Source: an uncultured Clostridium sp.
GTDB lineage: Bacteria; Bacillota; Clostridia; TANB77; CAG-508
DNA: 64,000 bases
Direction: 5' to 3'
NCBI GenBank assembly: GCA_947244325.1
Contig: CAMXJY010000001.1
Location: 235,322 to 299,321 of the forward strand
Of the stretch, positions 1 to 64,000 are shown piece after piece; the first letter of the stretch is position 1, and each line of letters starts with the position of its first letter. The notes beneath the pieces were generated by a model that did not search any database, had not been told where the DNA came from, and was given only the letters and a program-made list of their open reading frames with translations. The position numbers and the translations under genes are program-made.

Positions 1-8843: not shown

Positions 8844-10028
8844 TTATTTTTCTATTAATTCTTTTATTTTTAAGTAAGTATTTTTTCTATTAAATTTTTC
8901 TTCTGCTAGCCTTCTATTATTTTTTCCTAAATTTTCTCTTAATTCATTATCATTGTATAATTCTAATATCTTTTCTGCTATTTCTTCTACATTATTATTT
9001 TGAATATTATATCCTACTTTGTAATCTTCTACAATTTTTTTATATTCTGGGCATTCTTGTGTACTTATAACTGGAAGTCCTGCTGCTGCATAATCTCCTA
9101 CTTTATTAATTATACTTTGAGCTGCTCCCTTTTTTATTGGATTTACTGCCATATCACATTTGCAAAGTCTTGCAATCATTTTTTCATATTCTAATCTTCC
9201 TGTAAATTCACAATTTACATTCTTTTCTTTAGCATAATTTTTAAATTCTTGCTGTAATGGTCCATTTCCCATAACAACAAATTTTATGTTTTTTTGATTT
9301 AAAATAGCTAAAGCATCAATTATAATTTTTATATCATAACTATGTCCTAATGTTCCAATATAAGCTATCTCAAAATTTTCTTCATCTTTTTCTAATTTAT
9401 TTTCATTTTTACATTTATCAAAATAATCTAAATCTGTTCCTAAAAAAACAGTTAAACTTTGATTCTCTTTTATATTTACTCTTTTTGCTCTATCACAGTA
9501 TGTATCTGACACTGCAACAATATTATCTGCCTCTTTATATATTTTATTAGCCATTTTTTCCATTGGAGCAAAAATTATATTACTTATAACTGGTACATTA
9601 AATACCATTTTAAAAGCTTCTGGCCATAAATCTTGTACATCTATAATAAATCTTATATTATTTTTTCTAGTAAAATTACTTACTACTTTTGCTACATCAA
9701 GGGAAGGTACTGCACAATATATAATATCAGGCTTTTCTATCTTTTCTAAATGTTTTTTTACATTTTTAGCAAATATATAATGTGAATAAAATCTTTTTAA
9801 AGATACATTCTTTTTATATCCAGGTTCCTTTATTAATGTTATTTTATAATCTAAATCAAATTTAACTTCTTCTCTTTGCTGTTTTTCTCCATGAGAAAAA
9901 CTTGAAGTAATCAGTTCTACATCATATTTTTCTTTATCTATTAAATTTATTATATAAGTAAATCTACTATTTCCATTTTCATTTGGAAGTTTAGTAAAAT
10001 TTGCTATTATGAGAACTTTTTTCTTCAT
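8844..10028 (-). CDS. Family 4 glycosyltransferase
   Basis: 394 residues from the ATG at 10028, chosen because AAAAGGAG lies directly before it; the ATG eight codons upstream overlaps that ribosome-binding site. Two Rossmann domains are visible: the N-terminal acceptor domain (KKKVLIIANFTKLP) and the C-terminal nucleotide-sugar domain beginning near FEIAYIGTLGHSYDI. The region around AVNPIKKGAAQSIINKVGDY carries the glutamate-poor variant of the GT4 donor loop found in WfgS/WcaL-like enzymes. It should add a sugar to the lipid-linked glycan at the cytoplasmic face. Donor and acceptor are unknown. Confidence 0.87.
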   Translation of the reverse strand: MKKKVLIIANFTKLPNENGNSRFTYIINLIDKEKYDVELITSSFSHGEKQQREEVKFDLDYKITLIKEPGYKKNVSLKRFYSHYIFAKNVKKHLEKIEKPDIIYCAVPSLDVAKVVSNFTRKNNIRFIIDVQDLWPEAFKMVFNVPVISNIIFAPMEKMANKIYKEADNIVAVSDTYCDRAKRVNIKENQSLTVFLGTDLDYFDKCKNENKLEKDEENFEIAYIGTLGHSYDIKIIIDALAILNQKNIKFVVMGNGPLQQEFKNYAKEKNVNCEFTGRLEYEKMIARLCKCDMAVNPIKKGAAQSIINKVGDYAAAGLPVISTQECPEYKKIVEDYKVGYNIQNNNVEEIAEKILELYNDNELRENLGKNNRRLAEEKFNRKNTYLKIKELIEK

Positions 10029-10102
10029 ATAACTCCTTTTATAATATATCAATTTATTTTTACCTAAAAATTTTTCAATCTACTATACTTTATTTACTTA
10101 TC

Positions 10103-11113
10103 TTAAACTTTTCTATATGCTGGGAAAAACTCTTCAGATTTATCTATTTGTTTTAACTCACACAATTTATCATATATTTCTTGATTCCAAATTTTTTTGC
10201 CAATATAAAAATCAAAATCTGTATTTTTTGCAAATTTTCTTTTAAAACAATATAAAGAATCTTCTTCTGAATTTGATAATCCTCCACCATAATGTATTAA
10301 TTTATAACCATGTTCTTTTCCCCATAAAGCTGTTCCATATTTTAGAATATATGCTGGCGATAAATTTAAAAATTCTGTATCTGTTCCAGATAAATGGACA
10401 TGAATTATTCCATTATAAACGAAATATAATCCAGTTGCAATTGTTTTATTTTCATAAATTGCCTCTACAAAAAGCAGATTATCTTTATAAAATTTTATAA
10501 TATTATTAAAGTATTCATCATCAAAAAAATAATATTCTGATGCATTTTTCCTTTCCATATTAAGATAATATATTCTTTTAAATTCTTCTAAACTTTCTGG
10601 TTTTTCTGTAACTCTATATTCTACACCTGAAGCTAAAACTCTTCTTATTTCTTTTCTGCAACTTTTTGAAAATTCACTTAAAACAGGATCTTCGTATTTT
10701 TCTAAATTTGTTGCTAGAGTTTTTCTCATATATTTTGCATTATACATTTTTTCAAAATCTTCATAGTTTTTTATAATTGGATGAAAACGTACAAATTCAC
10801 TTACAATATTATTTTGCAAGCAATAATTTGAAAAATCTTTTTCATAATTTTGTAATAACTTGTCCTTATCTTTTAACAAGTTTTCAATAATTGGTCCACC
10901 ATAGCCATATGGTGTTATTAAATCAAAATAAACTTTTCCATCTATTCTTTCTTTAATTTCTCTTTTTAGAAATTGATTCGTAATTTTTCCATTATCATCT
11001 TCATATACAAATATTTCTTGTGTGCCACAATCTGCTTTTTCATATAATTTTCCATAATTTTTATCAAAATATAAATCTATATTTTCACTCAATTTTTTTA
11101 GTTTTCCTTCCAT
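10103..11113 (-). CDS. FemAB/GNAT-like acyl or aminoacyl transferase
   Basis: 336 residues of the FemAB-like branch of the GNAT fold (Acetyltransf_6/BioF2-like). Tell-tale segments are the central SCRKEIRRVLASGVEYRV stretch, typical of the first strand-helix boundary, and the C-terminal YCFKRKFAK (near residue 291), close to the GLYRFKxKFG motif of FemAB enzymes. No membrane segment. In surface-glycan loci such proteins attach an amino acid or acyl group to a sugar nucleotide or lipid-linked sugar. Adjacent genes encode a PLP enzyme and an ATP-grasp ligase, which suggests joint decoration of an amino sugar. The substrate is not known. Confidence 0.75.
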   Translation of the reverse strand: MEGKLKKLSENIDLYFDKNYGKLYEKADCGTQEIFVYEDDNGKITNQFLKREIKERIDGKVYFDLITPYGYGGPIIENLLKDKDKLLQNYEKDFSNYCLQNNIVSEFVRFHPIIKNYEDFEKMYNAKYMRKTLATNLEKYEDPVLSEFSKSCRKEIRRVLASGVEYRVTEKPESLEEFKRIYYLNMERKNASEYYFFDDEYFNNIIKFYKDNLLFVEAIYENKTIATGLYFVYNGIIHVHLSGTDTEFLNLSPAYILKYGTALWGKEHGYKLIHYGGGLSNSEEDSLYCFKRKFAKNTDFDFYIGKKIWNQEIYDKLCELKQIDKSEEFFPAYRKV

Positions 11114-11160
11114 TTTTACTTTAATGTATATATTTCATAATATTAAATTATAAAACACTA

Positions 11161-12210
11161 CTAAATTTTATCTAAAAACTCCACTAACAAATCTATATAC
11201 TCTCCAATTTGACTTGATGTATATCTTTGATCACATATTAATGATAATTCATTTTCAAAAATATTATTTAATTGTTCTTCTTGTGGCCAATGTACAGGTA
11301 AATAAATTTTATTTTCTATCAAATATTTTCTTAAACTATCTCTTTTTTCTTTTTCCAAAATTATAGGAACAAATAAAAGTCCATCAGCTTCATTATAATC
11401 ATTTACTAAAAACTTAACATTTGCATTATTTTTTAATTTATTATAAATTACTTTAGTATTTTCAATTCTTGATTTTTTTATAGTTTCAAGATTGATTCCC
11501 ATAATTATTTTGAAAGATTCATCATCTATAGAATAATTTTTATAATCATCCTCTAATATTTTTCCACTTTCACTATATTGATTTAAAAAAGTTTCTTTTG
11601 CTATATTATCACTTTTTTCAATATAATCTTTTTTATTTTTCATAGCTACTTTTTTTATATCAATCATTTTTTCATTTGTGCTTTTTTCTAAATCTATTTC
11701 AAATTTAGAGTTTCTTGAAACTGCAATTGCACCACTTGCAATAGGAAACCATTTTCTTAAACTCCCTATTAAATAATCTGAATATTCACTATATTTCTTA
11801 CTTGAAAAAATACTATGTGTTATATCCTCAATTACAATTTTTCCTAATGCTTTAAATTTTTGAATATAAGAACCCATATTAGTGTTACTATATCCAAAGT
11901 AATTCATTGCTAAAAAGATATCTATATCTTCTCTAAATTCAATATTGTATTTTAATCCCTCATTATAATACACATCATAATATTCAACTTCAATTCCTAA
12001 ATCAAGAAATGGCTTTGTCATTGAAAAGCAACTATATGAAGGTAAATAAGCCTTTTTTATTTCTTTATTTTTTAATATATTTTTTAAAACATAATATATA
12101 GAAGTTCTACCAGATAAAGTAAATTTAACATCTTGTCCAAAATTCCAACAGTCTTTATTATCGTTTTTTAATTCATCTTCAAACTCCCAAAATTCACTAC
12201 CTATTTCCAT
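11161..12210 (-). CDS. PLP-dependent aminotransferase-fold enzyme, DegT-like and divergent
   Basis: 349 residues with the layout of fold-type I PLP enzymes: SGRTSIYYVLKNIL (near residue 33) resembles the cofactor phosphate-binding SGRxAI segment of this subgroup, IEDITHS (near 134) supplies the ring-contacting aspartate, and SLRKWFPIASGAIAV (near 150) holds the Schiff-base lysine. It is shorter and more divergent than the classical DegT enzyme encoded at 15131-16255. The SGRTS/SLRKWF pattern is typical of a subgroup commonly linked with FemAB-like and ATP-grasp genes, as here. It probably aminates or modifies a sugar, but the reaction is not established. Confidence 0.72.
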   Translation of the reverse strand: MEIGSEFWEFEDELKNDNKDCWNFGQDVKFTLSGRTSIYYVLKNILKNKEIKKAYLPSYSCFSMTKPFLDLGIEVEYYDVYYNEGLKYNIEFREDIDIFLAMNYFGYSNTNMGSYIQKFKALGKIVIEDITHSIFSSKKYSEYSDYLIGSLRKWFPIASGAIAVSRNSKFEIDLEKSTNEKMIDIKKVAMKNKKDYIEKSDNIAKETFLNQYSESGKILEDDYKNYSIDDESFKIIMGINLETIKKSRIENTKVIYNKLKNNANVKFLVNDYNEADGLLFVPIILEKEKRDSLRKYLIENKIYLPVHWPQEEQLNNIFENELSLICDQRYTSSQIGEYIDLLVEFLDKI

Positions 12211-12233
12211 TTTATCTCCACTTTTTTATTTTC

Positions 12234-12360
12234 AAATTTACGAAAGAATTATTATTTTACTAGGCAAACGAATTTGAAATTAATGAGGCGTACGTGTTGT
12301 ACGTTGATTTAATTTCAAATGCAGTTTAACGACGTAAAATGATGATTATTTCGTAAATTT
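12234..12360. repeat. Large imperfect intergenic palindrome (about 127 bp)
   Basis: The outer arms (12234-12260 and 12333-12360) share AAATTTACGAAA and ATTTTAC in inverted orientation. An inner pair of arms centres on TTTGAAATTAA (about 12273-12283) and its complement (about 12307-12318), with GTACG/GTACG near the tip. It fills the gap between the PLP-enzyme and ATP-grasp genes and overlaps the stop codon of the latter by a base or two. The size and nested arms suggest a non-autonomous palindromic element (MITE or REP-like) more than a simple terminator. I see only one copy in the window. Confidence 0.6.
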
Positions 12361-13633
12361 ACGCTCTCCAATCAATTAAACATTCAACAATATTATTAGA
12401 AAAACAATAATATTTATCATTTTCTTTTCTTATTTCATTTTTTAAATTATCGTCATTTGATAATAAAATTGAATTTTCTGTTAAAAGATTTTTTATACCA
12501 TCTTTGCTTACTTCAAATATTTCATCAAATAAATTAATATCAATCTTATTTGACTTTAAAAATTCAATTGCTGTTTCTTTATTTTTAACTAATAAATTTA
12601 TTTTTATATTTTTATTTACACATTGATATAAATACATCATAACAAAAGTATTTATTTTTTCTATATCTTTAAAACAAGTTTCAAAATCAATAAAAACTTT
12701 GTTATATGATATTCCAAGTGAATACTTACCAAAAAATTGTTTATCAGCTTCTATATCAATATCATTAAAAGTTACTTTTACATCTTGTCCATCAAAATCT
12801 TTTAGTGCCAATAACGGCAAGTTTACATCTAAACATCTACTCAAACTAAAAGCTCCCGGCATTCTTGTACTCATTTCTAATAATTTAAATTTTCCACTTA
12901 CATCTTTTTTTATTTGGAAAAACCAGAAACCTCTAAAGTTTGCCTCACTATTTATATTTTCAGCTATTTTTTTAATCTCATCTGTAAGTTTAATTCTTCT
13001 GCTATGCACATCAATTCCAGCAAGCATTCTGTCTGCTGCTCTTGGATTACAAAATAGTAGTTCTCTATTTTTATTTGTAAAACAATCAACAGTTACTTCT
13101 TCTCCTGGTAAAAATTCGCAAATTACCATATTAGGTTCTTTAGTATATAGCTCTAATTCTTCACTATTATTAACTTTATAAGCATGTCTTGCACCTTGGT
13201 CATTATCTTTTTTTACAAAAACTGGATATTCTGTTACTTCTTCTTTTTTATAAGTTTTAGGAATAAAATCATACTCTTTTAATTTTTCATAAGTTTTAGT
13301 TTTATATCTACATAATAAAGCTGTTTCATAATCTGAACATAATGTAATTGCATTTATTTTATCTTTATTTTTTTGTAAAAATACGCACATATCTTCATGT
13401 GTTGATATAATAAATTTAATATTATATTCTTTAATTTTTTGATTTAAAACTTCTATAAAATTTTCGTCATTCATATTTGGAATATCTGGTATATAGTTTT
13501 TATAAACATAAACTCCATGATTTTTATATATAGAAGTTCCCCAAATTTCAAATTCTTCATTATCTTTTAATGCCATATTCATATCTGTTGCAGCAAGTGA
13601 ACCACAAGATAATACTAATACTCTTTTTTTCAT
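12359..13633 (-). CDS. ATP-grasp carboxylate-amine ligase with degenerate HAD-like C-terminus
   Basis: Start at 13633 (MKKRVLVLSCGS), behind GAAAGGAAAAT; an ATG ten codons upstream has no such site. The 424-residue protein has an N-terminal nucleotide-binding domain, then the ATP-grasp domain: YPVFVKKDNDQGARHAY (near residue 133) is the ATP-binding lysine and glycine-rich loop, and FKLLEMSTRMPGAFSL carries the metal-binding ExxxR. Residues from about 300 (FIDFETCF, then a Rossmann-like segment) resemble a HAD phosphatase domain, but the DxDxT motif is lost. ATP-grasp/HAD proteins occur in capsule loci. This one should form an amide or ester bond on a glycan building block; the substrate is unknown. 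Confidence 0.78.
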   Translation of the reverse strand: MKKRVLVLSCGSLAATDMNMALKDNEEFEIWGTSIYKNHGVYVYKNYIPDIPNMNDENFIEVLNQKIKEYNIKFIISTHEDMCVFLQKNKDKINAITLCSDYETALLCRYKTKTYEKLKEYDFIPKTYKKEEVTEYPVFVKKDNDQGARHAYKVNNSEELELYTKEPNMVICEFLPGEEVTVDCFTNKNRELLFCNPRAADRMLAGIDVHSRRIKLTDEIKKIAENINSEANFRGFWFFQIKKDVSGKFKLLEMSTRMPGAFSLSRCLDVNLPLLALKDFDGQDVKVTFNDIDIEADKQFFGKYSLGISYNKVFIDFETCFKDIEKINTFVMMYLYQCVNKNIKINLLVKNKETAIEFLKSNKIDINLFDEIFEVSKDGIKNLLTENSILLSNDDNLKNEIRKENDKYYCFSNNIVECLIDWRA

Positions 13634-13677
13634 ATTTTCCTTTCTACTTATATACATTTTCACAGAATATCTTTATT

Positions 13678-14316
13678 TTAAGATTCTTTGTTATTTTCTT
13701 CTAATTGTTTCTTTCTATACTCATCAAAATCTATTGTTTTTCCGGTGCCTCTAGTAACAACACCATCTTTTTTTATAACTTTATAAAAAGTTTTAAAAAG
13801 TATTTTTAAATCATTTATAAAAGTAATATTATTTACATATTCAATATCATATGAAAATCTTTCTTCCCAATTTAAAGCATTTCTTCCATTTATTTGAGCA
13901 AGACCTGTTAATCCAGGTCTTACATCATGTCTATGTTTTTCTTCTTCATTATAATAAGGTAAATAAGCTACTGCTAAAGGTCTTGGACCTATCAAACTCA
14001 TTTCACCTTTTAAAATATTAACTAACTCTGGAAGCTCATCTAAGCTTGTAGCTCTTAATATTTTCCCAAATTTTGTTAGCCTATCTTTATCAGGAAGTAA
14101 TTTTCCATTTTCATCTTTTTTATCAGACATACTTCTAAATTTATAAAGCTTAAAAACTTTACCATCTTTTCCTGGTCTATCTTGTTTAAATATTACAGGA
14201 CTTCCTAATTTTACTCTAACTAATATTGCAACAATTAATATAATTGGTGAAAGTATTACAAGAGAGCAAAAACTTATTACAATGTCTAATAATCTTTTAA
14301 TATATTTTCTATACAT
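13678..14316 (-). CDS. pglC: Undecaprenyl-phosphate sugar-1-phosphate transferase (PglC-like)
   Basis: 212 residues from the ATG at 14316, supported by GAGGAAAATA; an earlier ATG at 14328 lacks a ribosome-binding site. It has a single N-terminal re-entrant membrane helix (residues about 10-32) and the full catalytic domain of monotopic phosphoglycosyl transferases: QDRPGKDGKVFKLYKFRSM, LDELPELVN (with the catalytic Asp-Glu pair) and GEMSLIGPRPL. It lacks the large four-helix N-terminal region of WcaJ/WbaP enzymes, so it matches the short PglC/EpsL class. It starts glycan synthesis by putting a sugar phosphate on undecaprenyl phosphate. With the PglF- and PglE-like genes nearby the sugar may be bacillosamine-type, which is inference. 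Confidence 0.9.
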   Translation of the reverse strand: MYRKYIKRLLDIVISFCSLVILSPIILIVAILVRVKLGSPVIFKQDRPGKDGKVFKLYKFRSMSDKKDENGKLLPDKDRLTKFGKILRATSLDELPELVNILKGEMSLIGPRPLAVAYLPYYNEEEKHRHDVRPGLTGLAQINGRNALNWEERFSYDIEYVNNITFINDLKILFKTFYKVIKKDGVVTRGTGKTIDFDEYRKKQLEENNKES

Positions 14317-14411
14317 TATTTTCCTCATTTTTTAACTTACAATTATACTATAATATAAAAGAATGTCTTAGATATTATAGTAAAACTATGCTAAGTACTA
14401 TGAATAAATTT

Positions 14412-14942
14412 TTATTCAAATATAAATTCATTTGAATATAATTCTAAATATCCATTATCATTTTGTGGTTTAACAATTCTATATGTTCCAGCACCTAATT
14501 CTCCATAATCTTCTGTCCAATTGATTTCCTCAACTGTTTGATGATTTTCATCTAACTGATATCTTTCAGAATCAAAATTTATAGTTCTTAATAAAGGCAC
14601 ATCTTCCCATTTATCTTCAGCATTTTTTAATTGTAATTTGTATTCAGGTCCCCAAAAATAATTTGTATCATTTGTATCTGTTATTATAAGTTTTGTTCCA
14701 GTTCTTGTTAAAGTTCCTATATCTACTTCTAAAGTAACTTTATCTATACTTCTTCCATATTCACTTTCTGGAATTTCTCTTTCTACTTCTGGAGTTGATA
14801 CTCTATTTCCTTCAAGAACAAAATCCTCTTGTCCTACTGTATTTTCATTCTCTTCTTTGTTTGAGTTCATTTTGTATACAAAAAATCCTGCTATAATTAA
14901 AATTAATACTACTACAATAATTAAAATATCTCTTACTTTCAT
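14412..14942 (-). CDS. Membrane-anchored protein with an Ig-like domain
   Basis: 176 residues: an N-terminal membrane anchor (ILIIVVVLILIIAGFFVY, about 6-23), an acidic linker, then an extracytoplasmic beta-rich domain from about 65 to 176. The end (GELGAGTYRIVKP ... LELYSNEFIFE) has the pattern of bacterial Ig-like domains. No lipobox cysteine is present. It sits between the DegT aminotransferase and PglC-like genes in the same direction, with short gaps. Function is unknown; a role at the outer face near the glycan machinery is only a guess. Confidence 0.6.
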   Translation of the reverse strand: MKVRDILIIVVVLILIIAGFFVYKMNSNKEENENTVGQEDFVLEGNRVSTPEVEREIPESEYGRSIDKVTLEVDIGTLTRTGTKLIITDTNDTNYFWGPEYKLQLKNAEDKWEDVPLLRTINFDSERYQLDENHQTVEEINWTEDYGELGAGTYRIVKPQNDNGYLELYSNEFIFE

Positions 14943-15052
14943 TTTTTTATCCTCCGTTTATATATAATTTACTTTTACTTATAAAATCTCTTTTATAGTA
15001 AAAAATTTTTATGACATTTTTAATTTTAGTAATTTATACTAAATATATTTTT

Positions 15053-15092
15053 ATTAAATAATTATTTTAAAAATAAAAAATAATTATTTAAT
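15053..15092 (-). terminator. AT-only hairpin after the DegT aminotransferase gene
   Basis: Arms of about 15 A/T pairs (TTAAATAATTATTTT and its complement) surround a short loop, 40-75 bases past the stop at 15131, and a T-containing run follows on the minus strand. It contains no G-C pairs, so it is weak evidence for a terminator. Confidence 0.3.
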
Positions 15093-15130
15093 AGAATAGA
15101 AAAAATACTTTTTAATATTTTGCTAAAATT

Positions 15131-16255
15131 TTAATTAAATAAATTCTTTATTATATCTATGATTTTATTTTGCTCTTCTTCTGTCATTTTTGTATCAGAT
15201 GGCAAACATACTCCTCTATTAAATAAATCTTCACCAATACTTTTTTCATCTACTTTAATAAAATCATATTTTTCAAAAATTGGTTGTAAATGCATTGGTT
15301 TCCATACTGGTCTTGATTCTATATTTTCTTTTTCCAATCTTTCTATTACATCTAATGGTTTTACTTTTGAAGATTCTTTTATAGTCATACAAGAAAGCCA
15401 TACATTTGATCTTTCATCTTCATTTTCTGGCATCATTTCTATATCAGAAATATTTTTAAATCCTTCTTTATATTTATTAAAAATTTCATTTTTTCTAGCA
15501 ATTCGTTTTTCCAAGACCATCATCTGACCTCTTCCAATTCCTGCTAAAACATTACTCATTCTATAATTATATCCAATTTCAGAATGTTGATAATGACGAG
15601 CTGGATCTTTACTTTGTGTTGACCAAAATCTTGCTTTATTTATTCCTTCTTCATCATTTGATACTAACATTCCGCCACCTGTAGTTGTAATTATCTTATT
15701 TCCATTAAAAGATAATGCTCCATATTTTCCATAAGTTCCTAAATATTTTCCCTTATATATTGTTCCTAATCCTTCTGCTGCATCTTCTAAAACAGGAACA
15801 TTATGTTCATCACATATTTTCATTATTTCTTCCATTTTAGTGGCTCTTCCATATAAATGAACTACTATAACAGCTTTTGGATTATATTTTTCAAAAGCTT
15901 TTTCTAAAGCTTTTGGACTCATATTCCAAGTAAACTCTTCTGAATCTATAAATACTGGTGTTGCATTTTCGTATATAATAGGGTTTACACTTGCTGAAAA
16001 AGTAAGGTCAGATACAAATACTATATCATCTTTTTTTACTCCTAATGCTTTTAAACCTAAATGTATACTTGAAGTACCACTTGCTAGTGCAACTGATGCC
16101 TTTACACCTAAATATTCTCTAACTGATTTTTCAAATTCGTTTATATTCTCTCCAATTGTAGATAACCAATTAGTATCAAAAGCTTCTTTTACAAATTTTT
16201 CTTCATATTTTTCATCAGACATATGTGGTGATGCTAAATAAATCTTTTTTTGCAT
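15131..16255 (-). CDS. DegT/DnrJ/EryC1/StrS sugar aminotransferase (PglE/EpsN-like)
   Basis: 374 residues, the usual length of the family. Landmarks are SGTSSIHLGLKAL (59-71, phosphate-binding), EDAAEGLG (157-164, Asp158 contacts the pyridine ring) and LSFNGNKIITTTGGGM with Lys187 as the Schiff-base residue. These are the hallmarks of PglE/EpsN enzymes, which transaminate the 4-keto group of UDP-2-acetamido-2,6-dideoxyhexose using glutamate. The dehydratase that makes this 4-keto sugar is encoded directly upstream (16307-18199), and a PglC-like transferase that could use the product lies downstream. A separate PglD-type acetyltransferase is not visible in the window. Confidence 0.9.
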   Translation of the reverse strand: MQKKIYLASPHMSDEKYEEKFVKEAFDTNWLSTIGENINEFEKSVREYLGVKASVALASGTSSIHLGLKALGVKKDDIVFVSDLTFSASVNPIIYENATPVFIDSEEFTWNMSPKALEKAFEKYNPKAVIVVHLYGRATKMEEIMKICDEHNVPVLEDAAEGLGTIYKGKYLGTYGKYGALSFNGNKIITTTGGGMLVSNDEEGINKARFWSTQSKDPARHYQHSEIGYNYRMSNVLAGIGRGQMMVLEKRIARKNEIFNKYKEGFKNISDIEMMPENEDERSNVWLSCMTIKESSKVKPLDVIERLEKENIESRPVWKPMHLQPIFEKYDFIKVDEKSIGEDLFNRGVCLPSDTKMTEEEQNKIIDIIKNLFN

Positions 16256-16306
16256 TACAAATTCCTTTCTAGTTTTTTATTATTTATTTGCTTCTCTAGT
16301 TTTAAA

Positions 16307-18199
16307 TTATTTATTTTCATTTACTTTTTCTGGTTCTTTAAATGTTGGAACTAGTTCCTTAAAAGTATTTTTTATTTCTTCAGTTTCTACATCATTTTTT
16401 TCTATCAATTTGCTTAAAACAGCTATTTTATTATCTATATCTTCCATAGTAATATCTAGTGGTTCTGCTACAAAAATTTCATTATGAGCTGTTTTTTCTA
16501 GTCCTTCTTCGCCCATCAAAAGTTCTTCATATAATTTCTCACCAGGTCTTAATCCTGTTATCTTTATATCTATATCTTGATTTGGAGAAAGCCCAGATAA
16601 CTTTATTAAACTTACTGCTAAATCATATATTTTAACAGGTTGTCCCATATCTAATACAAATATTTCTCCACCATTTGCATATGTCATTGCTTGGAGTACA
16701 AGTTCAACTGCCTCTGGAATTGTCATAAAAAATCTTGTAATTTCTTTATGAGTAACTGTTACTGGTCCGCCTTCTGCAATTTGCTTTTTAAAAAGTGGAA
16801 CTACAGAACCATTACTTCCAAGTACATTTCCAAAACGTACTGCTGCATATTCTGTTTTACTTTCTTTGTTTTTAGCTTGTACTATCATTTCACAAATTCT
16901 TTTAGTAGCTCCCATTATATTAGTTGGGTTTACTGCTTTATCTGTAGAAATTAATATAAATCTTTTTACATCATATTTATCACAAGCATTTACAACATTA
17001 TATGTTCCAAACACATTATTTTTTATTGCTTCTAACGGACTTTTTTCCATTAATGGAACATGTTTATGTGCTGCTGCATGAAATACTAAATATGGTTTAT
17101 ATTCTTCAAAAATTTGCTCTAATCTTCTATTATCACGTACACTTGCTATTATTGCATCGATTTTTATTTTAGGGTATTTTGTTTTTAATTCAATTTCTAT
17201 ATCATATAAAGAATTTTCGTATATATCTATCATAACAAGTTTTTCTGGTTTATACTTTATAATTTGTCTACAAAGTTCTGAACCTATTGAACCACCAGCA
17301 CCTGTTACAACAACTACTTTTTCTTTAATTAAACTTTCTATATTTTTATTATCTAATTTTATAGGATCTCTTCCTAAAATATCTTCTATTTCAACATCTC
17401 TTAAATTTTCAATTAATTTTTTATCTTTTATTATTTCTTTTAATCCTGGTAAAATTCTAACTTTTGCATCTGTTGCTTGGCAAATATTTAAAATTTGTTT
17501 TTTATTTTCATTATCAATATTGGCTATTGAAAAAAAGATTAAATCTATATTGTTTTCTTTACATATTCTTACAATATCATTTCTGTTTCCTATTATCTTT
17601 ACTCCTGAAACTGTATAATTTAACCTTTTTTTGTTATCATCTATAATTCCAACTATATTATAGTTTTCTTTCATACTTGATTTTATTGTTTTGATTATTT
17701 CATGTGCTGCATTTCCTGCACCAATAATAAGTAAATTTTTTTGCTTTTCTTTATTTACATTTATTCCTTTGTTTACTATATCTGCAACCAAAATATATTT
17801 TACAATTATTCTATATGAAATCATCATAAGGGCAATAAAAATACCAGCCAAAATATTTAATCTTGCAGAAACTAAAATATAAAATTTAAAAACTTTTCTT
17901 ATAATACAAATTATTATAGAAGAAATTATACATAATCCAAAATATTTTAAGTAATCTTTTCCTTCTTCATATCTAATAATACTTTTATAACTCTTAGATA
18001 AATGAAATACTAATTGATATACAATAATTGAAAGAATTATTGTTTTTGAAAATTTATCCATATAGTATCCTGATATCTTATATACAGAAGATTCAGATAC
18101 TAATACCATTCCCAAATAATACGCAATTACTATACATGCTATATCTAATAAGACAAGTATTATTGTTCTATATTTACTTAACTTCTTTATTTTTTCCAA
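16307..18199 (-). CDS. Nucleotide-sugar 4,6-dehydratase, membrane-bound PglF/EpsC type
   Basis: 630 residues. Four membrane helices occupy about residues 10-130, a first Rossmann domain follows (LLIIGAGNAAHEIIKTI near 152), then the extended-SDR catalytic domain from about 285 with TGAGGSIGSELCRQI (NAD-binding). STDKAVNPTN replaces the usual SDR Tyr-x3-Lys region, as in PglF/FlaA1-like dehydratases. The enzyme converts UDP-GlcNAc to UDP-4-keto-6-deoxy-GlcNAc at the membrane. The aminotransferase gene follows after about 50 bases. The length and domain order are normal for PglF, EpsC and CapD-like proteins. Confidence 0.92.
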   Translation of the reverse strand: MEKIKKLSKYRTIILVLLDIACIVIAYYLGMVLVSESSVYKISGYYMDKFSKTIILSIIVYQLVFHLSKSYKSIIRYEEGKDYLKYFGLCIISSIIICIIRKVFKFYILVSARLNILAGIFIALMMISYRIIVKYILVADIVNKGINVNKEKQKNLLIIGAGNAAHEIIKTIKSSMKENYNIVGIIDDNKKRLNYTVSGVKIIGNRNDIVRICKENNIDLIFFSIANIDNENKKQILNICQATDAKVRILPGLKEIIKDKKLIENLRDVEIEDILGRDPIKLDNKNIESLIKEKVVVVTGAGGSIGSELCRQIIKYKPEKLVMIDIYENSLYDIEIELKTKYPKIKIDAIIASVRDNRRLEQIFEEYKPYLVFHAAAHKHVPLMEKSPLEAIKNNVFGTYNVVNACDKYDVKRFILISTDKAVNPTNIMGATKRICEMIVQAKNKESKTEYAAVRFGNVLGSNGSVVPLFKKQIAEGGPVTVTHKEITRFFMTIPEAVELVLQAMTYANGGEIFVLDMGQPVKIYDLAVSLIKLSGLSPNQDIDIKITGLRPGEKLYEELLMGEEGLEKTAHNEIFVAEPLDITMEDIDNKIAVLSKLIEKNDVETEEIKNTFKELVPTFKEPEKVNENK

Positions 18200-18557
18200 T
18201 TTTTACACTCCGATTAAAAATAATACTCTTCATTATAAGTCTTTTCAAATTTTATCATTATATACCATTTTTTTCAAGAAATTTATACAATAATGCACAT
18301 AAAAATCACATTTTAGGTAAAAAAATCGAAAATAAGATTTTCTAAACGACTTTATCTCAAAAAAATTTAATTTTGCATAATTATATTACTAAAGTAGAAC
18401 AATAGTTGATGATATTTAATAGAACAAAAGTGAACATTATGAAAATTGCAAAAGAAAAAACTTATTGTAAATGTCCACGTCTTTGTTCGATGCGCATAAC
18501 TTATCTGTAGCTCATTACATTCGCACAGCTAAGAAATGTACAAAAGTTGGCAAAGCC
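18200..18557. other. Gene-free stretch between pglF-like gene and rfb operon
   Basis: No coding sequence is supported here. An 8-base direct repeat TAGAACAA occurs twice about 25 bases apart (near 18395 and 18420), which could be operator half-sites for the dehydratase transcript. From about 18450 to 18557 the DNA is less AT-rich and contains imperfect inverted segments (ACTTATCTGTAGC against GCACAGCTAAG). Its end GTACAAAAGTTGGCAAAGCC resembles, in reverse complement, the sequence beside the palindrome at 62262. This part looks like the body of a dispersed intergenic repeat. Confidence 0.45.
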
Positions 18558-18599
18558 TTTATTTTATAGGAAGCGCGAAGCACTTTCCTATAAAATAAA
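18558..18599. repeat. Palindromic intergenic repeat, copy A
   Basis: Perfect 15-bp arms TTTATTTTATAGGAA (18558-18572) and its complement (18585-18599) flank a G/C-richer loop containing GCGCGAAGCAC. The loop shares AAGCACTTTC with the element at 49845. The flank resembles the flank of the element at 62262 (a form of GCCAACTTTTGTACA). This suggests one dispersed family with diverged stems. Confidence 0.55.
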
Positions 18600-18602
18600 A
18601 AA

Positions 18603-18631
18603 AGTTAGTAATCAAATTTTAATTACTAACT
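18603..18631 (-). terminator. Intrinsic terminator of the rhamnose operon
   Basis: The stem AGTTAGTAAT pairs with ATTACTAACT around an AT loop, and the minus strand continues with CTTTTTTTATTTT. It lies about 20 bases past the rfbB stop. Confidence 0.8.
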
Positions 18632-18652
18632 CTTCATTAATTTATAAAATAA

Positions 18653-19624
18653 CTATTTCATTAAATATTCTGGATGAGCTAAATACCAATCAATAGTTTT
18701 TACAATTCCATCTTTAAACATTGTTTTTGGAGCCCAATCAAATTCATTTTTTAATTTTGTAGGATCTATAGCATATCTATAATCATGTCCTTTTCTATCT
18801 TCTACATAAGATATTAAACTTTCTGGTTTTCCTAATCTTTCAAGAATTAATTTTACTATTTCTATATTTCTTTTTTCATTATGTCCACCGATATTATATC
18901 TTTCACCTTTTTTACCTTGATGTAAGATTATATCAATTGCTTCGCAGTGATCTTCTACAAATAGCCAATCTCTTATATTTAATCCTTCTCCATAAACTGG
19001 TAATTGCTTATCTTGCATAGCTAAAGATATCATATGTGGTATTAATTTTTCATGATGTTGATATGGTCCATAATTATTTGAACAATTTGTTACACTAACA
19101 TTCATTTTATATGTTTCGCTATATGCTAAAGCTATTAAATCTGATGATGCTTTTGATGCTGAATATGGGCTGTTTGGTTTTATTGGTGAAGTTTCAGTAA
19201 AATATCCTGTTTCTCCAAGTGTTCCATATACTTCATCTGTAGAAACATGAACAAATTTATTTTTGCTTCCTTCTCCCCAAAATTGTTTAGCAGCTTCTAA
19301 TAATGTATGTGTTCCTATTACATTTGTTTGTGTAAATACAAATGGAGTTTTTATACTATTATCAACATGTGATTCTGCTGCAAAATGTACAACTGCATCT
19401 ATATCATATTTTTTGTATGTTTCCATTACAAAATCAAAATCACAAATATCTCCTTGTACAAATGTAATTTTATCTTTTATATTATCTAAATTATGTATAT
19501 TTCCAGCATATGTTAATTTATCATACACTACTATATTATATTTTCCTTCATATTTTTTTACCATTAATTCTGCAAAGTTAGCTCCTATAAAACCTGCAGC
19601 TCCTGTAACTAATATATTTTTCAT
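18653..19624 (-). CDS. rfbB: dTDP-glucose 4,6-dehydratase
   Basis: 323 residues, the normal RfbB/RmlB length. TGAAGFIGANF (7-17) binds NAD, YDKLTYAGNI (near 34) is the family signature for the dTDP-sugar pocket, STDEVYG (near 128) contains the catalytic Thr-Asp-Glu triad, and YSASKAS (near 153) supplies the Tyr and Lys. It makes dTDP-4-keto-6-deoxyglucose, the second step of dTDP-L-rhamnose synthesis. It is the last gene of the operon, after the HD hydrolase, and a terminator follows directly. Confidence 0.96.
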   Translation of the reverse strand: MKNILVTGAAGFIGANFAELMVKKYEGKYNIVVYDKLTYAGNIHNLDNIKDKITFVQGDICDFDFVMETYKKYDIDAVVHFAAESHVDNSIKTPFVFTQTNVIGTHTLLEAAKQFWGEGSKNKFVHVSTDEVYGTLGETGYFTETSPIKPNSPYSASKASSDLIALAYSETYKMNVSVTNCSNNYGPYQHHEKLIPHMISLAMQDKQLPVYGEGLNIRDWLFVEDHCEAIDIILHQGKKGERYNIGGHNEKRNIEIVKLILERLGKPESLISYVEDRKGHDYRYAIDPTKLKNEFDWAPKTMFKDGIVKTIDWYLAHPEYLMK

Positions 19625-19688
19625 TTTTTCCCATCCTTTACTTTTATTTATATTTTATATAAAAATGCTCTTTTAGTATAACATATTT

Positions 19689-20465
19689 TTATGAATTTAT
19701 CATTCTATTAATATAACTATTTGCAAATTCTACAATTTCGTTCATTGTTTTCTTTGTATATTCGTCTTGGCAATTTAATCTTTTTACAATTTTGCTAATA
19801 TAATCATTCTGTTTTAGTAATATTAATGTTTCTTTAAAATTTAATCCATAAAGATGTGCAAAACATACAACCATAAAATCCATATCTGTTTTTGCATCTG
19901 AATATGCTAGCAATCTTTCTTCTTTAAATTTATTTAAAAATTCTGGTGTTAATTTCTCTTTAGATATATCTTTAGTTCCTAAAATGACGCAATCTTCAAT
20001 TTTTTGTTCTGTAAACACTTTATATATATCTAAATTATCTGCATCTCTAACTATTTTTGCATGTAATAATTCTTTATCAGAAAGTCCAGCTTCTATTTCT
20101 AATTTATTATGATTTCTTACTGCCTTTAATATTATTTCATCATAACTTGTATCATCAATAAAATTTCTAATTATATTATCTTTAAATAAAACTTCTACAC
20201 CTTTTTCTGCATGATCTACACTAATTTTATCAAAAAAAGTATTATAAATTCTTACTTGCTCAAATCTTCCTATATCATGTAATAATCCTATTAATTCAGC
20301 TAAATCTTGTTCTTCTTTAGATAACTTAAGCATATTAGCTATTTTTCTAGCATTTTCTGCAACACGACATGTATGAATAAATTTTATATTTATTCTTGGA
20401 ACATTTATATCATAATTTGAAACATATTCTTTAAAATACTTTTTTGCCTTTACGATATCTATCAT
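19689..20465 (-). CDS. HD-domain phosphohydrolase inside the rhamnose operon
   Basis: 258 residues. The HD metal site is visible as HTCRVAENARKIA (first His, near 30), LLHDIGRFEQ (the His-Asp pair, near 63-64), and IVRDADNLD (final Asp, near 139-142). This arrangement matches the HD/HDOD-like YedJ/YpgQ group that hydrolyses nucleotides or other phosphate esters. It is squeezed between rfbC and rfbB with gaps of 12 and 64 bases, so it is clearly co-transcribed. Such a gene is not part of the known dTDP-rhamnose pathway. A role in clearing a nucleotide by-product is possible but speculative. Confidence 0.8.
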   Translation of the reverse strand: MIDIVKAKKYFKEYVSNYDINVPRINIKFIHTCRVAENARKIANMLKLSKEEQDLAELIGLLHDIGRFEQVRIYNTFFDKISVDHAEKGVEVLFKDNIIRNFIDDTSYDEIILKAVRNHNKLEIEAGLSDKELLHAKIVRDADNLDIYKVFTEQKIEDCVILGTKDISKEKLTPEFLNKFKEERLLAYSDAKTDMDFMVVCFAHLYGLNFKETLILLKQNDYISKIVKRLNCQDEYTKKTMNEIVEFANSYINRMINS

Positions 20466-20477
20466 CTAATTTATCCT

Positions 20478-21062
20478 TTATTTTAGATTTTTAAATAAAT
20501 CAGTTTTTCTTAATTCATCTAGTGTAGGCCAAAGTGCATCTTTTTCAGATGTTAAGTATTCTTCTGGCTTCATTCCTGGAACTTCTGGCCAAACAATGCC
20601 TATTTCTGGATCATCCCATTTTAATCCACCTTCTGCTCCATGATTATATACATCATCGCATTTATAACTAAATTCTGCTACATCTGATAATACTAAAAAT
20701 CCATGTGCAAATCCTCTTGGAATCATAAACATCTTTTTATTTTCTTCAGAAAGCACAACACCTTCCCATTTTCCATAAGTTTTACTTCCTGGTCTTAAAT
20801 CAACTGCTACATCAAAAACTTCACCTTTTATACATCTTACAAGTTTAGCTTGAGTATTTTCTTTTTGGAAATGTAATCCTCTTAAAACACCTTTTTTTGA
20901 TTTTGATTGATTATCTTGTACAAAGTTATTTGTAACTCCAATCTCATCAAAATCTGGTTTACTATATGTTTCCATAAAATATCCTCTATTGTCTCCAAAT
21001 ACTGTTGGCTCAATAACATAAACACCTTCAATTGAAGTATCTATTCTTGTAAATTTTCCCAT
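20478..21062 (-). CDS. rfbC: dTDP-4-dehydrorhamnose 3,5-epimerase
   Basis: 194 residues of the RmlC cupin family. The catalytic histidine lies in GVLRGLHFQ (near residue 58-66), the basic KLVRCIKGEVFDVAVDLR follows, and the tyrosine of the active site is in FSYKCDDVYNHGAEGG. The enzyme epimerises carbons 3 and 5 of dTDP-4-keto-6-deoxyglucose. An AAAGGAAG ribosome-binding site precedes the ATG. The gene order here is rfbD-rfbA-rfbC-HD-rfbB. Confidence 0.96.
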   Translation of the reverse strand: MGKFTRIDTSIEGVYVIEPTVFGDNRGYFMETYSKPDFDEIGVTNNFVQDNQSKSKKGVLRGLHFQKENTQAKLVRCIKGEVFDVAVDLRPGSKTYGKWEGVVLSEENKKMFMIPRGFAHGFLVLSDVAEFSYKCDDVYNHGAEGGLKWDDPEIGIVWPEVPGMKPEEYLTSEKDALWPTLDELRKTDLFKNLK

Positions 21063-21117
21063 TATTATTACTTCCTTTCAATTTGCTTTATATATTTTTA
21101 TTCGTAATATATGTACA

Positions 21118-22029
21118 TTAATCAAATAATTCACTTTCATAAATTGCTTTATATTGTTCATAATCTCTTTCAGCAATTCTCTTTAAATATTTACCATACT
21201 CTGTTTTTTTGTATTTTTCTGCTTCAACTAGGACTTGTTCTTTACTTATCCATTTATTTCTATATGCAATTTCCTCTAAACAAGCTATTTGTACACCTTG
21301 TCTTAATTCTATAGCTTTTACAAAATCAGATGCATCAGATAATCTATCAGCTGAACCTGTATCAAACCAAGCATATCCATTTCCTAATGGAATAACTTGT
21401 AATTTTCCATTTTCCATGTATACTCTATTTACGTCTGTTATTTCTAATTCTCCTCTTTCAGATGGTTTTATTGATTTTGCTATTTTTACAACTTCATTAT
21501 CATAAAAATAAATTCCTGGAACTGCAAAATCTGATTTTGGATGTTCTGGCTTTTCTTCAATAGAAATTGCTTTTCCATTTGAATCCATTTCAACTACACC
21601 ATAAGATGTTGGGTCAGCAACATGATATCCAAATATAATTCCACCTTCTTTTAAGTGACTTGCTGCTTTTAAAACTCTTTCAATTCTTGAACCATAAATC
21701 ATGTTGTCTCCTAAGATTAAAGCTACATTATCATCACCAATAAAATCTGCACCAAGTACAAATGCATCAGCTAATCCTACTGGTTTTTCTTGAACTTTAT
21801 ATTCAAATCTCATTCCTAATTTAGAACCATCACCTAATAAACTTTTAAATGCTGGTAAGTGAACTGGTGTTGAAATAATTAATACTTCTTTAATCCCTGC
21901 CATCATCAATGTTGATAATGGATAATAAATCATTGGTTTATCATATACTGGTAACATTTGTTTTGAAACTGCTAATGTTACTGGATAAAGTCTTGTGGCA
22001 CTACCACCTGCTAAAATAATACCTTTCAT
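21118..22029 (-). CDS. rfbA: Glucose-1-phosphate thymidylyltransferase
   Basis: 303 residues. The nucleotidyltransferase signature GGSATRLYPVTLAVSKQMLP (8-27) binds dTTP. The KPMIYYPLSTLMMAG stretch and the EITDVNRVYMENG region are typical of RmlA. It makes dTDP-glucose, the first and feedback-controlled step of dTDP-L-rhamnose synthesis. It begins 12 bases after rfbD in the same operon. Confidence 0.96.
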   Translation of the reverse strand: MKGIILAGGSATRLYPVTLAVSKQMLPVYDKPMIYYPLSTLMMAGIKEVLIISTPVHLPAFKSLLGDGSKLGMRFEYKVQEKPVGLADAFVLGADFIGDDNVALILGDNMIYGSRIERVLKAASHLKEGGIIFGYHVADPTSYGVVEMDSNGKAISIEEKPEHPKSDFAVPGIYFYDNEVVKIAKSIKPSERGELEITDVNRVYMENGKLQVIPLGNGYAWFDTGSADRLSDASDFVKAIELRQGVQIACLEEIAYRNKWISKEQVLVEAEKYKKTEYGKYLKRIAERDYEQYKAIYESELFD

Positions 22030-22041
22030 TTTTTCCTCCTA

Positions 22042-22902
22042 CTATTTCAATTCTTCTTTTAAATATGTTGATAAAGCATCTTCCCATTTACTTGGGACTA
22101 TTCCGATATTTTTTAATTTTTCTTTTGATAACATACTATTTTTTGGTCTATCGCTTGATTGTGGATACATTTCTTTATATTCTTCTGATGTTATTGCTTT
22201 TACATTTGTTGAAATATTTGCAAGTTCAAATATTTTTCTTGTAAACTTACACCAAGTTGTAAACCCTTCATTTGTTGAATGATATATTCCATATTCTGGT
22301 TCTTTTTCCATTATTTTTTCTATAATTTCACATAAAGTAGTTGTTGATGTTGGACTTCCATGTTGGTCATCTACTACAGATATTTCATCTTTACTTTCAG
22401 ATAATTTAAGCATTGTTTTTACAAAGTTTTTTCCACCTAGTCCATAAAGCCATGCTGTTCTTAAAATATAGTATTTTTCTGCGCATTTAGCATTTTCTTC
22501 TCCAACAAGTTTTGTTCTTCCATATGCACTTACTGGATTTGGAGTCATGTCTTCTGTATAGATTTTATCTACTTGCATATCTCCTGCAAAAACATAATCC
22601 GTACTAATATGAATAAGAGTTGCATCTTCTTGTTTTGCTGCATCTGCTATATTAGCAAGTGCTGTTCCATTAACAGCTAATGCTAAGTCTTCTTTTACTT
22701 CACAAGCATCTACATTTGTAAACGCAGCACAATTTATAATATAGTATGGTTTTACTTCTTTTGCTTTATTTAGTACAGCTTCTCTATCACATATATCTAA
22801 TGTTTCTAAAGTAGTCCCTACTACATCATAATTTTTTTCTAATCTTTCTCTTAATTCTCCTCCAAGCATTCCGTCTGCTCCAATTAATAATACTTTCTTC
22901 AT
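22042..22902 (-). CDS. rfbD: dTDP-4-dehydrorhamnose reductase
   Basis: 286 residues from the ATG at 22902 (MKKVLLIGADGMLGGEL). This start is decided by AAGGAAGGATTAAA before it and by the promoter at 22951-22978: an in-frame start at 22950 would lie at or upstream of the transcription start. GADGMLG (8-14) binds NADPH, STDYVFAGD (near 101) and YGRTKLVGE (near 128) are the catalytic segments of RmlD. It completes dTDP-L-rhamnose. As first gene of the operon it carries the operon promoter. Confidence 0.95.
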   Translation of the reverse strand: MKKVLLIGADGMLGGELRERLEKNYDVVGTTLETLDICDREAVLNKAKEVKPYYIINCAAFTNVDACEVKEDLALAVNGTALANIADAAKQEDATLIHISTDYVFAGDMQVDKIYTEDMTPNPVSAYGRTKLVGEENAKCAEKYYILRTAWLYGLGGKNFVKTMLKLSESKDEISVVDDQHGSPTSTTTLCEIIEKIMEKEPEYGIYHSTNEGFTTWCKFTRKIFELANISTNVKAITSEEYKEMYPQSSDRPKNSMLSKEKLKNIGIVPSKWEDALSTYLKEELK

Positions 22903-22950
22903 TTTAATCCTTCCTTTATGTTTATTTTTTCTTATCCTTTTAATACGCAC

Positions 22951-22978
22951 ATTATATCACAGCGTTTCACATTGTCAA
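22951..22978 (-). promoter_or_regulatory. Sigma-A promoter of the rhamnose operon
   Basis: On the minus strand TTGACA (22978-22973), a 16-base spacer and TATAAT (22956-22951) form a near-consensus promoter. A TG one base before the -10 box makes it an extended -10 promoter. It lies about 50 bases before the rfbD start. Confidence 0.85.
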
Positions 22979-23053
22979 AGCTTTTTACACATATTCCACA
23001 TTTTACACAAAACTTTCACAAAAAAATTTAAACAATATTTATTATAACACCTT

Positions 23054-24235
23054 CTATAAGTTAAAAATCACTGGAATTCCACTTATTAAAGTAAGCACAC
23101 ATAAAAAGAATAAAAATACATTTCTATATTTTTTATCATCATAATTTAAAAATAAAAACACTAGTAAACAAAGCTCCGCAACAAATAAATACAAATATAA
23201 ATTAGTAAAAAATGCCATTGGTCTTTCTACAAAAATTAAAATACACACAATTAATAAACTAATTCTAATTGTATTTTTAAACTTAATTATTTTTTCTTTT
23301 ACATTTCCTAAAAAATAAAATATTATGATTAAATTTGCAAAATTTACTGCCGGTGCTACACATGATATATCAGTTTTAGAAAATAAAGTTATATTTTCTA
23401 AAAGCAGTGGTAATCCAGATATACAATATATTGTTTCTAAAACTGATACTATTGTAATTGGTAATAAAAATTCTGCATGTTTATCTTTTGAAAATAAATA
23501 ATATAATGAAATTATCATTGGTATAGGAAAAATTGATATAAAACTTCCAAGTACTGCTTTTTCTGGTACATCATTAAATGGTAACAATATATTGTATAAA
23601 TAATTAAATAAATATGATATGCCATTTCTATAATATCTTTGAGGAACTTCGTATTGATGTTCAACATTAAAACTTAAAATTACTGCTAATGCAATACTTA
23701 TAACTATTGTAATAATTCCTATAATATTTGATAATTTATTTTTTAAAATATTTTCTTTATTTTTAATTAAAATCCAAATTATTAATGCAATAAATATGTA
23801 TCCATAGCTTACTACTGATGGTATATAAGTAAACTGTAATAAAACACTACATACAATAACTACTAAAGATATTATAACTTTTTGTATTGTTTTTTGATAT
23901 TCAAAAAACTTTTGCACTAGAACAGTAATTAATTCTAACAATATTAAAGCTTCAATATTATTAAAATTCCACATAGTCATTCCTGAAAATGTAGTAACTA
24001 TTGCTCCAACTACAGATATGTTCTTATTTTTATTAGTTAAAATTAAAAATAATTCATAACTTATAAGCAAAATAGAATAAAATTTTATATTCCACCATGG
24101 ACTAAAAATTTTATCTGTTGTAAAAATCCAATCTTTAACACTCAAAGAACTGAAAAAAAATCCAATTAAACTTGAAATAATTGTTAATATAGCAGATATT
24201 TTATATCGATTTTCTATTATTTTTATATTTTTCAT
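23054..24235 (-). CDS. Polytopic membrane protein of unknown function
   Basis: 393 residues with about eleven to twelve hydrophobic segments. A conserved-looking loop after the first span contains FSPWWNIKFY, and TFSGMTMWN follows near residue 85. This resembles GT-C-like membrane proteins of surface-glycan loci (the pattern of short Trp-rich loops between spans), but no catalytic motif can be named. It follows glmU by 18 bases in the same direction, behind a GGAG ribosome-binding site, so the two are probably co-transcribed. A role in glycan assembly is inference from context. Confidence 0.6.
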   Translation of the reverse strand: MKNIKIIENRYKISAILTIISSLIGFFFSSLSVKDWIFTTDKIFSPWWNIKFYSILLISYELFLILTNKNKNISVVGAIVTTFSGMTMWNFNNIEALILLELITVLVQKFFEYQKTIQKVIISLVVIVCSVLLQFTYIPSVVSYGYIFIALIIWILIKNKENILKNKLSNIIGIITIVISIALAVILSFNVEHQYEVPQRYYRNGISYLFNYLYNILLPFNDVPEKAVLGSFISIFPIPMIISLYYLFSKDKHAEFLLPITIVSVLETIYCISGLPLLLENITLFSKTDISCVAPAVNFANLIIIFYFLGNVKEKIIKFKNTIRISLLIVCILIFVERPMAFFTNLYLYLFVAELCLLVFLFLNYDDKKYRNVFLFFLCVLTLISGIPVIFNL

Positions 24236-24253
24236 TTTTCTCCAACCAATTAT

Positions 24254-25546
24254 TTATTTTCTATCTTTTCTATCCTTATTTGTTTGTCTTTCTCTTGCAA
24301 TTCCCATTTTTCCAGATGGTATATCTTCTGTAATTGTTGATCCTGCTGCAACTAGAACATCATCACCTAAAGTTACAGGTGCAACAAGGTTTACATTTGA
24401 ACCAATAAATGCTCTATCTCCAATTTTTGTTTTATATTTATTTTTTCCATCATAATTGCAAGTTACTGTACCACAACCAATATTTCCATCAGTTCCAATT
24501 TCTGTATTTCCTAAATAAATTAAATGTGGTACTTTTGTTCTATCTCCAATTTTTGTTTCTTTTATTTCAACAAAATTTCCAATTTTTACATTATTTCCTA
24601 AAACACATCCCTGTCTTATATATGCATTTGGTCCTATTTCACAATTATCTCCAATTACTACTCCACTTTTAATTATAGTGTTTGGATGAATAACTGTATC
24701 AACTCCAATTTGTACATCATCATGAATATAAGTTGTATTTACATCTTCAATTGTAACTCCATTTTTCATATGATATGCATTTATTCTCATCCTTAAAACT
24801 CTAGTTAATAATTCAAGTTGAGCTCTATCATTAACTCCAAGTATTTCTGTATTATCTTCAACTATAACAGCACCTGTTTTTAGCCCTTTATCGTTCATTA
24901 TTTTTATAACGTCTGTTAAATAGTATTCACCTTGAACATTATTAGGTTTTATCTCTTTTAAAGCCGTTAAAAGTTCTTCTATATCAAAACAATATATACC
25001 AGAATTTATTTCCTTTATTTCTTTTTCAAACATATTAGCATCTTTTTCTTCAACAATTGCTTGTATATTTCCACCTTCATCACGTATAATTCTTCCATAT
25101 CCAGTAGGATTATCATATATTGCTGTTAAAAGAGTGGCATATTCTTTATTTTTAAAACTTTTTACTATTAAGTTTTCTAAAGTCTCTTTTCTTATTAACG
25201 GAACATCTCCATAAAGAATTACTACTTTTCCTTTTTTACCTTCTAAATATTCTGCAGCTTGCATAACAGCATGACCTGTACCTAAAAGCTCATCTTGATA
25301 TGCATATTTAACACCACTTCCAAGTACTTCTTCTACTTGTTCTTTCAAATGTCCAACTACTGTAACAACTTCATCAGAACCTACTGATTTTGCAAGGTCT
25401 GCTACTCTTTTTACTAATTCTTTATCATATATTTTGTGAACTAATTTTGACTTATTAGATTTCATTCTTGTGCCTTTACCAGCAGCCATAATAATTGTAC
25501 TTACGTATTGATTTTCTCCCTCAATAATCATAGTTTCACCATCCAT
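24254..25546 (-). CDS. glmU: Bifunctional GlcNAc-1-P uridyltransferase / GlcN-1-P acetyltransferase
   Basis: 430 residues, slightly shorter than the usual 455. The N-terminal uridyltransferase has MAAGKGTRMKS (20-30) and YGDVPLI. The C-terminal left-handed beta-helix of hexapeptide repeats has the acetyltransferase residues in place: the Arg of YIRQG, the Lys of GNFVEIK, the His of VPHLIYLG and CNYDGKNKYKT. It makes UDP-GlcNAc, the common precursor for peptidoglycan and for the PglF branch. Either of two nearby ATGs could be the start (25546 or 25531); ribosome-binding evidence is weak for both. The tail ends in a charged RKDRK run. Confidence 0.95.
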   Translation of the reverse strand: MDGETMIIEGENQYVSTIIMAAGKGTRMKSNKSKLVHKIYDKELVKRVADLAKSVGSDEVVTVVGHLKEQVEEVLGSGVKYAYQDELLGTGHAVMQAAEYLEGKKGKVVILYGDVPLIRKETLENLIVKSFKNKEYATLLTAIYDNPTGYGRIIRDEGGNIQAIVEEKDANMFEKEIKEINSGIYCFDIEELLTALKEIKPNNVQGEYYLTDVIKIMNDKGLKTGAVIVEDNTEILGVNDRAQLELLTRVLRMRINAYHMKNGVTIEDVNTTYIHDDVQIGVDTVIHPNTIIKSGVVIGDNCEIGPNAYIRQGCVLGNNVKIGNFVEIKETKIGDRTKVPHLIYLGNTEIGTDGNIGCGTVTCNYDGKNKYKTKIGDRAFIGSNVNLVAPVTLGDDVLVAAGSTITEDIPSGKMGIARERQTNKDRKDRK

Positions 25547-25739
25547 CCTTAAACAAATTTTACAAATACTAATATCTATTTATTAAATATATAGCTAAAT
25601 AAAATTTGTTAATAATTTTGATATATATTATTCAAAGTTTATAAATTTGTTTAAGTCATTTTATTATAATATTTATAAATAGTCAACATTTGAATCTATT
25701 TTAGAAAATTATTTTTTCACATGTAAACCTTAGCTTTCA

Positions 25740-25768
25740 TTGACTTTGACGCTTTATCGTTATATAAT
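25740..25768 (+). promoter_or_regulatory. Sigma-A promoter of the foreign cassette gene
   Basis: TTGACT (25740-25745), a 17-base spacer and TATAAT (25763-25768) form a clear promoter pointing to the gene at 25807. Confidence 0.85.
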
Positions 25769-25806
25769 AGATATTGTATACAAAATATGAAATGGAGGTA
25801 TTATAA

Positions 25807-26127
25807 ATGTGTACATTAACAGAAAATCTTCTTGACTTGCGGAGAGCAGAAAGCATAAGGGGAGTTCCTCTTAATAATGAGGATATTAACTTTATAGAGA
25901 AGTACTGCAAGCAGCATGGTATCCTCAAGGTTCAATGTGGCTCTTGCCATGAATTTTCAAAGCCGAAATCTTTTTTTATGCAAAAGCAGAATGAGTTTAC
26001 ATTTTTGAAAAACGGCTGCAAAAAAAATTTCTTGGAAGTTGACGTTGACTGTCAAGATTTCACAGCTTTTAAGATTTCAGGAAAAACGATGCATGTTTAT
26101 GCGTATTTCCGCTGTGAATGCGATTAA
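25807..26127 (+). CDS. Small cysteine-rich protein of unknown function, probably acquired
   Basis: 106 residues with a GGAGG ribosome-binding site eight bases before the ATG and its own promoter and terminator. There is no membrane segment. Six cysteines lie mainly as CGSC (near 44-47) and CEC at the C-terminus, suggesting a zinc ribbon, but I recognise no family. Base composition (about 40% G+C by eye) and codons such as CGG, CGC and GGC differ from the neighbours, and the gene is on the opposite strand to them, so lateral transfer is likely. Its CGG at 25840-25842 is read in frame; a +1 shift there would meet a stop within six codons. Confidence 0.65.
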   Translation: MCTLTENLLDLRRAESIRGVPLNNEDINFIEKYCKQHGILKVQCGSCHEFSKPKSFFMQKQNEFTFLKNGCKKNFLEVDVDCQDFTAFKISGKTMHVYAYFRCECD

Positions 26128-26182
26128 ACAAACTCCAGCCAGCCTGAACATCTATCATCAGAAAATCAGGAGGCACAAAAGA

Positions 26183-26228
26183 AACCCACAGGTTAAAGCT
26201 AAACAGCTTTGCCTATGGGCTTTTTTCT
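26183..26228 (+). terminator. Terminator of the cassette gene
   Basis: An imperfect stem of about 17 bp (arms from about 26183 and to 26222, tip AAAC) is followed by TTTTTT. It lies 55 bases past the cassette gene and just before the end of the convergent methyltransferase gene. Confidence 0.75.
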
Positions 26229-26253
26229 TTCTTATATTAAATCTTACATATTA

Positions 26254-26847
26254 TTATTTTGTAACTTTAGTTATAGCAAGTCCATCTCCTACTTCTAAAA
26301 TTTTTGTTTCTAAATTAGGATTTTCTGTAACTTCCTTTATGTATTCTCTTAAATGTCTTACAGCTGTTCTTTGTTTGTGTTTATTATAATCACTCATAAC
26401 GTACCCTTTATATAAAACATTATCTGCTAAAATTACTCCTTTATTTTTTACTAGTCTTATTCCTTCTTCTAAAAATATTGAATATTTACTTTTAGCTGCA
26501 TCTATAAATACTATATCATAAGAATCATTTAATGTTGGTAATATATCTACAGCATTTCCTATCATTATATTTATTCTATCAGAAACACCTATATTTTTAA
26601 CATTTTCGATTGCTTCTTTTGCTCTTTCTTCATCTAATTCTATAGTATCTATAATGCAAGCATTTTCAGTAAATCTTGCAAAACAAGAGGCTGAATATCC
26701 AACAGCTGTTCCAATTTCTAATATTCTCTTTGGATTTTCTTTTGCTAATACTTCTTTTAAAACTTCTAATGTATCATCCATTATAATTGGAATATGGTTT
26801 TCTAGTGCTCTTTTTTTTACTATTTCAAATTCTTCTATATTAAACAT
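26254..26847 (-). CDS. O-methyltransferase, TrmR/YrrM-like
   Basis: 197 residues of the SAM-dependent CCoAOMT-like family. Motif I is ILEIGTAVGYSA (near 39-50), DTIELDEER gives the acidic ribose-binding residue, and FIDAAKSKYSIFLEEG is the metal-binding region. In Bacillus the YrrM/TrmR member methylates 5-hydroxyuridine in tRNA anticodon position 34. The length and motifs fit, but its usual partners (U32-type peptidases) are not adjacent here, so the tRNA role is a reasonable assignment and not certain. It ends convergently against the cassette terminator. Confidence 0.78.
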   Translation of the reverse strand: MFNIEEFEIVKKRALENHIPIIMDDTLEVLKEVLAKENPKRILEIGTAVGYSASCFARFTENACIIDTIELDEERAKEAIENVKNIGVSDRINIMIGNAVDILPTLNDSYDIVFIDAAKSKYSIFLEEGIRLVKNKGVILADNVLYKGYVMSDYNKHKQRTAVRHLREYIKEVTENPNLETKILEVGDGLAITKVTK

Positions 26848-26881
26848 TTCTTTACCTCTTAATACTTATTAATTCTAAATT

Positions 26882-26931
26882 AAAATCCACTAATCAAAAG
26901 TCAATACTTGACTTCCTATATAGTGGATTTT
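26882..26931 (-). terminator. Intrinsic terminator after typA
   Basis: The outer arms AAAATCCACTA and TAGTGGATTTT enclose an inner AAGTCAA/TTGACTT pair. On the minus strand the stem ends in GGATTTTAATTT. It lies about 50 bases past the typA stop. Confidence 0.65.
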
Positions 26932-26983
26932 ATATTATTATTTTTTAGAAGTCTTTAATTTATAAATTTATGCTTTATAAACT

Positions 26984-28801
26984 TTATTTTCCTGTTCTAG
27001 CTGCTCTTTCTCTATCTTTATTATTTAATATTTTCTTTCTTAATCTAATGCTTTCTGGTGTTACTTCTACTAATTCATCATCTTGTATAAACTCAATAGC
27101 TTTTTCTAATGACATTTGAATTGGTGGAACTAAACGTAAAGCTTCATCAGAACCAGAAGCTCTAGTATTTGTTAAATGTTTTTCTTTACATACATTAATA
27201 GCCAAATCTTCTCCTCTTGAGTTTAATCCAACTATCATACCTTCATATACTTCAACACCAGGTCCTATAAATAATTCTCCCTTATCTTGTGCATTGTATA
27301 ATCCATATGTAATAGATTTTCCATTTTCAAATGCTACTATTGTTCCTCTTACTCTAGCTTGAACATCACCTTTATATTCTTCATAACATTCAAATATATG
27401 GTTCATTGTTCCTTCACCTTTTGTATCTGTTAAGAATTCTGTTCTATAACCAATAATTCCTCTTGCAGGAATTTTAAATTCAATTTTTGTATGCCCTGCT
27501 TCTGCTGGTTCCATATTAAGCATTTCTGCTTTTCTTCTACCTAATTTTTCTATAACATTTCCTACACAATCATCAGGTACATTAACAACTAATCTTTCGA
27601 TTGGTTCACATTTTACACCATCAATTTCTTTAAAAATAACTTTTGGTCTTGAAACTAAAAGTTCAAATCCTTCTCTTCTCATATTTTCAATTAAAACTGA
27701 TAAATGTAATTCTCCTCTTCCTGAAACTTCAAAAGAATCTGGTGTTTCTGTTTCTTTTACTCTTAAACTTACATTTCTATCTAATTCTTTAAACAATCTA
27801 TCTCTAATATGTCTTGAAGTAATAAATTTTCCTTCTTTTCCTGCAAATGGTCCATTATTAACACTAAATGTCATAGAGACTGTTGGTTCATCTATATCAA
27901 CAAATGGTATTTTTTCTGGATTATTATAATCACATATTGTGTCTCCAATATTAATATCTGTAACACCTGATAATGCAACTATATCTCCTGCGTCTGCATG
28001 TTCAACTTCAATTCTTTTTAATCCATCATATACATATAATTTTGTTACTCTTGCACTAATTACTTTATCTTCACTTTTGCAAATAGCAACTGGCATATTA
28101 AGATCTATAGCACCTCTTTCAACTCTACCTATAGCTATTCTTCCAATATAATCATCATAATCAATATTTGAAACTAACATTTGCATTGTTCCATCCATAT
28201 CACAAGCTGGTGGATCAATTTCATTTATTATTGTTTCAAATAAACATTTTAAATCTTCTCCTTTAGTGTTTAAATCTAATGTTGCTGTTCCTTGTTTTCC
28301 TGATGCATATACTACTGGAAATTCTAATTGTTCATCATTAGCTCCAAGTTCGATAAATAACTCTAAAACATCATCAACAACTTTTAGAGGTTGTGCTCCA
28401 GGTCTATCTATTTTATTTATAACAACAATTGGTTTTAAATTTAATGCTAAAGATTTCTTTAAAACCTCTCTTGTTTGAGGCATAGCTCCTTCAAAAGCGT
28501 CTACTAATAGAACTACTCCATCAACCATTTTTAAAACACGTTCAACTTCTCCACCGAAATCAGCATGCCCTGGTGTATCTACTATATTTATTTTTATATC
28601 TCCATAGTGAACTGCTGTATTTTTTGAAAGTATTGTTATTCCTCTTTCTTTTTCTATGTCGTTTGAGTCCATAACTCTTTCTTCAACTTGTTCGTTACTT
28701 CTAAATATACCACTTTGTCTAAGCATTGCATCTACTAATGTTGTTTTTCCGTGGTCAACGTGTGCAATTATTGCTACGTTTCTAATTTTTTGGTTGTTCA
28801 T
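26984..28801 (-). CDS. typA: Ribosome-associated GTPase TypA/BipA
   Basis: 605 residues, the normal length. The G-domain motifs are [14 protein letters not shown] (near 13), [14 protein letters not shown] (near 75) and NKIDRPGA (near 129), and EF-G-like domains III and V follow. The C-terminal BipA-specific domain ends in a basic tail. The protein binds the ribosome and assists large-subunit assembly, especially at low temperature or under stress. It has a strong promoter, and a hairpin at the 5-prime end of the predicted transcript. GAGGGG precedes the start. Confidence 0.97.
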
Positions 28802-28840
28802 TTTTACTACCCCTCTTTATTTCTTCTTTTACATAAAAAA

Positions 28841-28871
28841 TGGTTAAATTCTGCATATGCAAATTTAACCA
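28841..28871 (-). promoter_or_regulatory. Terminator-like hairpin at the 5-prime end of the typA transcript
   Basis: TGGTTAAATT pairs with AATTTAACCA around a self-complementary TGCATATGCA core, and TTTTTTA follows on the minus strand. It may terminate the upstream cmk-plsC operon. However, the typA promoter at 28876-28904 would start transcription exactly at its first base, so it would also be a 5-prime leader hairpin. Confidence 0.6.
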
Positions 28872-28875
28872 TATA

Positions 28876-28904
28876 ATTATATATCAACTATATCTTTTTG
28901 TCAA
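28876..28904 (-). promoter_or_regulatory. Consensus sigma-A promoter of typA
   Basis: TTGACA (28904-28899), a 17-base spacer and TATAAT (28881-28876) on the minus strand. A second TTGACA lies ten bases further upstream. Confidence 0.8.
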
Positions 28905-28942
28905 CCTATGTCAACATAATTTCAAATTTATAATGTGATATT

Positions 28943-29197
28943 CTATTCGTTATCTTTTATTTCTTCAAAACGATATTTTTGTTTTACATCTGGATATTTT
29001 TCATGATCTACTTCTGATAAAAACATTTCTATTGGTCTTGCATAAATACCATCTTTATGATTTGTCTTTCCTTTATTATCCATACAACAATAAACAACTA
29101 GTTCTTCTCCTGTTTCACTATGCTTTGCAGTAGTTATAACAAATGCTTTTGTACCTTTAAAATGTTGGTACATAGTATATGGCTTTACTTCTCTCAT
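28943..29197 (-). CDS. DUF1653 family protein
   Basis: 84 residues matching the small DUF1653 family: the YQHFKG segment (11-16), LVVYCCM near 33 and the [13 protein letters not shown] block. The family folds as a small beta-barrel and its role is unknown. It lies 14 bases after plsC in the same transcript (cmk, plsC, this gene), followed by the hairpin at 28841. Confidence 0.85.
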
Positions 29198-29210
29198 ATT
29201 TTATCACCTC

Positions 29211-29834
29211 CTAAATTTCTGTATTAGCTAATTTTAAAATTTCTTCTTTTATTATTTCACTTACTTTATCTTCAACTTCTTTTTCAATTTTTTTATCTTT
29301 TGCATATTCTGAAAAATCTATTGGCTTTCCATATATTATTGCATTTTTAGTAAATGGTTTTGATTTTCCTACTACTGCTATTGGTATTACTTTAGCTCCT
29401 GTCTTTAACGCCATATATGAAGCTCCATTTTTTACTTTGCCATCATTTTTTTCAAATCCATTTCTTGTTCCTTCTGGGAATATCCCTATTGCACCTTCAT
29501 TTTTTAAAGTTTTAATTGCTTCTTTCATTGCTGAAATATCTTTAGCATCTCTTTTTACAAATATTCCTTCAAAAAGAACTCCTAATATAGCAAAAAGTGG
29601 ATTTTTCTTTAACTCCTCTTTCGCTATAAATCTAACATGTCTACCTGCTGTAACTATTATTAACGGTGGATCTAAATATGTTCTGTGATTTCCACAAAAT
29701 ATTAATGATCCCTCTTTTGGTATATTTTCTGTTCCTATAATTTTTACTCTATAAACAACCTTACAATATACTAAAACAATAAATCTAACTATAGCTCTTC
29801 CTACTGATTTAAAAAAGTTCTTTACTTTTTCCAT
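29211..29834 (-). CDS. plsC: 1-acyl-sn-glycerol-3-phosphate acyltransferase
   Basis: 207 residues. A hydrophobic N-terminal segment (about 10-25) anchors it to the membrane. The catalytic NHRTYLD (HX4D, near residue 49) and the substrate-binding FPEGTRN (near 118) are intact. It makes phosphatidic acid from lysophosphatidic acid. The gene follows cmk by about 70 bases, a neighbour pair common in Clostridia. Confidence 0.93.
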   Translation of the reverse strand: MEKVKNFFKSVGRAIVRFIVLVYCKVVYRVKIIGTENIPKEGSLIFCGNHRTYLDPPLIIVTAGRHVRFIAKEELKKNPLFAILGVLFEGIFVKRDAKDISAMKEAIKTLKNEGAIGIFPEGTRNGFEKNDGKVKNGASYMALKTGAKVIPIAVVGKSKPFTKNAIIYGKPIDFSEYAKDKKIEKEVEDKVSEIIKEEILKLANTEI

Positions 29835-29906
29835 ATTAAAATTTTATTTCCTCTCTTAATCTCATATATTCTATTTAATAATATATATTTTTATATAATA
29901 GTAATT

Positions 29907-30578
29907 TTAACATTTTCTCTTTTCTTTTATTATATCTATAATTTTATCTGTTACCTCTTCAATAGTTAAATTAGTAGAATCTATATATATTGCATCTTCT
30001 GCTCGTTTAAAAGTTCCAACACTTGAAGCTTTATCATTTTCATCACGAGATTTTATATTTTGCAAAATTTCTTCATAGCTTACATTTATGCCTTTTTCTT
30101 TATTTTGTTTTAGCCTTCTATTTGCTCTTTCTTCAGCACTTGCATCTAAATATATTTTTACATCTGCATTTGGAAATACATTTGTACCAATATCTCTTCC
30201 TTCCATTATTACATCTAAACCTAGTGACATTTTTCTTTGCATATCTACCATAGCTTCTCTTATAATACTCATATGAGATACTGGTGAAACTATTTCATTT
30301 ACATCTTTTTCTCTAATTCGTTTTGTAACATTTTCACCATCTAAATAAACCACATCAGTATTATTTTCTTTTTTTAATTCGATATCAACTTTTTTTAACA
30401 TATCTTCTATTCTATCTATTTCATCAAGTTTTATATTATTTTTTATAATATATAAACTTAAACAACGATACATTGCCCCAGTATCTATACTAATCAAATT
30501 CATTTTTTCACCAACTAATTTTGTTATAGTTCCTTTTCCACTTCCAGCTGGTCCATCTATTGCTACTACAAATGACAT
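29907..30578 (-). CDS. cmk: Cytidylate kinase
   Basis: 223 residues, the usual length. The P-loop is GPAGSGKGT (9-17), the CMP-binding region includes DTGAMYRCLSLY (near 32) and the EGRDIGTNVFPNADVK block (near 127), and the lid follows with RRLKQN. It phosphorylates CMP and dCMP for nucleic acid and phospholipid synthesis. AGGAGG lies before the start. Confidence 0.96.
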   Translation of the reverse strand: MSFVVAIDGPAGSGKGTITKLVGEKMNLISIDTGAMYRCLSLYIIKNNIKLDEIDRIEDMLKKVDIELKKENNTDVVYLDGENVTKRIREKDVNEIVSPVSHMSIIREAMVDMQRKMSLGLDVIMEGRDIGTNVFPNADVKIYLDASAEERANRRLKQNKEKGINVSYEEILQNIKSRDENDKASSVGTFKRAEDAIYIDSTNLTIEEVTDKIIDIIKEKRKC

Positions 30579-30599
30579 GTTTTCCTCCTATTGATTTTT

Positions 30600-31463
30600 T
30601 TATTTTATTAGTTTATTATCTTTATTATAATTAACACCTTTTACAACTATTTCCATACTTAAAACATTCATTGCTGTTAATTTTTCAATTTCTTTTATTA
30701 TATTACGTTTTAATATTTGCATTGTATCTTTTATGTTATATCCAAATTCAATAATTACTTCTAAATAAATATATATTCCATCATCAAAACCTTCATGTTT
30801 TTTTATTATTGTTCTATATATTTTATTAATTCCTTCTGTTTTTTCCGCTACATAATCAACTATTTGCTTAAAAACAGTATCAGAAATTTTAAAGTTTCCT
30901 AAATAGCTAAAAGTTGGTCTTATAATTGATTTTTCAGAAATATATGGCTCTTTTCCTTTTCCGGTTGATTTAAAAATTTGAAGCGGATCTAATAAATATC
31001 CAGAAAAATCTTTTTTTATCGCAAAAGTTGGAACAGGTATAACATGTTTTCCTTGTGTTACTCTCATATTTCTTGCTGTTGCCATTTCTTCTTCCGTTGC
31101 AACATCTGTTATATATATTGTTTCTGATATAGGTTCAAATCCAAGATTTTCTGCTATTCTTTTTACCATTTCATCTGATGTCCCAAGTATTAATATACTT
31201 TCTGGTTTTTTCTTTTTTATAACATCTTGAATTTCTTTTTTTCTCTCATCATTTTGAAATAAAGCATTTCTTACTGTTTCTATTTTAGTTGGAGCTTTTT
31301 TTGCCGAAATTCCAGCTAAAACTTCGTTTCCACTTATTAAAAGTCCATCATCTATTATATAATTTATTCCTCTTTCATTTGCTACCATCTGTGCTCTATA
31401 ACTTTTTCCAGTTCCTGATGGTCCTACAAAAGCATATGTTTTCATTTTATGTGCAAATAACAT
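30600..31463 (-). CDS. P-loop ATPase fused to an Asp23/Gls24-like domain
   Basis: 287 residues. The first ATG (31463) is kept because AAAGGAGAAAATC lies before it. A Walker A loop GPSGTGKS is at 14-21, with a possible Walker B hydrophobic strand ESILILGTSDE near 89. The C-terminal 90 residues (from about FKISDTVFKQIVDYVAEKTEGI) resemble the Asp23/Gls24 envelope-stress domain. I know of no assigned function for this fusion, which looks conserved in Clostridia. It is just upstream of cmk (21 bases apart), so it is probably co-transcribed with phospholipid genes. Confidence 0.65.
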   Translation of the reverse strand: MLFAHKMKTYAFVGPSGTGKSYRAQMVANERGINYIIDDGLLISGNEVLAGISAKKAPTKIETVRNALFQNDERKKEIQDVIKKKKPESILILGTSDEMVKRIAENLGFEPISETIYITDVATEEEMATARNMRVTQGKHVIPVPTFAIKKDFSGYLLDPLQIFKSTGKGKEPYISEKSIIRPTFSYLGNFKISDTVFKQIVDYVAEKTEGINKIYRTIIKKHEGFDDGIYIYLEVIIEFGYNIKDTMQILKRNIIKEIEKLTAMNVLSMEIVVKGVNYNKDNKLIK

Positions 31464-31629
31464 GATTTTCTCCTTTATTTTTATTTTATGCTATTCAAAA
31501 CTAAACAATCCTTTCATATTATATCAAATAACTTATAAAAAGTCTATGCGTATTTTTATACTGCTATAATATAAATTATAAAATTGAATTTTGGATATTT
31601 TTAATATATTTTTATGTAAGATAAAATTT

Positions 31630-32334
31630 TTAATTAACTCTTTCAATAGTATAATTAATATCTACTTTACCTTTATTTTCTTCTTTTTCAATTTCTACTA
31701 TAGGAATATTAATACTATCATTTATCTCTATTTTTTCGTCTGCTTCCACATATTCTTCTTTTGGTTTAACTACATTTTCATTTACTACTGTAATCTTTCT
31801 TTTTAATAAAAATGCTTTTACTTTTTCTATATAATTATATTTTCCATATACTTTAATATTAATATCTACATCACTTTTAGATACTTTACTTGATTGATTT
31901 TCTTTTCCTAATACAACTAATTTGTATTTATTTTTAAACTCTATATCTTTAGATATTTTTATTTTTTCTGCTTCCAAAACCTCTTTTTCATTACTACAAT
32001 CATAAATTTTAAATTCTACAGGAAATTTTTCATCTGTAAGTTCTAGTTCTATACAAAATTCTAAATCAATATCTGTTAATATTTTTTCATTATTTTCTTC
32101 TCTATAATTTTTTATTATAAAAAAGAATTCTTTATTGTTATTTTGATTACTTATTTCTAAATCTATTTTTTCTTGCAAAGGTTCTATATTTAAGATTGGC
32201 TCTGCTATACTTGAGACAACTTTTATATTTTCTATTTTCTCATAATACTTCGCAAAACTTATTAATTCTAATAATATTATTAATACTAAAAAAATACTAA
32301 ATATTTTAAATATATTCTTTTTTAAATCTCTAAT
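31630..32334 (-). CDS. Membrane-anchored protein of unknown function with probable AUU start
   Basis: The frame is open from 32334. No ATG, GTG or TTG is available before a TTG at 32178 that would delete the N-terminus. The best start is ATT at 32334-32332, placed six bases after AGGAG, and a TAA two codons further up blocks any longer form. This gives 234 residues: a hydrophobic helix at about 7-26, then an extracytoplasmic, beta-rich acidic domain. No family is recognised. It follows the TasA/camelysin-like gene (32663) on the same strand and may belong to the same surface system. Confidence 0.55.
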   Translation of the reverse strand: MRDLKKNIFKIFSIFLVLIILLELISFAKYYEKIENIKVVSSIAEPILNIEPLQEKIDLEISNQNNNKEFFFIIKNYREENNEKILTDIDLEFCIELELTDEKFPVEFKIYDCSNEKEVLEAEKIKISKDIEFKNKYKLVVLGKENQSSKVSKSDVDINIKVYGKYNYIEKVKAFLLKRKITVVNENVVKPKEEYVEADEKIEINDSINIPIVEIEKEENKGKVDINYTIERVN

Positions 32335-32490
32335 ATCTTACTCCTTTTAATTAATTATTTTATATATAAACACATTTATTCAATAAATATATAATTTCTT
32401 GATTATGCCATTTAAAACGCTATATTTAATTTTAAAAACTTTCTGCTAAAAATAACTTTTATATTTTGTTTACAAAATATTATCAAAACT
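32335..32490. other. Intergenic AT-rich stretch (first part of a 330-base gap)
   Basis: Apart from the ribosome-binding site of the neighbouring gene I see only a short palindrome ATTTTGTTTACAAAATAT near 32463-32480. The rest of the gap to 32663 holds the repeat and terminator listed separately. Confidence 0.4.
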
Positions 32491-32536
32491 TTTATTTAGT
32501 AAAATGTTCAGAAAACTTTTCTACTAAACAAATAAA
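32491..32536. repeat. Palindromic intergenic repeat, copy B
   Basis: TTTATTTAGTA at the left and TCTACTAAACAAATAAA at the right form an imperfect inverted repeat. Its stem sequence matches the element at 62262-62303 (TTTATTTAGTAGAAA). Confidence 0.5.
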
Positions 32537-32546
32537 AATTATTCTT

Positions 32547-32571
32547 AGCAGAGAGTTTTATTCTCTCTGCT
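32547..32571 (-). terminator. Terminator after the TasA-like gene
   Basis: AGCAGAGAG pairs with CTCTCTGCT around an AT loop, and a T-containing run follows on both strands. It lies about 90 bases past the stop at 32663. Confidence 0.65.
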
Positions 32572-32662
32572 TTTAATATATAAAGTTTTATAGGATTTTA
32601 TTTGGCAATAATTAAACCATTTTCTTTTGTACTATTTTATTGTAAAAAGGTAATTTATATAA

Positions 32663-33247
32663 TTATTTATTCTTTTGTTTTCCAATTATTTCTATATTAA
32701 ATCCACACTCTAAAGATGACATTCCGTTTTCGTCATATGATAGTGTGGCATCTAATTTATCTTGCAAGCTTTTATCATCTTGAATATATTCCCAGTTCCA
32801 ATAAACCTTAATTTTTCTCTTCTGGTTATTTTCTTCTACTGGGATAACTCCTGATAATTCATTAATTGCAAGTTCTGTAAATTTACTATATTCTTTTGTT
32901 TTATGTATTACACCTCCTTGCTGATTTATAGTTTCTGCAAAGAATTTCATATTTGTTGGTATATTCTTTTCTTCCGTAACAATTATTTCATACTCAACTT
33001 CTACATAAGAACCACTTGCATCAACTTCAATTTCAAAACTGCCATTTGAACCTGGATATATTTTTTCATTAGATAAATTTATTACTTTTCCTGAGGTATC
33101 TGATCCAAATGACCATCTAGCAATCTCTGCATATCCATGTGCAGTATTTACTTGATTGTAACTAATAGTAGCAAATTTATAACCTACTATAAATGTTACT
33201 GAAATTAGTGCCATTATAATTAAAACACTAATTACTCTTTTTCTCAT
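32663..33247 (-). CDS. Secreted TasA/camelysin-like protein (tentative)
   Basis: 194 residues. Residues 1-24 form a basic N-terminus and hydrophobic signal helix (VISVLIIMALISVTFIVGY). The mature part is beta-rich with YAEIARWSFGSD (near 39), which resembles the start of TasA/camelysin (SipW-processed) fibre proteins. No sipW gene is visible in the window, so the family call is tentative. AAAAGGAGG precedes the ATG. The following gene (31630) also encodes a membrane-anchored beta-rich protein, and the two could form a surface module. Confidence 0.55.
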   Translation of the reverse strand: MRKRVISVLIIMALISVTFIVGYKFATISYNQVNTAHGYAEIARWSFGSDTSGKVINLSNEKIYPGSNGSFEIEVDASGSYVEVEYEIIVTEEKNIPTNMKFFAETINQQGGVIHKTKEYSKFTELAINELSGVIPVEENNQKRKIKVYWNWEYIQDDKSLQDKLDATLSYDENGMSSLECGFNIEIIGKQKNK

Positions 33248-33558
33248 TCAACCTCCTTTTATAAATTTAAGTTAAATATTTTAATCTGCAAATTTTTATT
33301 AATAATTATTCTATTAGGGGCATAAAACAAACAATTATTTAAACTAAATTTTAATATTTTTCCGTTTTTGGGGCATGACAAAAAAACATTCTTTTCATAT
33401 TATATTTTCAAAAATTTGGGATAAATAAATACCAGAACGATATTTATTTTAGATTTAAAATAATCTACAGTTAAAATATTTAACTTGTTTGAGATTATAG
33501 CACGATATTTTTTATTTGTAAAGTACTTTTTTAAATTTTTTCTAAAATCCTAATAATA
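33248..33558. other. AT-rich gene-free stretch upstream of the TasA-like gene
   Basis: No gene is supported. Two GGGGCAT motifs occur 60 bases apart (near 33315 and 33374) in an otherwise AT-rich leader. This could be a regulatory repeat for the TasA-like gene. I cannot assign a known riboswitch. Confidence 0.35.
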
Positions 33559-33594
33559 TTGACTTTTGTACTCAAAATAATATATAATAAATAC

Positions 33595-33685
33595 AAGAAA
33601 TAACAAATCCACAAACGTGGTTTTGCTTCATATATGTAACAAAGCTCACACAATACTGGGGAAAGTACAGATGTGAGTTTTTTAT
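33595..33685 (+). ncRNA. Candidate antisense antitoxin RNA
   Basis: A sigma-A promoter (TTGACT 33559-33564, 18-base spacer, TATAAT 33583-33588) points right. About 90 bases later a strong terminator follows: CTCACA...TGTGAG at 33645-33677, then TTTTTT. The predicted RNA has no convincing ORF. It contains a small CCACAAACGTGG stem and the segment GTGGTTTTGCTTC (33617-33629). It converges on the 36-codon hydrophobic ORF on the other strand and would be antisense to that mRNA's 3-prime region, as in type I toxin-antitoxin loci. Confidence 0.6.
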
Positions 33686-33689
33686 TTTT

Positions 33690-33800
33690 CTATTTGCTTA
33701 ATTTTAAAACTAATAAAATTAAGGCAAATACTATAATAGCTTCAGTAACTAAGCCAAATAATAAAAATTTTATTATTAATATCAACGCATTTTCTACCAT
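33690..33800 (-). CDS. Candidate type I toxin: 36-residue hydrophobic peptide
   Basis: ATG at 33800 follows AGGAGGTGATACT, a near-perfect ribosome-binding site. The 36-residue product has a short acidic N-terminus (MVEN), one continuous hydrophobic helix and a basic end (LKLSK), like Fst/TxpA/holin-like membrane toxins, although I cannot match it to one family. A promoter (TAGACA, 17 bases, TAGAAT) lies at 33881-33909. The predicted 5-prime leader carries GTGGTTTGCTTC (33849-33838), complementary to the mRNA's own downstream GAAGCAAAACCAC. Such end-to-end pairing keeps several known type I toxin mRNAs untranslated. Confidence 0.6.
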   Translation of the reverse strand: MVENALILIIKFLLFGLVTEAIIVFALILLVLKLSK

Positions 33801-33880
33801 AGTATCACCTCCTAACTCTCAATAAAATTGAGGATTAGAAGCAAACCACATCTGCTTATTTATCATTTCTTGTTCGTGAT

Positions 33881-33909
33881 ATTCTATATTATTTTTTCTG
33901 TATTGTCTA
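33881..33909 (-). promoter_or_regulatory. Promoter of the small hydrophobic peptide gene
   Basis: TAGACA (33909-33904), a 17-base spacer and TAGAAT (33886-33881) on the minus strand, just after the glgP terminator hairpin. It predicts a leader of about 70 bases. Confidence 0.5.
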
Positions 33910-33923
33910 TATTATATTTTGAT

Positions 33924-33962
33924 AAAAAACCTCTCTCTTAAATTTAAAGAGAGAGGTTTTTT
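33924..33962. terminator. Bidirectional terminator after glgP
   Basis: A nearly perfect stem (AAAAAACCTCTCTCTT paired with its complement) abuts the glgP stop. T runs follow on both strands. Confidence 0.9.
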
Positions 33963-33963
33963 A

Positions 33964-36525
33964 TTATTTTGTTATCCATTTTACTAAATTCATATTTTCT
34001 GCATCTAATAACATTTCATGTTTTGGCATAACTCTGAATGTATATCCAAAATTTCCACCTGTTTTTAAATCTAAAACTGCTTCATAAGTATATTTATGTT
34101 CTTCTTTATTTTCAGATATTTTATTCATTTCTTTAGTATATACATTTCTAACAGAACCATTATCTAAAAATTGTCCGAAATATACTTGTATATCTGCATT
34201 TTCTTCTGATATATTTGGAAGATATACTTCACAAGTTACTGATATTTGTGTTCCTGCAACTAATTTTGCATTATCAACATTTCTATCTTGTACAAGTGAT
34301 ATATTTTCCCAGTTATTTCTAGCATTTTTCTTCCATTCTGTAAATTCTCCAACTCTACCTAAATCATCAAAATATTTTCTTCTGATATTGCAAAGTGGCA
34401 TATATAAATCGTTTACATAGTCTGTAACCATTCTTGCTGTACTATATTTTCCACCTGTAGTTCTTATAGAGTTTTTCATATATGTTAGCCATTCTTTAGA
34501 AATACCATCTTTGTCTTGATTATAATATGCAGGTATTATTTTATTTTCTAAAGTATGATATAAACTGTTGCTATCTGCTTTATCTTGTTCTTCATAAGAA
34601 TCGTATTGTGCATTTGTTCCTATTGTCCATCCATTTGTTCCATCATATCCTTCACACCACCATCCGTCTAATACACTGAAGTTTACTACTCCATTAACTG
34701 ATGCTTTTTCTCCTGATGTTCCTGATGCTTCCATTGGTCTTCTAGGATTATTTAACCATACATCAACACCACTTATTAAATATCTTGATAATCCTATATT
34801 ATAGTTTTCTAATATGAATATTTTTCCTTTAAATTGTGGCATTAATGATATTTCATGAATATATTTTATTAAATCTTGTCCTTCTTTATCTGCTGGATGT
34901 GCTTTTCCTGCAAAGATTATTTGTACTGGACGTTTTTCATCATTTAATATTTGTGTAAGTCTTGCTATATCTTTAAATAATAATGTTGCTCTTTTATATG
35001 TTGCAAATCTTCTAGCAAATCCTATTGTTAAAGCTTTAGGATTTAATTTACTTACTACTTCTGATATTTGATCATATCCAATTCCGCTGTTTACATATCT
35101 TTCAGTAACATTTTGTTTTATTAATCTTATTAATTTTTCTTTTCTTTCAAGATGTTCTGCCCATAATTTATCATTTGGTATATTATCTATTTTTTCCCAT
35201 GTAGAATCTAAATGAATTTTATCTTGCCAATATGGTGGTAAATATTGATTAAATAATTCTTTTATATTTGGTGCAAGCCATGAACATGTATGAATACCAT
35301 TTGTTACATAAGTAATTGGTGATTCATCTTCTGCTATATTTGGCCATACTTCACTAAATAATTCTCTTGAAACAGCTCCATGAAGTTTACTTACTCCATT
35401 TTTCTTTCCAGCTATTTTTAAAGCTAAAATTCCCATATTAAATCCTGGTTCTAAATTTTCACCAGGCATACCTAGTTTTAAGAAATCTTCCTTTGAAATT
35501 CCAAGTCTATCCCAAAATCCATTAAAGTATCTTTCTACTAAGCTTATATCAAATATATCATTTCCAGCTGGAACTGGTGTATGTGTTGTAAATACTGTTT
35601 TTACTGTTGCAATTTCTTTTGCCATTTCAAATGAAACTTGTTTTTCTTGCATTATATCTTTTATTAATTCTAAAGTTAAGAAAGAAGAATGTCCTTCATT
35701 CATATGGTATACTGATGGATTATATCCTAATGTTTTTAATACTTTTACTCCAGCCATACCTAAAACGATTTCTTGACGGATTCTCATTTCTTTATCTCCA
35801 CCATATAATCTAAGTGTTATATTTCTAAAATCTTCTGGATTTTGTTCTATGTCTGAATCCATCAAATAAAGTTTTATTCTACCAACATTTATTTGCCAAA
35901 TTTTTAAATATAAAGTTTTATCTAATAATGGAATATCTATAATAATATCATCATCCATTTTATCTTTTACTGGTGTTATAGGTAAATTGTATAAATCTAT
36001 ATTATTATATTCTGAACATTGCTCTCCACGTGAATTTATTTTTTGGTGGAAATATCCATTTTTATATAATAATCCAACAGCTACAAAAGGTAATCCTAAG
36101 TCACTTGCAGATTTTAAATGATCTCCTGATAAAATTCCAAGTCCACCAGAATATATTGGAAGTACTTCATCTAATCCATATTCTGCTGAAAAATATGCTA
36201 TTAAATCATCTTTATTATCTGGATAATTTTGGCTAAACCATGTGTCTTTGCTTTCCATATAATTATTATAATTTTCGACAACTTTATCATATTTTTTTAA
36301 GAATTCTTCATCATTAGACATTTCTTCAATTCTATTTTGATTTACCATTTTTAAAAATTTAACAGGATTTTTCTCACTATTTTCCCATAAATCATTATCA
36401 ATAGTTTTAAATAATCTTAAAAACTCTGTATTCCAAGACCACCATAAATTGTTTGCAATTTCTGCTAATTTTCCTATTCTTTGTGGAAGTTGTGGTACTA
36501 CTGTAACTCTATTGAATATATACAT
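33964..36525 (-). CDS. glgP: Alpha-glucan (glycogen) phosphorylase
   Basis: 853 residues, the alpha-glucan-phosphorylase subfamily (GT35) that begins with IANNLWWSWN (near 28). FSAEYGLDEVLPIYSGGLG (near 113) contains the conserved glucan and phosphate site. HMNEGHSSFL (near 270) and FTTHTPVPAGND are family blocks, and EASGTSGEKASVNG (near 596) carries the PLP-binding lysine. The enzyme releases glucose-1-phosphate from glycogen-like polymers. It stands alone, with its own ribosome-binding site (GAAGGAGGAA) and a strong terminator. Confidence 0.95.
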   Translation of the reverse strand: MYIFNRVTVVPQLPQRIGKLAEIANNLWWSWNTEFLRLFKTIDNDLWENSEKNPVKFLKMVNQNRIEEMSNDEEFLKKYDKVVENYNNYMESKDTWFSQNYPDNKDDLIAYFSAEYGLDEVLPIYSGGLGILSGDHLKSASDLGLPFVAVGLLYKNGYFHQKINSRGEQCSEYNNIDLYNLPITPVKDKMDDDIIIDIPLLDKTLYLKIWQINVGRIKLYLMDSDIEQNPEDFRNITLRLYGGDKEMRIRQEIVLGMAGVKVLKTLGYNPSVYHMNEGHSSFLTLELIKDIMQEKQVSFEMAKEIATVKTVFTTHTPVPAGNDIFDISLVERYFNGFWDRLGISKEDFLKLGMPGENLEPGFNMGILALKIAGKKNGVSKLHGAVSRELFSEVWPNIAEDESPITYVTNGIHTCSWLAPNIKELFNQYLPPYWQDKIHLDSTWEKIDNIPNDKLWAEHLERKEKLIRLIKQNVTERYVNSGIGYDQISEVVSKLNPKALTIGFARRFATYKRATLLFKDIARLTQILNDEKRPVQIIFAGKAHPADKEGQDLIKYIHEISLMPQFKGKIFILENYNIGLSRYLISGVDVWLNNPRRPMEASGTSGEKASVNGVVNFSVLDGWWCEGYDGTNGWTIGTNAQYDSYEEQDKADSNSLYHTLENKIIPAYYNQDKDGISKEWLTYMKNSIRTTGGKYSTARMVTDYVNDLYMPLCNIRRKYFDDLGRVGEFTEWKKNARNNWENISLVQDRNVDNAKLVAGTQISVTCEVYLPNISEENADIQVYFGQFLDNGSVRNVYTKEMNKISENKEEHKYTYEAVLDLKTGGNFGYTFRVMPKHEMLLDAENMNLVKWITK

Positions 36526-36802
36526 TATATATTCCTCCTTCGTATTTAAAAATTTATTTCCTTTGTTATTTTCATACTAATAATTATCTATTAAAATACA
36601 ATTTTTGTCAATTATTTTCTACTAATAATTTGATATTATTTTTTTCTTTATTTTTAGGCAATTACATCAATTTTCGTAGGTTGCACATACATAATATTTT
36701 TTTCAATTTGTACTTTTCCTTTACATATTCATTACTTTTTGGTTACATTTAATTTTTTTGTCTTATTTTATATTATAATAAAATAAATTGGAGGAATTTA
36801 TA

Positions 36803-38308
36803 ATGAAACTAAATAGCGAAAAAAATATTATGCTTTGTCAAAAAGCTTTATATAGTAAACAATTGCAATATTATTCTAAGTTATGTAGTCTTTATTCAGA
36901 CCTTGCAGAGTTACAGGGTCCAGATACTACACCAGATGAGGTTCAAGAAACTTATTCAGAAGCACTTTCTTTAGCTGCTAAAGGTGATTTAAGTTTTCTT
37001 GAATCTGAAAATGATATCTATTCAGAGAATGAAATTGATATATTTAAAAAATATGCTTTTTGTTCTGATAGACTTTCTCAATTTAAAGAAGCTGCTTCTA
37101 TTTTAAAAGGCTCTATAATTAGATTTTCATTTGAAGAACCTGAATTTGATTTAACAGCAATTGAAAGATATAAAAATTATATGCAAAATACTTCAAAAAG
37201 CACTAAACTTTTTGATAAATTCATTAGTGAATCTTCTCCAAGATTAATAGGACATAATTATTATTTAGCTACAAGAAAATCAATTAATACAATAGATGAA
37301 ATAGATAATTCACACTTAAATTCCAAAGCTTTTTCAAAAATTCTTACTCCTACTGCTTTTGGAGCTACAATTAAAGGAGTAAAAAAGCATGTTCACACAA
37401 TAGATAAACCAGAAGTAAAAACACCAAGTGAAGTACGTGATGAAGCTTATAATATTTTTGAAAAAGATGAAAAAAGAGAATATGCAAAAACTCCTAATTT
37501 AGCTGTTGAAAGTGCTTATGTTTTAGGTCAAAGAGCTAAAACTGGAGCATCAAACTTCTATAAAGCAAATAAAACTGCTGTAAGAGTTTCTATTGCAGCT
37601 ATTGCTACATCAGCTGCACTTTTAGGTGGAGCATTACATGTAAATAATATAAATACATATAATAATTTAACTTCTAGATCAACAGAATATGAATCATATA
37701 TATCTAACGAAACAAAAACTGAACTTGAAAACATAAGAAGCAAATTAACTTCTTATCAAAATATAGTTTCAAATTCAGATGAACTTAATTATAAAGACCT
37801 TGAAGGACTTAGAACAGAATTAGATGATGTAATTAATTTAGTTTTAAGTGACTTAACAAAATCAGCTTTTGAAACAGCAAATCCAGATTGCGAAGTAACT
37901 TCTGTAGAAACAATGTATGATAGAACTACTAATATACATACAGGTCCTAATGCAGAACCTAACCCAGAACATTTTTGTACTATAAATTATGTTGATAAAA
38001 ATGGAGAAGATAAATCAGTTGTAGTAACAGAATTTGATTCATTTTCAATGTTTGCCAAAAATTCTATACATAAAGCTTACTTAAATGAATATGATTTAGA
38101 TCATTCACATCCTAATCATTCATCTACAAATACTGATTTTGAAGCTTTACTTAATACATATGAATCTGTTTTAAATGATACTGAGCATCTAGCTGGAACA
38201 AAAATGATTTATTCAAATGGAATAGTATCTCCATCATTAAAAACAGTTATTCCAGAAAAAAATCCTGAGAATAACGATAAAACAGTAAATGATAACGAAG
38301 AAAGATAA
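36803..38308 (+). CDS. Large protein of unknown function with a central membrane helix
   Basis: 501 residues from the ATG at 36803, set by GGAGGAATTTATA; a TTG five codons earlier lies on that site. The first 250 residues are mostly helical and charged (QYYSKLCSLYSDLAELQG), one membrane helix is at about 266-284 (VSIAAIATSAALLGGALHV), and the remaining 215 residues would be on the other side. The C-terminal tail is disordered and rich in Asn, Asp and Glu. There is no recognised domain. It stands alone on the plus strand, diverging from glgP, with a terminator at 38381. Confidence 0.6.
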   Translation: MKLNSEKNIMLCQKALYSKQLQYYSKLCSLYSDLAELQGPDTTPDEVQETYSEALSLAAKGDLSFLESENDIYSENEIDIFKKYAFCSDRLSQFKEAASILKGSIIRFSFEEPEFDLTAIERYKNYMQNTSKSTKLFDKFISESSPRLIGHNYYLATRKSINTIDEIDNSHLNSKAFSKILTPTAFGATIKGVKKHVHTIDKPEVKTPSEVRDEAYNIFEKDEKREYAKTPNLAVESAYVLGQRAKTGASNFYKANKTAVRVSIAAIATSAALLGGALHVNNINTYNNLTSRSTEYESYISNETKTELENIRSKLTSYQNIVSNSDELNYKDLEGLRTELDDVINLVLSDLTKSAFETANPDCEVTSVETMYDRTTNIHTGPNAEPNPEHFCTINYVDKNGEDKSVVVTEFDSFSMFAKNSIHKAYLNEYDLDHSHPNHSSTNTDFEALLNTYESVLNDTEHLAGTKMIYSNGIVSPSLKTVIPEKNPENNDKTVNDNEER

Positions 38309-38380
38309 ACTTTCTGCTACATTTATTATCTTTTTTAACAATAATAAATGATATTTAATAAGCAAAAGGCAAAACATAAA

Positions 38381-38430
38381 ACGAGACTAATTTTTTATTT
38401 CTTAATAAAATCTTAGTCTCGCTTTTATTT
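38381..38430 (+). terminator. Terminator between the unknown gene and cdd
   Basis: ACGAGACTAA pairs with TTAGTCTCG across an AT loop, followed by CTTTTATTTT on the plus strand. It separates two converging genes. Confidence 0.75.
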
Positions 38431-38499
38431 TAACAAATTTTTATCTTTTATAAATTATATTTTTACAATATTTTCTTAAAAAATCAATACCTTTATTTA

Positions 38500-38892
38500 C
38501 TAAAATTTAAAAGAATGTGGTAATAATTCTTTTAATGTGTATTCTTCCACTTTTTTATCATAAACTGTGTATATTTTAAAATCGTCTTCTACAAACTCGC
38601 TCATAAATTGTCTGCAATATCCACAAGGCAAACACTGCTCGGCTGGCTCATCTTTAGGTCCACCTATTACTAAAATACTTTCAAACTCTGTTTCCCCTTC
38701 TGATATCGCTTTTAAAAACGCTACTCTTTCTGCACATGTACTTTGTATTCCATGATTTTGAATATTACATCCTGTATATCTTTTTCCACTTTTTGTTTTA
38801 AGTACTGCTCCAACAGTATATGGCGTGTATTTCACGTATGCTCTAGTTCTTGCATTAGTTGCAAGTATAATGTCATCTTTCAAATTTAACAT
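38500..38892 (-). CDS. cdd: Cytidine deaminase
   Basis: 130 residues, the homotetrameric small form. The zinc and catalytic motifs are intact: CAERVAFLKAI (near 53, Cys and the catalytic Glu) and PCGYCRQ (near 89, two zinc cysteines). KYTPYTVGAVL is the substrate-binding N-terminal block. It deaminates cytidine and deoxycytidine for pyrimidine salvage. Confidence 0.95.
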   Translation of the reverse strand: MLNLKDDIILATNARTRAYVKYTPYTVGAVLKTKSGKRYTGCNIQNHGIQSTCAERVAFLKAISEGETEFESILVIGGPKDEPAEQCLPCGYCRQFMSEFVEDDFKIYTVYDKKVEEYTLKELLPHSFKF

Positions 38893-38955
38893 ATATTTCT
38901 CCCTTCTATATTTATTTAATTACTAAAATTTTATAAGTTACTAATAATCTATCTT

Positions 38956-39732
38956 TTATTTATATTTTTTCATATTTATAAGTAATCTTCCACTTTTTGT
39001 TTCTTTTTCTATTTCAGAAAATATAAATTTTCCTTTTCCTCGTATTGTTATTATATCATTAATATTTACTTTTTTGTCATCTTTATATTCATTTATCGAA
39101 TTTATAAAAACTCTTCCTTCTTTTATTATTTCTTGAGCATTCGTTCTTGAGCATCTTGCAAGCTCTGAAACCAAATTATCCAACCTAATTGAAGAAACAA
39201 TTATTTTAATATCTTCAAACTCATTTTCTATTTTCTGTAAATCTCTAATATTTTCTATCGAAATATCAGATTTTTTAAATCTCGTTAAATCCTTTAATCC
39301 ACTACTTAAATATTTTGAAACTTCTGATAAAGAAATAATATCTGCTCCTGAATCTGTTACAACTATATCTCCAAATTTTTCTCTTTTAATTCCTAATTTC
39401 ATTATTCCGCTTAAAAATTCTCTATGTTCATACTGTATACCATTTGGTAATTTAATTCTTATTACCTCTAATATCTTTTCATAATTTTTTTCTAGCATTT
39501 CTAAAGAAATCTTTTCTGGATAAAAAATTAAAATATTTCTATCAGCTCCTTCTCTTCCACCATAAATAACAAAATTATTAATTTTGTTTTCTTTTAAATA
39601 CTTTTTTATAACCGACATTTCTGCCATATTTAAAAAATCTGTATATGTAATTTTATTTTTTGTTTTAGAAAATTCAAATTTATCTATAACCTTAGCTATT
39701 AATAATTTGTTTTCTTCAAGTTTTTCTTGCAT
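38956..39732 (-). CDS. ylmH: YlmH-like RNA-binding protein with S4 domain
   Basis: 258 residues. The C-terminal S4 domain is visible as IRLDNLVSELARCSRTNAQEIIKEGRVFIN (from about 180), and the N-terminal two thirds match the YlmH/RQC-P1 layout. YlmH binds the large ribosomal subunit with a nascent-chain tRNA during rescue of stalled translation. In many Firmicutes it sits with cell-division genes; here it lies between dxs and cdd. Its presence is worth noting beside the recoding sites in this window, but no link can be shown. Confidence 0.85.
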   Translation of the reverse strand: MQEKLEENKLLIAKVIDKFEFSKTKNKITYTDFLNMAEMSVIKKYLKENKINNFVIYGGREGADRNILIFYPEKISLEMLEKNYEKILEVIRIKLPNGIQYEHREFLSGIMKLGIKREKFGDIVVTDSGADIISLSEVSKYLSSGLKDLTRFKKSDISIENIRDLQKIENEFEDIKIIVSSIRLDNLVSELARCSRTNAQEIIKEGRVFINSINEYKDDKKVNINDIITIRGKGKFIFSEIEKETKSGRLLINMKKYK

Positions 39733-39807
39733 TTTTTCACCTATATATTATATTTTTATAAATCAGAAAATCTATTTCATAAATTAAATATAACTATTAT
39801 TGCTACC

Positions 39808-41679
39808 TTATATAACTTTTATTTCACTTTTAATTTTTAAAGAGTCTTTTATTTCATCTACTATACTTTTGGTATCTAATCCATATTTTTCTTCTATTTT
39901 ACTTGTATCACCATGTTTTATAAATTCATCTGGATACCCTATTTTCTTTAAAGAAATATTTAATTTATTCTTTATAGCTATTTCTTCTACTTTACTTCCA
40001 AGACCACCTACTACTGTTCCATCTTCTATTGTAACTACTAAATTAGATAAATTTTCAAGAAATATATTTTCATCAAATGGTTTTAAAAATCTTGCATTTA
40101 TAATACTTGCATTTATTCCATATTCTTTTAATTCTTTAGAAACTTCTATTGCTCTTGATACCATTTTTCCAATTGCTATTATAGTAACATTTTTACCTTT
40201 TTCTAAAAGTTCTGATTTTCCAAATTCAATTTTACCAGAATTTTCAAAACTTTTTTCTTCTCCACCTCTTGGATAACGAATTAACACTGGCTTTTTCAAA
40301 TTAACTGCAAATTCCAACATTTGTTCTAATTCATTAAAATCCTTAGGTGCCATTATTGTGAAATTAGGTATTGTATTTGTAAATGCCATATCTAATAATC
40401 CTTGATGTGTTTCTCCATCATTTCCAACTATTCCAGCTCTATCAGCACATATAACAACTGGTAAATTTTGTATTGCTACATCATGTACTAATTGATCATA
40501 TGCCCTTTGAATAAAAGATGAATATAGTGGTACAACTGGTATCATTCCTGATTTTGCAAGTCCTGCTGCTAATCCTACAGCATGTTGTTCTGCTATTCCT
40601 ACATCAAAAAATCTTTTAGGATATTTTTTTGAAAATTCAGAAAGTCCTGTTCCATCTGCCATTGCTGCAGTTATTGCAACTATTTTTTTGTTTTCTTTTG
40701 CTAAAGATACTAGCTTTTCTCCAAATACTTTTGAATAATCTTTTTTGCCTTTACTTATTTTTTCACCAGTAGTTTTATTAAATTTTGATGTACTATGATA
40801 TTTATCTGGTGTTTCTTCAGCTGGTTTATATCCTTTTCCCTTTTTAGTTAAAACATGAACTAAAATTGGACCTTCTTGCATTTTACATATTTTAAATATA
40901 TCTTCTAGCTCTTCTAAATTGTGTCCATCTACTGGACCTAGATATCTAAATCCTATATCTTCAAAATACATTTTAGGAATAACTAATTGCTTTATTCCTC
41001 TTTTACCTCTTTGTACTAATTTTACTATTTTTTCTCCTACAAAAGGTATTTTACTTATTGTTCTTTTTCCTTTTATATTCGCTTTAACATAAGTATTTTT
41101 AGTTCTAAGTTTTGAAAGCATCATTGATATTCCACCAACATTTTTTGAAATGCTCATTTCGTTATCATTTAAAACTACTATCATGTTAGTGTTACTAGTT
41201 CCTACATCATTTAATGCTTCAAGCGCCATACCACCTGTTAATGCTCCATCTCCTATAACAGCAAGTACTTTACTATTTTCTCCTTTTATGTCTCTTGCCC
41301 TTGCCATTCCTAAAGCAACTGATATTGATGTACTACTATGACCTGTATTAAAATTATCATAAATACTTTCATTAGTTTTTGGAAATCCTGCTATTCCATC
41401 CATTTTCCTCAAAGTATCTAATTTATTTTTTCTTCCTGTTAATATTTTATGCACATAAGTTTGATGTCCAACATCCCAAATTATTTTATCTATAGGTGTA
41501 TTGAATATAGAATGTAGTGCTATTGTAAGTTCTACTACACCTAAGTTTGATGCTAGATGTCCACCTGTATTTGAAACTGTATCTATTATTTTTTCTCTAA
41601 TTTCTTCTGCTAAAATTTTTTTATCTTCTATTTTTAAAGATTTTAAATCTTCTGGGTAATTAACTTTCTCTAAAATCAT
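39808..41679 (-). CDS. dxs: 1-deoxy-D-xylulose-5-phosphate synthase
   Basis: 623 residues, the normal length. The thiamine-diphosphate motif is GDGALTGGMALEALNDVG (near 147), LGVVELTIALH (near 46) is the N-terminal conserved block, and the transketolase-like central domain has DVGIAEQHAVGLAAG (near 358). It makes DXP from pyruvate and glyceraldehyde-3-phosphate, the first step of the MEP pathway to the polyprenyl carriers used by the glycan locus. An AAGGAG ribosome-binding site precedes the ATG. Confidence 0.96.
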   Translation of the reverse strand: MILEKVNYPEDLKSLKIEDKKILAEEIREKIIDTVSNTGGHLASNLGVVELTIALHSIFNTPIDKIIWDVGHQTYVHKILTGRKNKLDTLRKMDGIAGFPKTNESIYDNFNTGHSSTSISVALGMARARDIKGENSKVLAVIGDGALTGGMALEALNDVGTSNTNMIVVLNDNEMSISKNVGGISMMLSKLRTKNTYVKANIKGKRTISKIPFVGEKIVKLVQRGKRGIKQLVIPKMYFEDIGFRYLGPVDGHNLEELEDIFKICKMQEGPILVHVLTKKGKGYKPAEETPDKYHSTSKFNKTTGEKISKGKKDYSKVFGEKLVSLAKENKKIVAITAAMADGTGLSEFSKKYPKRFFDVGIAEQHAVGLAAGLAKSGMIPVVPLYSSFIQRAYDQLVHDVAIQNLPVVICADRAGIVGNDGETHQGLLDMAFTNTIPNFTIMAPKDFNELEQMLEFAVNLKKPVLIRYPRGGEEKSFENSGKIEFGKSELLEKGKNVTIIAIGKMVSRAIEVSKELKEYGINASIINARFLKPFDENIFLENLSNLVVTIEDGTVVGGLGSKVEEIAIKNKLNISLKKIGYPDEFIKHGDTSKIEEKYGLDTKSIVDEIKDSLKIKSEIKVI

Positions 41680-41737
41680 TTATTATTTTTCTCCTTACGA
41701 AAATCTCATACTTTAAGTTTATTATAATGAACTCCCA

Positions 41738-42394
41738 TTATACTAATAATATTGCAAGTAAAGATGTAGCAAGTGGTACTGTAAGATTATCTGTTCCTTT
41801 AATTGAAACTGCTTCTATAAAAGTAATTAATCCTGCTACTAATATTGATTTTATAGCAACATAACTTGCATTACTATACTTTAAGAATCCTGCCATTATC
41901 ATTAATGTTATGCAAAACATTGCACATGACCCTGCAACAGTTTTTTTATTATCTTTTATTTTATATTCTGGACTTTTTATTGACTGTCCAATTACTGCTG
42001 CTAATCCATCTCCATATCCCATAACAGCTACACCACATAATCCAACTAATGGATTTTTTAGTGGTCCAAATGTCAACAATGAAAGAATTAATAATGTTAA
42101 AGCATAATAAACTGTCCCTAAACTATCTTTGTTTTCTTCTCCTTCATCTCTTTCCATAACTTTTATAATATCCATTTTATAAGAAGCATAATTTATTACA
42201 ACAAATAACGCTGGCATAATTGCTGCTGCAATCATATTATCAAAAAATACAAGAGCTATAATCCACCAATTAGAAAGCATTATATGTATATATTTTCTAC
42301 TTGCTTCTTTTCCAGCCTTTTCAAATAGTTTAGCTGATATTAAAATTATTCCTATAAATATTGTTGAAACTATTATTCCAAATATATTATTCAT
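41738..42394 (-). CDS. CTP-dependent polyprenol/diacylglycerol kinase-like membrane protein
   Basis: 218 residues with about six to seven membrane helices. KEASRKYIHIMLSNWWI (near 29) and GYGDGLAAVIGQ (near 125) are the two motifs of the dolichol/phytol kinase and CDP-diglyceride synthase-like family. The likely reaction is phosphorylation of a lipid alcohol with CTP. Placement next to dxs is suggestive of isoprenoid metabolism, but the substrate is unproven. Confidence 0.78.
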   Translation of the reverse strand: MNNIFGIIVSTIFIGIILISAKLFEKAGKEASRKYIHIMLSNWWIIALVFFDNMIAAAIMPALFVVINYASYKMDIIKVMERDEGEENKDSLGTVYYALTLLILSLLTFGPLKNPLVGLCGVAVMGYGDGLAAVIGQSIKSPEYKIKDNKKTVAGSCAMFCITLMIMAGFLKYSNASYVAIKSILVAGLITFIEAVSIKGTDNLTVPLATSLLAILLV

Positions 42395-42463
42395 TTTTAT
42401 TAAATCCTTTTATTTTTTCATAAATTTTAAATTATTAAATATTCATATGTTTTGTATTATATC

Positions 42464-42493
42464 AAAAAAAGTGCTTTATACAAAGCACTTTTT
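42464..42493 (-). terminator. Terminator after the AMP-binding ligase gene
   Basis: AAAGTGCTTT and AAAGCACTTT form a perfect stem with a four-base loop, flanked by T runs. It lies 20 bases past the stop at 42513. Confidence 0.85.
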
Positions 42494-42512
42494 AAATAAA
42501 TTCACATACAAT

Positions 42513-44234
42513 TTACTTTTCTAAAATTTTTGCTATTTCTTCATGTCTTTTAACCTTTGCTGTTGTAGTTTTTATTAGTTCTTCATTAGTAACTATTATT
42601 TCTCTTATATGTTTATATGGTGGCATATTTTTATTAATATCTGCAATATGTTCTTTCATAAATTTATGAATTTCTTCTTCATTAATATATCCCATGATGT
42701 TTTTTATTTCTTCTTCATCATATACTATTTTTACACATACATCTAAGTCATCATCTCTTGTTGGTTTTCCATATACTATACTTTCTTTTACACCTGGAAT
42801 ATAACTTATCAATGTTTCTAATTCTTCTGGAAAAATATTTTTTCCATTTTTTTGAACAATAACATTTTTCTTTCTTCCAGTTATATATAAAAAGTCATCT
42901 TCTAAGTATCCTAAATCTCCTGTATGAAACCATCCACCAGACATAACTTCTTCTGTTGCTTCATTGTTATTATAATATCCAATCATAACACTTGGACCTT
43001 TTACACAAATTTCTCCAATTCCTTTTTCGTCTGGACTGTCTATTTTCACTTCATATGATGGCATAACTTTTCCTACTGATCCTTTTCTCTCTGCACCATC
43101 TGCTTCTACTGCAACAACTGGTGATGTTTCAGTTAAGCCATATCCTTGAACAAGTCTTAATCCCAGCCCTCCTAAAGATTTTATAAGATTTGGATCCATA
43201 GCAGCTGCTCCAACAACTACTAATCTTACATTTCCACCAATAGCTTCATGTACTTCATTAAATACTTTTCTTTTTAATTTTATATGTATTTTATCTAATA
43301 CATTTGTAATCTTAATCATTCTGTTTACAAGTTTTGTTTTTCCTTGTTTATCAATATTTTTCATTATTCTTTTATATATACTTTCCATAATTAATGGAAC
43401 ACAAACTATAACTGTTGGTTTATACTCACATAAATTTTGCTGAATATATTTTAATCCATCGCAAAAAGATATCCATCCACCTATATATACAACAACATGA
43501 TTTATAATTGCTTGGAAAGCATGATGAAATGGAAGTAATGCAAGCATGCAATCTTTATCATCAAATTTAATAATTTTTACTAAATCCATAACATTAGCAC
43601 ATATATTTTTTTGTGAAAGCATTACTGCTTTTGACATTGATGTAGTTCCAGAAGTAAATAACATTATAGACATTTTTTCTGGGTCAATTTTAGCATCTAA
43701 ATGACTTCTATCACCTGAATCTAAAAGTTCTTTTCCTTTTTGTAATAATTTTTTATATGATAAAAATCCATCTTTATCTTCTTCAAAATCAAAACAAATA
43801 AAATATTCTATTTTAGATAGTTTTTGTTCTTTAATTTTTTTCATTACATCTAAATATTTGTCTTCAAATACTATAGCTTTTGCTTCACTACGCTCCGCTA
43901 GCGAAATTATTTCATTATCTGGAAGTGCTTTATCTAATGGAACTATTACTTTATCGCCAGTAGTTACAGCATAATATACTGATGTCCATTCATATCTATT
44001 TTTTGATATTAATGCAATTCTTTCATTTTGTAATCCTAAAGAATTTAAAGCTGTACCAAAAGAATCTATTTCATTTTTAAATTCTTTATATGTAATTTGA
44101 TTAAATTCTACTTCTTCACCTTTTTTATACATTCTTTTTTTAAATTTAAAAGCTGGATTATCACCATATAATTCTACTGTTTGATTTATTAAATCTTTTA
44201 AATCAGTTACTTTTCTTACATTATTTTCCTTCAT
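42513..44234 (-). CDS. Long-chain acyl-CoA synthetase (AMP-binding)
   Basis: 573 residues of the ANL superfamily. The P-loop-like motif is LFTSGTTSMSKAVMLS (near 193), the aryl/acyl pocket region carries LVQGYGLTETSPVVA (near 360), and HTGDLGYLEDDFLYITGRKKN (near 440) is the hinge motif. It activates a fatty acid with ATP and CoA. A non-classical point is the absence of other beta-oxidation genes nearby, so it may activate exogenous fatty acids for lipid synthesis. Confidence 0.88.
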   Translation of the reverse strand: MKENNVRKVTDLKDLINQTVELYGDNPAFKFKKRMYKKGEEVEFNQITYKEFKNEIDSFGTALNSLGLQNERIALISKNRYEWTSVYYAVTTGDKVIVPLDKALPDNEIISLAERSEAKAIVFEDKYLDVMKKIKEQKLSKIEYFICFDFEEDKDGFLSYKKLLQKGKELLDSGDRSHLDAKIDPEKMSIMLFTSGTTSMSKAVMLSQKNICANVMDLVKIIKFDDKDCMLALLPFHHAFQAIINHVVVYIGGWISFCDGLKYIQQNLCEYKPTVIVCVPLIMESIYKRIMKNIDKQGKTKLVNRMIKITNVLDKIHIKLKRKVFNEVHEAIGGNVRLVVVGAAAMDPNLIKSLGGLGLRLVQGYGLTETSPVVAVEADGAERKGSVGKVMPSYEVKIDSPDEKGIGEICVKGPSVMIGYYNNNEATEEVMSGGWFHTGDLGYLEDDFLYITGRKKNVIVQKNGKNIFPEELETLISYIPGVKESIVYGKPTRDDDLDVCVKIVYDEEEIKNIMGYINEEEIHKFMKEHIADINKNMPPYKHIREIIVTNEELIKTTTAKVKRHEEIAKILEK

Positions 44235-44329
44235 TTATATCCCCCAAATTACATATTCTTTTTTGAGTAATAAATTTAATGTTTATATATTATACTATTA
44301 AATCTATAAATTATCTATAGAACAATTGG

Positions 44330-44818
44330 TCAGTTTTTTGTTTCTTTACAATCTAAATAAACTTTATTTTCTATCCATTTTTTATTATTTTCTATATCAT
44401 TTCTAATTTCAGTAGCTCTGATTGGTACATTAATTCTTTCATTATCTACACGTCTATCAACAATATTCATGTACTTTGCAACACTTGCTCCATATTTCTC
44501 ACTACTATAAAAATGGGTTGGCACTTCATCTTTTAAAATATTGCTTAAATATTTCATTTGAATATTAACACTTTCTTCATCTAACCCATACTTAGATGGT
44601 GGATTGTGTGCAAATTTTATTTCTACATTTGGATATAATTCTTTTATCCAATTTGCTCTTTTTTCTGTTTCAATGTCTATTACATCTGTATCATAAACAA
44701 CTACAATTACTTTATCCATTTCTTTTAAAGCTGTTTCAATTAAATACTGATGTCCTTTATGTAATGGCGCAAATTTACCGATTGTAAATCCTATTTTTTC
44801 TTCTTTTTTATTCTCCAT
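44330..44818 (-). CDS. NadR-like nucleotidyltransferase domain, stand-alone
   Basis: 162 residues. GKFAPLHKGHQYLIETAL (14-31) holds the HxGH nucleotidyl-transfer motif, VVVYDTDVIDIE follows, and the C-terminal INVPIRATEIRNDI contains the ISSTxIR-like ATP loop. The closest match is the adenylyltransferase half of NadR (NMN to NAD); the C-terminal kinase half of full NadR is missing. There is no sign of a frameshift after the stop. It may be an NMN adenylyltransferase or a related cytidylyltransferase. Confidence 0.75.
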   Translation of the reverse strand: MENKKEEKIGFTIGKFAPLHKGHQYLIETALKEMDKVIVVVYDTDVIDIETEKRANWIKELYPNVEIKFAHNPPSKYGLDEESVNIQMKYLSNILKDEVPTHFYSSEKYGASVAKYMNIVDRRVDNERINVPIRATEIRNDIENNKKWIENKVYLDCKETKN

Positions 44819-44907
44819 AAAATTACCCTTAATATTTTATATTTAAGTTTTTCATACCAGACATTATACCATAAAAACTTTTTTTAATCTATATAAAAAT
44901 ATAATAA

Positions 44908-44943
44908 AAGTTCCAAATATAATATATATTGTATTTGGAACTT
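44908..44943 (-). terminator. Terminator after the macB-like gene
   Basis: AAGTTCCAAATA pairs with TATTTGGAACTT, and the minus strand continues with TTTTATTATATT. It is about 40 bases past the stop at 44982. Confidence 0.8.
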
Positions 44944-44981
44944 ATTTATATATAATAATTTAGTATTAATATTAAAAAAAT

Positions 44982-46274
44982 TTATTCATATCTTAAAGCA
45001 TCTATTGGATTCATTTTTGCAGCCTTATTTGCTGGATAATATCCAAAGAATATTCCTATAGACATTGAGAAAATAAGTGAAACCACAATTCCAGATATTG
45101 ATGGTCTTGCTGGATATCCTAGTAAGTTTGAAGCAAGTACTCCTCCTCCAACTCCTAATATAACCCCGAAAATTCCTCCTATTAAACATATTATCATTGC
45201 TTCTACTATAAATTGCATTCTTATTGAAGAATTTTTCGCACCTAAAGCTTTTCTGGTTCCTATTTCTCTAGTTCTTTCTGTTATAGATACAAGCATTATA
45301 TTCATAACTCCTATTCCACCAACAATTAATGCTATTCCTGCAACTATTGATATTGCAAGTGTTATTGTTGATAACATATCTGTAAGCATTGATACCATAC
45401 TTCCCATTGTTACTACATTTACTTCACAATTTCTGTTTGATCTATAATATGGTTCAAAGAATTTTTCTATTTTTACAGACAATTCATCTGCATCAGTTCC
45501 AACTGTTGTAATTACTTGTAAATATGGATATGCTATAGGTGCATGATTAAAGTCCATTGCTGTTTTTAATGGCACATAAAAATCTGTTGTAACATTATCT
45601 CCCCCCATAGACATTCCCATCATTCCCATAGATTGATATTCATAAACACCTACTATTGTAAAAGTTTCTGCTTTACCATTTACTGATAGTGTTACTTCTT
45701 CTCCCAAAGCTTTCATACTATCACCATCATATAATTTATTTACTAATTTATCTGATACTATTGCTACATTTTTTCTTTCTTCAAAATCAGATTCTGAAAA
45801 CATATGCCCGCTTATTAAATTTAATTTATTGGTCACATAATATCCTACGCTATTTCCTACTAAATTAACACTTGCTGCATCTTTACCTTTATTGGCTGTT
45901 CCACTTCCTGCATTGTATTGTAGATTAATTGCATATATTTCATTTGAAAATTTTTCGCACATTTCTTTTATCATTTCTTCTGTAATATAATCATCTTCTG
46001 TATAACCATCTGCTGGTAGTGCTCCATATTTTATACCATCTATTTCAGAAGTATCTTCTTCTTGATTTCTTGAATTTAGCATAACATAAACATCATTAGC
46101 TCCCATTGATTGCATATTTTCTGAAACTGAAAGAGTAAGTGAATCTCCTACAGTAATAATAGCAATAACTGAACCTATACCAATAATAATTCCAAGCATT
46201 GTTAATAATGCTCTCATTTTATTGGAAAGTAAACTATTTATGGCTAAAATAATATTTTCCCATATAAGAAGCAT
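44982..46274 (-). CDS. MacB/FtsX-type ABC transporter permease
   Basis: 430 residues: a first membrane helix at about 19-40 (MRALLTMLGIIIGIGSVIAI), a large extracytoplasmic MacB-like domain (about 60-290), then three membrane helices. The SITERTREIGTRKALGAKN block (near 332) is the typical coupling loop. It forms an efflux-type or lipoprotein-type MacB system with the ATPase that overlaps it by one base and the adaptor upstream. The adaptor gene carries a premature stop, so the complex may not be fully functional. Confidence 0.9.
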   Translation of the reverse strand: MLLIWENIILAINSLLSNKMRALLTMLGIIIGIGSVIAIITVGDSLTLSVSENMQSMGANDVYVMLNSRNQEEDTSEIDGIKYGALPADGYTEDDYITEEMIKEMCEKFSNEIYAINLQYNAGSGTANKGKDAASVNLVGNSVGYYVTNKLNLISGHMFSESDFEERKNVAIVSDKLVNKLYDGDSMKALGEEVTLSVNGKAETFTIVGVYEYQSMGMMGMSMGGDNVTTDFYVPLKTAMDFNHAPIAYPYLQVITTVGTDADELSVKIEKFFEPYYRSNRNCEVNVVTMGSMVSMLTDMLSTITLAISIVAGIALIVGGIGVMNIMLVSITERTREIGTRKALGAKNSSIRMQFIVEAMIICLIGGIFGVILGVGGGVLASNLLGYPARPSISGIVVSLIFSMSIGIFFGYYPANKAAKMNPIDALRYE

Positions 46275-46972
46275 TATTTTTTTCCTCCTTTTGTTTCGTT
46301 TAAAATATTTCCATCTTTTATTGATATAATTCTATCTGTTTCTTTTGCAAGTTCTTCTGAGTGTGTTATTAATACTATAGTTTTATGCTTTTCTTTATTT
46401 AATTTATGAAACAAATCCATAACTAATCTACCTGTTTTAGAATCTAACGCACCTGTTGGTTCATCAGCCAAAATGATAGCTGGATCATTAGCCATTGCTC
46501 TTGCAATAGCCACTCTTTGTTTTTGTCCTCCTGACAATTCTTCTGGTAAATGTTTTTCTCTTTCTCCCATTTCAACTAATTCTAATAATTCTTTTGCTCT
46601 CTTAATTCTTTCATTTCTAGGCGTACCCGCATATAGCATTGGTAATTCAACATTTTTTAAAGCATTTGTTTTTGCTATTAAATTGTATGTTTGAAAAACA
46701 AATCCTATTTTTGCATTTCTAATTTCTGAAAGTTCTGATTCATCAGCTTCTCCAACATCAATACCGTCTAATATGTATTTTCCTGATGTTGGTCTATCTA
46801 ATACTCCTATCATATTCATTAATGTAGATTTTCCTGAACCTGATGGTCCTACTATTGCAACAAATTCTCCTTCTTCTACTTCAAGAGAGATTCCATGCAA
46901 TATTTCTAGTTCATTAGGTTCACCTACATAAAATTTCTTAACTATATTTTCTAATTTTATAATTGAACTCAT
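46274..46972 (-). CDS. ABC transporter ATP-binding protein (MacB/LolD-like)
   Basis: 232 residues. Walker A is GPSGSGKST (near 42), the Q-loop VFQTYNLI (near 92), the signature LSGGQKQRVAIARA (near 144), Walker B IILADEPTGALD (near 165) and the H-loop ITHSEE (near 202). The sequence groups with LolD/MacB ATPases. Its stop overlaps the permease start by one base, so they are translationally coupled. Confidence 0.95.
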   Translation of the reverse strand: MSSIIKLENIVKKFYVGEPNELEILHGISLEVEEGEFVAIVGPSGSGKSTLMNMIGVLDRPTSGKYILDGIDVGEADESELSEIRNAKIGFVFQTYNLIAKTNALKNVELPMLYAGTPRNERIKRAKELLELVEMGEREKHLPEELSGGQKQRVAIARAMANDPAIILADEPTGALDSKTGRLVMDLFHKLNKEKHKTIVLITHSEELAKETDRIISIKDGNILNETKGGKK

Positions 46973-46988
46973 TATTTACATTTCCTCT

Positions 46989-48731
46989 CTATATTCCTGC
47001 ATCTGCTCCCATCATTTCTAGAAGATTTTCTATTGAATCTCCTGCATCAATTTGTGGTAATACTATTTTCATTCCATCTTTTAACTTATCTGAAATAATT
47101 TCTATATAATAAGAGCCTTCTGTTCCTGTTTGTACATCAAGTTCTTCTTTTTCTTCTCCTGTTTCATTTTTTGCAATTTCAATGTACTTTGTTCCATCTT
47201 CTCTTGTATATACACTATCATATGGAACTGTCCATACGTTTTCTTTCATTTCTGTAATAATACTTAATTTTGCATTCATTCCTAAACGTAATCTGTCATT
47301 TGGTGTATCTAAAGCTATTTTTACAGTATAGGTAGCATTTCCGCTAGATGCCATTCCTGTTGTCATTCCTGATGCTGCTGAAGATGCTGAACCAGTTGAA
47401 CTTACAGCTGTATAAATTACTTTTCCTTGTAGTTCTTCATCTCTTGTTGCATCTGTTTTTATTAAAACTTTCATTCCTGTTTTTACATCTGCAATATCAT
47501 ATTCATCAATTTCAGCTTCAACTATAAAATCTTCACATCCTTCAATAGTCGCAATTGATGTTCCTGTATAAACATCTCCTGCTTTTACATTTACTTTTGT
47601 AACTGTCCCAGAAACTCCTGCTATTAAATTTCCCTCTGCTAGTTGTTTTTGAAGTTCTTTTATTTGTGTTGTTTGGCTTTGTGTTCCAATACTTTAAGCT
47701 AATTGTTGATTTGTAACATTATCTTGCATACTTGCAACAGAGCTGTTTGATGTAGCTACAGCTGTGTTATATGCTGTAACTGTTCCATCATATGCTGATT
47801 TTAAACTAGAAGCATTTGCATTTAAACTTGATACTTGAGCTTGTAATCCAGATACAGCTTGACTTAAAGCAGTATATTGACTTTGTATTGGTGTAAAATT
47901 TTGAACTGCTGTATTGAAAGTTGATGTTTTATAAAGTTCAAAATCTGTTTGTACTACATTTAATTGAGTATTTAAAGTTTGTAATTCTGTTTCCTTAGTT
48001 GCAATTTGGTTTGCAACGTTTCCATTGGTATCTGGTGTTCCATTTGCATTCATTTGTGCTAACTGAGCTTGTAAGCTATTTATTTCAGCTTGTTTTACAT
48101 TTACATCATTTAATTTTGAATTATAATTTCTTTCTTTTTCTTTATATGCATTTTCTACATTTTTAAAATTAGCTTCTGCTTGAATATATTGAGGTTCTAG
48201 CGTTGCTAAAGCGGCGCTTTGATTTGCAAGCTGTGCATTTACTTGATTTAATTGATTTTGAACATCATTATATGCATTGGCTGCACTATCAACTTGTTTC
48301 TTACTTTCAGATATTTGTGTATCTCTTGCTACAATTGCGTCATTTAAACTTCTTTTTGATCCTTCCATTCCTAAATTTGTTTGTGCATTAGTTACACTTA
48401 CACTTTTTTGTAAATCATTTAAGTTATTTGCTAAAGTAGATGTATCAAATGTACAAATAACATCTCCTGCTGAAACTTTTTGTCCTTCCTTTACATTTAC
48501 AGAAGTAATTTTCATACCTGTTAATGTTGATGTAACATCTTTAGTATCATTTGCTTTTATTACTCCTGTTGAACTAATACTTTGTGCAATAGTTCTCTTT
48601 TCTATAGCTTCTGTTTCTATTTTTACTTCATTTACTTCTTTGGGTTTTGAAAAATTTATAATTACTACTATAATAACAAGAACAACTATTGCTATAATTA
48701 TTTTTTTCTTTTTGTTTTTAATTTTTTTCAT
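46989..48731 (-). pseudogene. MacA/HlyD-family efflux adaptor interrupted by one in-frame TAA
   Basis: The frame from 48731 has a membrane anchor (about 9-27), the first lipoyl half (VKEGQKVSAGDVICTFD), and a long coiled-coil hairpin rich in Gln and Asn. It stops at TAA (47694-47696). Exactly the same frame goes on for another 234 codons and holds the second lipoyl half (LIAGVSGTVTKVNVKAGD) and the membrane-proximal barrel domain to 46989. So a single stop codon splits a normal adaptor of about 580 residues. No CGG is involved. It may be a recent nonsense mutation, a readthrough site or an assembly error. Downstream ATPase and permease genes look intact. Confidence 0.78.
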
Positions 48732-48883
48732 TTTCTTTTTTTGCTCCTTCTATTAATCTTTCTAATTTCTTAATCTTATGTATCTTATTTTAAATCATAT
48801 GTAATTCTATATATTTTTATTATTTTTTGTTCATTTAATATAACTATTCATAAAAATTATTTACAAATATAAAACTTTATATT

Positions 48884-49720
48884 TTACTTCTTAGTATTAT
48901 AATCATCTAAAAAATGATGTTTTTCATTTCCTTTTTGATATGAAATAATAGTACTTAAATTAACATTTTGAACACTATTAAATATATTTACATCTATATT
49001 ATCATATACCTTTTTCATTTCTTTTATAAGAGTTTTCATCTCTTCTCTTTTAGATTCACCATCTGCATTCCCAGTTTCATGATAATTTTCTGTAAATCTG
49101 CAAGCACATCTAATAAATTCTAAATTATTTTTCTCTGCCCATTTAATTATGTCTTCTTCTTTAATTAAGTAAAGTGGTCTTATTAATTCCATTCCAGGAT
49201 GTGACGTACTCTTTAATTTTGGCATCATTGTTTGCATTTGTGCACCATAAAACATTCCCATTAAAATTGTTTCAATCACATCATTAAAATGATGACCTAA
49301 AGCAATTTTATTACATCCTAATTCTTTAGCTTTTTCATATAAATATCCACGTCTCATTCTTGCGCACAAATAACATGGACTATCTTCAATATTTACAACT
49401 CTATTAAAAATATCTGTTTCAAACATATTAATAGGTATATTTAAAATCTTGCTATTGTCTATAATCTTTTGCTTATTTATCTCATTATATCCTGGATTCA
49501 TGACTATAAATTCTAAATCAAAATTCATTTTCCTGTGCTTTTTTAGTTCTTGAAAACATTTTGCCATAAGCATTGAATCTTTTCCACCAGATATACAAAC
49601 TGCTATTTTATCTCCTTCTTGTATCATTTCATAATCACAAATAGCTTTAACAAATTTGCTCCAGATTTCTTTCCTATAAGTTTTGATTATTGTTTTTTCT
49701 ATTTCTTCAAATCTATCCAT
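48884..49720 (-). CDS. tRNA 2-thiocytidine biosynthesis protein TtcA-like
   Basis: 278 residues of the PP-loop ATPase family. SGGKDSML (44-51) is the PP-loop. CYLCARMRRGYLYEKA (near 116) supplies the CxxC pair and FIRCACRF (near 201) the further cysteine(s), as in TtcA, which thiolates cytidine 32 of some tRNAs using an iron-sulfur cluster. The close TilS/TtcA relatives include several Clostridia proteins of unproven substrate, so TtcA is the best but not the only reading. Confidence 0.82.
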   Translation of the reverse strand: MDRFEEIEKTIIKTYRKEIWSKFVKAICDYEMIQEGDKIAVCISGGKDSMLMAKCFQELKKHRKMNFDLEFIVMNPGYNEINKQKIIDNSKILNIPINMFETDIFNRVVNIEDSPCYLCARMRRGYLYEKAKELGCNKIALGHHFNDVIETILMGMFYGAQMQTMMPKLKSTSHPGMELIRPLYLIKEEDIIKWAEKNNLEFIRCACRFTENYHETGNADGESKREEMKTLIKEMKKVYDNIDVNIFNSVQNVNLSTIISYQKGNEKHHFLDDYNTKK

Positions 49721-50140
49721 ACATTATAGAACCCTTACTTAATTTATTTTCCGCCAATTATTATAGCACAATTTTGCTAAAAAAGCATAGATTTAATAAA
49801 ATATTAATATTTTCACATAATTTTTTCTTAACATCTGTAAAACTTTTATTTATTGGTAAGTGCTAAGCACTTTCGCAATAAATAAAATAAATTTTAATTT
49901 AATATGAACATATTAATATTAAATTATGAACTATATGTTAACTTTTTAAGATTAACATAATTTGAATTGTAAAAATAATGTTAATATCAATACTTTGTGT
50001 TACATTTTTGTAATGTTTTTTTAATCATAAAGATATATCACTTGCAATTCTTTTATGTTATAATCACTATATTGATAGATTAAAAAATAAAAAGAAATGT
50101 TGAAAAAATTGTATTTTCAATACTTCTAGGAGGATCTTAA
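49721..50140. other. Intergenic region with a repeat and a promoter
   Basis: No gene is supported. It holds the palindrome at 49845-49886 and, near 50050-50070, an extended -10 promoter (TGTTATAAT) pointing to the gene at 50141; its -35 box is weak. The remaining sequence is AT-rich and without structure that I can name. Confidence 0.5.
49845..49886. repeat. Palindromic intergenic repeat, copy C
   Basis: TTTATTTATTG (49845-49855) and CAATAAATAAA (49876-49886) form the stem. The loop is itself palindromic (AAGTGCTAAGCACTT). The AAGCACTTTC segment matches the loop of the element at 18558. Confidence 0.5.
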
Positions 50141-52051
50141 ATGTTAAATATACCAATGTTAAAATTAGAAAAGAACAATGTCTACTTAAATGCTCAACTA
50201 GAGCAACAAGAAAATAATAAGCAATTAATGCTAGATATTATTTCTAATATAGACTTAATCTTAAATAAAGATACAAATGATATAGAAAATTATCAAATAA
50301 TTCGTGAATCTGCTTATAATTTTTTAAATACAATTTCTAACAATATTACTTCACTTGAGCAATTAAATGTAGAAATAGCAGGAATTTCTAAAGAATTAGA
50401 GAATTTACAATCAGAAGAAAATAAAAATACAAGAACAAAAGAATTTTATATTGTATCTTTTTCAAATATTAAAAATAGTATTGCACAATATACAGAGAAA
50501 TTTCAAAAATTACAAAATAAATTAGAACTTGATAATACTAATTTTAATGAATTTATCAATGTTAATAATTTCAAATACAATTTTGAATCTGTTGAAAATG
50601 AAGAAGGAACAGATTCAAACACTTATAAATTCACAGGATTTTCTATAGAAACTAATAAAAATGAAGTTGTATCTGATGAAGAAAATTTAGTAGAACCTAC
50701 TTTAGAAACATTTAATGAAGATATTACTTCTAATAATGAAATAGAAAATACACCAGAAGAAATAATTGAAACTCTTGAAGAAAATATAGTAGAACCTGTT
50801 TTAGAAAATAATATAGAAACTATATCAGAAGAAATAGTTGAAACTAATGAAGAAGTTACTTCTGAAAAAGCTGAAAATGTTGAAGGAACTAATAAAATAG
50901 ATGAATTAACTAACAATTTTAGAAAAATGCTAATAAATCTTGCAAATGAAGAAACTTCTGTAGAAGATACTTCAAGCTTAATTTCTAATTACTTTAAAGA
51001 AATTCATGAATTAGCTGATGCTGAAATAAAAAAAGGAAATGAAGTTGTAAATACTGAAAATGTAATTACAGAAAATGAAAGTACAAATGAACCTACTTAC
51101 AATTTTGAAGTTACTGGAACTTCAATTGAACCAATAGAAAACGTTGAAACTGTAGAAGAAACTAAAGATATATTAGAAAATACAGAAGCTATAGTAGAAG
51201 TTACAGAAGAATTAAACACAAATGTTGAAGAAAATACTAAAGTATCTGAAATTACAGAAGAAGTAGTAGAAAATGTTCAAGTACCTCAATATGTTGAAGA
51301 AACAATCGAATCTATTGAAGAAGTACAAGAAAATATTGAAACTGTTGAAGAAATTGTAGAAGCACCTCAAAATACTGAAGATACAGTAATAGAAGAAAAT
51401 CTAGAAAATGAATATACAGAAGAATTTTTTGAAAAGCCATATGAAAAAGATGAAGTTGAAGAAGAAATTGAAGATATTATTGATACTCCTAATACTAACT
51501 TAGGATATGATTTCGGAGTTAGAAATCCTTTCAATAGTAATTTTGAAAATTCAAAAAATGTTGTTTTACCTATAGAAGAAAAAAATGATGAAGAACTTCA
51601 AAAAGAATTATTAAAAAATAAACTTGAAAAAATTATTACAGCAACAGCTGATAACGAAACATTAATTATTTCTGAAAAAACAAATAATATTTATTTACCT
51701 TATAAAATACCAGAATTAGTTAATTATATAGATAGTTATCCAGATGCTTACTCTTCTTTATCAGATGTTGTAGCACAAGAATTTATTTTACCTTTTGATT
51801 ACTTTATGAAACATCCTTATAAATCAAGATTTTTTGAAACATATAATCTAATGAGAAATCGTCAAGGAAATTCAGTTTTCTCATCAATAACATCAGGATT
51901 AAAGTTAATGCATAGAAGTGATTTAAATCCAGCAATTATAGCTTCATGTAAATCAGAGGATGAATTAAAAACTTATTTATATTATTTAGATGCAAATAGA
52001 TTAGATGAATTTAAAGCATTTAATATTATATATCAAGTTAATCCATTATAA
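50141..52051 (+). CDS. Large acidic protein with a conserved-looking C-terminal domain
   Basis: 636 residues after a perfect AGGAGG. Residues 1-150 are coiled-coil-like. About residues 170-470 are low-complexity and very rich in Glu, Val, Thr and Asn (runs such as EETIESIEEVQENIETVEE). The last 110-120 residues form a compact domain starting near LPYKIPELVNYIDSYPDAY. There is no signal peptide or membrane helix. I recognise no family. It lies next to spoIVA, converging on it, and a terminator follows. A cytoplasmic scaffold or a coat-associated protein is possible but unsupported. Confidence 0.6.
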   Translation: MLNIPMLKLEKNNVYLNAQLEQQENNKQLMLDIISNIDLILNKDTNDIENYQIIRESAYNFLNTISNNITSLEQLNVEIAGISKELENLQSEENKNTRTKEFYIVSFSNIKNSIAQYTEKFQKLQNKLELDNTNFNEFINVNNFKYNFESVENEEGTDSNTYKFTGFSIETNKNEVVSDEENLVEPTLETFNEDITSNNEIENTPEEIIETLEENIVEPVLENNIETISEEIVETNEEVTSEKAENVEGTNKIDELTNNFRKMLINLANEETSVEDTSSLISNYFKEIHELADAEIKKGNEVVNTENVITENESTNEPTYNFEVTGTSIEPIENVETVEETKDILENTEAIVEVTEELNTNVEENTKVSEITEEVVENVQVPQYVEETIESIEEVQENIETVEEIVEAPQNTEDTVIEENLENEYTEEFFEKPYEKDEVEEEIEDIIDTPNTNLGYDFGVRNPFNSNFENSKNVVLPIEEKNDEELQKELLKNKLEKIITATADNETLIISEKTNNIYLPYKIPELVNYIDSYPDAYSSLSDVVAQEFILPFDYFMKHPYKSRFFETYNLMRNRQGNSVFSSITSGLKLMHRSDLNPAIIASCKSEDELKTYLYYLDANRLDEFKAFNIIYQVNPL

Positions 52052-52086
52052 TTTAGCATATGAAACTTTCAAATATAAATAACTGT

Positions 52087-52121
52087 AAAAAAAGTCAGAT
52101 AATTTCTATCTGGCTTTTTTT
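52087..52121. terminator. Terminator between converging genes
   Basis: AAAAGTCAGATA and TATCTGGCTTTTTTT form a stem with T runs in both directions. It serves the acidic-protein gene and spoIVA. Confidence 0.85.
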
Positions 52122-52129
52122 ACGTCCTT

Positions 52130-53608
52130 TTATAAAATTATACAAATTAGTCCTCCACTACCCTCATTTACTATTCTTTGTAATGTTTCTTGTAACTTTC
52201 CTTGTGCTTCTTCTGGCATTTTAGCTAATTTGTTTTGTAATCCTTCATTTACTAATTCGTGTAAACTTTTTCCAAAAATGTTAGATTCCCAAATTTGTTT
52301 TGGATCATTTTCAAATTCTGATAATAAATATTTTACTAAATCTTCTGATTGTTTTTCACTTCCAACAATTGGTGATACCTCAGTTTCAGTATTAATTCTT
52401 ATCATATGAATTGATGGTGCTTTAGCTTTTAATTTAACACCATATTTACTTCCTTGTTTAACAATTTCTGGCTCCTCTAAAATCAAATCTTCGATTCCAG
52501 GTGTAACAATTCCATACCCCTTTTCATTTACCTCGTGTATTGCATATGCCATTTTATCATAGTCTTTTTTAATTTTAGAAAATGAAGATATACATGAAAA
52601 CAATTCTCCCTCATTTTTTATTTCTACACCTGTTATATTTGTAAGAACATTATAAAATAAGCTATCATTTAATTCTGCATTCACAGTTACAACACCTGTA
52701 CCTAAATTTATTTCTTCAATTGTAGATTTTTTTATTTCTTCACAATCTTGTAATTTTAAATAATTTTCACTAACATCTTTTAATCTTCTAGCTGTAGAAA
52801 AAGACTTTTTAACAGTATCAAATAAATTAACTTTTAATTCATTATTTATATCTAATCCATCAATCCATCTTGGAAATTTAACTTCTACTCTTTCAATCAT
52901 GAATTCATATAATAATTTTGAAAAAATTGAATTTATATCATCTAAATTTAATTCTAAACAATTTACTGGTATAACAGTTGCTCCATATTTTACTGATAAA
53001 TCATTTGCCATTTGAATGCTATATGTATCATATGGATTTTGACAATTCATTAGCATTATAAAAGGTTTATTTAATTCCTTTAATTCGCTAACTACTCTCT
53101 CCTCTGCTGTTACATATTCTTCTCTTGGTATATCTGTTATTGTACCATCTGTTGTTACTATAATTCCTACTGTTGAATGTTCTACTATTACTTTTTTTGT
53201 TCCAAGTTCAGCAGCAGTTTCAAAAGGAATTTCCTCTTCAGACCATGGTGTTTTTACCATTCTTGGCATATCATCTTCTAAATATCCAATCGCATTATTA
53301 ACTAAATATCCTACACAATCAACCAATCTTGTTTTTAATTTAACATTTCCTTCTAAATTAATTTCGACAGCTTCATTAGGTATAAACTTTGGTTCTGTAG
53401 TCATTATTGTTCTTCCACTTGCACTTTGTGGTAACTCATCTACTGCCCTTTCTTTTTTAAATTCATTTTCAATATTAGGTAAAACAAGAAGCTCCATAAA
53501 TCTTTTAATAAATGTTGATTTTCCTGTTCTAACTGGTCCTACTACTCCTATGTAAATATCTCCTTCTGTTCTTTGAGCTATATCTTGATATATTCCTAAA
53601 CTCTCCAT
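52130..53608 (-). CDS. spoIVA: Stage IV sporulation protein A (spore coat ATPase)
   Basis: 492 residues from the ATG at 53608, set by AGGAGGG before it. Walker A is GVVGPVRTGKSTFIKRF (near 22). RLVDCVGYLVNNAIGY and the LNxQNPYD-like MNCQNPYD correspond to the TRAFAC-type G motifs adapted for ATP. The C-terminal part, ending GGLICIIL, is the conserved region that anchors SpoIVA on the forespore membrane through SpoVM. It polymerises to form the base layer of the coat. It is strong evidence for an endospore former. Confidence 0.97.
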   Translation of the reverse strand: MESLGIYQDIAQRTEGDIYIGVVGPVRTGKSTFIKRFMELLVLPNIENEFKKERAVDELPQSASGRTIMTTEPKFIPNEAVEINLEGNVKLKTRLVDCVGYLVNNAIGYLEDDMPRMVKTPWSEEEIPFETAAELGTKKVIVEHSTVGIIVTTDGTITDIPREEYVTAEERVVSELKELNKPFIMLMNCQNPYDTYSIQMANDLSVKYGATVIPVNCLELNLDDINSIFSKLLYEFMIERVEVKFPRWIDGLDINNELKVNLFDTVKKSFSTARRLKDVSENYLKLQDCEEIKKSTIEEINLGTGVVTVNAELNDSLFYNVLTNITGVEIKNEGELFSCISSFSKIKKDYDKMAYAIHEVNEKGYGIVTPGIEDLILEEPEIVKQGSKYGVKLKAKAPSIHMIRINTETEVSPIVGSEKQSEDLVKYLLSEFENDPKQIWESNIFGKSLHELVNEGLQNKLAKMPEEAQGKLQETLQRIVNEGSGGLICIIL

Positions 53609-53676
53609 AAAAAAATACCCTCCTATAAATTTGTACATCTTTTACTAATTTATATTAAGGTATTTTTATTTTATGA

Positions 53677-54421
53677 CTATTTTTTAACACTTACAAAAAT
53701 ATAAAATTCTCCCTTTTCTTTATTTACATCATTAAAGTATTTGTTAAACACATTTATTTGATTTAAAGAAGTTGGTTTAATATTTTGCTGTTCTATTTCT
53801 ATTTTTAGTTCTCCATCAGTTTTGCTTGTGTAAGCAATCATAAATTTAATATTATCATTTTCATTAAAATTATATTCATTTAATATAGAAAACTTACTTT
53901 CTTCATATGTACCTGATTTTACAAGTTCTTTATTTCTTGATTCAAACTTTTGATATGCTATAGTTTTCCAATATTCATTATCATAGTAATAATATAAATC
54001 ATAATATGATTTATCAATATAATATGTAGGCAAATATAATTTGTAATCATTAAAACCTATATTTACTGAGCCTAAATCTTCTTTAATGTCAACAATAATA
54101 TCTTGTTTTAATTCATAAGATTTTCCTCTACTGCATCTATATATTTTGTCTTTAATTTGTATATATTCTCCTGTTCCCAAACTATCTAGCTCTCTTATAT
54201 TATATATTGGAACAATATCATCATCTCCGAGCATATGTATAGTTTTCTACTTCATTAAAATTTCTAGAATAAATTTTTTCAAGTTCCATATTCTTAAATT
54301 CTTCATTTCTTTTTCTACTTAAAGTCATTGTATACATTCCAAATACAAATACTAGCAAAAATAGCATTGCCAGTAACACAAATAATGAAATTACACCTTT
54401 TTCAGATTTGCAAACTTTCAT
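53677..54421 (-). CDS. Prepilin/TadE-like membrane-anchored protein, needs one +1 frameshift
   Basis: The start is ATG at 54421, behind AAGGAAGGA. Residues 1-60 carry a KGVISLFVLLAMLFLLVFVFG helix preceded by Gly, as in pseudopilin and TadE-like proteins. That frame stops after ACA TAT GCT CGG AGA TGA. Skipping the C at 54229 joins it to GGA GAT GAT GAT ATT GTT CCA, giving a continuous 247-residue protein with an extracellular domain (DIVPIYNIRELDSLGTGEYI). Proteins of this whole layout are familiar from gut Clostridia as one ORF. The second frame has no ribosome-binding site of its own, which supports joining. Function is unknown. Confidence 0.72.
54227..54229 (-). other. CGG recoding site 2 (prepilin-like gene)
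   Basis: The zero-frame codon is CGG at 54229-54227 in GCT CGG AGA TGA. A shift of +1 reads GGA and avoids the TGA. Confidence 0.6.
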
Positions 54422-54570
54422 AAAATTCAAGTCCTTCCTTGATACATTATAGTATATTTTAAAAAAAATTACAAATAATAACAAATATATTTATGGTAAG
54501 TTTGAAAACAATATTTATTAATAATAAGTACAAAGTAATTTATTTAATTTATATATAAAAGGAGTTTGTC

Positions 54571-56230
54571 ATGATAAAAAAATTACTAAATAATATATTT
54601 GGTTATAAAGAAAAACAAGAATACAACTTTATATTGCCTAATGTATCTAATAATATTCCTGAAACAGAATTTGATAAAGAAGATACTACCACTGTATCTA
54701 GTAATCTACAAAGCAATATAGAGTACTTAAGAGCAAAATATAATATGTTAATAAATAGTGATGTAAAAATTAAAGAATTTAATATACCTATAAAAACTAA
54801 AAAAGTTCCTGCTTTTCTACTTTACATTGATGGTATGGTAAATGAAGATAGTATAAATGATTTTGTACTAGAACCTATCTTTCTTCGTAATTCTATAAGA
54901 ATGAATGAAACTAATCAAAATAGTAATCAAACACGATATATAAAATTCAATTTAGAAAACTTCCTATTTTCAAGTCTTATTCCTCAAAACAGTATAAAAA
55001 AAGAAAGTGAATTTAAAGAAATCATTTCTATGGTAAATTCAGGTTTTTGTGCACTATTTGTTGAAACTTTAGAAAGTGCAATTTGTATTGAGAGTAAAGG
55101 GTTTAAAGGGCGTAGTATTGCTGAACCAGTTACAGAAGCTGTTGTAAAAGGCTCTCATGAAGGATTTGTTGAAAATATAAGAACTAATACATCTTTACTT
55201 AGAAAAATAATTAATAATGAAAAATTGATTATAGAAGAAATTTCTGTTGGTAGTATTAGTAAAACTAAAGTAGCTATATGCTATATGAAAGATATTGCAA
55301 ATGATGATTTAGTAGCAGAAACCAAATATAGAGTAAATAATCTTGAAATTGATTATTTATTATCTTCAGGTCAACTTGAGCAATTTATAAAAGATAATAA
55401 AATAACTGCATTCCCCCAAACTATATCTACAGAAAGACCTGATAAAACTTGTAATTACTTGTTACTTGGTAGAGTTGTTATATTAGTAAACGGCTCCCCA
55501 TTTTCTATTATATTGCCAGCTGTTTTAGTAGATTTTTTAACTTCACCAGAAGATTCAAATTTAAACTACCATTATGCAAATTTTCTTAGATTTTTAAGAC
55601 TTCTTGCATTAATTGCTGCTTTATTTATGCCTGGTCTTTATATTGCAATAACAATGTATCATCATGAATTAATTCCATCAGAACTTCTATTTGCAATAAT
55701 TGCTGCAAGAGAAGCTATACCCTTCCCTATATTTTTTGAAATAATAATTATGGAAGTTTCTTTTGAATTACTTCAAGAAGCTAGTATACGTGTTCCTTCA
55801 TCATTTAGTACAACTGTCCGGAATAATTGGAGCATTAATACTCGGAGATGCTGCAGTTTCTGCAAATATTGTAAGCCCTATTCTTATTATAATTGTAGCT
55901 TTTGTAGGAATATCTGCTTTTGCTATACCTGATAACTCGCTACGTTTTGCAATTAGAATGTTTAGATTTATGTATACAGTTTTAGGATATACAGCAGGAT
56001 TTTTAGGAATTGCACTAGGATTTTTTATACACTTTTTATTATTGTCAAAACAAAGCTCTTTTGGTGTTCCATTCTTTTCACCTTATATACCTTTTAGAGG
56101 TTTATCTGATAATGAAACACTATATATTGACCCAGTTTGGAAACGTGAAAAAAGAAGTAATTTCTTAAATACTAAAAAACCAGATATTGAACGTCACATC
56201 AGTATGAAATGGAGGCAACATGGAAAATAA
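54571..56230 (+). CDS. gerAA: Spore germination receptor subunit GerAA, needs one +1 frameshift
   Basis: AAAAGGAG precedes the ATG. The full 552-residue GerA protein has the cytoplasmic N-terminal domain (ARGINESS: residues about 40-280, with GFKGRSIAEPVTEAVVKGSHEGF) and a C-terminal membrane domain of about five helices (PFPIFFEIIIMEVSFELLQEASIRVPS). The first frame fails at ACT GTC CGG AAT. Skipping one C (55819) gives VGIIGALILGDAAVSANIVSP, the normal continuation of GerA family members. The downstream gerAB start and its GGAGG lie inside the correct end of this gene (overlap 56220-56230). It senses germinants together with GerAB and GerAC. Confidence 0.88.
55819..55821 (+). other. CGG recoding site 3 (gerAA)
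   Basis: GTC CGG AAT AAT in the zero frame; a +1 shift reads GGA ATA ATT GGA and re-enters the conserved GerA membrane domain. Confidence 0.65.
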
Positions 56231-57314
56231 TTATAAGCTTGAAAAAAAAGAAGCTATTTTAATAATATTAATGATTATGATTAATAAATTAATTTTAAAT
56301 GTTCCATATTATATTGTAAATATTGTTGCTACAGGTGCTATTGCAAATATCATATATATTGGTATTATTGACTTTACATTTTTATTAATAATTATAAAAT
56401 TATTTAGTAAGTTTGAAAATTCAGATATTTTAGATGTTTCAGAATTTTTAGGTGGAAAAATATTAAAAACGATAATAAGTATACTTTCAATATCATTATT
56501 ACTATTAGTTGCTTTTATAACTTTATTAGATTTTTCAAATGTTCTTCATACTATTTATTTTTCAAATTTTGATATGATGTTTATAGTATTATTATTTCTT
56601 GGTGGAATTTTAATTGCTAATCTTATAGGAATAAAATCAATATCTAATTCAATTAGCTTTTTTGTTCCTTTTGTAATTATAAGCATTATTATTACTTTTT
56701 TTGCAGTATGGAATAATTTTGATATAAAAAATCTAACTCCTATACTTGGTAAAGATTTTCATACAACTTTTGTTTTAGGCTCTAGTAATGCTTTTGCTAT
56801 GTATATTATTGTATATATTTATTTTATAAAACCTCTTTTAAAAGAACCTACAGAATTTAAAAGCATTTCTATAATATCATACATTATTTCTTTTTGTTTA
56901 TTGTTAATAACAACAATATCAATGCTTACTCTTTTTAATACAAGTTCTGGAAACGAACCTATAAATTCGTTATTTTTACTTGCAAGGCAAATAGAACTTG
57001 GTAATTTTATACAAAGAGTAGATGCTATATTTATACTACTATGGATATTATCAATTTTTTCTTACTTAAGTTTTGTAGTTTTTATAATAAATAGAATTAT
57101 AAAGAAATTAACAAATGTCTCAAATGAAAAAATGATTTCATATTCTACATGTAGTATATTATTTGGACTAACTTTAATCCCTTTTAATGTATCTCAAATT
57201 CATTTTATTGAAAATACAATTTACAGATATGTAATTTTAGGATTTGTTTTTGGTTTAGGAATATCTCTTCTAATACTAGCAAATATTAAGAAGAAAATGA
57301 AAGGAAAAACTTAA
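56220..57314 (+). CDS. gerAB: Spore germination receptor subunit GerAB (permease-like)
   Basis: 364 residues with ten membrane helices, the layout of the GerAB/amino-acid-polyamine permease-like family. It binds the small-molecule germinant within the membrane in characterised relatives. The start overlaps gerAA by 11 bases and is preceded by GGAGG. It is followed three bases later by gerAC. Confidence 0.9.
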   Translation: MENNYKLEKKEAILIILMIMINKLILNVPYYIVNIVATGAIANIIYIGIIDFTFLLIIIKLFSKFENSDILDVSEFLGGKILKTIISILSISLLLLVAFITLLDFSNVLHTIYFSNFDMMFIVLLFLGGILIANLIGIKSISNSISFFVPFVIISIIITFFAVWNNFDIKNLTPILGKDFHTTFVLGSSNAFAMYIIVYIYFIKPLLKEPTEFKSISIISYIISFCLLLITTISMLTLFNTSSGNEPINSLFLLARQIELGNFIQRVDAIFILLWILSIFSYLSFVVFIINRIIKKLTNVSNEKMISYSTCSILFGLTLIPFNVSQIHFIENTIYRYVILGFVFGLGISLLILANIKKKMKGKT

Positions 57315-57317
57315 AAT

Positions 57318-58454
57318 ATGAAAAAAAGGATTCAAGCTATAATTATTTTAATAATTTCATTATTTACATTTACTGGATGCTATTATACAAGAGGAATTGA
57401 TGGATCCTATTTTATAACAGCTTTAGGACTTGATGAAGCAGAAAACGGATTATTAAAAATAAGTGTTCAAATTGCTTCCACTTCTGGTGAAAGTGAATCT
57501 AGTGGATCATCTCAAGCAAGTAGTTATAAAATTTATTCAGTAGAAGCTTCAACAATAGATGAAGGAATAACTATTTTAAATAATTACTTAAATAAACAAA
57601 TAAATTTATCACATTGTTCAGCATTAATAATTTCAGAAAAATTAGCTACAGATGGCATAAAAACTTATTTCAACACTTTAAGTAATAATAGTGAATTACG
57701 CCATAGTTGCCAATTAATTGTAAGTTCAACTACAGCAAATGATGTTTTAGAAAAAATAGCAAATTCAGGAGAAGTATTTTCTTCAAGAATGTTTGATTAT
57801 TTAACAACTTCAGCAGATTATACAGGATTTACAATTGAATCAACATTTGGAACTTTCTTCCAGGCAATTCATAACAACTCTTTTGAACCAGTTGCTATAT
57901 ATATTACAGTTTCTGATGATACTGTTCAAACTGATGGAATAGCTATTTTTAAAGATGAATTTATGGTTGGACATATTGATGCAATGAATTCTATTTCTCA
58001 TTTGATAGTAACAAACGAATTAAATACATGTATACTAACCATAGACAATCCTTTTGATGCTCAAGAAAAATTAGACTTAGAAGTTAGTTTATATAAAAAC
58101 ACCAAAAATCAAGTACAAATTATAAATGGTACTCCTTATATAACTATAGATGTATATCCAGAAGGAACAATTCGTAGTTCTGGAAGTACTTTTAACTATA
58201 TTGATTATTCTAATATTGAAATAGTTGAAAATGCTTTAAATAATTATTTAGAAAAAACTTTAAAAGAATATCTATATTCAATCACTAAAACCTATAATTC
58301 AGATATAGCAGGATTTGAAGGAATTTGTAAATCAAAATATCTTACAGAAAAAGAATTTGAACATCTTCATTGGGAAGAAGTTTTTCAAGATTCATTTTTT
58401 GATGTGTCTGTAGAAACAAAAATAAACTCAAGTAATTTATTTAATAAAGAATAG
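57318..58454 (+). CDS. gerAC: Spore germination receptor subunit GerAC (lipoprotein)
   Basis: 378 residues. The N-terminal signal ends in a lipobox, FTFTGC with Cys21, followed by RGIDGSYFITALGLDE, the GerAC start pattern. The rest is the three-domain GerAC fold; the ELRHSCQLIVSS segment and the C-terminal LHWEEVFQDSFFDVSVETKI are recognisable. It is a membrane-anchored lipoprotein on the outer face of the inner spore membrane. It completes a gerAA-AB-AC operon. Confidence 0.92.
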   Translation: MKKRIQAIIILIISLFTFTGCYYTRGIDGSYFITALGLDEAENGLLKISVQIASTSGESESSGSSQASSYKIYSVEASTIDEGITILNNYLNKQINLSHCSALIISEKLATDGIKTYFNTLSNNSELRHSCQLIVSSTTANDVLEKIANSGEVFSSRMFDYLTTSADYTGFTIESTFGTFFQAIHNNSFEPVAIYITVSDDTVQTDGIAIFKDEFMVGHIDAMNSISHLIVTNELNTCILTIDNPFDAQEKLDLEVSLYKNTKNQVQIINGTPYITIDVYPEGTIRSSGSTFNYIDYSNIEIVENALNNYLEKTLKEYLYSITKTYNSDIAGFEGICKSKYLTEKEFEHLHWEEVFQDSFFDVSVETKINSSNLFNKE

Positions 58455-58467
58455 ACATGTAGACACT

Positions 58468-58523
58468 GGGACGGAGGTTTTGTCTAAAATTAATTAAATA
58501 AATTTAGACAAAACCTCCGTCCC
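58468..58523. repeat. Long perfect inverted repeat, REP/RAYT-like
   Basis: Two perfect 21-base arms (58468-58488 and 58503-58523; the left starts GGGACGGAGGTTTTG) surround an AT-only loop. The GGGACGG...GTC arms are much richer in G+C than the surroundings. GACACTGGGACGG at the edge is reminiscent of REP elements mobilised by RAYT (Y1) transposases in Firmicutes. No transposase is present in the window. It could also terminate the ger operon. Confidence 0.65.
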
Positions 58524-58549
58524 CCTATCTAGAAAGGAGAAAAACTTTT

Positions 58550-58717
58550 ATGAAAATACTTGCAATACTACTTTTAATTTTTTGTTTTATTAAAAGCATA
58601 TATTATTCTATATTTGAAATAAAAGAAAAACAAAATAAGCTTGCTGGAATAACAATCATCTTCTTGTCACTCCTTGGACTTATTTTGCCTTTGTTTCTAT
58701 TAATAATTATTTACTAA
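58550..58717 (+). CDS. Small membrane protein of 55 residues
   Basis: ATG at 58550 follows AAAGGAG with an eight-base gap and encodes 55 residues: two hydrophobic helices (about 3-18 and 32-54) joined by a charged loop (FEIKEKQNKLAG). It overlaps the converging gene at 58707 by 11 bases and follows the REP-like palindrome after gerAC. The size and position are compatible with a small accessory membrane protein of germination systems, but I recognise no family. Confidence 0.5.
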   Translation: MKILAILLLIFCFIKSIYYSIFEIKEKQNKLAGITIIFLSLLGLILPLFLLIIIY

Positions 58718-59558
58718 TTTTTTCTTTTTTCAAAACTTTAAAAATTGAATATATTAGTATCCCTAAAACACCTAAAAACACGAACAATGTAGCATTTTTA
58801 TCAAATTGATATATTAAATCTTTTATTATATTTATTATTAAATTACTTATTGAAGTAGTTAATATAAGTAAATTATCTATATTTATATTAGAATTTATAG
58901 CTGTAATACCTATTTTTATTAAAATTCCTACTGTTAAAATTGATATAGATAAAAAATTTATAGCAACTGGCAAACTTTTTATATTAAATAAAATAATTAA
59001 TACTACAAGTATACCTATAGTTATTATAGGTATATTTCCTATTTTATTTGAAATAACATTTAATTTCTCAATTACTAAATGAGCTTCTGTATATAATGTA
59101 GTAGAAGTATTAACAATACTATCATATTCATTTACTATTAAATCTTCAAATTTATTTATATTCTCTTTTCCTTGTTCGTTAAGAGTTTTTCCCTCAGAAA
59201 CTAAATACTGCTCTATTTTATTGTCTAAATTATTTCTAATAGTTTGGCTACTTAAATTTATTTCTGTTCCTTCATAAATACAATTTACTATACTTAAAAC
59301 ATCATTTTTTATTGTATCTTCAGTAAATAAATCTTTTATTATATCTTCTGGCAAACCTGATTGATATATGTATTTTTCAAAACCACTTTCTACTTCTCTA
59401 CTTATTTGTAAATAAACCTCTGTTTCTTCCATTTTTGATAATAAATAATCTTTATCTAAAAATCTATCTTCTAAAACAGAATAAAACATATTTACCAATA
59501 TTACCAAAGATAATATGAAAGACAAAACTATACACACTAAATTTTTTAATAACTTCAT
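58707..59558 (-). CDS. Membrane protein of unknown function next to sortase
   Basis: 283 residues. An N-terminal membrane helix (8-28) is followed by a helical extracytoplasmic domain of about 140 residues, then three or four membrane helices and a basic tail. The gene is eight bases past the class D sortase gene in the same direction. The order substrate, sortase, this protein suggests it takes part in surface-protein anchoring. The family is not recognised. Confidence 0.6.
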   Translation of the reverse strand: MKLLKNLVCIVLSFILSLVILVNMFYSVLEDRFLDKDYLLSKMEETEVYLQISREVESGFEKYIYQSGLPEDIIKDLFTEDTIKNDVLSIVNCIYEGTEINLSSQTIRNNLDNKIEQYLVSEGKTLNEQGKENINKFEDLIVNEYDSIVNTSTTLYTEAHLVIEKLNVISNKIGNIPIITIGILVVLIILFNIKSLPVAINFLSISILTVGILIKIGITAINSNINIDNLLILTTSISNLIINIIKDLIYQFDKNATLFVFLGVLGILIYSIFKVLKKEKISK

Positions 59559-59566
59559 TTTTTCTC

Positions 59567-60184
59567 CTATTCTTCAACTCTATCTGCATATACTACATAT
59601 CTTTGAGTTGCATGCCCTATATTATTAATTGGATAGCATGTGTATATCATTAAAATTTCCTTTTCAGTTTGAATTGGAACTTTATCTACATCATTTTCTC
59701 CTATTATTTTAGTATCATATATTTTATATTTGAAATTTCCATATGTTGTATTTAATTCAATTATATCGCCTTTTTCTGCTTTAGGAAGATTTCCTAAAAA
59801 CTTTTTAAAATTATGACCTGCTAAAATAATACTTCCACCTTCTCCAGGAAAATATGAACTTTCATCATGTGCAATACCATTTTTTAAAATTGTATAATCA
59901 GCTCCATAATAAATAGGTAAATCAATTTGTGCACTTTCTATTTTTAAGCTTGCATAATTTGTTCCATAAGTAGGATAATTAATTAATGTTCCACCTTCTA
60001 AAACTGGTGTTATTGTTTGTACATTGTCTTTATCTACCGTAATTATATTCAAAAGATATGTTGCCATTTCAAATTTTTCTTTTGTTATCTTTTGAACTCC
60101 AAAAGTTATAATAAATACAAACAAAAGAGCAACTACTATCGAAAATATAGCTGCTCTTAATATTTTTACTATTTTTTTAATCAT
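59567..60184 (-). CDS. Class D sortase
   Basis: 205 residues. One N-terminal membrane helix (about 10-30), then the sortase barrel: SIILAGHNFKKF (near 117) has the catalytic His, MIYTCYPINN (near 177) the catalytic Cys in a TLxTC-like motif, and ATQRYVVYADRV (near 192) the Arg. Its short length and the AGHN/TCYP pattern fit class D (or E) sortases. It would cleave a sorting signal and anchor proteins to the peptidoglycan. The putative substrate gene is directly upstream (60191). Confidence 0.9.
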   Translation of the reverse strand: MIKKIVKILRAAIFSIVVALLFVFIITFGVQKITKEKFEMATYLLNIITVDKDNVQTITPVLEGGTLINYPTYGTNYASLKIESAQIDLPIYYGADYTILKNGIAHDESSYFPGEGGSIILAGHNFKKFLGNLPKAEKGDIIELNTTYGNFKYKIYDTKIIGENDVDKVPIQTEKEILMIYTCYPINNIGHATQRYVVYADRVEE

Positions 60185-60190
60185 TAACTC

Positions 60191-60790
60191 TTAAGCTCTT
60201 TTTTTTGCAACTACTACTGCACCGGCAACAACTGCTATAGCTACACATGCAAATATTGCATAATTTGCTCCTGTATATAATAATTTTGTTGTTTTTGTTC
60301 CTGCTTGAGATGCTGCTCCACCTTGTGCTGGTGTTTTAGCTGGTGTTTGTTGGTAAACAACTAATGATTCTGCTTTTCCAGAAGCTAATACTTTATTTCC
60401 ATTATATAATGTAAAAGTATTATCTTTTGTATTAACATTTAATGTTAATCCTACAGCATTAGCTGCTTCAACAGCTAAATAAATCACTTTTGTTTTTACA
60501 TCTTTGCTTAAGTTTTCCATTCTAGTTACACCTGTAGATGCTACTAAATTTTCTGCTTCTTTTATTTTAGCATATGCTACATCTGCTTGTGCATCTGTAA
60601 CATTGTTTTGTATATAATCTTTAATTGCTGATTTTTGGCTGTTTGTTAATTCAAATACCATTCCATTGATATTATGTATATCTAATACATAATTTGATAA
60701 ATCTTGTGTTCCTGCATTAACATATAATGACATTGTAACTACAGCTAAAAGTACAACTGCCATAACTAATAATTTTGATAATTTTCTCAT
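60191..60790 (-). CDS. Probable sortase substrate, secreted surface protein
   Basis: 199 residues. An N-terminal signal peptide ends near residue 26 (LYVNAG). The mature helical and beta parts are followed by a Pro/Ala/Gln-rich linker (TPAKTPAQGGAASQAG), then KLLYTGANYA, a hydrophobic helix and a KKRA tail. This is the layout of an LPxTG-type signal with the variant LLYTG. The adjacent sortase (six bases after the stop) is the natural partner. The function of the anchored protein is unknown. Confidence 0.75.
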   Translation of the reverse strand: MRKLSKLLVMAVVLLAVVTMSLYVNAGTQDLSNYVLDIHNINGMVFELTNSQKSAIKDYIQNNVTDAQADVAYAKIKEAENLVASTGVTRMENLSKDVKTKVIYLAVEAANAVGLTLNVNTKDNTFTLYNGNKVLASGKAESLVVYQQTPAKTPAQGGAASQAGTKTTKLLYTGANYAIFACVAIAVVAGAVVVAKKRA

Positions 60791-60942
60791 TTTTCTCTCC
60801 TTTTTTCTAACAAAAAAATTTAACTCATATAAATATTATAATATAAAGCAGGTTAGGAATGCAATACTTTTTTGAAAAATATCTCCTTTTTATGTAAATT
60901 TTATTTTTGTATTTTTTTGAATTAAATAATTTTATATAAATT

Positions 60943-60975
60943 GGAAAACTCCCAAACTTAATGTTTGGAAGCTCC
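60943..60975 (-). terminator. Hairpin between the sortase operon and the next gene pair
   Basis: ACTCCCAAAC and GTTTGGAAGCTCC form an imperfect stem. A T run follows on the plus strand and a shorter one on the minus strand. It lies 50 bases past the stop at 61028. Confidence 0.5.
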
Positions 60976-61027
60976 TTTTTTTCAATATTCAATTTTTAAA
61001 CTTAGAGTACTTCTTAGTACACTTTAA

Positions 61028-61480
61028 TCATTCCTTGACCAATTTTAGTTCATAGGATTCCAAATAGTTTTTACCTTCGCCAACATAATACACTTCAGAT
61101 ACCTGAACTGGTGCCATGTCGCCTACCTTATACTTGGCAAATGTTTCTTCTCTTACCTGTATCTGCGCTGTGCCATCTAATGAATTCGAATACCTAACAG
61201 TAAAATACCATTCCGTTACGGTATACGGAACTGGCATGAACATATAAGATCCTACTTTACTCACCTCTTCTTCATCCATAGACACAATTTCCAATTCTTT
61301 TACATATTCCTTGGTGTCTCTTAGACTATTTTCTATATCGTCTTGATGCCATTTTACAAAAAGAAGTCCCAAAGAACTCACCAACAAAAAAATTGCAATT
61401 ACCCACACACCTGCATTACTGTCCCGGCTGACAGGCTCAAACGGTACTACCTTTTTCTTCTTTTTTTTCTTTTTACCCAT
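61028..61480 (-). CDS. Small membrane-anchored protein (paralogue B)
   Basis: 150 residues: a run of eight lysines at 3-10, one membrane helix at about 27-44, and an extracytoplasmic beta-rich domain (about 60-150). The core WYFTVRYSNSLDGTAQIQV matches YYFTLEYNNSVNGTIELEV in the gene upstream, so these are tandem paralogues. The ribosome-binding leader CCTAGGAGGGGTTAAC is also shared. It is more G+C-rich than its surroundings and uses CGG (61426-61424, in frame); a +1 shift there would soon hit a stop. It may have been acquired. Function is unknown. Confidence 0.6.
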   Translation of the reverse strand: MGKKKKKKKKVVPFEPVSRDSNAGVWVIAIFLLVSSLGLLFVKWHQDDIENSLRDTKEYVKELEIVSMDEEEVSKVGSYMFMPVPYTVTEWYFTVRYSNSLDGTAQIQVREETFAKYKVGDMAPVQVSEVYYVGEGKNYLESYELKLVKE

Positions 61481-61523
61481 GTTAACCCCTCCTAGGTCAA
61501 AAAAATTAAATTGTAACTACACA

Positions 61524-61985
61524 TTATTTAATTATTATTGTGTTACCAAATAGTTGTATCTCTACGAGATTTTTTTCTTCATTACTAGTATCATATAATT
61601 CTGATACATTAGCTTTCACAAAATCTCCTTCTTCATACCACCCATACACCTCTTCACTTACTTCCAGCTCTATTGTTCCATTAACTGAATTATTATACTC
61701 TAAGGTGAAATAGTATTTAGTATTAGTGGTTGGAAGATACCAATACGCCTCACCGTTGAACATTAAAAGTTGGTCATCCTCTTCCTTAAATACTTTGTGT
61801 ATTATTTCTAATTCGTCCACATAAGTATTTCTATCATATTTTTTACTATTTCCTTGCATAGCGCAATATAAAATCGCTAATATGATAACTCCTACAATAA
61901 TAATTACCGCAATTAATGTGTTATGTACTCTCCTTTCTTTCCGTGTAAACTCACTTTCGAAAAATAAATTCTTATTTTTCCCCAT
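61524..61985 (-). CDS. Small membrane-anchored protein (paralogue A)
   Basis: 153 residues with a charged N-terminus, one membrane helix (about 24-44) and the same extracytoplasmic domain as the next gene, including YYFTLEYNNSVNGT near 94. The start is preceded by CCTAGGAGGGGTTG. It has an in-frame CGG (61943-61941) followed by A, the exact context of the recoding sites, yet a shift there would terminate within a dozen codons, so it must be read as a sense codon if the gene is active. This makes it the most useful counter-example to the CGG rule. Confidence 0.6.
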   Translation of the reverse strand: MGKNKNLFFESEFTRKERRVHNTLIAVIIIVGVIILAILYCAMQGNSKKYDRNTYVDELEIIHKVFKEEDDQLLMFNGEAYWYLPTTNTKYYFTLEYNNSVNGTIELEVSEEVYGWYEEGDFVKANVSELYDTSNEEKNLVEIQLFGNTIIIK

Positions 61986-62099
61986 AATTCAACCCCTCCT
62001 AGGCAAAACTATCTGATAAAACTTCTGCTACATTTTAATTATACTACTTCAAAAATATTATGTCAATCTCACTAATCTATATATTTTTTTAAAATTATC

Positions 62100-62128
62100 T
62101 TGCATTATCTTTTTTTATAATGTATAAT
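62100..62128 (+). promoter_or_regulatory. Promoter of tRNA-Trp
   Basis: TTGCAT (62100-62105), 17 bases, TATAAT (62123-62128), about 18 bases before the tRNA. Confidence 0.7.
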
Positions 62129-62145
62129 GATATGGTAATTTTGAT

Positions 62146-62220
62146 AGGGGTATAGTGTTAATGGTAGCACATCGGTCTCCAAAACCGCTTGTGTGGGTTC
62201 GAATCCTACTACCCCTGCCA
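62146..62220 (+). tRNA. tRNA-Trp (anticodon CCA)
   Basis: A 75-base cloverleaf. The acceptor stem is AGGGGTA with TACCCCT, the anticodon loop is CTCCAAA (anticodon CCA, reads UGG), the T-arm holds GGTTCGAATCC, G is the discriminator and CCA is encoded at 62218-62220. It is the only tRNA in the window. Its anticodon is normal, so it does not read CGG. Confidence 0.96.
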
Positions 62221-62223
62221 CAC

Positions 62224-62261
62224 AAAAAAGCTAGATTTAAACGATAATCTAGCTTTTTTAT
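62224..62261 (+). terminator. Terminator after tRNA-Trp
   Basis: AAAAAGCTAGATT pairs with AATCTAGCTTTTTT, directly after the tRNA. Confidence 0.85.
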
Positions 62262-62303
62262 TTTATTTAGTAGAAAAATCCTCTAGACTTTCTACTAAAT
62301 AAA
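62262..62303. repeat. Palindromic intergenic repeat, copy D
   Basis: Perfect 15-base arms TTTATTTAGTAGAAA (62262-62276) and complement (62289-62303). The stem resembles the element at 32491 and the flanking GCCTTCGGCAATTTTGTACA resembles the flank of the one at 18558. Confidence 0.6.
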
Positions 62304-62359
62304 GCCTTCGGCAATTTTGTACACAAATTTACTAATTCTTTATCTTAGGAGGTGTTTTT

Positions 62360-64000: not shown

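Follow-up and report, generated by a model that had tools for sequence, protein, structure and literature searches.

Type I toxin-antitoxin systems are hard to find because both of their parts are tiny. According to a 2019 review, little is known about them in Clostridia, where C. difficile is the only species with experimentally validated modules (PMC6563280). In BsrG/SR4 and TxpA/RatA of Bacillus subtilis, convergent genes specify a short hydrophobic peptide and an antisense RNA lying over the 3' end of the toxin mRNA; binding of SR4 alters the structure around the Shine-Dalgarno (SD) sequence, and the duplexes are targets of RNase III (PMC8167048). The par/Fst system of Enterococcus (RNA I/RNA II) has convergent promoters, a terminator common to both RNAs, a hairpin that hides the SD sequence and a membrane peptide of about 33 aa (PMC7472228), and the complementarity of its two RNAs at the translation start stems from the direct repeats DRa and DRb. 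In AapA1/IsoA1 of Helicobacter pylori, the full-length mRNA is inactive owing to a long-distance interaction of its 5' and 3' ends, and 3' processing opens it (PMC8167048). Within the class Clostridia, CD2517.1-RCd8 and its relatives in C. difficile are convergent, encode membrane peptides of 34–59 aa and are present in several copies (PMC6563280).

Here, we analyzed a locus in a window of 64,000 nucleotides from the genome of an uncultured Clostridium sp. (the source genome), and we consider it very probable that this locus represents an undescribed family of type I toxin-antitoxin modules with a candidate toxin. It shares with BsrG/SR4 and TxpA/RatA the convergent genes, the short hydrophobic peptide and the antisense RNA over the mRNA 3' end, but no sequence relation was found by profile comparison, and its leader, nearly a copy of the antisense 5' end, is paired with the 3' end of the mRNA up to the first base. 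With par/Fst, it has in common the convergent promoters, the shared terminator, the SD hairpin and the membrane peptide; the repeats, however, are inverted here, so that the 5' sequence is common to both RNAs and the mRNA pairs with itself into a closed form. A 5'/3' closure of the full-length mRNA, here predicted and co-varying, also recalls AapA1/IsoA1, but the antisense unit of our locus converges at the mRNA 3' end and provides the arm used for closure, and the peptide is unrelated by the profile searches made. Similarly, the C. difficile modules resemble it in their class, convergence, membrane peptides and multiple copies, whereas their toxins have lysine-rich C-termini and several lie in prophages; the peptide described here gave no match in phage records, plasmid records, viral contigs or by profile, and the C-terminus of its type A form carries little charge, unlike that of Fst or the C. 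difficile toxins. As judged from sequence, a leader that is a near-copy of the antitoxin 5' end, combined with several peptides per chassis, sets the locus apart from all of these systems.

Anatomy of the convergent locus

The open reading frame (ORF) with its own SD sequence and promoter that the original prediction had described, as well as the ORF-less promoter-terminator unit converging on it, are both present. The candidate toxin ORF (33690–33800, minus strand) encodes 36 aa, MVENALILIIKFLLFGLVTEAIIVFALILLVLKLSK, is conserved in homologous loci and is preceded by the SD sequence GGAGGTGAT. Its promoter, TAGACA-17-TAGAAT (33881–33909, minus), is found at the same place in 54 homologues. 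The full-length toxin mRNA of about 280 nt (33593–33873, minus) has inferred ends, the 3' end (~33593) being deduced from a conserved inverted repeat. The 5' arm of this repeat is the mRNA leader (ACAAGAAATGATAAATAAGCAGATGTGGTTTGCTTC, 33838–33873, minus); the 3' arm (GAAGCAAAACCACGTTTGTGGATTTGTTATTTCTTGT, 33593–33632, minus) is at the same time complementary to the 5' end of the antisense RNA. In the predicted fold, a hairpin (TAGGAGGT, 33803–33839, minus) occludes the SD sequence.

The candidate antitoxin is an antisense RNA of about 95 nt (33593–33689, plus strand), whose promoter, TTGACT-18-TATAAT (33559–33588, plus), is near-consensus in nearly all homologues. It contains a 5' hairpin, CCAC-AAAC-GTGG (33609–33620, plus), in which both partners of pairs 17-28 and 18-27 are changed in homologues, and ends at a central terminator hairpin (33645–33684, plus; stem arms at 33645 and 33672) with a U-run, adjoining the toxin stop codon. 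In the window locus, this hairpin is a strong terminator for the antisense RNA and a weaker one for the mRNA. The predicted unit, with conserved promoter and terminator, covers the 3' part of the toxin mRNA and is fully complementary to its 3' third. In the homologous loci, the expected first transcribed bases of both RNAs are ATAGGAAAT or a variant thereof.

The peptide is predicted to form a single helix (residues 2–35, pLDDT 96.9), is hydrophobic (GRAVY 2.04) and evolves under purifying selection (dN/dS 0.35 among 43 distinct ORFs). It had been proposed to lie outside any nameable family, which agrees with the absence of a useful-score match in Pfam, NCBIfam and PHROG and of an Rfam family for the RNA. 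More specifically, the peptide gave no match of the Fst/Ldr type at useful score in Pfam or NCBIfam, none to the TxpA/BsrG family among curated families and none of the AapA type among curated families and PDB chains.

Pairing between the ends of the candidate toxin mRNA

Structure prediction of the mRNA, which had been suggested as a check, gave a closed fold: the 281-nt RNA folds at −88 kcal/mol compared with −50.0 ± 4.4 for dinucleotide shuffles (z = −8.6, 0/200), and the 36 nt at its start are paired with the final ~38, leaving one small internal loop and one bulge. Part of this pairing had been recognized in the original prediction. The leader sequence GTGGTTTGCTTC indeed pairs with GAAGCAAAACCAC, with one bulged A, and the second inverted match, CAGATGTG/CACATCTG, was also recovered; the duplex, however, extends beyond what had been seen and runs to the first transcribed base (ACAAGAAATGATAAAT ... 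ATTTGTTATTTCTTGT).

Among homologues, changes in the leader are accompanied by changes in the 3' end. For example, the window locus reads ACAAGAAAT/ATTTCTTGT, most loci ATAGGAAAT/ATTTCCTAT and others ATAGAAAAT/ATTTTCTAT, with GTGGTTTTGCC/GGCAAAACCAC, GTGGTTTGCC/GGCAAACCAC and GTGGTTGCC/GGCAACCAC as further cases. Across 52 distinct loci, the duplex has a mean of −43.1 kcal/mol against −13.7 for shuffled arms. For 30 distinct leaders, cognate arms gave −42.7 kcal/mol compared with −36.4 ± 0.65 after permutation (0/5000 as good), and the lengths of the U-run and A-run agree in 48/52 loci, where the permutation maximum was 40; permutation leaves shared ancestry in place, and counts such as 0/5000 are not exact probabilities. 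In 18 members picked for divergence, some with arms of unrelated sequence (GATAAAGGAAT/ATTCCTTTATC, AGAAGTTAGGAA/TTCCTAACTTCT), cognate arms reached −39.1 versus −26.7 for permuted ones (0/10000), which makes shared ancestry an unlikely cause of the co-variation. In its mRNA form, the duplex is stronger than its opposite-strand counterpart in 51/52 loci and 15/18 divergent members, as expected if the toxin-strand RNA is the selected form, and this asymmetry arises in part from a CAGAU/GUUUG stretch that pairs through G-U. Altogether, the covariation is strong evidence for a closed form of the candidate toxin mRNA.

Since whole-element MAFFT alignment misaligns the inner arm in a subgroup with short runs, pair counts were made on hand-registered arms. 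RNAalifold predicted only three pairs in the antisense alignment because the terminator stems diverge and misalign, and the comparison of cognate with permuted duplexes was used instead. A gapless count of G-U versus A-C pairs in the outer arm was uninformative due to a one-base insertion, and a candidate pairing of the antisense terminator loop with the leader (GGCAAA/UUUGCC) was dropped, as it fails in the window locus.

In the predicted fold of the window RNA, the SD sequence has an unpaired probability of 0.18–0.28. Folding of shortened transcripts did not yield a trimming switch that frees it, the SD sequence being largely paired at every length tried. Beyond the central hairpin in the mRNA direction, 38 of 55 loci have 6 or more T within the next 9 bases, and some mRNA may thus stop before the 3' arm needed for closure. 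A rather unlikely version of the type I module, which is a sub-case of our preferred explanation and overlaps with it in probability, is that the mRNA normally ends at this hairpin, that the far end is only the antisense 5' part and that the RNAs meet by a loop-loop contact like that of par/Fst. U-tails on both sides of the hairpin in these loci, complementary terminator hairpins and an SD hairpin as in par (PMC7472228) are all in line with such an arrangement, but it would assign no role to the co-varying 5'/3' inverted repeat, the repeats of par are direct while those found here are inverted, and the mRNA-side tail in the window locus is merely CTTTGTTAC.

Predicted annealing within the source genome amounted to −163 to −168 kcal/mol for cognate RNAs, −72 to −118 kcal/mol between different modules and about −50 kcal/mol for an orphan antisense unit; the two type B copies of this genome were not distinguished by predicted cross-annealing.

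Distribution, peptide types and genomic site

Homologous pairs of ORF and hairpins, proposed as a further check, were found in dozens of loci. A second copy is located elsewhere in the source genome, and a scan of bacterial and archaeal genomes yielded 63 loci, whose record titles name nearly all of them as uncultured Clostridia, many from gut samples of rabbit, goat, sheep or deer. Loci with complete ends retain leader, peptide and antisense unit, one of them (L039) with an internal deletion in the latter. The antisense promoter is close to TTGACA-TATAAT almost everywhere, and the toxin promoter is weaker. Besides that, TTTGTTYTGTTCGCTTG recurs ~40 bases ahead of the leader, at the −35 region of the toxin promoter, in ~20 homologues (e.g. 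L035, L038, L053) and may be a regulator site. Five peptide matches were set aside, two because they are SecG-like (L012 and L013, which we take to resemble SecG) and three because they are without the locus architecture (L014–L016).

Within the order, the peptide was detected in 202/385 genomes and 31/48 genera, with up to 6 copies per genome; in a class-wide draw it was restricted to the order, except for three weak matches. A covariance model of the antisense RNA (R1) identified 120 units in 52/114 genomes of the order and nothing outside it. The same 114 genomes contain 82 peptide-profile matches, 62 of which are adjacent to and convergent with antisense units. We found no described gut family of this kind in the open-access literature.

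We inspected 44 of the 58 unmatched antisense units, sorting them by eye; opposite many of them lies a different hydrophobic peptide preceded by the same leader. The type B peptide, MVKVILFFIISLMLSLTLNVALTAVLYKNWVDKQLHK, is present in two copies in the source genome; type C is represented by MVDFLLFLILGFMISVAINVALLTVIIIMWTNKE, and types D and E are rarer. The RNA chassis carries at least four peptide types besides type A. Types A and B/C share a weak common core (hhalign probability 24%, E 0.0008), and their common descent is possible. Within ~1.2 kb, three tandem modules of types B, A and B lie on one strand at L182 (G142:C13:20900-23100).

At least 12 antisense units stand alone or opposite a truncated peptide. 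One of them, in the source genome (L172, G000:C3:4193-4285), has a promoter and a terminator and no toxin opposite; it is possibly a trans-acting antitoxin. Conversely, the model gave no hit for 20 peptide matches: 10 of these are accompanied by a diverged antisense unit that has matching arms of its own, and the remaining 10 are broken, at a contig edge or probably false, apart from L222, which may be an intact toxin without an antitoxin. With 'intact' and 'toxin lost' called by reading the sequences, loss of the toxin outnumbered loss of the antitoxin by 12 to 1 (p = 0.003), as predicted for a toxin-antitoxin pair; toxicity of the peptide thereby gains indirect support. Hairpins kept without the ORF had been named as an observation that would speak against the module; where the original ORF is absent, the antisense unit usually lies opposite a different hydrophobic peptide or one that has been deleted, in keeping with the prediction for a toxin-antitoxin chassis.

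These data also bear on the improbable alternative of a small membrane protein with a benign or regulatory role, the antisense RNA serving to tune its translation. Many small hydrophobic proteins of bacteria are regulatory, and the window locus is flanked by conserved chromosomal genes, as such a protein might be. Its patchy multi-copy distribution, the very different peptide sequences on one chassis, the more ready loss of the toxin than of the antitoxin and, in the predicted folds, a doubly guarded translation argue against it. The type I toxin-antitoxin reading of the original prediction, in turn, gains support from the conserved convergent promoters, purifying selection, the co-varying pairing, the patchy multi-copy distribution and the loss asymmetry.

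At the genomic site, the pair formed by glgP and a 194-aa gene (32663–33247, minus) is conserved in congeners with the glgP neighbour in reach, and an intact module was found only in the source genome. Of the congeners examined, only two have an occupied site. In the nearest sibling (glgP end 99% identical; L243:928-1500), the decayed end of a type B toxin occupies the same place together with an antisense unit that has likewise decayed, reflecting either a toxin exchange on one chassis or two separate module arrivals. Very improbably, a small MITE-like mobile element has the inverted repeats as its ends, with the ORF as passenger and the RNA pairing as by-product: the terminal-like form of the repeats and their length of ~35 bp, the many copies and the few occupied sites would suit such an element, but both promoters are conserved outside the repeats at every site, so the repeats are not the ends of a moved unit, and furthermore they end at the expected transcript starts, the pairing favours the mRNA strand through G-U pairs and the homology of two source-genome copies runs past them.

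As a separate observation, the leader of the 194-aa gene (window ~33263–33481, minus; L242:2104-2322, minus) is a structured RNA candidate of 220–330 nt in 18 congeners. It has a long closing helix (AAGTTAAATATTTTAA/TTAAAATATTTAACTT), two conserved GCCCC motifs and a 9-bp hairpin with several double-compensated pairs, gave no match in Rfam and looks like an undescribed structured RNA.

Proposed mechanism and significance

For the toxin-antitoxin module, we infer the following course of events. The full-length mRNA would be made closed, poorly translated and stable, and abundant antisense RNA would anneal along its 3' third, starting from the complementary terminator loops or the far end. The resulting long duplex would be cut by RNase III and then decay. 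If the antisense supply stops, by loss of the locus or under stress, the leftover mRNA would be opened, probably by 3' trimming, and its translation would give a peptide that inserts into and damages the membrane of its own cell. Because the mRNA and the antisense RNA are nearly identical in sequence at their 5' ends, the leader would compete with the antitoxin for one target at the mRNA 3' end. Precedents for single steps of this mechanism are provided by BsrG/SR4, TxpA/RatA, par/Fst and AapA1/IsoA1 (PMC8167048, PMC7472228, PMC6563280). The chassis itself would take different peptides and spread or duplicate as a promoter-to-promoter unit.

A more far-reaching idea, which we offer tentatively and with some doubt, is that of one chassis, its leader nearly copying the antitoxin 5' end, with at least five peptide types across the order, whose orphan antitoxins could act in trans on relatives, as an RNA immunity against incoming copies. 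The module would represent a large, apparently undescribed candidate family in uncultured gut Clostridia with swappable peptides. Its natural variants may therefore offer material on the competition between leader, 3' end and antitoxin, and on the change of a toxin under a constant antitoxin.
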